DNA of 41,601 nucleotides from a virus, in the IMG/VR virus record IMGVR_UViG_3300030104_002752, positions 1 to 41,601 of that record; one strand, written 5' to 3'. Of this stretch, positions 1-41,601 are shown piece by piece. The notes beneath the pieces are model-generated. The model saw only the letters and a list, made by a program, of their open reading frames with translations. It did no database searches and was not told the origin of the DNA. The position numbers were made by a program, and so were the translations under genes. The number at the start of each line of letters is the position of its first letter. The first letter of the stretch is position 1.

Positions 1-192
1 TTCCGTTTCAAAACCCACGAGGGTTCTAAAGCTGTCTATGTCTTTTGTATACCCATCAGATTGAGCCAACCCATACATGGTGTTGACAGCGTCATCGTTT
101 TGTGACATCAGGATTTGGAAGTCGTCGATAGACTTTTGATATCCGTCCCCCTGAGCCAAGCCGTACAATACTTTCAGCGCCTCTTCGTTCAT
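1..192 (-). CDS. Partial phage protein with 30-residue repeats (N-terminus only)
   Basis: An open frame starts with ATG at 192 and runs off the left edge without a stop, so 64 residues are visible. It contains two copies of a 30-residue unit built on the pattern (L/M)YGLAQxDGYxKxIDxF, at about residues 9-28 and 39-58. Similar 'LY..A..xGY.kS..dF..L' repeats are, from memory, common at the N-termini of large proteins of marine and flavobacterial phages. It follows the preceding gene's stop by 11 bases, so it should be co-transcribed with the internal-virion genes to its right. The body lies outside the window. A large internal virion protein is plausible from its position, but this is inference. 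Confidence 0.7.
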   Translation of the reverse strand, partial: MNEEALKVLYGLAQGDGYQKSIDDFQILMSQNDDAVNTMYGLAQSDGYTKDIDSFRTLVGFETE

Positions 193-203
193 CTCAATAT
201 CAG

Positions 204-1805
204 TTAAAAGCCGCTCATTCCTCCTGCTGGTGTCACGCCAACTCCTGGTGGTGGTTCGCTGTCTGCATCAGGCGATGTCTCTTGACCAGCATTCAGTTTC
301 TCTCCAAGCAAGTTGTACAACTGTTGCATATCGATGTCAAACCCTGATGCCAAGCTGCTCAACAAGGCTCCGTCGTTTGCGTTGGTCAAATCCAAGACAA
401 GAGCACCCGACAAACCCTCAACCTCAATAAAGATTTTGTTGGGTTGGTTTTGAATGCGGCTAAAACCGCGCACCTGCCTACCTGTCAAATTCCGTCGTGG
501 TCGAGAAGTCCCGTATTTACGATCAAGCTGAACTTGGTCCATGTTTTCTAGGTCCTCCAAGTACTCTGCATACTCCTCACTCTGAGTCTGTACTTCAACA
601 GCAGGCAAATCTTTAGGGCGGACCTCGCTCACGTTGATAGTGGCTGTAGGTAAATCAGTCGATTCCCAATCTTCAAAAACAGTAATCCCGTCAGGTAACA
701 ACACACGCTCGAAACCAGGTTGGTCTGTTACTTGGGTTTTGTTTTTGATGTGATCAACAAGGGAGAAACCGTCACCGTCTTCATCGTCATCTGTTGTGTA
801 CGGGGTGTAACGAACAGCCTCGTCAATCGCGTCATCTAAAGACTTTGTGATTGCTTTACGCAGTGTGTCTCTACCTTGGAAGTCGCTCTCTCGGAGCTGA
901 TACAAATCAAGCAGAGACCTGTCATCAAGCTCTGTGAATTGACCTAACAACTTTTCTCTATCTCGTGCGTAAGCAGAGAGCCTGAGCTGAAAAATTTCGC
1001 TATCAGGGGTAGAGCCAAGGAAGTCTTGGAAAAAGAACTCCCCGTCTCGCCTCACGTAGTTTTCGAAGTGACTGCGAGCAGAGGCAGCATCGTAGGGACC
1101 ATCCTTTTCGGCCTGGACCTTCCACCTTTCCCCCTGCTCCTGTAAAGAAGCCACCTCTACACCAGCGTATTGCACAGAGTTGTTGAACAGGTTCTCACTG
1201 TTCCACCATGTCATCTGCGATATATCTGTTTCTTCTAGTGCATCACTATCAAACCCACGGATACTAAAGGTCCCGTCAGGGTTGACTACGCTGCGCATAC
1301 CTCGCACCCCTCTACCCCTAGCGATATCTCCGAGCATGGTGGCGTCAGTGGTGGTAACGGGGCGCATGCCTGGGCCGAGCTCCCCTTTGACCTTGGCATA
1401 TTCTGCAGTGGTGGTATCACCCAAAGCGATGTACCTCTGCTCTGCATCGTGCCACGCATCGTCGTCTTTGTATCGGGCGACGCTGTCAATGGCATTGCGA
1501 ATCATGCGCTGTGCAAGCAAGTCCCCACCGTCTTGGTCGAGCAGTGGGTCTATTTGCAAGGCCACCTCGTCGAGAGCTTGACGAACGAACGGGAGGGCAG
1601 CCTCGTGAACACCTGACAGCCCCTCCCCATACAGAGACTTCATGGTTTCTGACCTGAGCTTCTGTGTGGCTGCTGTTTGCTTGGCTTGTGCCTCGAGCTG
1701 CTTCTGCTGCAGAATGGTGTTGTTCTGCAGGATTGTGCTGAGATCCCTTACGCTCCCCTTGATATCTGGGATTGCGACCTGACCTGTGAACAGTAGATTG
1801 CTCAT
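204..1805 (-). CDS. Probable internal virion protein, 533 aa
   Basis: I do not recognise a named family. The N-terminal 60 residues are Gln- and Lys-rich and look helical or coiled-coil (about residues 22-55). The middle is acidic and hydrophilic, with a DDDEDGDG cluster near residue 345, and the C-terminus ends in a Pro/Gly-rich tail (EPPPGVGVTPAGG). There is no signal peptide or membrane segment. The ATG overlaps the stop of the upstream gene as ATGA, indicating translational coupling. Its place after the tail genes and before another large gene is where podoviruses carry internal, ejected virion proteins, so that role is inferred from context only. Confidence 0.6.
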   Translation of the reverse strand: MSNLLFTGQVAIPDIKGSVRDLSTILQNNTILQQKQLEAQAKQTAATQKLRSETMKSLYGEGLSGVHEAALPFVRQALDEVALQIDPLLDQDGGDLLAQRMIRNAIDSVARYKDDDAWHDAEQRYIALGDTTTAEYAKVKGELGPGMRPVTTTDATMLGDIARGRGVRGMRSVVNPDGTFSIRGFDSDALEETDISQMTWWNSENLFNNSVQYAGVEVASLQEQGERWKVQAEKDGPYDAASARSHFENYVRRDGEFFFQDFLGSTPDSEIFQLRLSAYARDREKLLGQFTELDDRSLLDLYQLRESDFQGRDTLRKAITKSLDDAIDEAVRYTPYTTDDDEDGDGFSLVDHIKNKTQVTDQPGFERVLLPDGITVFEDWESTDLPTATINVSEVRPKDLPAVEVQTQSEEYAEYLEDLENMDQVQLDRKYGTSRPRRNLTGRQVRGFSRIQNQPNKIFIEVEGLSGALVLDLTNANDGALLSSLASGFDIDMQQLYNLLGEKLNAGQETSPDADSEPPPGVGVTPAGGMSGF

Positions 1806-2917
1806 GCTTCTTGGAACTGCGGTTGGCTGAGGAGGTCACGCAAGAACATCAGCAGTGCCTCTGCATCCCCTTTCTCTACTAGCGTGGTAATGCCGTCGGT
1901 CTGCTCTGGGTTGAGCACCATCTCCCCACCTGTGAGCTCCCCTTCTTTCTGTCCGTTCTCCTCGTCTACGATTGCCTTCTTGTTGGTATCGTGGTCGAAC
2001 TCCCCTTCGGTCACCCCACCTTCCTTACCGATATACCCTCCGTCTTCACCAAAAAGACCACCGATATTACTAGGTATATTCAAATTCCTGTATGCATCAA
2101 ATGGGTCTGCCATTGGGCCCCCAATCTGTTGTTGCAACAAGAAGGGCTCGGTTACAGGGTCTGATATGATTGGGGCGGGAATGTTCCTAGGGATAGCCGC
2201 TGTATTCCTCAGTGGTTGCAAGCCCATGCTCGACGAAGTGACGGGCTGACTGAGAAGAGTGGGTTGGATTGCAGTCATAGCTTCAGGAGCTGCATCGGGT
2301 TGTTCAGTCATGACTTTTGGTTGTCCAAAGTCTCCTGCCTGCAACAGCCCCTGTGTGAGTGCATTACCCATAGCCATTACCCCCTCTGTAGTGGCGGCTT
2401 TGCTAGCGAAGATACCTGATTGCGCCACATCCCCAGCCTGAGCAGCCCTGTTCATCAGCATCTGTTCTAGAGACAGGTCTCGCTGTAGCGCTTGCATGCG
2501 TGCTTGCTCGGCGTCTTGCGCCATACCCATCTCCCCTGCTAAAGTCTGTTGCGTCCCTGCTACATCAGCCTGTTGCTGTGCAGCCAAAGCGCTGTCTATT
2601 ACTCTAGTCCCTGCTGACTGCAAAGCCCGAGGGGAGTCACGCAAAGCTGCGATGGCCCGAGCTTGGGCCTCGTCAGTTCTCTGCGAAGCCATATCCCCAA
2701 TCGCCCTCCCCGCTTCAAGCTGAGACATGCGTGCTGCACGCAGCTCTTGGCTAGGGTCGAAGCTGATGTCGCGGATGGCCTGTAGGCTGCGATCAAACTG
2801 TCCCTCAGCTTGCTGCTGCCTGTCAGCAAGGTCTTTGCGCAGCTTGCTCTGTTGGGCTAGGCCCACGCCAGTGCCGATAAGAGAAGGGGCTAATGCTAGT
2901 GCGAGAGGTAGAGCCAT
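1802..2917 (-). CDS. Probable internal virion protein with coiled coil and conserved phage C-terminal motif, 371 aa
   Basis: Residues 1-20 (MALPLALALAPSL...) are hydrophobic. Residues 22-175 are Ala/Gln/Arg-rich and predicted helical with long amphipathic stretches. The C-terminal 80 residues hold an acidic, Gly-rich segment with GYIGKEGG, GEFDHDTN and TGGEMVLNPEQ, a motif I recall from C-termini of marine-phage internal or tail-associated proteins (TGGExVxNPEQ). The hydrophobic N-terminus could be membrane-active if the protein is ejected. The gene has its own -7 box four bases upstream of the ATG and overlaps the next gene by 4 bp. Function is inferred from composition and position. Confidence 0.6.
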   Translation of the reverse strand: MALPLALALAPSLIGTGVGLAQQSKLRKDLADRQQQAEGQFDRSLQAIRDISFDPSQELRAARMSQLEAGRAIGDMASQRTDEAQARAIAALRDSPRALQSAGTRVIDSALAAQQQADVAGTQQTLAGEMGMAQDAEQARMQALQRDLSLEQMLMNRAAQAGDVAQSGIFASKAATTEGVMAMGNALTQGLLQAGDFGQPKVMTEQPDAAPEAMTAIQPTLLSQPVTSSSMGLQPLRNTAAIPRNIPAPIISDPVTEPFLLQQQIGGPMADPFDAYRNLNIPSNIGGLFGEDGGYIGKEGGVTEGEFDHDTNKKAIVDEENGQKEGELTGGEMVLNPEQTDGITTLVEKGDAEALLMFLRDLLSQPQFQEA

Positions 2918-2922
2918 GATTC

Positions 2923-2930
2923 AAAAATAC
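2923..2930 (-). promoter_or_regulatory. Bacteroidetes-type -7 box (TATTTTTG)
   Basis: On the minus strand the sequence reads TATTTTTG, a match to TAnnTTTG, ending four bases before the ATG of the 371-aa gene. The box lies in the short gap after the stop of the 331-aa tail gene. No clear TTTG is seen at the -33 position. Transcription would begin at or next to the start codon. Confidence 0.5.
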
Positions 2931-2938
2931 GAAATAAG

Positions 2939-3934
2939 TTACTTGCTGTGATCGAGGTCGGTCGGAGAGTACTCTAGATTCAAGGCATACAGCTCATATG
3001 GTTGGTTGCCAAGAAGGACAGTAGCGTCTGCAGTCTGACCTTTCAAGTCATCTCCATTGATACTTGCAGGGGTGACACTGAACAACAAGTATTCACCTGC
3101 ACTATAGATGTCTCCCCCTGCGGTCTCAGTCTCATTGAACCAAGTAGTGTACATATCTGCAGGCGATAGGCCCTCTGAGTCGGTCGCCGCGCTTTCAAAG
3201 TCCACTCGCAATCGAATGATTCCAGGCTCAGTGTTGCTAAACAGATTGCTATCGCTAGAGAGAGTAAGGTCTGATGGCAACCCACCATACCCGAGGCTGA
3301 TATCTACAGGCGAACTGCTGTTGACAGTGAAGTACTGGATGTCAGCTAAGGGGTCATTGTTGTATATAAAGAACTTGGTGTTGCTAATACCATCGTTGCT
3401 CAAGTTGCTCTTCCCCCCTTCAGAAAAAACAATTCGGTATGGTTGACTAGCTATAGCTGACTGTATCGCAATACCTGCAGCTTCATCATTGTCAACTCTA
3501 GTAATCCTACCTACAAGGTTGATGGTAGTCCCGTTCGGAGTTTGGCTTTGACCGACGTGCCCATACATAATACCCCCTTTCTCTTGCAAGGGGCCTGCCG
3601 TTCCCGTCTTCAGTTGAGAGGGGGAAGAACTGTTGTTGACTAAAAAGCTGTTGCTTCCTACGACGTTGTTCGTAGACTCTAACGAGAAAGCCTTGTATAC
3701 CTTGTTGACAGAGGGGTTTTCATTGAATGTAACGCTCAGTCCACTGGTGTACGTGGCATTGTAAAAAGTACATCTTTCTTCGTTCTGATCGTGCTTCCAG
3801 ATTGCACCAGACACGAAACTCAACGGCGAGGAAACCAAACACCGATCGATGAACGCATAGCAAGACGCCATGAAAGAGTACCGCGTTTTCCAGAATCCAC
3901 CTCTGTTGCTATATGCTAGTGTTTTTCCTGCCAT
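2939..3934 (-). CDS. Conserved tail protein of the crAss-like 'MAGKTLxYSN' type, 331 aa
   Basis: The protein begins MAGKTLAYSNRGGFWKTRYSF and continues with an Asn/Ser-rich beta-type body that includes YNATYTSGLSVTFNENPS. In crAss-like and many marine podovirus genomes, as I recall, a protein with this opening ('MAGKTL.YS...GW.sr.sf...') and the later FYG/VFNE motif lies next to the large tail stabilisation protein, as it does here. Its start codon overlaps the stop of the 1,899-aa tail gene (TAATG). A role in the distal tail is likely. The exact position in the virion cannot be read from the sequence. Confidence 0.65.
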   Translation of the reverse strand: MAGKTLAYSNRGGFWKTRYSFMASCYAFIDRCLVSSPLSFVSGAIWKHDQNEERCTFYNATYTSGLSVTFNENPSVNKVYKAFSLESTNNVVGSNSFLVNNSSSPSQLKTGTAGPLQEKGGIMYGHVGQSQTPNGTTINLVGRITRVDNDEAAGIAIQSAIASQPYRIVFSEGGKSNLSNDGISNTKFFIYNNDPLADIQYFTVNSSSPVDISLGYGGLPSDLTLSSDSNLFSNTEPGIIRLRVDFESAATDSEGLSPADMYTTWFNETETAGGDIYSAGEYLLFSVTPASINGDDLKGQTADATVLLGNQPYELYALNLEYSPTDLDHSK

Positions 3935-6900
3935 TACGTTGCGTCCTCAATGTTGTCGGTGGTGTCTGATGGGTCCGTGTACAAATCCCATGCAGCGTTC
4001 ATCTCATCCTTAATGGTATTTCTAGGCGATGTGGGCAGGCTTTCGTACAATCTTACTTCTTGCATGAACCCTAGCACGCCAAAATTATTGCCTGCAATTC
4101 CCGCCATACCAATACCAAAATTAAAGTTGCTATTTGCATTTATCGGACCAGTAAGGTCTGCAGAGTGTTGGTTGATGCTCGCGCTCTTGTCTGTTCCATC
4201 GGCGCTTACGTGAACGTTTACTAGTGCAGGTCCCATCGCGGCGGCAAAGTCACTCCTCGCCTCGGGCACGTCCTCTCCGAAGTCCGCTAACCCTTGGCTA
4301 GGGGGAACAGCGAAAGCAAAAATCTTATCTCTATGCACTTCGATATGCCCTCGTTGATACACAGTTTCTTGAGCAGGATTCTCCGCAGGTGCAACCAAAG
4401 GCGGGATGTTACTGTGACTCGTAAGCGTCCCCATATTACCCCCCGCTTGGAAAGGGTTGGGATGGGATGGGTCGTTATAGTTGCTCCCCGCATGGCTTCT
4501 CTCCCAGGCAAAAAAGAAGTCTCTGTTTACAAACGTGGTATTCAGATTGTTGATCAGATTCTTTTTACCACTACTATTTCTATTGGCATGAACGTCAAAC
4601 AACATAGCTACCCGACCGTTAGCCCCATATACAATGCCATCCTCTGTAGCTACCAATGGCGCTCTCAAAGGGTTAGTTTGATAAGCATCGTTACCCCCGC
4701 CCGTCTGATCGTACCACGTGATGACCTGAATGGCAGCAGGCCCCACCCCCTCGGCGTCGATAAACGCCTGTATGTCTGCAGCGTCTACATACCCATCCTC
4801 TCCAAAACCGATGTCTTGTTCAGCCTCCGTAAAGCTGTGGCGTAGACGAATGGAAAGAGGCACATTGAAGACCTTACGCATGGAGTACGTAGCCAATAGC
4901 TGCTGCTCAAATAGACCCTCTACGGCAGGAGAACCTGGCTCGTCTACCTCCGTCGTGTCGTCCTCGGTATCGTCAGGGACGTCATCTTCTTCCTCTACAT
5001 CAGGGATGTCACCCCCCGTGTCCGAAGGCAAGTCAACTTCGATTTCGGCCTCCGCGCTTATAAGCTCTAGTTCAGGCTGCGTATACTGCACATCTTCCGT
5101 CTGCGAAATAGACTGCACGGCTGCAATGGTAATTAGATACTCGTCTTTCAGTGGGTCGTAACCACTGACAATGCGAATCTCTCCATCTTGTTCGATAACA
5201 TCTTCGAAAGCATCGCGGAAGAAAGAGTTCATCCCCTTACGAGAGATAACTTGCAGTCCGTTAGAGGGGTTGAACCTATACACCTCCCCCCGAGACTTGT
5301 GAGCAAAGTATACGTTAGTGTCTACTTTGATTACTGACTCAGGGTTGTTGTCACATCCGTAAGCCCCAGCATAGAACACTTGCTTGCCTAAAATTTTATC
5401 AGAGGAAATCAAAGTGTCTTGACCCAAAGCGTCAGACAGCACGTTGCGAGACACAGGAATTGCACTAGCCTTGTCCTCTTGCACTACGAACAACGAGTCA
5501 GAGTAGTTCAGCAAAGCGTTAATACTACCGTGTTCGTTTGGTAGGTCTTTAAACGGGGCGTTGAAAGCGTTGAAAGACGTGTACCGTAGTCTCTTCGTAC
5601 TGTAGTCGTTTTTGTCAGAGAAAGTAACTGAAGAGAAACGCCTCACCTCGTTGCGTAGGGTGCTTACAAACTTGCGCTTTCCGAATCCGTTGACCTCTGA
5701 GTTGACAATGGTATCGTTGAACCTGTCGCTCTCTATATAGTAAGGTCGGAAACGAGGTCCGATAGGACTCCCGTCTGTTTCCTCGATAAGGTGCTGAAAC
5801 ACTGCGTCCTGAGCGTTCCATTCAGTGATATTTACAGGGGCCTGTCGCCACCACACGTCACCTCTAGAAACAGTGATGACAGGGGCTTGGTGCAAAAGCT
5901 CTCCCTCTTCGTTCCTAACTACGTTATACACCTCGCTTATTTCGTGGTAGACCCTTTCTTCGGGGTCTGTTACTCGGCGGGGAGAAATGATTTCTACAAT
6001 GCAACGGCTGTTCCAAGCGTGAGCAGATGATGTGGCGTCGTTAGCGCCGTCTACTACATCTGCGTGCGCAAACTTACCTAACCCATCTATGTTGTCTTTA
6101 AGGACTAAGAACTGTCCTTGCAGGTGTTCGGGTACGTCAGACCCGTCTGCGACTAGTGGGTTTTCATCGGAATCGCTACCAAAATCTACGACATCTACAA
6201 TCTCAAATATTAAGTTTGAGGGGTAGCTAACGGAAAGCTCATTGCCATAGTATGACAAGACCCGTAAATAGTCGCCTGTTGAATACACGTACAGGTTCTG
6301 TGTCCCGTCATTCGCCTTGGCCCCATAAGCTTTCGTATATGATGTTGTAGGGTGCCCTTGCAAGTAATTCAGAGAAACATAGATGTTGTCGTTCTCTACA
6401 GACTCCCCATCAATAGCGAAAAATCCCCCCGCTGTGCTAAACTGTATAAAGTCTCGCACTGAGCTATTGCCTGCGTAGACAATCTGGTAGTTGTGAGCCC
6501 ACGGTGGGGGGGTATGTGCAAGCTGAACCTCTACCTCTACCCTCCCTTGATTTCCTTGTCTGCCTGCAGAGCCTGCGCTAGCCCCGTCAGATGGGTTATA
6601 GCCACCCACAAACACTGATCCTAACCTATTGACTACCCCCGAGCGACCGCGCTCATCGTAGTACACGACCCCGAAGTCGTGATTAGCGTTGGTTTTAAAA
6701 CTTCTGTAGTCTCCTGCACTATCTCCTTCAGCAAAAAAAGAGTCAACAGAGGCCCGAACAAAAGAAAGTTCTGCTAAATCGCCTGAGTTTGAAAAAGACA
6801 AAGAAGTACTTATAAGCTCTCCCGTCGTTGAATCCAACGTGTCAACAAAGGTTTGGCATCTTGCTTTACTGATAGTCCTACCCCCACGATCTAAACGCAG

Positions 6901-9633
6901 ACCTAAATGTATCGAATCATCTGGGTGATTAAAAAGTTGATTTTCGTGATGAAGCTCGTTAAAATTAGTGTCGGTGTTGAATTTTTTAAACGCAGCAAGT
7001 CCCCCAAATATTTGTTCAAACCCAAAGCAACCAATATCATCAGCGTCTGCTTCGTTGTGGATTGGCCTAATGTTTATACCAATAACACTTGGGAACTCAG
7101 ACTGTGTGAACTCTTCATCAATAGTCACTGCCTTCTCCAACACTTGCAACCCCGCTTCACCATCAACCATAGAGACCCCCGCTGTATTTACAGCGATAAC
7201 GTCCGCCGCGCTACCTTCTAAATTTTCTAAAAGCGCATTCCTTCGAGATGGATTCGTAGTAAATAGGTCTGTCTCATCTAAACCTGTCTGACCAACAGAG
7301 TGCAAGTACCCAACTACCCTTCTGCGTTCTCCGCTAGTTGGATTTGAGTAAATATCATCTCCGTTAGTCGTCTCTGCCCCACCAGCGTTGTGCAATACGT
7401 AACTTAATAAGCCTGGCTCTACCTCTTCTCCATCTTCAGCTACATCTAAAATGTTATGAGTCTCTAAGTAGTCTGCACTGAACACTCTGTATCCGCGCAA
7501 TTTTAGCTTCTCTGCTGTTATCACAGGGATGCAGCTCCTCACATCTAAAGCGCTTACATCAGCTATTTCTAAAGCAATGGCTTTTTTCGATCCGTTGTCT
7601 GCAAAAAGGTGAGGTAAGTCACGCAGACCGAAAGACAGGTTGGCCTGATTTACAATCGCATACCCCGTGGGTGGCTTATATTGAGGTTGAGTGGCGCTGC
7701 TTGATGTGTTATCATTATCATCGCAAACAGGGAAGATTAATCTGGCGTTATCTAACCCGCCTTGCCTTGGCATAATAGCTGTCGTGGGGCCTTTAGACCT
7801 GTCTGTGTCTAAAGACAGGTTGCTAAAATCTATGTCGTCTTGATCCTCTTCATTATTGGGGTCGACAAAACCTAAGTTATAAGTATAGTTAGGAGCAAAT
7901 ACTAAATCGTTAAGCTGCGTGTTTTCTACAGCGACCACACCACCACCCGTGAGGTATTGAACTATAGCGTTCAAAACAAAACTAGGGCCATCGTCGATAG
8001 CCTCTATGACACCAAAGTTGCAAGAAAAAGTGACAGGCTGACCAGAAAACTTCAAGGCAGAAGTTGGAGAGCTCCCAACCGTTACTTTTCGACTGATGCC
8101 AGATGCTTGATTGCCTGGGTGTTCAGTATTCTTCCACCTCAAATCTGATGTCCCCACCCCTGAGTTTCTGCAGAAAAGAAAAGTTTTGTTGATGTTAGAC
8201 CCTGTAGTGGGGATATCGCTAGAAACAGTAGCTGCGGGAGACTGCAGCGTACCTGCGTCAGTAAATCGGTTTAAGTGATAAGAGTTTTGTGCGCTGTACA
8301 AGTCGAAGCTCTGACCTGGGCTAAAGGTCACCTCAAATCCTATAGAGGTACCAGCAGGCAAGTTGTTTGGAACTTCGCTAGTATCGATTGTCATCCCTGT
8401 GACACGCTGCGCTAGCTGTGTGGCTTCTAAATCTGTGCTCTCTGGGTCTAGGGTAATGAGCGTTGATTTCACATCAACGTCTACGAACAGAAGGTCAGTG
8501 GGCCTTTGTTGGTACTGTACTGTGAGTTTAGCCTGTATGTTAGGCTCATCAAAACCTTCGAGGTAGTTCCCATAGAACAGCCTATCCTCTACTACAGCAA
8601 CTGCCTCAGCCACTCTAGGCAGGCTGTCAAACTGTTTCTGTTCTTCTTCTGTAGTGATACCTGTTACAACTTGGTCGTTGTAAAATCTGTAGGTGATAAC
8701 ATTGTTTGCGCCAAGGTTGTCAATCTCTTCGATTACAAAAAACGCACCTGTGTTTCCGCGCCTAGCCAAGATTCTAACTGACTCAGTTTCATCAGTGAAA
8801 TTGGGGGCTCCAAAAACTTCTGGGTTTATCTGCAAAGTGCAGACGTTAGCAACAGACGGGGGGGTAGAGTTAGAGGTGTATTGCAGGTACTGCGGCGGGA
8901 TGGCAATGTCTGAGTATGTAGACAAAGCTGACTCTTCTCCACTGCGGTAAATGCACTGAAAAGCAAACTGAAAACCTTGGGTGTCTCGAAAGTCACTGAC
9001 TGCACGAGAGGGGTCCGTACCAAACTCGAATACAACTGGGTGCATAGGAGTCTTTGGGCAAGCAGTAATGAAGTCCTTTCGATCTGCCTGCAACGTGTCA
9101 AACTGGTATGGGTTGTCTTCACGGGCACGCAAAACATCTAGCTTGCGCGGCTCGTTGACGTTGTCTGTGAAGTACAGCATCGGACGGAAGTCGCCCGCAT
9201 CACCCGCCACATGGACCACTGTGCCTTGTACAACACCGTTTGATTGGAAGTTGAACTCGCTTGTAGAGTAAACTTCTAAGTACACATCGGCTCCCTCCCC
9301 GAAGTAGTTTTGAGTGTCGTATGCGTACACACCGTGCTCTTCTGCTACAGTAGAATACACGAAGAAAAAAACCACCCCAGTCTTAGCGTCAGATACGCTA
9401 CCTATCACCCTCCTATTTCCCTCGGCGGCGAACAGCGTGTCAGGCACTTTTGTTGAATGCAGATTGCCTTTTACAGGCTTCAACACTCCTTCGTTACCCG
9501 TGTCGTCAGAGCTATTAAAGTTCTCGAAATCTTCAGTGACGACGATATTTAAGGCGTCGTTCATCTCGGTCTTCTTCTTCAAGCGGTTATCGCTAGAAGA
9601 GTTCAAGACCCTTGGGAGTAGTTTCTCAATCAT
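3934..9633 (-). CDS. Giant tail stabilisation/nozzle-like protein with C-terminal lectin-like domain, 1,899 aa
   Basis: Residues 1 to about 1530 look like the tail stabilisation or nozzle proteins of crAss-like and marine podoviruses. Recognisable stretches are FQFAFQCIYRSGEESALS near residue 225, FGVVYYDERGRSGVVNRLG about halfway, PPPWAHNYQIVYAGN, GDVWWRQAP and AYGCDNNPESV. An acidic linker (EEEDDVPDDTEDD, about residues 1535-1575) then leads to a C-terminal domain (about 1585-1899). That domain carries YSMRKVF, the FGEDGYVD region and ITWYDQTGGGNDAY, a pattern seen in arabinofuranosidase-B-like concanavalin/LamG folds. So the tail body is fused to a probable glycan-binding module. It overlaps both neighbours by 1-4 bp within the neck and tail operon. 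Confidence 0.75.
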   Translation of the reverse strand: MIEKLLPRVLNSSSDNRLKKKTEMNDALNIVVTEDFENFNSSDDTGNEGVLKPVKGNLHSTKVPDTLFAAEGNRRVIGSVSDAKTGVVFFFVYSTVAEEHGVYAYDTQNYFGEGADVYLEVYSTSEFNFQSNGVVQGTVVHVAGDAGDFRPMLYFTDNVNEPRKLDVLRAREDNPYQFDTLQADRKDFITACPKTPMHPVVFEFGTDPSRAVSDFRDTQGFQFAFQCIYRSGEESALSTYSDIAIPPQYLQYTSNSTPPSVANVCTLQINPEVFGAPNFTDETESVRILARRGNTGAFFVIEEIDNLGANNVITYRFYNDQVVTGITTEEEQKQFDSLPRVAEAVAVVEDRLFYGNYLEGFDEPNIQAKLTVQYQQRPTDLLFVDVDVKSTLITLDPESTDLEATQLAQRVTGMTIDTSEVPNNLPAGTSIGFEVTFSPGQSFDLYSAQNSYHLNRFTDAGTLQSPAATVSSDIPTTGSNINKTFLFCRNSGVGTSDLRWKNTEHPGNQASGISRKVTVGSSPTSALKFSGQPVTFSCNFGVIEAIDDGPSFVLNAIVQYLTGGGVVAVENTQLNDLVFAPNYTYNLGFVDPNNEEDQDDIDFSNLSLDTDRSKGPTTAIMPRQGGLDNARLIFPVCDDNDNTSSSATQPQYKPPTGYAIVNQANLSFGLRDLPHLFADNGSKKAIALEIADVSALDVRSCIPVITAEKLKLRGYRVFSADYLETHNILDVAEDGEEVEPGLLSYVLHNAGGAETTNGDDIYSNPTSGERRRVVGYLHSVGQTGLDETDLFTTNPSRRNALLENLEGSAADVIAVNTAGVSMVDGEAGLQVLEKAVTIDEEFTQSEFPSVIGINIRPIHNEADADDIGCFGFEQIFGGLAAFKKFNTDTNFNELHHENQLFNHPDDSIHLGLRLDRGGRTISKARCQTFVDTLDSTTGELISTSLSFSNSGDLAELSFVRASVDSFFAEGDSAGDYRSFKTNANHDFGVVYYDERGRSGVVNRLGSVFVGGYNPSDGASAGSAGRQGNQGRVEVEVQLAHTPPPWAHNYQIVYAGNSSVRDFIQFSTAGGFFAIDGESVENDNIYVSLNYLQGHPTTSYTKAYGAKANDGTQNLYVYSTGDYLRVLSYYGNELSVSYPSNLIFEIVDVVDFGSDSDENPLVADGSDVPEHLQGQFLVLKDNIDGLGKFAHADVVDGANDATSSAHAWNSRCIVEIISPRRVTDPEERVYHEISEVYNVVRNEEGELLHQAPVITVSRGDVWWRQAPVNITEWNAQDAVFQHLIEETDGSPIGPRFRPYYIESDRFNDTIVNSEVNGFGKRKFVSTLRNEVRRFSSVTFSDKNDYSTKRLRYTSFNAFNAPFKDLPNEHGSINALLNYSDSLFVVQEDKASAIPVSRNVLSDALGQDTLISSDKILGKQVFYAGAYGCDNNPESVIKVDTNVYFAHKSRGEVYRFNPSNGLQVISRKGMNSFFRDAFEDVIEQDGEIRIVSGYDPLKDEYLITIAAVQSISQTEDVQYTQPELELISAEAEIEVDLPSDTGGDIPDVEEEDDVPDDTEDDTTEVDEPGSPAVEGLFEQQLLATYSMRKVFNVPLSIRLRHSFTEAEQDIGFGEDGYVDAADIQAFIDAEGVGPAAIQVITWYDQTGGGNDAYQTNPLRAPLVATEDGIVYGANGRVAMLFDVHANRNSSGKKNLINNLNTTFVNRDFFFAWERSHAGSNYNDPSHPNPFQAGGNMGTLTSHSNIPPLVAPAENPAQETVYQRGHIEVHRDKIFAFAVPPSQGLADFGEDVPEARSDFAAAMGPALVNVHVSADGTDKSASINQHSADLTGPINANSNFNFGIGMAGIAGNNFGVLGFMQEVRLYESLPTSPRNTIKDEMNAAWDLYTDPSDTTDNIEDAT

Positions 9634-10472
9634 CAGTACTTCGGAGCCTGCTTGAAGTTCTTACGGATGGTCTTCAGTGCCTCGTCCTTAGTGAAGTTGC
9701 CTAGTCGTGCCTTGGCCTTGCGGCGCTCGTTGTAGTACTCTGCTCGAGCCCGCATCTTTTCGTTAGCGGGGACAGTGGACTTGCGCTCACACAGCTTGTA
9801 GTACATGAAGCACCGCAGCGCCTCCTCTACATACACGTGGATGACGGGGTTGGTAGAGCGAGCCTCATCAGCAATGTACTCGATTACTACCTCTGCCACT
9901 CCAGACTCAGTATCTATCTCAATCCTGTTTTGATCCAAGTTGAGGCGGTACTCACCACGCAGGTGACCACCTCCGACACCGTACAACCTCCCCAAACCAC
10001 CTTGATACAGGTAGTTCTGGAAGACGTAGTAGTCAAAGTCGTTGTCTGTACTATCCGTGCCTGAGGTCGAAGACTTATCGTCTACGCGGTCATCAATTAA
10101 GTTTGCCTCAATGTTCAACGGTCCCCCTTGACTGTCTGTTGTAACCGTGGGGTCTTCTAATTTTTGAGAGTAGTTGATGTTCTTGTTCTGCCCGAGTACG
10201 TGCAGCACCCCATCCTCTCCTACGACACCAAGCTTTACTAGGTCGACATAGTCGTCAGGAAGAGTGACAGTGTTGTTGCTGGCCACTGTGCGCTTCAAAG
10301 ACCGCACGCGAGAGCTGACATCAAAACCAAACTCTCGAATACCGCGCAGTGCAATGTTCCTGATCGCTACGTCGTTTACGTTGCTGATAAAGTCATCGCT
10401 GTCCATGGTGATGATGAAGTCATCCACCACCTGCCTCAGGGTCACAAAGTTTTGTCCGTCAGATAGTGCCAT
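9633..10472 (-). CDS. Tail adaptor / tubular protein A-like (T7 gp11-like), 279 aa
   Basis: The N-terminal half has the mixed helical opening of head-to-tail adaptors: an early helix with FVTLRQVVDDFI, then IALRGIREFGFD, then VTLPDDYVDLVKLGV. The middle holds a poorly conserved Ser/Thr/Asp loop (KSSTSGTDSTDN). The C-terminal part returns to helices with EEALRCFMYYKLCERKS and a basic end (FKQAPKY). This order (helices, TLPxDYv strand, late helices) fits the T7 gp11/tubular-A adaptor family. The stop overlaps the start of the giant tail gene as ATGA, and the start overlaps the preceding gene as TAATG. The assignment is by pattern and position, without a database search. Confidence 0.65.
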   Translation of the reverse strand: MALSDGQNFVTLRQVVDDFIITMDSDDFISNVNDVAIRNIALRGIREFGFDVSSRVRSLKRTVASNNTVTLPDDYVDLVKLGVVGEDGVLHVLGQNKNINYSQKLEDPTVTTDSQGGPLNIEANLIDDRVDDKSSTSGTDSTDNDFDYYVFQNYLYQGGLGRLYGVGGGHLRGEYRLNLDQNRIEIDTESGVAEVVIEYIADEARSTNPVIHVYVEEALRCFMYYKLCERKSTVPANEKMRARAEYYNERRKAKARLGNFTKDEALKTIRKNFKQAPKY

Positions 10473-11275
10473 TATTCAGCTTGCGTTTGTTGCAACCCAT
10501 AGGAGGTCAGCGTAGTATCTCTGAGCCTGACCCCGATCATCTTGACAATTTCTGATACCACTTCGTTGAAGTAGTGCTCGGGTAAGTCGAAGTTGCGGGA
10601 GTCGAACTCGTTGAAAATAGTAAACCCTGTAGCAGCGTCCACAGATATCGTAGAGTATGTAGGGTGGGACTCAAAGTCCACCGCGTCAGTTGCGATTACT
10701 CGAGATCGTGGCTGCCTATAGTACACCATCGTCACTGCCTCTACTGCTTCGGGGAACACTTGAACGTAGTTCCCCATAACCAAAGCCGCAGGGAACTCTT
10801 GAGTAGGGGTAGAGAGATTGCTCTGCAACACTCTCTGGGCTTTCTCTGCGTCGTATATAAGCTCTACAGAAGTGTTTGTCCCCGTAACATACATGTTTAT
10901 GATGCGTGACAAATCAAGGGGCTTTGCAAATCCAATCCCGTCTTCTGGGTCTACAGGCACTATAGTCTCATTGCCATCCTCATCTGTAACTGTTGCTTCA
11001 TAGACATCAGAACCGTCGGCAACCTCAATGCCTACTTGACGTATGAACATCGCCAAATCCTCCTCGACCATCTTGTAGGCAGACTTGTCTCTACCCGCAT
11101 CCCTGCCTGAAGCGCGTAGCGCGTTGGCTATCTTCAGCTCGTTGAACATCTCGTTGTAGACGTTCTGCTGTGCTGTGCGTGCCAAGGTATCGAAAACCAA
11201 AGGGGTAACAAACCCTTTCTGGTCTTTGTTACAAATCTCCCTGACGGTTTCGTATACCCGCTGTACGCTAATCAT
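10472..11275 (-). CDS. Neck/connector structural protein, 267 aa
   Basis: The protein has a helical N-terminus (MISVQRVYETVREICNKDQKG) and NVYNEMFNELKIANALRAS, a central beta region around EAVTMVYYRQPRSR, and a C-terminal helix (EHYFNEVVSEIVKMIGVRLRD) of the kind seen in connector proteins that dock on the portal. It is first in a unit that continues with the adaptor, the giant tail protein and the tail partner. Its own TATATTTG box ends five bases before the ATG, right behind a strong terminator, so this gene opens the tail operon. Homologues in marine phages are usually labelled structural protein. The connector role is inferred. Confidence 0.6.
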   Translation of the reverse strand: MISVQRVYETVREICNKDQKGFVTPLVFDTLARTAQQNVYNEMFNELKIANALRASGRDAGRDKSAYKMVEEDLAMFIRQVGIEVADGSDVYEATVTDEDGNETIVPVDPEDGIGFAKPLDLSRIINMYVTGTNTSVELIYDAEKAQRVLQSNLSTPTQEFPAALVMGNYVQVFPEAVEAVTMVYYRQPRSRVIATDAVDFESHPTYSTISVDAATGFTIFNEFDSRNFDLPEHYFNEVVSEIVKMIGVRLRDTTLTSYGLQQTQAE

Positions 11276-11280
11276 AATTA

Positions 11281-11288
11281 CAAATATA
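11281..11288 (-). promoter_or_regulatory. Bacteroidetes-type -7 box TATATTTG opening the tail operon
   Basis: TATATTTG on the minus strand is followed by five bases and the ATG of the 267-aa connector gene. The box directly abuts the T-tract of the upstream terminator. The -33 region is occupied by the terminator stem and no TTTG is visible there. Confidence 0.65.
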
Positions 11289-11321
11289 AAAAAGAAAAGA
11301 CCGCTCGAGGCGGCCTTCTCT
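11288..11321 (-). terminator. Intrinsic terminator after the 279-aa gene
   Basis: On the minus strand a 12-bp stem (5' arm at 11310-11321, 3' arm at 11293-11304, with G-U pairs) closes a 5-base loop, and a run of Ts follows (11288-11293). It lies 17 bases after the stop at 11338 and just before the next promoter. The A-rich 5' flank makes it possibly bidirectional. Confidence 0.75.
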
Positions 11322-11337
11322 TCTGTGAACTAGGCTG

Positions 11338-12177
11338 TTAACCTAGTCTAGAGAGCTTATCCTCTAGGCTACTAAGTACCGAAGCCCCTTTCTCTGTAAG
11401 GCAGAATCGCGTCATCACATCGACTGGGTCTTGACCAGTAGGGACAGACACGATAAGAGAGTTGCTATCGAACCAATACGCCCCGTCAGGTTTGAGGTTG
11501 ATGAACTGGTAATCCCCTGCTTGCTTTACGATAGATCGTGCTTGCACTTGCGGGTTGTCGAAAGACTGTATGAACTCCCCTGGCTTTTTCTTTGCGATGT
11601 TCAGTAGGTTGAACCGAATCTCGCTAGTCGGGGAATCAACATTGAAACCAAAGAAGATAGCTACAGGGAGCAGCTCTTCGATGCTCTTGTCGCGAACCAT
11701 AGAGATGGCGTCGTTGAGCAGGAACTCTTGCTCGAGCTCTTTCTCTGCGTCGCGCTTCTTGTCAACCTGACGGAAAAGGTTGCCTCCGTTGGCTGCGTTC
11801 ATGGGGTGGATATCCATGAACTTACGCATGTTGGGCTTATCGCGAGGGACGAACAGTTTCTTGTCACGGAATACGACGGCCTCTTTCCTTGCTTTGTCGC
11901 CTTGCTCGTCGGCCCAAATGCTAGGCTCGTTGGGGCAATATCGGATTTCGCGAACTGTATCGTTCTCTTCATCGTACACTGTAACCCCTTTTTGTGGGAG
12001 CATAGTGACGATACCACCTGCGTTGATGATTTCGTACTCTGCATGCTGCAACACTTGCTCTTTGCGGCGTACTACAGTAGGCTTCCTTCGCGTCGTTTTA
12101 GTTGGGGGGGCGACTTTGTTGGTCGCATCGGACAAGGTCTTTTTAGGCCGACCAGGGCTACGCTTTGTTTCAGTCAT
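11338..12177 (-). CDS. Conserved phage protein with AT-hook-like N-terminus, 279 aa
   Basis: I do not recognise a named family. The first 40 residues are basic and contain SPGRPKKTL, an AT-hook-like GRP core, followed by more Lys/Arg. The body has conserved-looking stretches (GGIVTMLPQKGVTVYDEEND, and PNMRKFMDIHPMN near the centre) and helical acidic segments around KKRDAEKELEQEF. It forms a single-gene unit: a -7 box 22 bases upstream of the ATG and a strong terminator 17 bases after its stop. It sits between the fibre gene and the tail operon. A role in DNA binding or in the virion is possible, but neither is shown. Confidence 0.55.
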   Translation of the reverse strand: MTETKRSPGRPKKTLSDATNKVAPPTKTTRRKPTVVRRKEQVLQHAEYEIINAGGIVTMLPQKGVTVYDEENDTVREIRYCPNEPSIWADEQGDKARKEAVVFRDKKLFVPRDKPNMRKFMDIHPMNAANGGNLFRQVDKKRDAEKELEQEFLLNDAISMVRDKSIEELLPVAIFFGFNVDSPTSEIRFNLLNIAKKKPGEFIQSFDNPQVQARSIVKQAGDYQFINLKPDGAYWFDSNSLIVSVPTGQDPVDVMTRFCLTEKGASVLSSLEDKLSRLG

Positions 12178-12199
12178 AATGTATTGAATTAAACTTGAT

Positions 12200-12207
12200 C
12201 AAATATA
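12200..12207 (-). promoter_or_regulatory. Bacteroidetes-type -7 box TATATTTG
   Basis: TATATTTG on the minus strand lies 22 bases before the ATG of the 279-aa gene, beside the TGA stop of the upstream fibre gene (12209-12211). Here a short AT-rich leader would be transcribed, unlike the near-leaderless cases. Confidence 0.6.
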
Positions 12208-12208
12208 A

Positions 12209-13477
12209 TCAAACTGAGAACTTGTACTTTTCGAACAAATCCTTAGCTAGCTTTGCCCCAAATACCGTCCCAATATCTTCAGTGATTATCCCAACCCTAG
12301 CGATGTTATGCCTGAAGGCCCCGCCACCAATGCGGTTTACAGAAAGGATTCCGCTAGTTCGGAACGAACCTATCTCTTCTTGTTTCGGTATAAACCCTAC
12401 TACATCACCAAGGTGATTGTGTAAGTAAAGGTTGTTCTCTTTATCTCTACGCAAAACAAACACGTATGTCTGCTGACCTTCAAACGAACTTGTGTTGACA
12501 TCAGGGCGGTCTAAGAGCGGGTCAGGTATTCTGTACGAAACTGTCCCATCGGCTGTGTTGTTTGTGTTTACAAAGGCTTGTCGATACGAAGACCCTATAG
12601 CGTGATTTACGTAAAACTCATCAGGAGCTTCTCCTACGGCCCCAGAAAAGCCAAGGTTAGTACCAAGTGAGTCATGCGCAAACAGACTCCCTGCAAACAC
12701 AGAGTATGGCCCCGTAGTCCCAACAACTGCATATGCTGTATACGCCCCTTCTACTTCTAAAGTATTAGCCAAGTGCAAATCTTCCGAGGTAGCAAACTGT
12801 ACAGCAACATCATTACTCCCCATAATCCCGTTGTTCCTCTGTACATCTGGAGTGCCTGTGTCGCCTGTGATGTTGTATGTAGCGCCCCCAGTACCAGCGT
12901 TGGCCCAAGTGTTTGCCGCCCCCACTTGGTCGTTAATACTGAGTGCAGCTAGTCCAGCTTCGTTGTAGTCGATGATCGGCATCAACGACGGGGCAGGAAA
13001 GGTGATGTCAGCGATGGTGGTGGTAGTAGTCTGCGTCAAGTCAGAAGATGCAGGGTCATTGCTGATTGCTTGAGTGGACATAACAACAGGGAGGACAGGG
13101 ACTACAGCATTGACTTCAGTTTTATCTGACACTTTAGCCTGAGAGATAGTAGAGAACCCACTCACAGTATCGAATACCATGACATTCTTTTTGCTATCGG
13201 AACCTATGAACTCCATGACATTACGCATGAACTCAAACTCTTGACCTTCCTCACAAGCCACTGCAACCTTAGTGCGCTCTATCGCTTCTCTTGACGTCAA
13301 GTTGCTGTGCTCATATACGCCTGCGTCTTTGAATGTGAAGTTTACCTTCCCCTCTTCAGCGGTCATATGAGACAGGTTTTCTGCTGGTACCCCAAACACT
13401 GACAAGTTCTCCCCAGTGTTAGATTTTGCAGTGCTGAAGGGTGTGACAGCCTCTCTACGGAACAAGAAGAATTTCAT
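12209..13477 (-). CDS. Fibre protein with N-terminal virion-attachment-like domain and lectin (LamG-like) C-terminus, 422 aa
   Basis: Residues 1-115 (MKFFLF..., VFGVPAENLSH, VAVACEEGQEFEFMRNVMEF, KNVMVFD) match in outline the two 101-aa proteins encoded at 14.05-14.67 kb, so this is probably a shared anchoring domain. A Pro/Thr-rich linker follows (PVLPVVMSTQ... TQTTTTTIADI). Residues from about 165 on form a concanavalin/LamG-like beta sandwich: NTWANAGTGGATYN, AYTAYAVVG, GQQTYVFVLRRDKENNLYLH and FGAKLAKDLFEKY at the end. The arrangement suggests a capsid or neck fibre with a glycan-binding tip. It is transcribed alone from a -7 box four bases before the ATG, after a strong terminator. Confidence 0.65.
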   Translation of the reverse strand: MKFFLFRREAVTPFSTAKSNTGENLSVFGVPAENLSHMTAEEGKVNFTFKDAGVYEHSNLTSREAIERTKVAVACEEGQEFEFMRNVMEFIGSDSKKNVMVFDTVSGFSTISQAKVSDKTEVNAVVPVLPVVMSTQAISNDPASSDLTQTTTTTIADITFPAPSLMPIIDYNEAGLAALSINDQVGAANTWANAGTGGATYNITGDTGTPDVQRNNGIMGSNDVAVQFATSEDLHLANTLEVEGAYTAYAVVGTTGPYSVFAGSLFAHDSLGTNLGFSGAVGEAPDEFYVNHAIGSSYRQAFVNTNNTADGTVSYRIPDPLLDRPDVNTSSFEGQQTYVFVLRRDKENNLYLHNHLGDVVGFIPKQEEIGSFRTSGILSVNRIGGGAFRHNIARVGIITEDIGTVFGAKLAKDLFEKYKFSV

Positions 13478-13481
13478 ATTA

Positions 13482-13489
13482 CAAATATA
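13482..13489 (-). promoter_or_regulatory. Bacteroidetes-type -7 box TATATTTG for the fibre gene
   Basis: TATATTTG on the minus strand, then TAAT, then the ATG of the 422-aa fibre gene. It lies just after the T-tract of the 13498-13522 terminator, so termination and re-initiation are only about ten bases apart. Confidence 0.65.
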
Positions 13490-13497
13490 CCGACAAT

Positions 13498-13522
13498 AAA
13501 AAAGGGGGCCGAAGCCCCCTTT
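13498..13522 (-). terminator. Strong UUCG-capped intrinsic terminator of the capsid operon
   Basis: On the minus strand the sequence reads AAAGGGGGC-TTCG-GCCCCCTTT with further Ts: a nine-pair stem with a UUCG tetraloop closed by C-G, a very stable hairpin type. It follows the stop of the 145-aa gene at 13542 and ends the capsid unit. The stem is symmetric and could also work on the plus strand, though no plus-strand gene reads into it. Confidence 0.85.
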
Positions 13523-13541
13523 CTCATATCAGTAAGCTTAA

Positions 13542-13979
13542 TTAAGCCAAGCGAATCAAATCGTATGCCTCGCTAGACGCAGTCACGTTAGTAAACTGCA
13601 AACGGAACATACCGCTACCGACACTAAATGCGTCGTGAGTAGTTGCTGAATTTTCGACATCCATGAATCCAATCAGAGTTGCACCACTAGCCGTTACAAC
13701 AGTGATTGTTTCGTTTTCACCAGCAGTACCAAGGTTAATAATATGAAAATCAATACAGTCACCAACGTTGCACCCAGGTGTACCAGCTACAGCCAAAGCT
13801 GCAGTGGGCAAAGTAAAATCACGTGCAGCAGCAGGGTCCGAGCGAAGGATTCCGTTTTGGATGTCTGCAATCGTAATCGTGTGATCCCCTGACGCAATTG
13901 CAGTTGCAGCCAACGGGCGGTTTTCAAGGGCAACGTCTACACGGTTGACCTCAAGGCTTTCTAGAATAAGGTTGTTCAT
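13542..13979 (-). CDS. Probable capsid decoration/head fibre protein, 145 aa
   Basis: This beta-rich protein has the pattern TITIADIQNGILRSDPAA, DFTLPTAA, GDCIDFHIINLGTAGENETI and ATLIGFM. From memory it is a frequent protein of marine phages found near the capsid gene ('...il..dP...r..tLPta...g..vgd.fdf.iiN'). There are no signal or membrane segments. It is the last gene of the capsid unit, with a long perfect hairpin (14005-14039) upstream and the UUCG terminator downstream. Decoration or head fibre is the likely role, based on position and composition. Confidence 0.6.
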   Translation of the reverse strand: MNNLILESLEVNRVDVALENRPLAATAIASGDHTITIADIQNGILRSDPAAARDFTLPTAALAVAGTPGCNVGDCIDFHIINLGTAGENETITVVTASGATLIGFMDVENSATTHDAFSVGSGMFRLQFTNVTASSEAYDLIRLA

Positions 13980-14004
13980 AGTTTTTGTTTTAAAGAGTTG
14001 AAGT

Positions 14005-14039
14005 GTAAATAGAGCGAGGAATTTCCCCGCCCCATTTAC
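14005..14039 (-). other. Intergenic 15-bp hairpin without a T-tract
   Basis: Arms at 14005-14019 and 14025-14039 pair over 15 positions with three G-U pairs on the minus strand and a 5-base loop. It is not followed by a run of Ts, so it does not look like a simple terminator. Position between two capsid-unit genes suggests an mRNA processing or stabilising element. Confidence 0.6.
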
Positions 14040-14049
14040 TTAGTAGTTT

Positions 14050-14355
14050 TTACAAAACCCCCACGGCTGAAACACCAGTAATGTCGGGATGGAGGTACAC
14101 TGAGTTTTGATCATCTGCCAAAACAATAAACGGGTCTTTAGAGTAGTTGATTGCGTCAACGATAGCTTTTTGAACCGCTTCTAGTTTTCCAGAAGTAACA
14201 GTAAGCTTCATGATGCCACCATTATCAATGCCATCAATTCCTGCATTGTAAACCCAAAGGTTTGTAGCATCTTGAACATCAAAGCCAACAACATTATCTG
14301 CAGGAATCAACTGCTCATCAGTAGCAGCACTTGAACAGTATAAAAATCTTTTCAT
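14050..14355 (-). CDS. Small structural protein, 101 aa, paralogue of its neighbour
   Basis: The protein starts MKRFLYCSSAATDEQLIPADN and has VVGFDVQDATNLWVY, a Gly-rich turn (GIDGIDNGGIMKLTVTSG) and DPFIVLADD. It has the same length as the next gene upstream (101 aa) and shares with it an M(K/E)R(F/Y) start, an IP...GFDV core, GG, SG and DPFI at matching places. The N-terminus of the 422-aa fibre gene follows the same outline. No enzyme motif is present. It lies directly after the capsid gene, so a small capsid-associated or fibre-anchoring protein is inferred. Confidence 0.6.
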   Translation of the reverse strand: MKRFLYCSSAATDEQLIPADNVVGFDVQDATNLWVYNAGIDGIDNGGIMKLTVTSGKLEAVQKAIVDAINYSKDPFIVLADDQNSVYLHPDITGVSAVGVL

Positions 14356-14367
14356 GTTTCCTGATTA

Positions 14368-14673
14368 TTAGAGGCTTGTTTGAGTAAATGATGTCAAGCC
14401 AGAATGTAGCTTGTCTCCTGTCACTTCGTCTAGCGCATTGATAAACGGATCTGTTCCAAAAACAGCTGCATTAGCAAACTGTTCTAGGATAGCTTTACCG
14501 TCACCACTGTTGATGACAAAGGTTAGAACTCCACCTGCGTCGCGTGCTCCAATACCATCGAAGTACATGAGCATAGCAGTCGCTCCTGTAACATCAAAGC
14601 CTCTAATTGAGCTTAGAGGTATGGTCACTTCTGCGGCAGCCGTAGAGTCGTTAAATCGAAAATATCTTTCCAT
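14368..14673 (-). CDS. Small structural protein, 101 aa, paralogue of its neighbour
   Basis: The protein starts MERYFRFNDSTAAAEVTIPL and has IRGFDVTGATAMLMYFDGI, GGVLTFVINSGDGKAI and DPFINALDEVTG. It is the closer of the two 101-aa paralogues to the capsid gene, 58 bases after the capsid stop, with a hairpin in the gap. Tandem duplication followed by divergence best explains the pair. A capsid-surface or fibre-anchor role is inferred from the similar N-terminal domain of the 422-aa fibre protein. Confidence 0.6.
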   Translation of the reverse strand: MERYFRFNDSTAAAEVTIPLSSIRGFDVTGATAMLMYFDGIGARDAGGVLTFVINSGDGKAILEQFANAAVFGTDPFINALDEVTGDKLHSGLTSFTQTSL

Positions 14674-14688
14674 AGGGTCAAAATTTAT

Positions 14689-14722
14689 GGTTAGGGTGGA
14701 GGCTATACACCCCCACCCTACC
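14689..14722 (-). other. Hairpin directly after the major capsid gene
   Basis: On the minus strand GGT+AGGGTGG pairs with CCACCCT+ACC (10 bp with one bulged A) around a 13-base loop. It begins ten bases after the capsid stop. The downstream sequence is AT-rich (ATAAATTTTG) rather than a clean T-run, so it may be a leaky terminator or an RNA 3' end that keeps capsid mRNA in excess. Confidence 0.5.
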
Positions 14723-14731
14723 TAGTTAATA

Positions 14732-16132
14732 TCAGCCCTTGAGGACGACGTGTTGGTTAGCAGCGCGGACGCAGAGAGCAACCTCAGAACGGTAGTGGAA
14801 GACCGCTTGGTCAGTTCCGACATCACCGTTGTTGGTGTGCCCGAGGACTCCACCACCAGTTACCCAGTGCTCCATCTCACGGCTGTATCCGTTAGCCTCC
14901 TTGTAGTACAAAGCCAGTGAAGGGGCGCTGTTTCCTGTACGCTGGTCTACGACGTTAGCGAGAGGAGTCATGACACCTTGGAACTTTGTGCTAGCACCCA
15001 AGAGAGTAGGATCGTTCAGGAGCTTCCAGTCGTGCTTGTGGAAGGTGTATCCACCACGGGTGAAGCTCTTGAATCCGAGCTGCACAGCCATGTCAGCGTT
15101 GTTTTGGAAAGCACCGAACTGACCAGGCAAGCCAGCCGTAACACCAGTAGAGATACCAGAAGCGAGCATATCGTCGATAGCGAGGTCTTGCTTACGGTTC
15201 AAGTACATAGCGTACTCAGCAGGAGCACCTTGCTTGTCGAGCTCGATGATGATATCGTCAAACTCAGCGAAGCTGTCGAGTGGGTTAGCGTTGGCGCTAG
15301 TCACGTTGATACCACGAGACTCCACAGCGCTGAAGTAACCCTCAGAGCCTGCGATGTCATTAGACAAAGCCGTACCTGCAGTCCCATCGTGCTTTTCACC
15401 AAAGAGCATCATCATCTCACGCTGGTCTTCGAAACGCTTGCGAGCCTCTTGCTCGGCATACATAAACCAGCGATACTCACCGCCACCGACGTTGACCCAA
15501 CCGATGTTCGTAGCTTGAGAACCGTTGACTTCGTGACGTCCCTTGACAATCATGAATGGGTTGCTCCGACGAACCGTGTTAGTCTCATCAAATGCCACAG
15601 GCTGGTTGGTGCCCTGAGCGTACATGTTGCCCAACTTGATGAGCGTACCACCAGCGGTGTCTACGTCACCAGCAGTACATGTCTCACCGTCAAGCTTGAC
15701 AAGCACAACGTCTTGACCAGCACCAGTAGCAAAACCACCAGACTGAACAATAAAACGAACGCCAGACTCAGCGTCCATAACCACGTCGTTGACTTGAAGT
15801 CCTTCTTTGACAGCAGTGTCATCAAGAGTAACAGATGCAGTTCCACTGTGAGCGGGGGCGTCAGCGTAGGCCAAAGTCTTGTGGCGACGGCCAGCCTCCC
15901 ACCAATCGACTTGGTCAGAGCTACCACCCGAAGTCACAGCTCCAGTAAGCTTCAAAAATCCTGTAATTCCTTGCTCACCAAAGGTCTCAGTCAACTCGGG
16001 GATGACGAGGTCCTTGGTGGTTTTAATGAGCGTATCGACAGTAGTATACGTTTCGGGTGAAATCCGAAAGTTCAGTGCCGCATCATTTTGCGTTGAGCCA
16101 GCAGCAGTGCTAGCTCCAGTAATCGTTGCCAT
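14732..16132 (-). CDS. Major capsid protein, 466 aa
   Basis: The length, the absence of signal or membrane segments, and position directly after a scaffold-like gene fit an HK97-fold capsid protein. Visible stretches include TLIKTTKDLVIPELTETFGEQ near the N-terminus, a Gly-rich beta region (SGTASVTLDDTAVKEGLQVND), the helix AEQEARKRFEDQREMMMLFGE, PAEYAMYLNRKQDLAIDDML, and a C-terminal FHYRSEVALCVRAANQHVVL. No N-terminal propeptide and no protease gene are visible nearby. Codon choice looks richer in C-ending codons than in flanking genes, as expected for a highly expressed protein. The RNA just before the start is A-rich (AGAAAAAT), with no Shine-Dalgarno sequence. Confidence 0.8.
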   Translation of the reverse strand: MATITGASTAAGSTQNDAALNFRISPETYTTVDTLIKTTKDLVIPELTETFGEQGITGFLKLTGAVTSGGSSDQVDWWEAGRRHKTLAYADAPAHSGTASVTLDDTAVKEGLQVNDVVMDAESGVRFIVQSGGFATGAGQDVVLVKLDGETCTAGDVDTAGGTLIKLGNMYAQGTNQPVAFDETNTVRRSNPFMIVKGRHEVNGSQATNIGWVNVGGGEYRWFMYAEQEARKRFEDQREMMMLFGEKHDGTAGTALSNDIAGSEGYFSAVESRGINVTSANANPLDSFAEFDDIIIELDKQGAPAEYAMYLNRKQDLAIDDMLASGISTGVTAGLPGQFGAFQNNADMAVQLGFKSFTRGGYTFHKHDWKLLNDPTLLGASTKFQGVMTPLANVVDQRTGNSAPSLALYYKEANGYSREMEHWVTGGGVLGHTNNGDVGTDQAVFHYRSEVALCVRAANQHVVLKG

Positions 16133-16143
16133 ATTTTTCTATG

Positions 16144-17283
16144 TTAAATGTTGAATGTGACTTTGCTTTTTCCTTGTTGCAAAATCTGTCTCACCTGATC
16201 GGCGAGAGGGTTAGGTTGATTTTGACCGCTAGCATCGTTTGGTGCTGCAGCCTGGACGTTTGCTGCATTCGTCACCACCCCACGTTGACCATCGCTCATG
16301 CCCTGCCGATAGGCAGACTGCACGATTGTATCGATGTTGTCAACGACAGCGCGGTGTGAAGACAGCGTGTCATAATCCCAGCTCCCGTCTTCTCTGACGT
16401 ATGGGTCAAAGTAGTTCTCGAGCTCGGCGTTCTTTTGCTTCAACTGTCCTTTGTAGGCATCGTCAAGACCAAACGTAAACGTCTTGTCACCACCGAGGTC
16501 GAACTCCAACCCAGTTAGTGCATCTACGTTGTATGACATCTCCGCTATCCAGGACTCGTCTATGAGCGGTTCCGTCTCGGCCTGCTCGACTTCCTGTCGC
16601 TGTGGGGTGACATACCCTGAGCGCAAAGTTTCAATGCTGTCTTTTGCCTTCTGCCCATCCATCTTGAGCTGAAGCTGAGAAAGCTGAACCTCTTGTTCGG
16701 TATGAACGTCGGGGTCCAACTTGTATTTGCTCTTGAGCAAGAGGTTGACTTCCTCGCCACTTAGGTTCGGGTGATCTGAAGCCATTTGCACACGCAATGC
16801 GGTGAAGTCGTCCATCTCAGACGGATTCAACTGCTGGTATGCAAACCAATCTTCAGGTCTCCGCCCTGTGTCCTGTACGAACTTAGCGATGACTTCTAGC
16901 CCCTCGTCGAGCTGTGGCGGTGCAGCCAACTCCTCGAAGGAAGTGACGTCTCTCCCCAGCCTCTCGCTGAGATATGAGAAGACAGCACCTTCTACGTCTT
17001 GTTGGCTATACTGCCCCTGTTCTGGTTCAGGCTGAGTAACCTGTTCTGGAACTGGAGTTTCTACTTGCGGTTCGATAGCTTCTGCATCTGCAGCAGGAGT
17101 GCTATCGGTATTGGCAGCGAATTCCTCTTGGAAGCTGGCTGCCAGGTCTGTTGGATTGTCAAAGATTTGGATCTTTGGTTGCTCCTGTGCAGGGGTTTCC
17201 TGTACTGGTGCTTCTTGAATTACTGCCTCTTGTGCAGACGCCTGCTCTACGGCAGGCGCTTCTTGCTGAACTTCTTGCTCCAT
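16144..17283 (-). CDS. Probable capsid scaffolding protein, 379 aa
   Basis: The first 100 residues are a low-complexity Glu/Gln/Ala/Pro tract (QEAPVQETPAQE-like repeats). The middle contains acidic helical segments with FSYLSERLGRDVTSFEEL, and a possible coiled coil around EQEVQLSQLQLKMDGQKAKD. The C-terminus (ADQVRQILQQGKSKVTFNI) is a short basic helix like the capsid-binding ends of known scaffolds. An acidic, helical, low-complexity protein immediately upstream of the capsid gene is the usual signature of a scaffold. Twelve bases or fewer separate it from the capsid start, so they are co-expressed. Confidence 0.7.
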   Translation of the reverse strand: MEQEVQQEAPAVEQASAQEAVIQEAPVQETPAQEQPKIQIFDNPTDLAASFQEEFAANTDSTPAADAEAIEPQVETPVPEQVTQPEPEQGQYSQQDVEGAVFSYLSERLGRDVTSFEELAAPPQLDEGLEVIAKFVQDTGRRPEDWFAYQQLNPSEMDDFTALRVQMASDHPNLSGEEVNLLLKSKYKLDPDVHTEQEVQLSQLQLKMDGQKAKDSIETLRSGYVTPQRQEVEQAETEPLIDESWIAEMSYNVDALTGLEFDLGGDKTFTFGLDDAYKGQLKQKNAELENYFDPYVREDGSWDYDTLSSHRAVVDNIDTIVQSAYRQGMSDGQRGVVTNAANVQAAAPNDASGQNQPNPLADQVRQILQQGKSKVTFNI

Positions 17284-17302
17284 TGTATTTAATTAATTGT
17301 AA

Positions 17303-17782
17303 TCAGTATGTCTCAAAGCCGAAGGTGAGTACAATCTCTCCTGCTGCTTTAGTTTGAGCATCCACGGCTCTAGCCGCAACAAAGATTGATGCAGATCCAG
17401 AACTAGCTTCTACCACAAGGCCGACATTGGTAATTGTGGTCAGGTATCCAGCCAAGTAATCACCGACGTCGCTTGCATCTTCAGCCTCAACCCTGACGTT
17501 ACCCAACGGTCGGTTCAAAGCTAGATTAGCATCGGTAATATCAACAGCAGCATTCAACGTCCCTAAGTCCCCTCCAGCATTCGATCCGAAAAAAAACAAG
17601 TCAAAATCTTTCTCGAGATCATCGCCTTTGTCTTGGACGACGATGGAAACCAGCTTGGCTCCACCCCCATGACTAGAAACGGCATGCGGGATTTCAGTCG
17701 GGTTAAACAGGACCTGATTTGCTCCAGCTTCTGCCGTCCCAACAGTAGGAGTAACGGTTACGGTGTGGAAATTCTTAGCCAT
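17303..17782 (-). CDS. Small structural protein, 159 aa
   Basis: A beta-rich protein with FHTVTVTPTVGTAEAGANQV, the pattern KLVSIVVQDKGDD...FDLFFFGSNAGGDLGTLNAAVDI and a Gly/Ala-rich C-terminus. The central pattern is, from memory, frequent in small proteins encoded next to the capsid genes of marine phages. No signal peptide or catalytic motif is visible. It lies between the two paralogous 133/135-aa proteins and the scaffold gene in the same transcription unit. A capsid or fibre-surface role is inferred. Confidence 0.55.
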   Translation of the reverse strand: MAKNFHTVTVTPTVGTAEAGANQVLFNPTEIPHAVSSHGGGAKLVSIVVQDKGDDLEKDFDLFFFGSNAGGDLGTLNAAVDITDANLALNRPLGNVRVEAEDASDVGDYLAGYLTTITNVGLVVEASSGSASIFVAARAVDAQTKAAGEIVLTFGFETY

Positions 17783-17792
17783 GTATTATGTA

Positions 17793-18200
17793 TTAGCTAC
17801 CTCCGTAAGGATTAGCAGAGTTGTCGTTACCGAACACACCGTACTCGACCATCTGGTCTACGCGAGTACCGTACACTTCGTACTTCTTGTCTGGTGAGAC
17901 AGGGATGAAAGCGAACTCCCCACCACCGATCTTGGCTACCAAACCCGTATCGGTATCGTTGTGGATGTAGATGTAGTTCTCTAGTTCTGTCTCGAGGTTC
18001 TTGATGTACACGTAAGCCCGCTCAGAACACTGATTGGCAATGTAGATGCACAAGTCATTAGTGTCTGCCGCGACCCCCTTCACCTTTTGGCGAATCAGGC
18101 TACCTGAGTCAACAAGCAAATCTGCATTGACGCTCAAAGACAGGGGCGATGTCAACACCGCCGCACTAGTCAAAGAAAGGTTAGCCTTAATCGTTGCCAT
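17793..18200 (-). CDS. Small structural protein, 135 aa, paralogue of the next gene upstream
   Basis: I chose the ATG at 18200, which overlaps the upstream stop as TGATG. A GTG one codon earlier would add a single residue. The protein (MATIKANLSLTSAAVL...) shares a layout with the 133-aa neighbour: repeated beta motif 'SxxxLxxxxLSLSxxAxLxxxGxL', then AYVYIKNLETELENYIYIH and GGEFAFIPVSPDKKYEVYG, matching KVYLKNTSTVATEFLTIEI and AGDWAFFPWEA in the neighbour. This looks like an old tandem duplication. A capsid-associated or decoration role is inferred from its place upstream of the scaffold and capsid genes. Confidence 0.6.
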   Translation of the reverse strand: MATIKANLSLTSAAVLTSPLSLSVNADLLVDSGSLIRQKVKGVAADTNDLCIYIANQCSERAYVYIKNLETELENYIYIHNDTDTGLVAKIGGGEFAFIPVSPDKKYEVYGTRVDQMVEYGVFGNDNSANPYGGS

Positions 18201-18601
18201 CACTCATCAATGAACAAAGCGTACTCTAGTGTCAAGCTAGTAGAAACACTTGGTGTAATCTTGATGTCGTTAGTGTCTGCGTTGGCCTCCCATGGGAAGA
18301 ACGCCCAATCTCCTGCGTACAACTTACCCATCTGCTCAGAGTTAATCTCAATGGTGAGGAACTCAGTAGCGACAGTGCTAGTATTCTTCAAGTAAACCTT
18401 GTGTGATCCGTTAGCGTAAGCATCTCCATCAAACAAAATGTATTGCGATGTAGCCGTGGTGGTCTTGCGTCCCACCCCCGTGGTCTGAGACAGACCCGTG
18501 AGGGTGCCCGCTTTAGTCAGCGTAGCAGTCGAGGACAGGGAGAGCGCGTCACCCGTCAGGTCCGCACTAGAAAGCGTGATTGTTGCAGTGGTGGTAGCCA
18601 T
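18200..18601 (-). CDS. Small structural protein, 133 aa, first gene of the capsid unit
   Basis: A beta-type Thr/Ser-rich protein (MATTTATITLSSADLTGDAL...) with KVYLKNTSTVATEFLTIEI and GDWAFFPWEANADTND, paralogous in outline to the 135-aa gene that follows. There is no signal peptide. Its promoter box (18619-18626) makes it the first gene of a unit that runs through scaffold and capsid to the UUCG terminator at 13.5 kb. It is probably a virion surface or decoration protein. I recognise no named family. Confidence 0.6.
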   Translation of the reverse strand: MATTTATITLSSADLTGDALSLSSTATLTKAGTLTGLSQTTGVGRKTTTATSQYILFDGDAYANGSHKVYLKNTSTVATEFLTIEINSEQMGKLYAGDWAFFPWEANADTNDIKITPSVSTSLTLEYALFIDE

Positions 18602-18618
18602 TACTATTTATTTGTATA

Positions 18619-18626
18619 CAAATATA
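18619..18626 (-). promoter_or_regulatory. Bacteroidetes-type -7 box TATATTTG of the capsid unit
   Basis: TATATTTG on the minus strand, 17 bases upstream of the 133-aa gene's ATG, after the stop of the envelope cassette. It overlaps the 12-base palindrome TTTGTATACAAA, which could be an operator or coincidence. Confidence 0.65.
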
Positions 18627-18629
18627 ATA

Positions 18630-18830
18630 CTATTTCTTCTTACCCTTCCCAGCTCGAATCTTCGCCGCCTCTTTCTTTCCGAAGGCAGACTTTACTCGAG
18701 CCATAGCCCAGGCGTGCTGAGAAACTTTAGGGCGATTTCCCGAAGACATGTAGGCAGCCAACCCTCGCTTGTACACTTGCTTTTGTGCAGCGTCCAAGCC
18801 AGCCATCCCCCCTTTCTTCAAGACCTTCAT
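18630..18830 (-). CDS. Small basic phage protein, 66 aa
   Basis: The sequence opens MKVLKKGGMAGLDAAQKQVY and continues RGLAAYMSSGNRPKVSQHAWAMARVKSAF with a Lys/Arg tail. The 'GLAAYxxSGxRPxxSxHAWAxARV' pattern is, from memory, a frequent small protein of marine phages, with no assigned function. It is highly basic, so DNA or virion binding is possible. Its start overlaps the end of the preceding gene's last codon region by one base. It shares the VLKKGG string with the 82-aa gene nearby. Confidence 0.6.
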   Translation of the reverse strand: MKVLKKGGMAGLDAAQKQVYKRGLAAYMSSGNRPKVSQHAWAMARVKSAFGKKEAAKIRAGKGKKK

Positions 18831-19036
18831 TACCCTTTCCCTACGATAGCTTTCATCTGTGCCATCATCTTCGGGTTTTTAGCCATCTGCTGAAGCATCT
18901 TACCGCCTTCTGCATAGACCTTACCCCCGTACATGTACATAGGCATTTTGTCTTTCTTCATCATGCCACCACCTGGCATCTTTTGCATCATACCCCCTTT
19001 CATATACATAGAGGTGTCTTTCTTTTTCGTCTTCAT
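18830..19036 (-). CDS. Met/Gly/Lys-rich small protein, 68 aa
   Basis: A low-complexity protein rich in Met, Gly and Lys (KGGMMQKMPGGGMMKKDK, MYMYGGKVYAEGGKMLQQ). Several GG(K/M) steps recur, like the GG motifs in neighbouring small basic proteins. It has no signal peptide and no recognisable fold. Overlaps with both neighbours show it is part of the same message. Similar Met/Gly/Lys-rich peptides occur in marine phage genomes, but I know no function. Confidence 0.5.
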   Translation of the reverse strand: MKTKKKDTSMYMKGGMMQKMPGGGMMKKDKMPMYMYGGKVYAEGGKMLQQMAKNPKMMAQMKAIVGKG

Positions 19037-19224
19037 ATCTTATCTCTTTTTTTCATGAGTTGTTTTAGTCTCGCCTCTACTGCGGGCGGAAACCCTTTCT
19101 TTTTTCTTTTGCCTTTCGTGCCGCGATACTTATCGTAGATAGCAGAAATCTGAGCCATCAGTTTCTTGCGCTCCGCTACATTCGAGCTACCCCTTGTGTA
19201 CTTCGGGTTGAACTTCTGAGCCAT
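19033..19224 (-). CDS. Small basic phage protein, 63 aa
   Basis: A 63-residue basic protein (pattern PKYTRGSSNVAERKKLMAQI near the N-terminus, ending in Lys-rich helical sequence LKQLMKKRDKI). The 'KYxxGSSNxxER' opening is conserved in marine phages as I recall. No catalytic motif is present. Start and stop overlap its neighbours by a few bases, so it is translationally coupled within the envelope cassette. Function is unknown. Confidence 0.5.
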   Translation of the reverse strand: MAQKFNPKYTRGSSNVAERKKLMAQISAIYDKYRGTKGKRKKKGFPPAVEARLKQLMKKRDKI

Positions 19225-19472
19225 TATCCCTTCGGGTGGTTCGCCTGCTTAAACTTGGCTTGCTTGACAGCTCCTGGGTGTGGCTTGTAATCCCCCTTCA
19301 TCAAGTAGTAACGGCCCTGCTCCTCCATCCAATGAAAACCTTTTGGGGGATCGACCATAACTGTCTTGTTTGAGATAGTAAGCTTTGGAATCTTTCCGCC
19401 TTTCTTCAAGACCTTCATCTTCTTAGGTGGACGACCCACTTGATTTCCGTATGTTCCTTTTCCTTGTGGCAT
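19224..19472 (-). CDS. Small basic phage protein (MPQGKGTYG type), 82 aa
   Basis: I chose the ATG at 19472. A TTG two codons earlier would only add MI. The protein starts MPQGKGTYGNQVGRPPKK, where the GRPPKK part resembles an AT-hook core, continues KMKVLKKGGKIPK, and has KGFHWMEEQGRYYLMKGDY. Both the GKGTYGxxVGRPPKK start and the 'G(F/Y)HWMxxxGxYYLM' motif are, from memory, typical of small marine-phage proteins. DNA or virion binding is possible given the charge. It lies two bases after the exported thioredoxin-like gene. Confidence 0.6.
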   Translation of the reverse strand: MPQGKGTYGNQVGRPPKKMKVLKKGGKIPKLTISNKTVMVDPPKGFHWMEEQGRYYLMKGDYKPHPGAVKQAKFKQANHPKG

Positions 19473-19474
19473 TA

Positions 19475-19840
19475 TCAAAAAGAGCTCATTAGTATTTCAT
19501 CTACACTTTCTTGGACATCAGACTTTGAGGCTTCTATAGCCATCATAATGTTTGCCTGAAATCTTTCTACTTCCTCCCCGTCGTTAAAGATAATAATAGT
19601 AGGGACTACTACGATTTTGTGTTGCTGCTGTAGTTCTGGGCTCTGTACGATATCTATGCGAGATGTCGTGCAGTCGTTGAGCTTCTCTATCCACTCCACC
19701 CCGTTGCTTTTATTGAACGAGGCGTTGAACTCCACAACGCAAACACCAGTGTTGCAGACCTCAGCCTCCGCAGCCTCGGCTACATAGGCCGCCGCCGAGA
19801 ACAACGCAAATGCTGTAAAGAGGGCAAGTATTGCTTTCAT
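19475..19840 (-). CDS. Exported thioredoxin-fold protein lacking the CxxC active site, 121 aa
   Basis: Residues 1-23 form a Sec signal peptide (KAILALFTAFALFSAAAYVAEA). The mature part has a thioredoxin-like order: strand VCVVEFNASFN, a helix, strand RIDIV, then IVVVPTIIIFNDGEEVERF with the conserved cis-proline at P80. Where thioredoxins carry WCxxC after the first strand, this protein has FNKSNG, so redox catalysis of the normal kind is not expected. Cysteines are at 29, 34 and 57, and C29/C34 could form a disulfide. It probably acts in the periplasm or on the cell surface, next to an outer-membrane protein gene, perhaps as a binding or chaperone module. Confidence 0.65.
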   Translation of the reverse strand: MKAILALFTAFALFSAAAYVAEAAEAEVCNTGVCVVEFNASFNKSNGVEWIEKLNDCTTSRIDIVQSPELQQQHKIVVVPTIIIFNDGEEVERFQANIMMAIEASKSDVQESVDEILMSSF

Positions 19841-19848
19841 AATTCATA

Positions 19849-20133
19849 TTACTTGAGTTGATCGATTTTCTCTTCTATCCGCTTGATGTCTTCTTTAATC
19901 TCACCGACATCCTCTTGGGTGGACATAATGGTCTGACGAATCAGTTGGTCTTTCATGTCGAACTCCATGCGCGAAACCTCTGACGGGAGCGGAGCGGGCA
20001 GTTCCTTCGCCTCTGCGATATCGGCCTGAAGGGTAAACCACATACCGATTAGAGAAGCCATCCCCACTCCAATTCCTGCCAGCGACTTAATGCTGACGTT
20101 GAACCCCATATCCTCGTTAATCTCCTTTGCCAT
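19849..20133 (-). CDS. Membrane-anchored coiled-coil protein (holin- or spanin-like in form), 94 aa
   Basis: The N-terminus MAKEINEDMGFNVSIKSL precedes one transmembrane helix (about residues 19-41, AGIGVGMASLIGMWFTLQAD). The rest is a charged coiled coil (about 55-94, ending KEDIKRIEEKIDQLK). The 'MAKEINEDxGFxxSIK' opening is familiar to me from marine phages and usually unassigned. Size and topology fit a holin partner or inner-membrane spanin, but there is no lipoprotein partner in the window. It starts one base after the outer-membrane beta-barrel gene, so it belongs to the envelope cassette. Confidence 0.6.
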   Translation of the reverse strand: MAKEINEDMGFNVSIKSLAGIGVGMASLIGMWFTLQADIAEAKELPAPLPSEVSRMEFDMKDQLIRQTIMSTQEDVGEIKEDIKRIEEKIDQLK

Positions 20134-20134
20134 A

Positions 20135-21169
20135 TCAGAATATTACGTAGTTGACCCCGACCGAGAAGTCGTGCCATTCCCTGTTCCAGTACTTGTTGTA
20201 TCGTCCTTCTAAGAACCAACCGAAGGATCTATTCAGCTTCCACCCAAAGACTAGCCCTCCGCTGTAGTCCACCCACTGCCCCTCGTTGAGTTGGAAATAA
20301 GAGAACTCTGACCCCGTGTCTAAGTGACGAGGCAAGACATTCCCCCAAGAGTGCAACCAGAAATCTTTGGTGTAGTGATAGTAGTCGAACCCCACCACTA
20401 GAGAGTAGTTCCACTCTGTGTTCAGCTCCCCCCGCTTCCGCTGGACATAGTCCTTCAGCACTTCAGGGATGACAACCTCCCGCCATACATCGAAGCTGCT
20501 AGCTACTACATCCCCGTCGGGGTTCATGTACTCACCCGTAACGAAGTCGTAGCTGTAACCTTCGCTCAAGGCTAGCTGAGTGTAGTGCAAGCTTCCGTTG
20601 GGGAGCTGCCACTGCTTTAGCGGATCATAACCATATGGCTCGGAGATGCGTTGTGCCGCCCCGATATTGAAAGACAGCTTTCCCTTGGAGTTGATGCGCA
20701 GCCTCTGCGAAGCCTCGAGGTAGCTCACGTCGGCAAAGCCATCCTGGACGTACTCTACTTTCCCTACAAACCTCCCCCCGACGTATCTAAGGAAATGGTT
20801 CTGGTCTAGGTACAGCACCCCTTGCTGCCTGCGGTAGTCGCTCTCGAAAAGGAACTCGAAACCTTTGACCGTACCGATCGTAGCAGCGTCAGAGTACGAG
20901 TGCTCCTCACCGTTGTAGAATACGTTGGCTCGGTTCTCATACTTGAACCTAGCAATCTTTCGTATCCCGAGGGTAAGGGAGTAATCGAATGGGGTCTCTA
21001 TAATATCCGTAGACAGCGGTCCATTGAATACAGAGTACGTGTTGTAGTCAGACAGGGAGTTGTTCCCGTTGACAGCAGCGTAGAAAGTAGAAAAGCGAAA
21101 CGCCTTCTTTAGTGTCTGAGCCCCACTCGCTAGTGGGATGCACAGGAGTAGAGCCAGTAGGAGTCTCAT
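20135..21169 (-). CDS. Phage-encoded outer-membrane beta-barrel protein, 344 aa
   Basis: Residues 1-17 are a Sec signal peptide (MRLLLALLLCIPLASGA). The mature chain alternates aromatic and polar residues in many short strands (LRYVGGRFVGKVEYVQ, WNYSLVVGFDYYHYTKDF, YSGGLVFGWKLNRSFGWFLE). It ends DFSVGVNYVIF, the terminal-Phe beta signal recognised by the BAM machinery. No PorP/SprF hallmark (NPAYAG) is seen, so I do not assign it there. Its ATG overlaps the stop of the T9SS protein gene as ATGA, so the two are translationally coupled. It probably sits in the host outer membrane late in infection. Phage-receptor masking is one possible role. Confidence 0.7.
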   Translation of the reverse strand: MRLLLALLLCIPLASGAQTLKKAFRFSTFYAAVNGNNSLSDYNTYSVFNGPLSTDIIETPFDYSLTLGIRKIARFKYENRANVFYNGEEHSYSDAATIGTVKGFEFLFESDYRRQQGVLYLDQNHFLRYVGGRFVGKVEYVQDGFADVSYLEASQRLRINSKGKLSFNIGAAQRISEPYGYDPLKQWQLPNGSLHYTQLALSEGYSYDFVTGEYMNPDGDVVASSFDVWREVVIPEVLKDYVQRKRGELNTEWNYSLVVGFDYYHYTKDFWLHSWGNVLPRHLDTGSEFSYFQLNEGQWVDYSGGLVFGWKLNRSFGWFLEGRYNKYWNREWHDFSVGVNYVIF

Positions 21170-23847
21170 AGCTTAACGATGGTTTGCTTAAACATGCGAT
21201 TGTCAGACACCACAATCAAGTGATACGTACCCACAGGCCACTGCGATGCATCTTGCGTAGCGCTTGAGGATTCTAGCACCAACCGTCCTGTAGCGTCGAA
21301 GACAGTCAACACAAAAGGGTATGGGGAGTCCACATAGAAGTGACGCTCTACAATCGTCGGGCGGATCGTAACCTCCTCTGCTAATTCAGTGACACCCGTA
21401 GGCCAGCCTTGCTGACAGTAATCGTACAGCCCGATACACCCTCCATCCCACTCCGCTTCACAACAGTAGGGGTCTACCTCGATCACCCACCCGTAGCAAG
21501 AGTCGTTCAACCAGTACGGGACACCTGCACCTGTAGCGCAGCCTGCGTCATACAGGCACTCCCCTTCGGTATTAGCCTCGACGCTATAGTTGTACGCTGA
21601 TACATCCATACACCCCACCACCACGGGAATGCAGCTGCCGTTGTCTACGTTAGCCTCCTCATCAAAGTTGAGCGCAGTCGGTTCTGTGCACCCAAACACG
21701 GCAAACGTTAAACAAGAACCATCGTCATAGTCGGCTTGATACCCTTGAGTGTAATACTCGAGATAGCCAGCCTGCATACATCCTGCGGCGTAGTAGCAAC
21801 TGCTATCAGGACTGTTTGCTACTTGGTCGTAGTTCTGCGCCAAAGTATCTAAGCATCCATAGGCAAACTCTTCACAAAGGTTGCCGCAGTATGTCGTCGC
21901 TGTGTATGTATATGGGAATGGGATGATGTTCCACTGAGGTACGTCGATGAGTGTATCTCCCGTTGGCCCCTCAAGCATAAAGCCGCACTGAGCTACAGTA
22001 AACAAAGACTGTGGCGTGGAGAAGAAGAACAGCTCTACCTCTTCGTTAGCAGGGAGGTACAGATCAAAGCTTTCTTCCACTCCGTCTGCTGGCCCCATTT
22101 GATACTGTGGGGAAATCCAATCCCCTTGCTTTACTCCAATCCAACTACCAAACCATCCGTCACCAACGCCGTCAGTAAGAGTCAAGGTGTAAAAACAAGA
22201 GTCGGGTTGCTCCTCTACGTTAGCCTCGGGGTTGTAGTTGTAGTACGCCGTATCTATACAGCCGTATACTACTGGGGTTTCGCAAAGCAAATCGAGAAAC
22301 ACCGTAGCGTCGGGGTTGTACTCTAAATACTCTGGGTCCCCACACCCAACCAAGTCCTCTATGGTTTGGCATACAGGGGAGGAGAACGTCGTGTCTACGT
22401 TGTAACCAAAGTTGACGTTATTTGACGGGAGCGACCATACCTCTTCCCCACAAGCCTCCACTATCACCGTCCCGTCTTCGCCACCCCACTGAGACCCACT
22501 CATCCCGTCACCATACGAGTCCATGACAATGATTTGGATTTGACTCCCTATAGCCACGCAAGTGTTTGTTACGATAGGTATCCCTACGGGGGCACCAGAT
22601 AGATCTCCTGTATTGATTGAGGCTACAATCCCCCCTACGGTCATGTCTATCAACCCCCACGCAGTTTCATCGGGGTAGTTGTCTGGGATTACAGTTACAG
22701 AAAGTTCTGTCTCCGTGATGTCACAGTTGGCGGACTCCACCACGTTACACCCCTGGTTGAAGTTGGCCCAAGGGTTGTAGTTTGTGGCGGTAGAGTCCGT
22801 GCACCCTACTATGGACCCACACGGGAAGCAGCTCTCCCAACAGAAAGCAGGGAGGGTCATTGCCCCCTCTACGTTTAAGGTTCTGTTCACGAACCCCCAG
22901 TCGTCGACCAAGAAGCATGGGGAGTTCAACACCCCCACAGGAGTTTCTTGATACCCCCAGTCGTCTGCCGAAAATTTCCAGAGGTGATTGCCTAGCGGTA
23001 AGTCAATGGTAACCTCCCATATCCCGTCCCCGTCGAGGTCCTGCATTTGATTACAGTCACCACACCATCCGTTCCAACTTGTGTTTAGTTCTGGCGTGAC
23101 GATGCCCTCTGGGTGTGGCCCGTTTAAATCTAGTCTAAACCTTACGCTGTATAGGCAGAAGTCATCAATGACGGCCAAAGGGTCGTAGTTGCTAGCCTCT
23201 TCGTCCATGCACCCAACAACTGGTGGGGGGCAAGGGAGTAGGTTGAACGGGATTTCCATTTGAGCAGAATCGAAATCATACACCCCGATGTCTAGCCCAC
23301 ATCCGTTGGTTAGGGTAAAGAACCCCTCCCCGTATTGGCAGCATATCCCGTCACCAAACTCATCGTATGCTGCGAACGTATACTGTCCAGGGGGCAAGTT
23401 TATCAGAACCTCTTCTGCCACACCTGAGGCGACAACGTTAGTATCAGACAGTATCTCCCATGAGCTTTCGTCAGGGTACTGATCGGAAACGAAGTTTACG
23501 TTTACCCAGCTCTGAGCCTGCAGAGACAAGATAGGGAGGAGCATGCACCACTTGACCTTATTGGCCCAGTACGCGGCACTCATCTTACCCTTGGCGATAT
23601 TGCGGCGGTGGCGGGCCTTGAAGCTTTTGCGCTTGGCTTTCATCCGTGCGCTCTCTCCTGCCTTGGGCTTCCCTGCTGTACTAGCCCCTTTCTCTCCAAA
23701 GCGAATCAACTTCACCTTGTTCCCTTCTTTCGCCAATACAATGTGTGATTTCTTAGGGTGGCTAGGTGTGCCTTTAGCTTTGTTGACCCCCTTTAAACCG
23801 TGCTTTTTTAGCAGGTTTTTTACTCTATTTGAAGTGGAGCTTGCCAT
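21166..23847 (-). CDS. Fusion of a phage RFG/ARH-type domain with a T9SS type-A secreted surface protein, 893 aa
   Basis: Residues 1-100 are a basic phage module with KVKLIRFGEKG, RKSFKARH and AYWANKVKW, a pattern I know from small free-standing marine-phage proteins. From residue 89 (MSAAYWANKVKW) the chain continues into a signal-peptide core CMLLPILSLQAQ (101-112). Beyond it are GDG-type modules (164-168, 444-448, 562-564), at least seven Cys-rich repeats of the GCxDxxAxNYxPxA type (about 212, 348, 501, 529, 664, 719, 745), a starch-binding-like region (NTSWNGWCGDC... DLDGDGIWEV, 255-280) and IEVDPYCCEAEWDGGC. Residues 825-893 match a T9SS type-A sorting domain (VFDATGRLVLES, WPVGTYHLIV, FKQTIVKL). 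Alternative starts at 23583 or 23544 would give a free T9SS protein. Confidence 0.75.
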   Translation of the reverse strand: MASSTSNRVKNLLKKHGLKGVNKAKGTPSHPKKSHIVLAKEGNKVKLIRFGEKGASTAGKPKAGESARMKAKRKSFKARHRRNIAKGKMSAAYWANKVKWCMLLPILSLQAQSWVNVNFVSDQYPDESSWEILSDTNVVASGVAEEVLINLPPGQYTFAAYDEFGDGICCQYGEGFFTLTNGCGLDIGVYDFDSAQMEIPFNLLPCPPPVVGCMDEEASNYDPLAVIDDFCLYSVRFRLDLNGPHPEGIVTPELNTSWNGWCGDCNQMQDLDGDGIWEVTIDLPLGNHLWKFSADDWGYQETPVGVLNSPCFLVDDWGFVNRTLNVEGAMTLPAFCWESCFPCGSIVGCTDSTATNYNPWANFNQGCNVVESANCDITETELSVTVIPDNYPDETAWGLIDMTVGGIVASINTGDLSGAPVGIPIVTNTCVAIGSQIQIIVMDSYGDGMSGSQWGGEDGTVIVEACGEEVWSLPSNNVNFGYNVDTTFSSPVCQTIEDLVGCGDPEYLEYNPDATVFLDLLCETPVVYGCIDTAYYNYNPEANVEEQPDSCFYTLTLTDGVGDGWFGSWIGVKQGDWISPQYQMGPADGVEESFDLYLPANEEVELFFFSTPQSLFTVAQCGFMLEGPTGDTLIDVPQWNIIPFPYTYTATTYCGNLCEEFAYGCLDTLAQNYDQVANSPDSSCYYAAGCMQAGYLEYYTQGYQADYDDGSCLTFAVFGCTEPTALNFDEEANVDNGSCIPVVVGCMDVSAYNYSVEANTEGECLYDAGCATGAGVPYWLNDSCYGWVIEVDPYCCEAEWDGGCIGLYDYCQQGWPTGVTELAEEVTIRPTIVERHFYVDSPYPFVLTVFDATGRLVLESSSATQDASQWPVGTYHLIVVSDNRMFKQTIVKL

Positions 23848-23851
23848 CGCA

Positions 23852-23859
23852 CAAATATA
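23852..23859 (-). promoter_or_regulatory. Bacteroidetes-type -7 box TATATTTG of the envelope cassette
   Basis: TATATTTG, four bases, then the ATG of the 893-aa gene on the minus strand. This is the promoter expected to drive the T9SS protein, beta-barrel, membrane coiled coil and thioredoxin-like genes. No -33 TTTG is seen. Confidence 0.65.
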
Positions 23860-23863
23860 AATA

Positions 23864-24118
23864 CTATGGCTTCACGCCATATTCCCCTGCTGATACCGTA
23901 TAAGTTGTTTCACCATTAACTGGGTGGATGTATGTGTAGGTCCTGTCTGAAGGCAACACCATGCTTTCGTATGTAGCAGTGTATGTCCCATCACCATTGT
24001 CTACGCATTCTTGGAGCTCAATCTCGTTGTATCCAAAACTTATATGCGGGACGTTAGAGTCTAGCCACTGCTCTGCGAGGTCTTCTTCAGACGTAATTGT
24101 AATTGAATATGTTGCCAT
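23864..24118 (-). CDS. Small protein, 84 aa, after the RCC1-like gene
   Basis: This 84-residue protein (pattern MATYSITITSEEDLAEQWL, YNEIELQECVDNGDGTYTAT, a beta-rich C-terminus with GETTYTVSAGEYGVKP) has no signal peptide or catalytic motif. I recognise no family. It starts two bases after the RCC1-like gene and ends five bases before the promoter of the envelope cassette, so it closes the fibre unit. It may be a small fibre partner, which is only inferred from position. Confidence 0.5.
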   Translation of the reverse strand: MATYSITITSEEDLAEQWLDSNVPHISFGYNEIELQECVDNGDGTYTATYESMVLPSDRTYTYIHPVNGETTYTVSAGEYGVKP

Positions 24119-24120
24119 AA

Positions 24121-25446
24121 TTAATAGATTCCAGCAATTCCAAACTTTGTGTTACTCCCGTAATTTAAGAACGGCTGCCAATAGTTACCCGAAGCAAGGT
24201 CTTGACCCAAAATATCTGTAGCAGTAGAAACGTTACCCAAAGTCCCGTCGATAACCGCACCATACTGGTTGTATCCCCAATACAACAGCCTGTTTCCTTT
24301 TTGACCTGCAATACCGTAATCTGTTGACGCTTGAGCAGTTGGATCGGCCTCTATTCTCACCCAGCTTGTGTCGCTACCAATCTGGACAAAGTTGCCATCT
24401 TTGTTGTCTGTGCTGTTTCCATCACCTCGACGATTCATGCCACCTTCCCCTGCGTGATACAGCTCCCCCGAACTATTAATGAGATGCATGGAATTACTTG
24501 TAAGACAGCCCTGAACCCAATCGCTTTGAGCACTCCCCCCAACATTTCCAGTTTGGGTCGGCTTCGTCAGGTCGGACGACGAGTTCAAGCCGAACCTTTC
24601 GTTACTGTCCTCTTCTCCCCAAGCGTATACCTCCCCGCCGCGTATCAAAAAGCCTCCGTCATAATTGACAGTGAAGAAGGTGACGTTCGTATTCGTAAAA
24701 TTGTCACTGTTGATTGCGGTCCAGCTAGTGGTGTTACCACTGTTGGTGTCAAGTCCAGTCCTATAGTATTGGTTCCTTCCCGCCACATAGCAAACATTAC
24801 TACTAGTCTTAGTTGCGATTGAGGAAAACCTGCCTCTTTTAACGTCTTGCCAGTCAGAGTCAGACCCAACCTGAGCCCAACTGCTGTATTGCGCGGTCGT
24901 ATTACCCGTTCCCGCATGACCATAACTGTTTCCACCTATGTGATACATCTTGCCGCTGTTGATTCCCAACGCGCCATCGTAACTAGCAGTCGCAGCCGTC
25001 CAACCAGTATCGGAGTCTCCTACACCTGTAACTTGTTGCCAAGTGTTAGTAGCTGAACCCTCTATATAGAGTGCAGAATTGCCAATCTCCCATAGCTGAC
25101 CCGAAGCAGTAATAGCATAAGCCATATACCTTCCGTAACAAATCTTGACAAAATCACTCTTTGATTCTGCCACTCTAACGTATGTCCCGTCTTTATCACT
25201 CGAAAGATTCATAACTGGGGTCGCCCCATACGCATACGCTGCTTGATTTACACTAGAGTCATTCACTCCTGCGGCCTGCATCCTCATCCCACCGAACTTT
25301 ATGAGGCCAGAAGTAGGAACTGTCTCAGTGTATGTCCCGCTGTCAGAGACGGGGTTGTACGCGCCCCCTCCAGAGGCGACATCTTGACCGTTGATTGATG
25401 CTATGTTACCCACGTCAATTGCGTTAAATGATGCTATGTCTGGCAT
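24121..25446 (-). CDS. RCC1-repeat-like beta-propeller fibre protein, 441 aa
   Basis: The N-terminus has the repeated phrase IASxNxxDVxNIAS typical of tail-fibre attachment regions (MPDIASFNAIDVGNIASING). The body consists of about seven units of roughly 50 residues with the RCC1-like pattern 'GxLYxWGxNxYGxxGxG...W...': LWEIGNSALY, MYHIGGNSYGHAGTG, CYVAGRNQYYRTGLD, VYAWGEEDSNERFG, LYHAGEGGMNRRGDG, LLYWGYNQYG. A propeller at the end of a fibre would be a receptor- or glycan-binding element. Start and stop are overlapped by neighbours in the fibre unit downstream of the portal. Confidence 0.65.
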   Translation of the reverse strand: MPDIASFNAIDVGNIASINGQDVASGGGAYNPVSDSGTYTETVPTSGLIKFGGMRMQAAGVNDSSVNQAAYAYGATPVMNLSSDKDGTYVRVAESKSDFVKICYGRYMAYAITASGQLWEIGNSALYIEGSATNTWQQVTGVGDSDTGWTAATASYDGALGINSGKMYHIGGNSYGHAGTGNTTAQYSSWAQVGSDSDWQDVKRGRFSSIATKTSSNVCYVAGRNQYYRTGLDTNSGNTTSWTAINSDNFTNTNVTFFTVNYDGGFLIRGGEVYAWGEEDSNERFGLNSSSDLTKPTQTGNVGGSAQSDWVQGCLTSNSMHLINSSGELYHAGEGGMNRRGDGNSTDNKDGNFVQIGSDTSWVRIEADPTAQASTDYGIAGQKGNRLLYWGYNQYGAVIDGTLGNVSTATDILGQDLASGNYWQPFLNYGSNTKFGIAGIY

Positions 25447-27107
25447 TATGAAAGAACGATGAAGTCATTCGATGGATTGAACCAAATCTGACCATTCGTG
25501 CTGTCGAGGCAGTACCCCACTACGCGGACGACATCGCCACTACCAGAGGGGGCCGTACCAGTAATGTCCCCTGCCGTAGTAGAGACATAGAGTTCGTCAG
25601 CGATGGTACCTGGGTCATGATCTAAAGTGAACATGCCGCGAAGAAGCATACCGTCAGAATCTGGGTCTGTGCCCAGCGCGATAGCTAGAAGGCAGCCCCC
25701 CGCAGTTGCAGTGGCGTCTGCATCAGCAGCAGCCCAAGTCCCATCAGACTTGTAGTAGCATAGCTCCCCCGCAGTCGTACTACCCGTCCCGATTTTCACA
25801 ACATCTCCTTGAACACTAAGGTCTGTGTCTGCGGTCTTAGAGAATATATTGAGCTTTGTAGTGAGGTTGGTGCTGACCAACAGGTCCCCCGTAATGTTAG
25901 CCCCTGACGCAGTTACACTAAACCTCTCGGTATCATTGATCTTGGTGTTGACCTCGTTCGCGGTGCTGAAGTCAACGTACTCCTGATCGGTAGCCGTCCC
26001 GATTTTTGTCAGGCTACTATTGATAATAGAAGTGATTGTCGTCTGAGCCGCACCGACATTCAAGGTCACAGTGCCCGTGGTGCCACCACCAGAGAGGCCG
26101 TCACCTGCAGTAACGCCTTCAATGTCACCGCCACCACCACCGCCACCGCCTGCGGCAGCAATGGTAATCTCTCCGTCAGCATTGGTAATCGTGACGTTAC
26201 TGCCAGCCGTCAGTGTAGCCACAGCAGGTCCGCTAGTACCTCCGATTAAAAGCTGACCGTTGGTGGACATAGCAGCCGCCGCAACTGTATCGGTGCCACT
26301 GTCTTGCGTGATGAGAACAGCCTTGTCAGCAAACGAAGTAGCTCCAGTTCCACCCTGGGCTACGGTAAGACTACCGACTTCTAAGTCGATGGTGCCATCA
26401 GCGTCTTGGTAGGTTGCAGTAATACCGCTCTCGGTATTGCTACTGAACATAGCACCAGCTATGTCTTGAACCGCCTCCGTGCTAAGTTGAGTGTCAGACG
26501 TTTGGTTTACATACGATAGGTTTCCAGACCCATCGGTCCTCAAAACCTGACCGCTACTACCGTTAGACGTAGGTAGGGTAAACTGCACGTCTCCTGCAAA
26601 ATCAGCATGCGCTGGAGCTTGGACGGTAACCTTGTGTGCCGCAGAGCTTTCACAGTAGAAATCAATCTTTGCAGGGCTACCAGTGCCACTTCTTAGCTCG
26701 ACATGACCGTCTGATATTTTTACACCACTCGATGAGCTAGAGCTATCTATGTTGACCTTCCCGTCTCCATTAGGCTTGATGTCAATATCCCCGTCCGAAG
26801 TGCTTACGATGTCATTACCATTGACGTCGAGATCCCCACCAAGCTGCGGGGAGCTATCTACAACGATGTTTGTGCCACCATCGGCACCGTCAGAACCATT
26901 TGAACCCGCAGGGCCTTGAGCTCCCGTAGCACCCTGAGGGCCTGTCGCACCTGTCGATCCTGTCGATCCTGTGGCACCTGTCGCGCCTGTGGCACCAGTA
27001 TCACCCTTATCGCCTTTAGCCCCTGGGCTAGAGACAGAGATACTGCTCGACGCAGGCTGAGTTACCGTTACGGTAGTCCCATCAGTTACTGTAATCGTGG
27101 TTGACAT
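25446..27107 (-). CDS. Collagen-like tail/head fibre protein, 553 aa
   Basis: Residues 29-77 are a collagen-like Gly-X-Y run (GAKGDKGDTGATGATGATG and continuing). A phage-fibre type body follows with DGDIDIKPNGDGKVNIDSS, VAQGGTGATSFADKAVLITQ, a Gly9 stretch and TAGDGLSGGGTTGTVTLNV. The C-terminal 100 residues (LCYYKSDGTW, LLRGMFTLDHDPG, VRVVGYCLDS, IWFNPSNDFIVL) look like a compact receptor-binding or trimerisation tip. Such order is common in marine-phage fibres. It starts with the TAATG overlap to the Ig-like gene upstream. No catalytic motif is seen. Confidence 0.75.
   Translation of the reverse strand: MSTTITVTDGTTVTVTQPASSSISVSSPGAKGDKGDTGATGATGATGSTGSTGATGPQGATGAQGPAGSNGSDGADGGTNIVVDSSPQLGGDLDVNGNDIVSTSDGDIDIKPNGDGKVNIDSSSSSSGVKISDGHVELRSGTGSPAKIDFYCESSAAHKVTVQAPAHADFAGDVQFTLPTSNGSSGQVLRTDGSGNLSYVNQTSDTQLSTEAVQDIAGAMFSSNTESGITATYQDADGTIDLEVGSLTVAQGGTGATSFADKAVLITQDSGTDTVAAAAMSTNGQLLIGGTSGPAVATLTAGSNVTITNADGEITIAAAGGGGGGGGDIEGVTAGDGLSGGGTTGTVTLNVGAAQTTITSIINSSLTKIGTATDQEYVDFSTANEVNTKINDTERFSVTASGANITGDLLVSTNLTTKLNIFSKTADTDLSVQGDVVKIGTGSTTAGELCYYKSDGTWAAADADATATAGGCLLAIALGTDPDSDGMLLRGMFTLDHDPGTIADELYVSTTAGDITGTAPSGSGDVVRVVGYCLDSTNGQIWFNPSNDFIVLS
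26877..27023 (-). repeat. Collagen-like Gly-X-Y coding repeat
   Basis: About 16 consecutive Gly-X-Y triplets are encoded, rich in GAT and GPQ units. Reads of this stretch show a 9-base periodicity. Such tracts change length easily by slippage, so the copy number may vary among phages. Confidence 0.75.
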
Positions 27108-27520
27108 TAGGTGAGGGCTTCAGAGATGTCATCGTTTACAGTAAAGTTCCCTTTCAAAATTGTCGTAGAAACCCCATCAAGAATCTGTTGCACATCATAA
27201 ACGTAACGCCCTGGAGTTACTTGACGCATAATGGAGTCACTAGCGGATATCGTCAAGTTCCCTGAGTCGTCAGTGGCAAATGAAAAGTTGATCCCTTCAT
27301 CTGCAGCCCTGCCACGGTTTACACTACCAATAACTAATTTTCGGTCCCCCCTCACCTTTTGCCTGCCTCTGACCTGCATAAGAAACTCGTACCCCGAAGT
27401 GCTCAAAGTGAGCGCAGTCCCCGCCGAGTCTTTCAGCAAGAGCTTTAAAGTAAAGGTGTCACCCTTTCTACATGTGATGTCCAGCTTCTCTGAAACATCG
27501 AGATTTACTTTACTAGCCAT
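27107..27520 (-). CDS. Ig-like fibre N-terminal/baseplate-type protein, 137 aa
   Basis: The protein has the pattern KLDITCRKGDTFTLKLLLKD, ALTLSTSGYEFLMQVR, SFATDDSGNLTIS and PGRYVYDVQQILDGVST. This is the order seen in BppU-like N-terminal domains and many marine-phage small proteins that start fibre gene clusters: 'rGDTf...l...dgt..dLtgy.f.mqvR...pG.Y.YDi'. It lies between the portal and the collagen-like fibre gene, with TAATG overlaps on both sides. A fibre-attachment or assembly role is inferred. Confidence 0.65.
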   Translation of the reverse strand: MASKVNLDVSEKLDITCRKGDTFTLKLLLKDSAGTALTLSTSGYEFLMQVRGRQKVRGDRKLVIGSVNRGRAADEGINFSFATDDSGNLTISASDSIMRQVTPGRYVYDVQQILDGVSTTILKGNFTVNDDISEALT

Positions 27521-29952
27521 TATTGTAGTAGTTGTGAAATGTCAAACCCGCTAGCCCCCTGCTCCTCCAAGGCTCCTCGCTCCCCCTTGCGCTGGGCTAT
27601 AAGCTTGCTCTGCTCTACAGCCTGCTTCTTCACGCGCTCGTCTTTCCTATCGTCCTTCTGCTTCTCTATCTGCGAGCGACCCATTTGGTCCGCCCCCTTC
27701 TCTGCACTGCGATTCATAATCCGCATTTGCTCAATCTCTTTCTGCATCTCGTGCTTCACCTTCGCGATAGCAATCTCAGCTTCGGTTTCGAGCTGGATCT
27801 TCTGAGCGTCTAGCTGCGCCGACATCTGCATCTCTTGCTGCTTGGCTTGCGAAGTGACCATAGCCGCTTGCTGCGCCTGCTGGGATTGCATCTGCGAGTT
27901 CTGCATAGCCATCTCTTGTTGCTTCTTCATGCGCTTCTTGCGCCTAACCATGAGCAACTGCTCCGCTTGGTTGACGTCTTTCAAAGCACGCACCGCCATA
28001 GCGTCTTCTAGGTCTAGCTCTTTCTGTGACAAAGCGATTTGGATGTTCTGCTCCAAGTACACCCTGTCCTTGTCCTCCATCTCTCGCTGCACTTGCACCC
28101 CGAAGTTGTACATAGGTAGGTCGCTGAAAGAAGACAGCACCCCCATATTGGTTTCCCCGATGGCGTTTTCATACGCTTTGAAGATGACCGACTCTGGGGG
28201 GAGTATCTGCAAGCACTTCACGACGTCTTGACAGACCTTTTTGTACAGCATCATGGCCGCATTGGTAACGTCGTAAGTGGCGTTGTTGCTGGCTGCGATG
28301 GCTTGCTCCCGAACCCCAACCAGGGCGTCGCTCTTCGGAGTAGAAGCATCGACCGCTTCGTTGATCCCCGTAGTATCGCGAATCATACGCAAGTAGTGGT
28401 TGTACAGCGTAATCAACTCATTGATGTTGCGGATGCTGTTACCGATTTCTCGTACTGGCGGGTTCTGGAACCCTCCCTCAGGGTTTTTGCTGCGGTAGTA
28501 GAAGACCCCCGTCTGCTCGTAGATATCGTGGAGCTCCAAAGGCTGCAACTCCCCACCCTTCCCGAGCTGTACGTTCTCCAACCCTTCGATATCGATTACC
28601 AACCCATCGGGCTTGGCTTTGGCGATAGCCTGCTGGAGCTTCAAGTGGGTGAGCTGCAACATATCGGCAAAGCCGACGCAGCTGTCCACCATAGACTTAG
28701 GCAATTGGTCGTTGAGGTTGACCGCGACGGCAGAGAAAGAAAGCTTGGCACGAGAGATATCGTGGATGTTCTTAGGTACGTTGGCTGTACGACCGTAGTT
28801 CAAGATGTGGTCAGTACCGAGGATGTACATACCTGAGTACACTGTCTCCACCTCCATCTTATGCGGGGTGCGCTCGTATACGCTACCTGCACGCTCCTTG
28901 TACTTCATCCCCTCGAAGAAGAACCCCGTATTGCCGTGGCGGTTTTCTTTCTCTTCGAAGTGCATGCAGTCGACAGACTTGAACTCGAAGTCCAAGACCT
29001 CCACCGTATACCCCCCGTACTGACTCTTGTCAATTTTAGATGGGTAGTAGGGGGCTTTCATAGAGCGATTCGAAGAAGCACGCTTGGCGTTCTTCGTAAT
29101 CTTCTGCAAGTCTTGCTCCGTGAGCTGGTCCCCCGCCAAGCGCTTCAGCTCTTGCAAAGGGATTTCCCTGACACAACCCGCGTATACGATGTCGTCGAGG
29201 TTGGGGTCGTCAGTGTAGCTGTGTACGAAGTTCACGGGGTCTACATACTCCACCCGAATCCCGTAGTTGCTATCGTTAGTGCGCTTGACTACGCTCATGC
29301 CCAGGGCCGCGAGATCATTAACGCAGCGACGGAAGGTGTTGTCTTCGAAGTTGTTCCAAGACAAGGTCATATCCGTGGCTACCTGGGCCGCAATCTCTGC
29401 ATCGGTCTTGATGTTGGTGTCCATCAAGATTTCTGCCTCTTCGATAGTTTCTGGGAGAGTGTCGGGGTCCTCCCCCACCAAGACCTCTCCTGTTAGCTCC
29501 TTCAGCTTCTGTAGCTGTGGGCGCAACTTAATCTGGTTTTTAATCCTGTTCTTCTCTCGGTTCTTCTCAGAAGACGAAAGCGGATCCACAGCCTCAAGGT
29601 TTGGGTATGGGTTGCGAGAGAGAATCTTGTTGACTACGACACGAACGAACTTAGGTAGGATAGGAACAGATGTGAAGTCTAAGTTCATCAAGCTCCCATC
29701 CCCGCTATTCGGGTCGAGAGCGTTCAAGAGCTGCTTATATATACTCGTGTCTTGAGTTCCGTTAGCGTAGTCTCTGTTACGAGCAAAAATGTTTTTCCTA
29801 CCCCCGTAAGTTGACGACGTGCTGTCTGTATTTCCCCACTGGCCCTCTATGGCCTTAGCGTACCTCAACCCATACTCTTTAGAGATTTTCTCCTCGTATG
29901 GGGCCAAGGGATCGGGGAAACCACCTGACTGGTCACTCTTACTGTTATACAT
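27520..29952 (-). CDS. Portal protein (crAss-like type), 810 aa
   Basis: The N-terminal part holds the pattern RYAKAIEGQW, ARNRDYANGTQDTSIYKQLL, SLMNLDFTSVPILPKFVRVVV and NKILSRNPYPNLEAVDP, which I recall in portals of crAss-like and related podoviruses. A long central region follows with the portal-type stem and crown helices (INELITLYNHYLRMIRDTTG near the middle). The last 150 residues are a Gln-rich coiled coil (KKQQEMAMQNSQMQSQQAQQ and onward). The size and the place directly after the terminase large subunit support the call. A promoter box lies 24 bases upstream of the ATG. It starts the portal-fibre unit. Confidence 0.85.
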   Translation of the reverse strand: MYNSKSDQSGGFPDPLAPYEEKISKEYGLRYAKAIEGQWGNTDSTSSTYGGRKNIFARNRDYANGTQDTSIYKQLLNALDPNSGDGSLMNLDFTSVPILPKFVRVVVNKILSRNPYPNLEAVDPLSSSEKNREKNRIKNQIKLRPQLQKLKELTGEVLVGEDPDTLPETIEEAEILMDTNIKTDAEIAAQVATDMTLSWNNFEDNTFRRCVNDLAALGMSVVKRTNDSNYGIRVEYVDPVNFVHSYTDDPNLDDIVYAGCVREIPLQELKRLAGDQLTEQDLQKITKNAKRASSNRSMKAPYYPSKIDKSQYGGYTVEVLDFEFKSVDCMHFEEKENRHGNTGFFFEGMKYKERAGSVYERTPHKMEVETVYSGMYILGTDHILNYGRTANVPKNIHDISRAKLSFSAVAVNLNDQLPKSMVDSCVGFADMLQLTHLKLQQAIAKAKPDGLVIDIEGLENVQLGKGGELQPLELHDIYEQTGVFYYRSKNPEGGFQNPPVREIGNSIRNINELITLYNHYLRMIRDTTGINEAVDASTPKSDALVGVREQAIAASNNATYDVTNAAMMLYKKVCQDVVKCLQILPPESVIFKAYENAIGETNMGVLSSFSDLPMYNFGVQVQREMEDKDRVYLEQNIQIALSQKELDLEDAMAVRALKDVNQAEQLLMVRRKKRMKKQQEMAMQNSQMQSQQAQQAAMVTSQAKQQEMQMSAQLDAQKIQLETEAEIAIAKVKHEMQKEIEQMRIMNRSAEKGADQMGRSQIEKQKDDRKDERVKKQAVEQSKLIAQRKGERGALEEQGASGFDISQLLQ

Positions 29953-29976
29953 GTGGGGTCAAGTAATTAATACCCA

Positions 29977-29984
29977 CAAATATA
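29977..29984 (-). promoter_or_regulatory. Bacteroidetes-type -7 box TATATTTG before the portal gene
   Basis: TATATTTG on the minus strand, with a 24-base AT-rich leader to the portal ATG. It lies between the terminase stop and the portal start, so portal and fibre genes can be transcribed separately from the terminase. Confidence 0.65.
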
Positions 29985-29989
29985 ATAAA

Positions 29990-32113
29990 TCAACCCCTCA
30001 CCTTATACCGCCTAAAGAACTGCTGCTCCTTGAAGTTAGACTCTTTCTTTTTGACCTTTACTTTCTGTGCTGCTAACAAAGCTAGGCCCGAGCTGATAGT
30101 CAAGTCAAACTTGGTTCTGTTGCTGATGTCATATCCAATCCAATCCTCTAGGGTGCGGTTGAAATACATGCTCCCCACTTCCCCAGTCTCCCTATTGATT
30201 CCGACATGGTCGTGGACGAAAGCCTCTATAGCTTGGGCGTGAGATTGGATTACATCGACCGAGTTAGACGGTATCCCCTTGGTCTTTACGTTGACCTTTG
30301 CGCTAGTGCTCATCAGGTGCTGCGGCCTATCCATCAAGTACCCGTCGTATCCGCGCTGCTCAAAGTACCTGGCTATACCATACTTGTTGTTCTCTATGAG
30401 TATTGGATACCCATAGAAGACCGCCGCCATAAGCACGTCTTCGTAAAAAATGGAAGCCAGCGGTGGACGGGAAGCGTACTCAAGAACAAACATGTTAGCA
30501 GGTACTTCCATATTGAACTTGTTGTATAGATGTAATGCACCCTTAGATCCCCTTCCATCAACAGTAGCATCGAGGTCGTAGCTGTCCACCCCCCCACAAC
30601 CAAGGTGAGGGTGAGGAGCGATTCTCTTGGTTCGGTCATTAGCCTTCTTGTTTCTTAACTCAGGTGGCGGCATCCAAGCCACCTTGAACCTCCCTTTGGC
30701 ATCTGGGGTGAAGACGACCTCGGTATCCTCCACCCCACCTTTCCAAGTGAACTGCCCCGTAACTACGGGGTTGGGGAAGAGGTTGTCGTTGTGATCCACT
30801 TGCTCGTATATCTGACCAATATTAAACAGGCTCCCATCGATACTATCTCGGAAGGCTTCGTCAGTAGTAAACGGGAACTGGCGGATGGTTTCGTTGAGCT
30901 CCGAGGCGTCGTGCTTTAGGCTCTCCCTTTCGTTCTTCAAGAACGTCTTGGCCCCCATATGAACGTACTCCCCATCGATGCCTTCTACGTGTTCTTCTGG
31001 GTCCTCTACTATGGGCCTCCCATAGCAATCGAAAAAACCCTCTAGCGATTCGTAAGCAGGGATAAAAAGCCTGTACAGCCCTGACCTAGTCCTCCCATTC
31101 TTGTTCCTCTCCTGCGGGTCCGAGTCCCCCCATAAATCTTTGTACTCGCTCCCCCCTTTTGCCATGGGGTTTACGGTGCTCCCGACCATGGCCTTCCCCA
31201 CGATTTTTCTTCCTACGATCAAACAGGTCCTCTGAATCCTCCAAGCCTCTCTTATGTCGGTGGGTTTTTCCCATTTCCCCGCTTCGTCTAAATACAGTAA
31301 GTGTAGCTTCTCTCCGTCGTAGGCGTTGTTCGTGGTGTTCTTCCAGTTGATGACCGTATTTAAGGCGTCCCCCACCACAGCCGTCTTGTTGTTCTTCGTG
31401 ATTTTCTTAGAAGGCTCACGGAAGGCTAGCTCCATACGCGGGTTGGTGGTGCCGTCTTGAATGGGCTTGAAGAAGAACGGGTACTTGCGGAACATAGTGA
31501 CCACCTTCTTCATGAAGATATTCTCCTGTGCGTCTTTACCCGTCTTGCTCTGTATCCCAAGCAGCTTGTCCTTAACCTGGCTAGCTTCGTCAACTATGAC
31601 TGAGGAACATATGTTTGTATATCCTGATCTACGGCACTTGGTATATAACTGTCCAATACAACGAGGGTCTGCCTCACACGCAGCCAAATGTAAGAATATA
31701 TCTCTTTGAAACTCAAGGTAGTAGGGGTGGCCGATATCTAGCACCGACCACTGCAGCATCATGTAGTGACGCCCCGTGATGTATGTAGCGTCACCTCGGT
31801 TATAAAACCAAACGCCCTCACGCCGACGGCGAAATTCTTCTTCGATATATGGACGAAACTTTTCTCGAAACTCCCGAGGCATCTCCGCCCACTCATCCAT
31901 AGAACGAATACGCGATATCTCTTTGGGTAGATCAGCTCGCCGCCAGTACTGATCCTTGATGGGTAGATTCTGGTAGAGGATGTCTTTGACTTTAGGGGGC
32001 TTTGGAAGGACAATGAGAATGCCACCGATTTCGATGTGGTCACCATGCGTGCCGTTGGGACATATCGCCACTGCTTTCTCTTCATAGCCTTTGACATCAA
32101 TTAAAACGCTCAT
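29990..32113 (-). CDS. terL: Terminase large subunit, 707 aa
   Basis: The ATPase part shows a divergent Walker A (TKCRRSGYT, residues 158-166) in place of the usual GxxxxGK(S/T), a clear Walker B (LHLLYLDEAG, 270-279) and the coupling motif GSTVN (311-315). The nuclease part begins with an acidic strand GGVDSYD (507-513), followed by YGYPILIENNKYG and PQHLMSTSAKVNVKTKG. The divergent Walker A and overall length are like the large terminases of crAss-like phages. The protein packages DNA into the prohead through the portal. Its start overlaps the stop of the T9SS type-B gene (ATGA), and the portal follows downstream. Confidence 0.88.
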   Translation of the reverse strand: MSVLIDVKGYEEKAVAICPNGTHGDHIEIGGILIVLPKPPKVKDILYQNLPIKDQYWRRADLPKEISRIRSMDEWAEMPREFREKFRPYIEEEFRRRREGVWFYNRGDATYITGRHYMMLQWSVLDIGHPYYLEFQRDIFLHLAACEADPRCIGQLYTKCRRSGYTNICSSVIVDEASQVKDKLLGIQSKTGKDAQENIFMKKVVTMFRKYPFFFKPIQDGTTNPRMELAFREPSKKITKNNKTAVVGDALNTVINWKNTTNNAYDGEKLHLLYLDEAGKWEKPTDIREAWRIQRTCLIVGRKIVGKAMVGSTVNPMAKGGSEYKDLWGDSDPQERNKNGRTRSGLYRLFIPAYESLEGFFDCYGRPIVEDPEEHVEGIDGEYVHMGAKTFLKNERESLKHDASELNETIRQFPFTTDEAFRDSIDGSLFNIGQIYEQVDHNDNLFPNPVVTGQFTWKGGVEDTEVVFTPDAKGRFKVAWMPPPELRNKKANDRTKRIAPHPHLGCGGVDSYDLDATVDGRGSKGALHLYNKFNMEVPANMFVLEYASRPPLASIFYEDVLMAAVFYGYPILIENNKYGIARYFEQRGYDGYLMDRPQHLMSTSAKVNVKTKGIPSNSVDVIQSHAQAIEAFVHDHVGINRETGEVGSMYFNRTLEDWIGYDISNRTKFDLTISSGLALLAAQKVKVKKKESNFKEQQFFRRYKVRG

Positions 32114-33441
32114 CTAAAAATCTGTACTGTCCCCTCTATACTTATCCCTCTACCAGAGTATGAGCTGGCCTTAATCACCCAAGCGTAAACTCCGTCAGGA
32201 ACGTAGTGCCCCCCATCGTTATAGCTCCCGTCCCAACCGTATTCTGGGTCGTCGGTTTGAAAAACTACCCCACCCCACCTGTTGTATATGGTCATGCTCC
32301 AATCATTCCAACAGCTAGGGTCAGACTGTTGAGCGTAGAAGCTATCGTTTACGCCATCGTTGTTTGGGGTAAATACGTTAGGCACGAACACCACCATCTC
32401 TTCGCACTCGTCTACGCCTGGCTGGTCGTCACATGGGAGACCCGTAGCGCAATCCAACCACAGCTCTTGGACTATGTACTCATGTACGGTGTCCAATAGG
32501 TATACATAGGTGGTGTCATAAACATACTCTGTGGATAGCAGGGTATCCAGTATATATACATAGGTTGTGTCGTATATATAGTTATCCACCCAGGTTGTAT
32601 CGTATACATACTCAGTCTCGTAGATTGTATCTGTAAGATACTCAGTTAGATAGAGCGTGTCAGTGGAGTATATATAGGTGGTGTCGTAGAAGTACCAATT
32701 GATTGGGATTGGTATTGTATCGTACTCTACCACAATGACAGTATCTGGGGGGAGCTCGATATAAACCGTGTCTACGATAACCTCAGGTATCGGGCATCCA
32801 CAAGGACCTACCACCACCCAGTTATCCACCCAGTTATCGTCGTCGTATACACCATTCCCCGTGGAAGTGCCATCCCCATTGATGCCTACCTCTGCCCAAC
32901 CCCCGTCTTCGGCATACATAGTGGGGCCGAAAGTAATCTGCCAGATTACAACCTGTACGCTCAGGTCTAAGCTCAACCAATACTCTATACCCCCTTCAAC
33001 ATTGCAGTACAGTTGAGCTGCAAAAGGCCCGTCTACACAATCGCTTTGATACTGATTGTATATAGGGAATGTTATGGTATCCCCAGTGTAGTATGGGGGG
33101 TCGATAGCCTCGTCGTATAGGTTCGTCCAGTTAGTTGCACTTTCCATACTGGTGGCAGAGTACAGCCAGCCAGGGTGATTGGATTCATCAGGTATAGAGA
33201 ACCCAGAGGGGAAGTCCCACCCCTGGTTCATAGCATTGCAATCGCTATCTAAAGCTTGGAACCCAAACTGGATTTCGGCCACCCCATCTGGACCTGCCGT
33301 ACCCCCGCAGTTCTCGGTGTTGTTGAACGCAATCGTTACACTCCCTCCGATGAGGTCTACATCGAGTATCTCTAAGTCACACTGCGAGTACAGTGGAGAG
33401 GTAACCCAAAGTAGTATCAGGAATACTTTACATGTCCGCAT
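32110..33441 (-). CDS. T9SS type-B (CHU_C) secreted surface protein with a YDT-repeat stalk, 443 aa
   Basis: Residues 1-20 are a Sec signal peptide (MRTCKVFLILLWVTSPLYSQ). Residues 21-220 form a Trp/Gly-rich globular part (GWDFPSGFSIPDESNHPGW). Residues 223-320 are a stalk of repeated VYDTTYVY and LDTLxxTEY units. Residues 351-443 are the gliding-motility-associated C-terminal domain (CHU_C, T9SS type B): VFVPNVFTPNNDGVNDSF, IYNRWGGVVF, WDGSYNDGGHYVPDGVYAW. T9SS cargo of this class is moved across the outer membrane and held on the cell surface. Here the gene is overlapped with the terminase start and lies two bases after a small coiled-coil gene, so it is part of the phage packaging operon. 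Confidence 0.85.
   Translation of the reverse strand: MRTCKVFLILLWVTSPLYSQCDLEILDVDLIGGSVTIAFNNTENCGGTAGPDGVAEIQFGFQALDSDCNAMNQGWDFPSGFSIPDESNHPGWLYSATSMESATNWTNLYDEAIDPPYYTGDTITFPIYNQYQSDCVDGPFAAQLYCNVEGGIEYWLSLDLSVQVVIWQITFGPTMYAEDGGWAEVGINGDGTSTGNGVYDDDNWVDNWVVVGPCGCPIPEVIVDTVYIELPPDTVIVVEYDTIPIPINWYFYDTTYIYSTDTLYLTEYLTDTIYETEYVYDTTWVDNYIYDTTYVYILDTLLSTEYVYDTTYVYLLDTVHEYIVQELWLDCATGLPCDDQPGVDECEEMVVFVPNVFTPNNDGVNDSFYAQQSDPSCWNDWSMTIYNRWGGVVFQTDDPEYGWDGSYNDGGHYVPDGVYAWVIKASSYSGRGISIEGTVQIFR
32482..32775 (-). repeat. YDT/DT stalk coding repeat inside the T9SS type-B gene
   Basis: About nine imperfect units of 8-16 residues with the core Y-D-T-x-Y and DTxxxTEY are encoded here. The DNA is visibly repetitive (gtgtcgta and tatataggtggt-like strings). 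Such stalks in Bacteroidetes surface proteins hold a binding domain away from the membrane. Confidence 0.7.
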
Positions 33442-33443
33442 AA

Positions 33444-33737
33444 CTATTTCTTACTGAATTTTTCTGCGAACCCCCCAGTGTAGTCCTTGCCCTCAGAGAC
33501 TTCGCCCCCCAAAGTAAGGTCCTTCATCATCTGCTCCAACTTCTGCCTTTCAACCAGAAGCTCTTTACAGTCCACGGCTGTCTGCTTGATGGATTGCAAC
33601 TCCGCTTTCCTAGCGCTCCCGTTTACTTCGGAGTCTACGGGCTTTTTGATCTCCTCGATCATATTGTCGATGGCGACTTCCATACTCCCCATCAAGCGCT
33701 TCGCTGCATCCAGCGTAGTAAACTTCTTAGACGGCAT
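33444..33737 (-). CDS. Small coiled-coil phage protein upstream of terminase, 97 aa
   Basis: The protein begins MPSKKFTTLDAAKRLMGSME and is mostly helical: a first helix AAKRLMGSMEVAIDNMIEEI, then ELQSIKQTAVDCKELLVERQ and LEQMMKDLTLGG, followed by a Gly/Lys tail. This layout and place near the large terminase are found in marine phages and could be a small-terminase-like or connector protein, but no DNA-binding motif is certain. It overlaps the GroES-like gene by 11 bp and precedes the T9SS type-B gene by two bases. Confidence 0.55.
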   Translation of the reverse strand: MPSKKFTTLDAAKRLMGSMEVAIDNMIEEIKKPVDSEVNGSARKAELQSIKQTAVDCKELLVERQKLEQMMKDLTLGGEVSEGKDYTGGFAEKFSKK

Positions 33738-34302
33738 AGAGCAAGTCCTCTACTCGGGTACGGAAGTAAACCTTGTCGTTGGCCTTGAACTCGTAGTCCC
33801 TGTTTTCTTTGAACCCCACGGTATCCCCCACGGATAACCCTAGCTCTGCAATCTGATCGCTCATAGCGGCCACCACCCCCGTAGTGCGAGGCTTCTTTTT
33901 GAACTCTACCACTTCGAACATAGCCTCTTCCACCTCGGCTTCAAACGACTCTTCTAGTACGCTCCACCCCTCTAGCGGGAGTAGCTCGTCTGTCCCTTTC
34001 GGCTTGTAGGCATAGGCGTGGCTATTGACAGCCACCTTCGGGTCGAAACTAACTAGGTATTGGTCTTTGTAATCAGCAAACGGCATCCCTCCGTTTACCA
34101 CTACGTTGTGATGGAAGTATAGCGTATCCCCAGGTTTTACTGGGGTGTCGAACTTCAGCGGGATATGCTTGACCTCCCCTTCGTTTACTCTGTGCTCAAA
34201 CTCGTTGAACTTAGTATCAATCTTCAGCGTGGTATCAGCGAAGTCGATTTTGTCGCGGAACTTGCTAGGCAGCTCCACGACAAAGTAGTACAGCATATTC
34301 AT
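33727..34302 (-). CDS. GroES-like co-chaperonin protein, 191 aa
   Basis: The C-terminal part (about residues 140-191) follows the GroES pattern: TTGVVAAMSD... LGLSVGDTVGFKENRDYEFK... KVYFRTRVEDLLYAV, matching the 'G.V.AVG...vkvGDxVxF....eyev.g..y..lr..DIla' order. The N-terminal part is a second beta module with DTTLKIDTKFNEFEHR and VKPGDTLYFHHNVVV, giving a length about twice that of a usual co-chaperonin. No typical mobile loop was identified. Phage co-chaperonins help the host GroEL fold capsid proteins. The gene lies between small phage genes and the terminase operon, overlapping the next gene by 11 bp. Confidence 0.65.
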   Translation of the reverse strand: MNMLYYFVVELPSKFRDKIDFADTTLKIDTKFNEFEHRVNEGEVKHIPLKFDTPVKPGDTLYFHHNVVVNGGMPFADYKDQYLVSFDPKVAVNSHAYAYKPKGTDELLPLEGWSVLEESFEAEVEEAMFEVVEFKKKPRTTGVVAAMSDQIAELGLSVGDTVGFKENRDYEFKANDKVYFRTRVEDLLYAV

Positions 34303-34553
34303 CAGTACCCCCCGCTAGATCCACCACTAGACCCACCGCTAGAACCTCCACTTGGTGGTAATGTTGGGGGAGCACTCATAGACTGACGGAACGGCTGTCT
34401 AGAACCTATAGGTATAAGTCTCTCGTGTGGTGTCGACAAATGATACGGACCTATCATGGGTCCTGTCTCGGGATGTACGTGGTAGGGTCCGATGTAGTCC
34501 TCTCCGTTTAGCTTTCGGAACTCCCCGCCTTCGGTAAAAAGGTTTTCTTCCAT
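34302..34553 (-). CDS. Small phage protein of the 'YxGxYHxH' type with SGG tail, 83 aa
   Basis: The N-terminal part has LFTEGGEFRKLNGEDYIGPYHVHPETGPMIG, a motif order (GGEFxxxxGxxYxGxYHxHxxxGxMxG) that I recall in small marine-phage and cyanophage proteins near structural genes. The last 17 residues are (SGGS)n repeats, a flexible tail. It overlaps the GroES-like gene start by one base. There is no signal peptide. Function is unknown; a virion-associated role is plausible. Confidence 0.6.
   Translation of the reverse strand: MEENLFTEGGEFRKLNGEDYIGPYHVHPETGPMIGPYHLSTPHERLIPIGSRQPFRQSMSAPPTLPPSGGSSGGSSGGSSGGY
34308..34352 (-). repeat. SGG-coding 12-base tandem repeat
   Basis: Four imperfect 12-base units encode SGGS at the end of the 83-aa protein. 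Third-position differences between units indicate that the repeat is not brand new. It encodes a flexible tail. Confidence 0.65.
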
Positions 34554-34555
34554 AA

Positions 34556-34792
34556 TTAAAAATTTAAATCGTATTCAAGTATACAAGGCATATCGTCGAT
34601 AGCCTTCCACAGCACCTGTGCGTCGTCTATATCGAGATAGACTAAGTATCGCATCTTCCCATAGCGATGCAAGTGCGCGTCGTCAAGTACTATGGCTGCT
34701 ACCTTCCCGCTACCAGCCCGCATGCCAACGTAATAAGCCATGGCGTCCTTCGGGTCCCTCCCGATCACAATCTTTCGTATCAACCCTTCCAT
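34556..34792 (-). CDS. Small conserved phage protein, 78 aa
   Basis: The protein begins MEGLIRKIVIGRDPKDAMAYYVG and continues VAAIVLDDAHL, a beta-alpha pattern, ending LWKAIDDMPCILEYDLNF. From memory, the 'IRKIVIGRDPKxAMAYYVG' start is a common small protein of marine phages, with no known activity. Its start overlaps the preceding gene's stop (ATGA) and the next gene follows within three bases. It belongs to the same small-gene run upstream of the terminase. Confidence 0.6.
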   Translation of the reverse strand: MEGLIRKIVIGRDPKDAMAYYVGMRAGSGKVAAIVLDDAHLHRYGKMRYLVYLDIDDAQVLWKAIDDMPCILEYDLNF

Positions 34793-35112
34793 CAGTTCAG
34801 AGATGGGTCAATATCGTTCAATTCGTCGAGAATAGACAAGTACCAGGTCTCAGAATAAAAATCCTCATCTATGTCTATTGGGGCGCTGTAAGAGAAGTGC
34901 AAGAAATCTAGAGCCTCCATCAAAAGCTCTTCGTTATCTACATTCAAGCTATATACGGCCTTTAGTACTGGCTCCCCCATGTCATCGGTATCGAGCATCC
35001 CCGTCAGCATAATGTTCACCACTTCGTCCTCCATATCGTACTTTTGAGTGATGGCCTCAAGCAAGATATGCAGCTTCTGAACCTCCATCAAAAACTTTTC
35101 TCTGTTATCCAT
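34792..35112 (-). CDS. Small acidic helical phage protein, 106 aa
   Basis: I chose the ATG at 35112 (MDNREKFLMEVQKLHILLEA). An earlier ATG at 35154 would add 14 residues, MSRNILFLLTVLRG, but would overlap the start of the divergent plus-strand gene. The protein is acidic and helical, with ITQKYDMEDEVVNIMLTGML and LLMEALDFLHFSYSAP. No signal peptide or enzyme motif is clear. It is the first minus-strand gene left of the plus-strand regulator and precedes the small-gene run. Function is unknown. Confidence 0.55.
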   Translation of the reverse strand: MDNREKFLMEVQKLHILLEAITQKYDMEDEVVNIMLTGMLDTDDMGEPVLKAVYSLNVDNEELLMEALDFLHFSYSAPIDIDEDFYSETWYLSILDELNDIDPSLN

Positions 35113-35147
35113 GCCGCGAAGTACTGTAAGTAAGAAGAGGATGTTTC

Positions 35148-35159
35148 GGGACATGTCCC
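35148..35159. promoter_or_regulatory. 12-bp perfect palindrome at the divergent starts (possible operator)
   Basis: GGGACATGTCCC is its own reverse complement. The central ACATGT contains the plus-strand ATG at 35153 and, on the other strand, the alternative minus-strand ATG at 35154. A dimeric winged-helix protein encoded right here could bind it and control itself and the minus-strand genes. The operator role is inference. Confidence 0.45.
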
Positions 35160-35533
35160 CTCTACCTCAAAAATACGTAAAAAAGAACCACCTCAAGCGC
35201 CTGAGAGAGAACCTGTTATGGTGTCAGAAGCAACACGACTTGTATCAAACGGAGCTATACTTCCTGCTTTGGTGCTACGATTTAGAGTTTTGGACTCTAG
35301 ACTTTGCATCCAAAGACTACGGGATGTACAAGGATAAACTTGCTGATAGGATTGTATACCCCATGGTTCGAGAGGGGTATCTATACAAGCACTTCGAGAA
35401 GAAGACCTTGTCTGAATCTCGTGAGGACCACCTCTTCCGAGAAGAGACGAAGTACAACTATAGAGTGAGGTATGCCCTCTCGCAGAAAGGACGGCTGATG
35501 GTACAGCGCTTCTACAACAGGCTGGAGTCTTAA
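35153..35533 (+). CDS. Winged-helix (MarR/PadR-like) DNA-binding protein, 126 aa
   Basis: This is the only convincing gene on the plus strand. I use the ATG at 35153, inside a 12-bp palindrome. ATGs at 35141 and 35111 are in frame and would extend into the divergent gene. The order fits a winged helix: helices around QTELYFLLWCYDLEFWTLDF and KDKLADRIVYPMVREGYLYK, then a wing with YRVRYALSQKGRLMVQRFYNRLE. From memory, related marine-phage proteins end 'YRVRYALTQKGR...RFYxxLE'. It may regulate the divergent and nearby operons. Its stop overlaps the end of the convergent DUF5675-like gene by four bases. Confidence 0.65.
   Translation: MSPLPQKYVKKNHLKRLRENLLWCQKQHDLYQTELYFLLWCYDLEFWTLDFASKDYGMYKDKLADRIVYPMVREGYLYKHFEKKTLSESREDHLFREETKYNYRVRYALSQKGRLMVQRFYNRLES
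35168..35175 (-). promoter_or_regulatory. Candidate -7 box TATTTTTG reading leftward
   Basis: TATTTTTG on the minus strand lies just right of the palindrome, within the plus-strand gene. It could drive the minus-strand run from 35112 to the terminase. Weak evidence, because it is inside a coding region. Confidence 0.35.
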
Positions 35534-36018
35534 CTCAAGTCAGTGTACTTGATGGTAACGCGGTTCCCGTCACGGAGCTGGTTGGCTACCAGGGGGTAGA
35601 GTCGGAAGTACGCGCGGGTGGAGTGCCCTATAAACCCGTTCTTCTTTACTTGGTTGTTTTCTTGCGAGTCACCCACGAGGAGACAGCCCGACGTGTCTTC
35701 GTCAGTGTTTCCACAATGAATGAGTATATCCGAAAACTCAGGGACGTCACGTACCCACAGCATTCCCAGATGAATATCAGCGAATCGTGTTTGATATCGA
35801 TTATGGAATCCACCAAACGTGCGTAGCGTGATGTCATACTCTCCTTCAGGGATTCTAGTATCCCCTTTGATTTTTTGTTCTCTAAGCTCATCTTCTAGTG
35901 TATAACATAAAAACTCACGATGGTCCCCTGTGATATCGAACAGTAGGCCGTTGGTGCTGTCTTTCTCGCTGCTGAAGCGTACTACCTCGAGCTGCAAGCT
36001 TGGTTCTTTTAAGTTCAT
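35530..36018 (-). CDS. DUF5675-like phage protein (possible cell-wall L,D-transpeptidase-like fold), 162 aa
   Basis: The stretch RIPEGEYDITLRTFGGFHNRY, then LGMLWVRDVPEFSDILIHCGN, then DEDTSGCLLVG is the pattern of DUF5675 proteins, widespread in phages and Bacteroidetes. The H101...G..C112 spacing (IHCGN...TSGCLL) resembles the HxG...GC catalytic signature of YkuD-type L,D-transpeptidases, so a peptidoglycan-related activity is possible but unproven. There is no signal peptide. It lies downstream of the 256-aa gene and converges with the plus-strand winged-helix gene, overlapping by four bases at the stops. Confidence 0.7.
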   Translation of the reverse strand: MNLKEPSLQLEVVRFSSEKDSTNGLLFDITGDHREFLCYTLEDELREQKIKGDTRIPEGEYDITLRTFGGFHNRYQTRFADIHLGMLWVRDVPEFSDILIHCGNTDEDTSGCLLVGDSQENNQVKKNGFIGHSTRAYFRLYPLVANQLRDGNRVTIKYTDLS

Positions 36019-36050
36019 TGAATTTCTTTAGTCTGGGGTTAAAATAGCCT

Positions 36051-36821
36051 TTACTCCCCATTCTGTAACTGAGCTCTTCGAATGTCATCAGCTATAATAG
36101 CCTCTAACTCCGCACGAGTCGGGAAGCGCTCTACCTCCCTACCGCTATCTCGAGAAGTAGTAATCCTCTTAATGAGTTCACCTTCGGGATCGTACTTGGA
36201 CTTGACTTTGTACCGCTCCAATAAAAGACGGGGAAGTAACCTTTGCGGCATATTCAAGTCCTCGCCACCGATTTTTACGGTCTTTCTCTTACCGCCACTT
36301 TGGTCCTGCTTGAACTCTCCTTTGTGCTGACTGTAAGTCTTTTCGAAGTCGTCTTTTTTCTTTTGAAACGAAAAACTGTGCTCCCCCTTTAGCTCTCCAC
36401 TTGGTGTGTAATCGCCTCGGTGCTGCCTGAAAGCAAAGTCTTCATATTGCCGACCTGTAGGAATTCCAATAACTTTTTTTCCTTCTTGCCCCTTCCCCGC
36501 AGTTTTTAAAATCTGGACAAGCTCTTTTAGTGCAAGACCGTGACCTCTAGATTGATATTGACTATAACCGTCATTTCGGTTGGTCGTTATATCCTCCCGA
36601 TAAGGATCGGTGCTCAACCTCTTCTTCATGTAATCAGGGACGCCATCAGCAAGCGTCCTCCTCAAGAACCCACCTGGCCCCCTGCCTCCATTTTGATAGC
36701 GTCGGCGAAGGCCCTGTCTCATCGCTTTCTTTGACTTTCGCTCGTACTTTCGCTGAGATTTTCGTGTTTCTCGCTCCTGTTTACGAAGCATTTTTTTTAC
36801 AGGGTCTTTACGAAGTCTCAT
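36051..36821 (-). CDS. Basic phage protein with YQNGG leader, 256 aa
   Basis: The protein begins with a highly basic stretch (MRLRKDPVKKMLRKQERET... KKAMRQGLRRRYQNGGRGPGG) that carries the YQNGG string also seen near the N-termini of three other proteins here. The rest has a possible zinc-free basic domain with KGKQEGKK-like patches, HRGDYTPSGELKGEHSF and a helical C-terminus (ERFPTRAELEAIIADDIRRA). I recognise no family. High positive charge suggests binding to DNA or packaging with it. It sits between the beta-rich 156-aa gene and the DUF5675-like gene. Confidence 0.55.
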   Translation of the reverse strand: MRLRKDPVKKMLRKQERETRKSQRKYERKSKKAMRQGLRRRYQNGGRGPGGFLRRTLADGVPDYMKKRLSTDPYREDITTNRNDGYSQYQSRGHGLALKELVQILKTAGKGQEGKKVIGIPTGRQYEDFAFRQHRGDYTPSGELKGEHSFSFQKKKDDFEKTYSQHKGEFKQDQSGGKRKTVKIGGEDLNMPQRLLPRLLLERYKVKSKYDPEGELIKRITTSRDSGREVERFPTRAELEAIIADDIRRAQLQNGE

Positions 36822-36828
36822 TTTTTCA

Positions 36829-37299
36829 TCAGCTAGCTACGAAGACCTCTACGCTAACGGAGTTGGTCTTAGGGTCTACGATGATAGACTCTAGATCGTG
36901 CAAAGCAGTGTCTGTAATCGGGGTGGCAGCATCGTCGTCACACGCGATGCCTTCATGCGGTACCCCCATCATGTAACTCTGCCCTGCAGCAAGCAAGATA
37001 CTGGTACTCCCGTCAGCTGCCCCGTCTTCATCGTTAGATATCTGAAGGGAAAGCACGACTTCGTTACTAGAATCTAAGTTCGTTACTCGTATGTACTTGG
37101 TGTCTTCGAGATCGATGGCGTTGTCTGCAGTATGCACTGCCGTCTGGAATGTCGCTACGGTGGTATCGTTATTGGCTGGGCACGTCACCACGCGGGTGTA
37201 TGCCTGTGTTACGCTTGAGATACTGAATGTATGCTCCCCCCCGCGATTCTTCCCGTTCAGCTCTAGCTCTTCAGTCAGAGATACTGTTAGTGTTGCCAT
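36829..37299 (-). CDS. Beta-rich structural protein, 156 aa
   Basis: MATLTVSLTEELELNGKNRG, then VTQAYTRVVTCPAN and DTKYIRVTNLDSSNEVVLSL and GQSYMMGVP form a pattern I recall from marine-phage small structural proteins ('aTLtvt..e...LnG......y.RivT.p...ikYiRiTNld...v.l'). There is no signal peptide. A promoter box ends four bases before the ATG, so this gene starts its own unit. It is likely on the virion surface. The exact place in the particle is unknown. Confidence 0.6.
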   Translation of the reverse strand: MATLTVSLTEELELNGKNRGGEHTFSISSVTQAYTRVVTCPANNDTTVATFQTAVHTADNAIDLEDTKYIRVTNLDSSNEVVLSLQISNDEDGAADGSTSILLAAGQSYMMGVPHEGIACDDDAATPITDTALHDLESIIVDPKTNSVSVEVFVAS

Positions 37300-37303
37300 A
37301 CTA

Positions 37304-37311
37304 CAAATATA
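37304..37311 (-). promoter_or_regulatory. Bacteroidetes-type -7 box TATATTTG
   Basis: TATATTTG on the minus strand, TAGT, then the ATG of the 156-aa gene. It sits just after the stop of the small 45-aa gene. No TTTG at the -33 region is visible. Confidence 0.65.
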
Positions 37312-37317
37312 ATATGA

Positions 37318-37455
37318 TTACCCGCTGCAGGATTCGCAGTCCTCTGGGGAGTCTATGTTACAAGATATCTCCCCGCTCTTTATCTTCCCCGCTGTTTCTT
37401 CGAGTTTCTTCTTGTCTAGGAATGTCGGGGTGTCCCAATCTTCTTCTTCGTACAT
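37318..37455 (-). CDS. Short acidic Cys-containing protein, 45 aa
   Basis: A short open frame with ATG at 37455, one base after the previous gene's stop, and TAA at 37318. The protein starts MYEEEDWDTPTFLDKKKLEE and ends CNIDSPEDCESCSG. The acidic N-terminus and 'DWDTPxFLxKK' pattern are reminiscent of very small marine-phage proteins. Three Cys residues near the end (C..ED-C-ES-C) could bind a metal. The tight spacing with both neighbours and the sensible composition support a real gene. It is too short for automatic callers with a 60-residue cutoff. Confidence 0.6.
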   Translation of the reverse strand: MYEEEDWDTPTFLDKKKLEETAGKIKSGEISCNIDSPEDCESCSG

Positions 37456-37456
37456 G

Positions 37457-39778
37457 TTACTTTTTTAGGATTCTAAACTTACCACCGCTCTTATAGGCAC
37501 GAATCTCCCCTACACCTTCTCCGAGGCGAGCGGGGATATCTACCTCCCACCAACTGTTGCCGACATCGTCAGTGACTTTGGTGGCATCCAACCCGTGCTT
37601 CTTCAAAGCTTTCGGGAGGCGGTCGTAACCTTTCATAATGCCTTGAGTGGCTTGGGTGGAGGCGTTGACTCGAGCGAGGTGTTCTTTCTGACTCTTTATC
37701 CTCTCTATGTACGTGCTGTACGTGTGAATATTTGTTTTGATTGAGGTGGCCCTAGCTTGTACTGCTTGTTTAAATCCTGGTGCGTCAACATTTAGCTTCT
37801 GACCATCAGCCGCAGCTTGATCTTTAAATTCCTTATAGGCTAGCTTCAGGGCGTCGTTATCAAACTTTTCTACGGCAATCTTATTGTACTGTATTACAGG
37901 ATCAGAATCCAAGTCTCTCGATGCGCGTGCTCTTGTCCTAGAAGCCCTCACCCTTCCTAAGTAATCAAGTGTTTCTCCGTAATCTCTGTTCTTCAGACCC
38001 ATCCCCTCAACTCGATTGGCAAGGCGAGTCGGTACGGAGTTCCCAAACATATCACGCTCTGCCATCAAGCCGTCTAACGCACGCTGCTCAGTATCTAGGT
38101 CTCTTTCGGCACGCTGCACATTCCTTTGAATATCCCCGTACCCTTGAATCTTGCTTGTCGTCTCCCCCGTCGGGAAGCGGAGCTTGTCTGCCCCCTTCGC
38201 TTCTCGCTCTAGGATGTGAGAGATAAGGAACTGGTCTTGGTTCTTGATGAGGCTAGCTTGCTTAGGATTCGGACCACCGCGATATCCACCCTCTAGGGCT
38301 TGGATGTAGCGCTTGTGCTCATCCATGAAACTGATTAGCTGCTCAGTGGGGGCCATGAAGTCTGCCTCCCTCTTCGCTCTAGCCATAGGGGTGAGGGCCT
38401 CTAAATCCGTTTCCCTCAACACCGTTATATCATCGGCTCCTAGAGCCTCCGATTTATTGATTGCGCTTATTCCTCTAGGGTCATCCAAGGAGCCCCTACC
38501 TGTAGGTAGACCCTCAGCACCGTATACTTTTTGTGGGTTGTACGGGGCTCCAGCGCGAACTTCCGCTAGATGTTTTTCGGCTGCTTCTAGTTGAATCCTA
38601 GCGGTTTCTAGTTGAGCGTCAACATCAACGGGCTTGCTGACATCCAACGCCACCGTCTTCTGCCCTTTAGGTCCACGCGCTTGCAGTGGGTCGGCCTGCA
38701 GCTCAGAGATGTACAGCACCCCTCGTTCGTCAGGGCGCTCGAAGGTGCGGTAGTGCCCGATGACGTCCTCCCCAAAGTGACCGTACTCAGTAGACTGCAG
38801 CTCAGGGTCTCTGGTGCGGATAAGGTTGGTACGAGCCTCTAGACCCTGTTTCTCTAACGAAGGAATTGCATCAAACGAGTATCCTAGATTGCCCAATCCG
38901 TAGTCTGCGTATTGGTTACTCTCCTCGACACTGAAAGGACGATTCATATTCCCCATACCTGCCCGCTTGAAGTTCAGGTAGTCAATCTTATCAGGGAGCG
39001 GCGCGCCAGATTCTAGGCCCAATGCTTCTCCCTGCTGGACACGAGACTTGAACAGGGCGTCTCGCAGAGCCTCCCGCTCTGCGGCAGAGATATCCTTGCT
39101 GTTGATAAGGTTTTCAATCTGACTCACTTGAACCATCCCGTCCTTCCCTACCGCGTTTTCAAGTTTGCTCCCTGACATAAGAGACGGGAGTTGGCGAACG
39201 TTCATTGGGTTTGGATTGGCATCACCCATTGTAAAATCTACAGCCTCTGGATACGCCTCCTCATGAGCTTGAGTTAGGTTCTGCAAGACAGCCTCTCTGT
39301 TCTCAGTAGGCAGTTCACGGAATTCTCTCTTGGGTAGTTTCGCGGGGAACTTCTTCACGGCCCTCCATGCGGACTTGAGCGGCTTCTCAAGTATGTTCGG
39401 GATGAGGTACCCCGCCGCCGTCATACCAGCGAACATAGCTGGGTCTTGCTCCTCCCCGTAGAAGTCCTCACCTGTAGCGGCTACTTTAGCTAGCTCGGCA
39501 GAATCAATCAACACGTCTATACCAGGTACAAACCTAGCCATCTCAAACATGCTGTCATCGACAGTCTCTGCTGTCATACGGTCTTGCTCCTGCTTGATGG
39601 TACGGAACGGGGCGTCCCCACCAGTCAACCTGAACTGATTGTCAGGTTGCAGTGCCCGCATCAAAGCCTCTTGCGGGGTGATAGTACCTTGTGGGGGGTC
39701 TCCGACGCCACCACCGTTCTGGTACATGCGCCGCTTCTTCGGGAGCATGCCTTTGGCTCTACGCTTTTTGCTCTTCAT
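37457..39778 (-). CDS. Large virion-type protein with YQNGG leader, 773 aa
   Basis: The protein starts MKSKKRRAKGMLPKKRRMYQNGGG, a basic leader with YQNGG. Residues near 60-130 include ARFVPGIDVLIDSAELAKVAA and a hydrophobic helix AGMTAAGYLIPNI, as seen in ejected internal proteins. The middle has FGEDVIGHYRTF and GVLYISELQADPLQ, like the 'nvLaHvR...(I/L)eElQSDw' motif of large phage polyvalent-type proteins. Long helical segments follow (EQLISFMDEHKRYIQALEGG; RDLDTEQRALDGLMAERDMF). It ends GGKFRILKK. A virion protein ejected or carried with DNA is plausible. The function is unknown. Confidence 0.55.
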   Translation of the reverse strand: MKSKKRRAKGMLPKKRRMYQNGGGVGDPPQGTITPQEALMRALQPDNQFRLTGGDAPFRTIKQEQDRMTAETVDDSMFEMARFVPGIDVLIDSAELAKVAATGEDFYGEEQDPAMFAGMTAAGYLIPNILEKPLKSAWRAVKKFPAKLPKREFRELPTENREAVLQNLTQAHEEAYPEAVDFTMGDANPNPMNVRQLPSLMSGSKLENAVGKDGMVQVSQIENLINSKDISAAEREALRDALFKSRVQQGEALGLESGAPLPDKIDYLNFKRAGMGNMNRPFSVEESNQYADYGLGNLGYSFDAIPSLEKQGLEARTNLIRTRDPELQSTEYGHFGEDVIGHYRTFERPDERGVLYISELQADPLQARGPKGQKTVALDVSKPVDVDAQLETARIQLEAAEKHLAEVRAGAPYNPQKVYGAEGLPTGRGSLDDPRGISAINKSEALGADDITVLRETDLEALTPMARAKREADFMAPTEQLISFMDEHKRYIQALEGGYRGGPNPKQASLIKNQDQFLISHILEREAKGADKLRFPTGETTSKIQGYGDIQRNVQRAERDLDTEQRALDGLMAERDMFGNSVPTRLANRVEGMGLKNRDYGETLDYLGRVRASRTRARASRDLDSDPVIQYNKIAVEKFDNDALKLAYKEFKDQAAADGQKLNVDAPGFKQAVQARATSIKTNIHTYSTYIERIKSQKEHLARVNASTQATQGIMKGYDRLPKALKKHGLDATKVTDDVGNSWWEVDIPARLGEGVGEIRAYKSGGKFRILKK

Positions 39779-40554
39779 AGCTGTCCTCGGTCTCTCATAG
39801 ACAGTGCGATGGCTACAGCTTGATCGTGTGGTCGACCTTCTTTCTTCAACACTTTGATTTTCTTACCAATCCTCCCTCCGTTTTGTCTCGAGTTCATGAT
39901 TGTTTGCACCATCTCATCTCCCATATCAACAGTCCTTCTTGTGTTGTCAAAATCGAATCTATCTGCGGCTCTCATGCTTTGAGCAAAGCTTTCTCTGTTC
40001 CCTTTTTTCTCTACTCCTTTATGACCTTGCAACCACAAATCAGCCAACGGTAGTTTTCCTGATACATAGTCAGATAGTTTAGCAGGACCTTCAATCAGAT
40101 TTGCATAGAACAAAGCCCTTTGCTGATTCTCATTGAGCTCGTCTGCATTTTCAGCCTCTAATATCTCAGGGTCTAGAGCTACATCGCCTAAAGCGCCTTG
40201 AACTGACTCTAAGATGTTCTTGTATCTTTTTTTTGCAGTGTCGAAAGACCCTGACGCAGTGTTGTCTTCGAACTGAAACATCCCTCTGCCTGGGCCTCGA
40301 CCTCCACCACTAGATATCTGTCTTGCTGTCGGGCTCATCCTTTGTTGCGGACCCGATTCATGGAATGCAATCCTGTTTGCTGCATTTCTCCAAAGACTAG
40401 CGTCGCCACCTCTAGAAGAAACAAGGTAGTTCTCGAGTATGTCAGAGTCCATGAATGGGACTCCGCTAGGGAAATTCTCTGACATGACAGGGAACAATAG
40501 ACTTGATGTCTGGTCACCCCCTGGACGACCCCCGTTCTGATACTTCAGTCTCAT
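39775..40554 (-). CDS. Lysozyme/transglycosylase-like virion protein with YQNGG leader, 259 aa
   Basis: Residues 1-10 are MRLKYQNGGR. The part around residues 58-96 (AANRIAFHESGPQQRMS... GRGMFQFE) fits a lysozyme-like fold: a catalytic Glu candidate E66 in HESG, then the GxxxFQFE turn at 89-96, followed by LADLWLQGHKG. The C-terminal end has RQNGGRIGKKIKVLKKEGRP and DQAVAIALSMRDRG, a motif common at the ends of small phage proteins. The protein could open peptidoglycan during DNA entry, or lyse cells. It overlaps the next gene as ATGA and the previous as TAATG. Confidence 0.5.
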   Translation of the reverse strand: MRLKYQNGGRPGGDQTSSLLFPVMSENFPSGVPFMDSDILENYLVSSRGGDASLWRNAANRIAFHESGPQQRMSPTARQISSGGGRGPGRGMFQFEDNTASGSFDTAKKRYKNILESVQGALGDVALDPEILEAENADELNENQQRALFYANLIEGPAKLSDYVSGKLPLADLWLQGHKGVEKKGNRESFAQSMRAADRFDFDNTRRTVDMGDEMVQTIMNSRQNGGRIGKKIKVLKKEGRPHDQAVAIALSMRDRGQL

Positions 40555-41204
40555 TATTTCTTTATTCTACCACCCTTGTTGTTCATGTTGATTGGACCCA
40601 TAGGGCCATCTCTGAAAGGCGATGCGGGATTGACAATGTCTTGAAGCCGATCCTCCGATTCTAATATGTTTAGTATTCTGTCTTGATTTTTAGTGGAAGC
40701 TGCAAGCTCTGCTTCATATTGAGCCCTACTGCCGTTGTCCATCATGTAGCGCTGAATATCTTTTTCTGACATACCCTTCTTTCTTAGCTTGTCAACAGTA
40801 CCGTCAAAGAAGAACTGTTCGCCTCCTGATTTGGGTCGGTACTCTAAAGCAAGCTTATTCGTTCGGGCTTTGTCCATCATTGCCGCCGTTCTTTTTTTCT
40901 GAGCCGCTTGTATTTCGGGATTAGTTACCCTACCAAACTGATCATACATGAGTTTTGGTTTAGCAGCCTTCTTCCCCAACCCCAAGTACTTCCCAATAGC
41001 TTTAGCTGCAGGGGACAGAGCCCTAGCCAACGGGAAAGCCCCCAAGATGTAATCTTCTGGACCAAACGTGTTCTCTACAGCGCCACTCCCACCACGTTCA
41101 TACGGGGATAGGGACATGTAATCCTCCATAGACGAGTACTGAGGGATGGCATCTCTGTTCGAAGGAGAAGGTCTCCCCCCATTCTGGTACTTCTTGAGTC
41201 TCAT
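40554..41204 (-). CDS. Virion-type protein with YQNGG leader, 216 aa
   Basis: I use the ATG at 41204, which gives MRLKKYQNGGRPSPS; the TTG at 41222 would add six residues but lacks the shared leader. The N-terminus is basic and matches the opening of the 259-aa protein (MRLKYQNGGRP). Residues 55-75 contain a hydrophobic stretch (ILGAFPLARALSPAAKAIGKY). The remainder is helical and charged, and the C-terminus is NMNNKGGRIKK, again basic with GG. It is the first gene of the long leftward run, directly after the non-coding leader. I recognise no named family. Confidence 0.55.
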   Translation of the reverse strand: MRLKKYQNGGRPSPSNRDAIPQYSSMEDYMSLSPYERGGSGAVENTFGPEDYILGAFPLARALSPAAKAIGKYLGLGKKAAKPKLMYDQFGRVTNPEIQAAQKKRTAAMMDKARTNKLALEYRPKSGGEQFFFDGTVDKLRKKGMSEKDIQRYMMDNGSRAQYEAELAASTKNQDRILNILESEDRLQDIVNPASPFRDGPMGPINMNNKGGRIKK

Positions 41205-41322
41205 ATTGCTAAGATAATGCAACTATCTGTCTCTCAACTGCATACAAAGCAAATCTCTCAACAAGACACAGCATCCCCGTATTCACCTACTAACTGAGTA
41301 ACACAGTCAACACTGTATAGCC

Positions 41323-41346
41323 AAAAAAAAAACCTAAACGAGGTTT
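41323..41346 (-). terminator. Hairpin with T10 tract in the leader (minus strand)
   Basis: On the minus strand AAACCT pairs with AGGTTT (41341-41346 with 41330-41335) around CGTTT, followed by ten Ts (41332-41323). A longer alternative stem pairs 41356-41362 with 41331-41337. This is a normal intrinsic terminator for transcription coming from the right. It lies about 120 bases before the first gene, so it either ends an upstream gene or attenuates this operon. Confidence 0.65.
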
Positions 41347-41355
41347 CTTATTTGC

Positions 41356-41437
41356 TTAGGTTACCAAGTGGGGGCCCCCAGCCCCCCGCGCAGTGTAACC
41401 TTGAGAATCTCGCACGAGGAGTGATGCGAAGTTACAC
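41356..41437 (-). ncRNA. Structured leader RNA with mutually exclusive stems
   Basis: Minus-strand RNA contains: arm 1 GTGTAAC (41437-41431) that pairs with GTTACAC (41399-41393); the latter's GGTTAC (41400-41395) can instead pair with GTAACC (41364-41359); the adjacent AACCTAA (41362-41356) can pair with TTAGGTT in the terminator (41337-41331). Nested inside the first stem is a 5-bp TCGCA/TGCGA hairpin, and a TGGGGGCCCCCA palindrome (41369-41380) lies inside the second. No open frame explains this stretch. The exchange of pairing partners looks like an attenuator. It could also be a packaging or origin structure. Confidence 0.45.
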
Positions 41438-41445
41438 AAAAAAAA

Positions 41446-41456
41446 TGACAATGTCA
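41446..41456. promoter_or_regulatory. 11-bp inverted repeat with sigma70-like -35 (possible operator/promoter)
   Basis: TGACAATGTCA is an inverted repeat with a one-base centre. On the minus strand it contains TTGACA, followed after 17 bases by TAACTT, a weak resemblance to a -35/-10 pair. It would read into the leader, but the -10 overlaps arm 1 of the RNA structure, so the two readings compete. Weak evidence. Confidence 0.25.
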
Positions 41457-41487
41457 ACCCCCTAAACAAAGTTCTGTGACAGATTCT

Positions 41488-41601
41488 CTATGCGGTTCTT
41501 TTGCGCCAGGGGTCTTGAGGACCCTGACGGTCGAACCTGATCTGTCGAAAAGCACCAAGGGGGGAGTGGTAATAAAGTATCCACGAAAAAGGCGAGAACA
41601 T
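41488..41601 (-). other. Right edge: possible C-terminal end of an upstream minus-strand gene
   Basis: From 41601 leftward the minus strand is open in all three frames for 38-48 codons, with stops at about 41488, 41468 and 41463. A gene may end here, but I cannot choose the frame. A short GGGTC/GACCC hairpin lies at about 41508-41524. The rest of 41205-41487 holds no gene, only the leader structures described above. Confidence 0.3.

Follow-up and report, generated by a model that had tools for sequence, protein, structure and literature searches.

Phage-encoded cargo of the T9SS has rarely been described. The closest cases are the T9SS cargo encoded by Cryophage (PMC7468147) and the crAss-BACON ORF with its T9SS sorting domain (PMC6949934). 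The window analysed here, a whole virus record of 41,601 bases, points to an entire family of this kind in phages of marine Bacteroidota, part of which carries a fused phage module at the N-terminus. Its ORF 21166-23847(-) encodes 893 residues in the unbroken order of a 100-residue basic module, a signal-peptide core (CMLLPILSLQA, followed by Q), a Cys-rich protein and a T9SS type-A-like C-terminal domain (Table 1). The gene fusion seen in this ORF is authentic and conserved among podoviruses of marine Bacteroidota, under selection and recurrently recombined. The proposal of an earlier sequence-only reading that a phage module is joined in frame before a T9SS-type secreted protein is thus borne out, and its coordinates and codons at the junction were correct when ORF and junction were read again.

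Table 1. Features of the fusion gene and its immediate surroundings, in positions of the window.
Feature	Position	Strand	Remark
Bacteroidetes -7 promoter box TATATTTG	23852..23859	-	4 nt before module ATG
Module, residues 1-100 (phrog_7595)	23548..23847	-	profile match E 2e-39; AlphaFold2 model
M89, putative internal start (KGK-M-SAAYWANKVKW)	23581..23583	-	
Junction codon C101 (TGC)	23545..23547	-	relatives: TGT/TTC if fused, stop if stand-alone
Signal-peptide hydrophobic and cleavage region CMLLPILSLQA, residues 101-111	23515..23547	-	predicted cut before Q112; Q-rule
Mature Cys-rich cargo, residues 112-893 (predicted)	21169..23514	-	
T9SS type-A-like C-terminal domain, without PNP motif	21169..21423	-	TIGR04183 21.5 bits; HMM of unfused relatives ~57 bits
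Next gene, exported outer-membrane-barrel-like protein (predicted)	20135..21169	-	4-nt overlap with fusion gene

At the junction, the bases AAG TGG TGC ATG lead from the module (...AAYWANKVKW) via C101 to M102 and LLPILSLQAQ; the third base of codon 101 is 23545 (G on the plus strand) and M102 begins at 23544. Past the module, the frame stays open through C101 into LLPILSLQAQSW and then into the Cys-rich protein. Residues 7-100 match positions 3-96 of the 96-position phrog_7595 profile (94 residues, E 2e-39). The stand-alone form of phrog_7595 ends in ...KW, and in the window the frame is open after W100; the window has phrog_7595 as a domain, not as a stand-alone member. AlphaFold2 models the module as a helix, a beta-hairpin and two helices (pLDDT 82), and a Foldseek search of this model against the PDB gave no match with E <= 0.001, while the model of the full-length fusion protein was poor (pLDDT 37) and unfit for structure search. 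The module also matches a stretch of phrog_220, a minor head protein and DNA pilot, and forms the N-terminal domain of the large phage proteins L209, L210, L264, L297 and L322, where it always ends in ...KW. In these five proteins, the module is directly followed by sequence of the A(D/E)GG or NEGG type. Given its basic character and the match to a DNA-pilot family, one might guess at a nucleic-acid or virion role for the module. Hydrophobic tails behind the module in L251, L254, L317, L364 and L424 were rejected as signal-peptide fusions, as an HNH-like ORF overlaps them in another frame; the scan that yielded many of these tailed modules favoured hydrophobic codons, and the tails are left uncounted.

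Seven close relatives (L082-L088) came from a search with the cargo, one more (L118) from a pattern search. The in-frame fusion is present in nine IMG/VR records from different samples, the window and eight besides it, which correspond to seven distinct fused sequences, not nine, because some of the records are near-identical pairs (L082/L083 and L086/L088). The junction is open in all 8 other module-bearing records of the cargo clade. The fused records have TGC, TGT or TTC as their junction codon, in no case a stop, followed by ATG, TTG or CTA. The ATG at 23544, from which translation had been suggested to restart, is accordingly no conserved start, because fused relatives have TTG or CTA in its place. 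A second copy of the module was found in none of the fused records, which may be fragments. Every scored stand-alone module (78/78) ends in ...W, followed by TAA, TGA or TAG, a contrast to the open junction of the fused records that goes beyond chance; prevalence figures are to be read as "at least", two pattern scans and the module search listing part of the matches.

Across wider searches, three arrangements were found, namely cargo alone, module and cargo overlapping, and module and cargo fused. Cargo alone with its own ordinary signal peptide occurs in dozens of records, and the ordinary signal peptides of unfused relatives end just ahead of the same SW residues. Record L527, which has no module, is 89% identical over cargo query residues 6-241, and its own start reads MNRLLTLLLLLPFSMMAQGSWVNVNF. 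The cargo tree unites L527 and the fused rows in a single group (89/78) and places L527 within it (97/83), so that the fusion was apparently lost once. The overlapping type comprises six records (L621/L065, L622, L623, L626, L627 and L628), in which the module lies directly upstream and the cargo starts in another frame, at AA[ATG]GTAA. Like the fusion, these pairs place the module before the same cargo family and share its promoter box ahead of the module ATG; unlike it, they consist of two genes in different frames. They fall elsewhere in the cargo tree and also apart from the fused rows in the module tree, so that the trees lend no support to the overlapping type as direct ancestor of the fusion; it is better taken as a parallel. 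The simplest reading of the trees would be two independent module-cargo associations.

Separate-gene states, anticipated by the sequence-only reading, hence do exist among relatives, but within this clade the same long fusion with a conserved linker is found throughout the module-bearing records, a state which that reading had itself named as speaking against its one-base idea. Nor do the separate-gene relatives point to a simple stop loss: in the adjacent but separate pairs, the module stop lies within an overlap with the cargo start, which is in a different frame, and the fusion would consequently require a shift of frame or a joint made by recombination.

Among the fused sequences, dN/dS amounts to 0.067 for residues 1-88, 0.028 for residues 89-112 and 0.071-0.091 for the cargo, at a pS of about 0.7 (0.71 for residues 89-112 as compared to 0.72 for the module); the C-terminal domain is full length and constrained (dN/dS 0.109). 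The fusion is under purifying selection. Stand-alone modules are saturated and hence have no dN/dS value. At the nucleotide level, the window is 90% identical to L085 in the module and 70% in the initial stretch of the cargo, and the corresponding values for L082 are 73% and 88%. L086 and L118 are 76% identical in the module and 96% in that stretch of the cargo, with the switch located at the junction, and the last 80 residues of L527 are 25-29% identical to those of the fused clade. Recombination shuffles module and cargo, and the module and the C-terminal domain behave like exchangeable ends.

A putative Sec core and the site of A followed by Q were seen by inspection in the fused records and are conserved, with L103 and P105-W114 of the core invariant among the fused sequences. 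Core hydrophobicity is 2.4-2.7 in the fused sequences (unfused relatives: mean 2.9, minimum 2.06), and the hydrophobic run of 10 residues lies at the short end (unfused: mean 15, minimum 10). Directly after the predicted cut, 74 of 77 unfused relatives have a Q, as do the fused ones, and A then Q fits the Bacteroidetes Q-rule (PMC5837995). At the other end of the protein, the cargo of the window reaches 21.5 bits with TIGR04183, for which the curated cut-off is 23; the fused clade scores 18-22 bits and unfused relatives 26-38 bits. An HMM built from 54 unfused C-terminal domains matches the fused domain over its full length (~57 bits), which argues that the latter is a diverged member and not an unrelated end. 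The PNP motif that opens the C-terminal domain is absent in the fused clade, where RPT is found, and present in L527, L533 and L534.

As for the genomic setting, the relatives of the P22-like portal belong to phages of Flavobacterium, Cellulophaga, Tenacibaculum and Maribacter. The cargo is followed by outer-membrane-barrel-like, small membrane and thioredoxin-like proteins, which are syntenic in fused and unfused relatives, and the outer-membrane-barrel-like protein has at least 429 related stretches in IMG/VR. Neither this protein nor the cargo gave a match to cultured phages; domains resembling the N-terminal part of the cargo occur in many Flavobacteriales genomes. Elsewhere in the window, adjoining a terminase-like gene, 32110-33441(-) encodes a second protein predicted to be exported, with a CHU_C / T9SS type B domain (PF13585, E 5e-18; TIGR04131 above cut-off), and several ORFs in 36051-41222(-) have a common N-terminal motif of the YQNGG(R/G) type.

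The motif TAHHTTTG-N4-ATG is found at the module in all nine fused and all six overlapping records. In F. johnsoniae, the -7 box occupies -12 to -5 (PMC6847099; likewise PMC9723704), and because the spacing here matches, transcription is predicted to begin (+1) with the A of the module ATG. The transcript is thus predicted to be leaderless or nearly so, with +1 at M1; since leaderless mRNAs make up just 5.5% in F. psychrophilum (PMC9723704), such a start of the fusion transcript remains a prediction. In the same window, TANNTTTG lies four or five bases ahead of the genes at 2917, 11275, 13477 and 37299, which are possibly leaderless as well.

The following course is our inference, from the beginning of the transcript through export, cleavage and use of the T9SS to what becomes of the module. 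A nearly leaderless transcript from the module ATG would give one 893-residue preprotein, in which the module would serve as a long basic cytoplasmic N-region and the segment past W100 would provide a Sec signal peptide with its hydrophobic core and its site of cleavage. The cut by signal peptidase I would fall between A111 and Q112, so that the Cys-rich cargo would move on to the periplasm and, via its C-terminal domain, by the host T9SS to the cell surface; the module and a short membrane segment would stay on the cytoplasmic side. We regard this route of a single preprotein as rather probable. A bolder version, which we advance tentatively, is that of a two-compartment polyprotein, in which host signal peptidase I would part two phage proteins, one functional in the cytoplasm and the other exported to the surface; polyprotein processing might then replace the translational overlap of the sister phages.

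Other explanations are less probable. Two products could arise from the one frame, the full ORF or the module from M1 and a secreted protein from an internal start at M89, which would provide the latter with a 23-residue signal peptide of normal shape (MSAAYWANKVKWCMLLPILSLQA). M89 is kept in the nine fused records, but its presence is uninformative because stand-alone modules, too, usually have M in this position (24 of 24 in one set, most in another); moreover, no promoter box was found before M89, and no hidden ribosome site shows in its vicinity, as synonymous change is unreduced and as high as in the module. We consider such a start unlikely. Alternatively, the module might act as an N-terminal tag and direct its partner to another destination, for example the virion, with the fused clade off the T9SS route. 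The same module with the same end residue heads other large phage proteins, it matches the phrog_220 stretch, and the C-terminal domain of the fused clade has diverged, all of which would suit a tag; yet the invariance of the signal-peptide core (dN/dS 0.028) and the full length and constraint of the C-terminal domain (dN/dS 0.109) leave this explanation distinctly doubtful.

The fusion could also be a recent, non-functional read-through without consequence, and L527, which lies inside the fused clade without module and with an ordinary signal peptide, does indicate that the fusion is dispensable; across the joint, however, synonymous change is saturated and amino-acid change low in seven sequences, making a mere read-through very improbable. 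The one-base sequencing or assembly error at 23545 that had been suspected to join two genes would only require a single change to yield TGA, the kind of codon with which the stand-alone modules all stop there. To this we assign next to no probability, given nine records from different samples and seven distinct sequences with three junction codons (TGC, TGT or TTC, never TGA) and no conserved restart codon.

With its separate, overlapping and fused forms as well as recombinants, the family offers a natural experiment on the merging of two neighbouring genes into a single protein. It likewise tests which length of N-region is tolerated by a Bacteroidota Sec signal, and if the module works after cleavage, a host signal peptidase would be processing a phage polyprotein. 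Cryophage and crAss-BACON are alike in that the protein encoded by a phage gene bears a T9SS sorting domain and would go through the T9SS of the host. In contrast, a fusion to an N-terminal module is not described in the available portions of these reports, and, measured against them, the family presented here is widespread in IMG/VR and the C-terminal domain of its fused clade has diverged. The stand-alone phrog_7595 protein resembles the module over nearly its full length and down to the same terminal W, but has a gene of its own with a stop after this residue, whereas here the frame continues into a protein predicted to be exported. A cytoplasmic N-terminal part is also known from long signal peptides, such as the extended ones of autotransporters and the stable ones of viruses. 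These would act alike, a cleavable Sec core being preceded by a long N-region; the likeness drawn here is one of mode. Phage-encoded T9SS cargo has thus already been reported, and what is new is the fusion of the module to it together with its overlapping counterpart.
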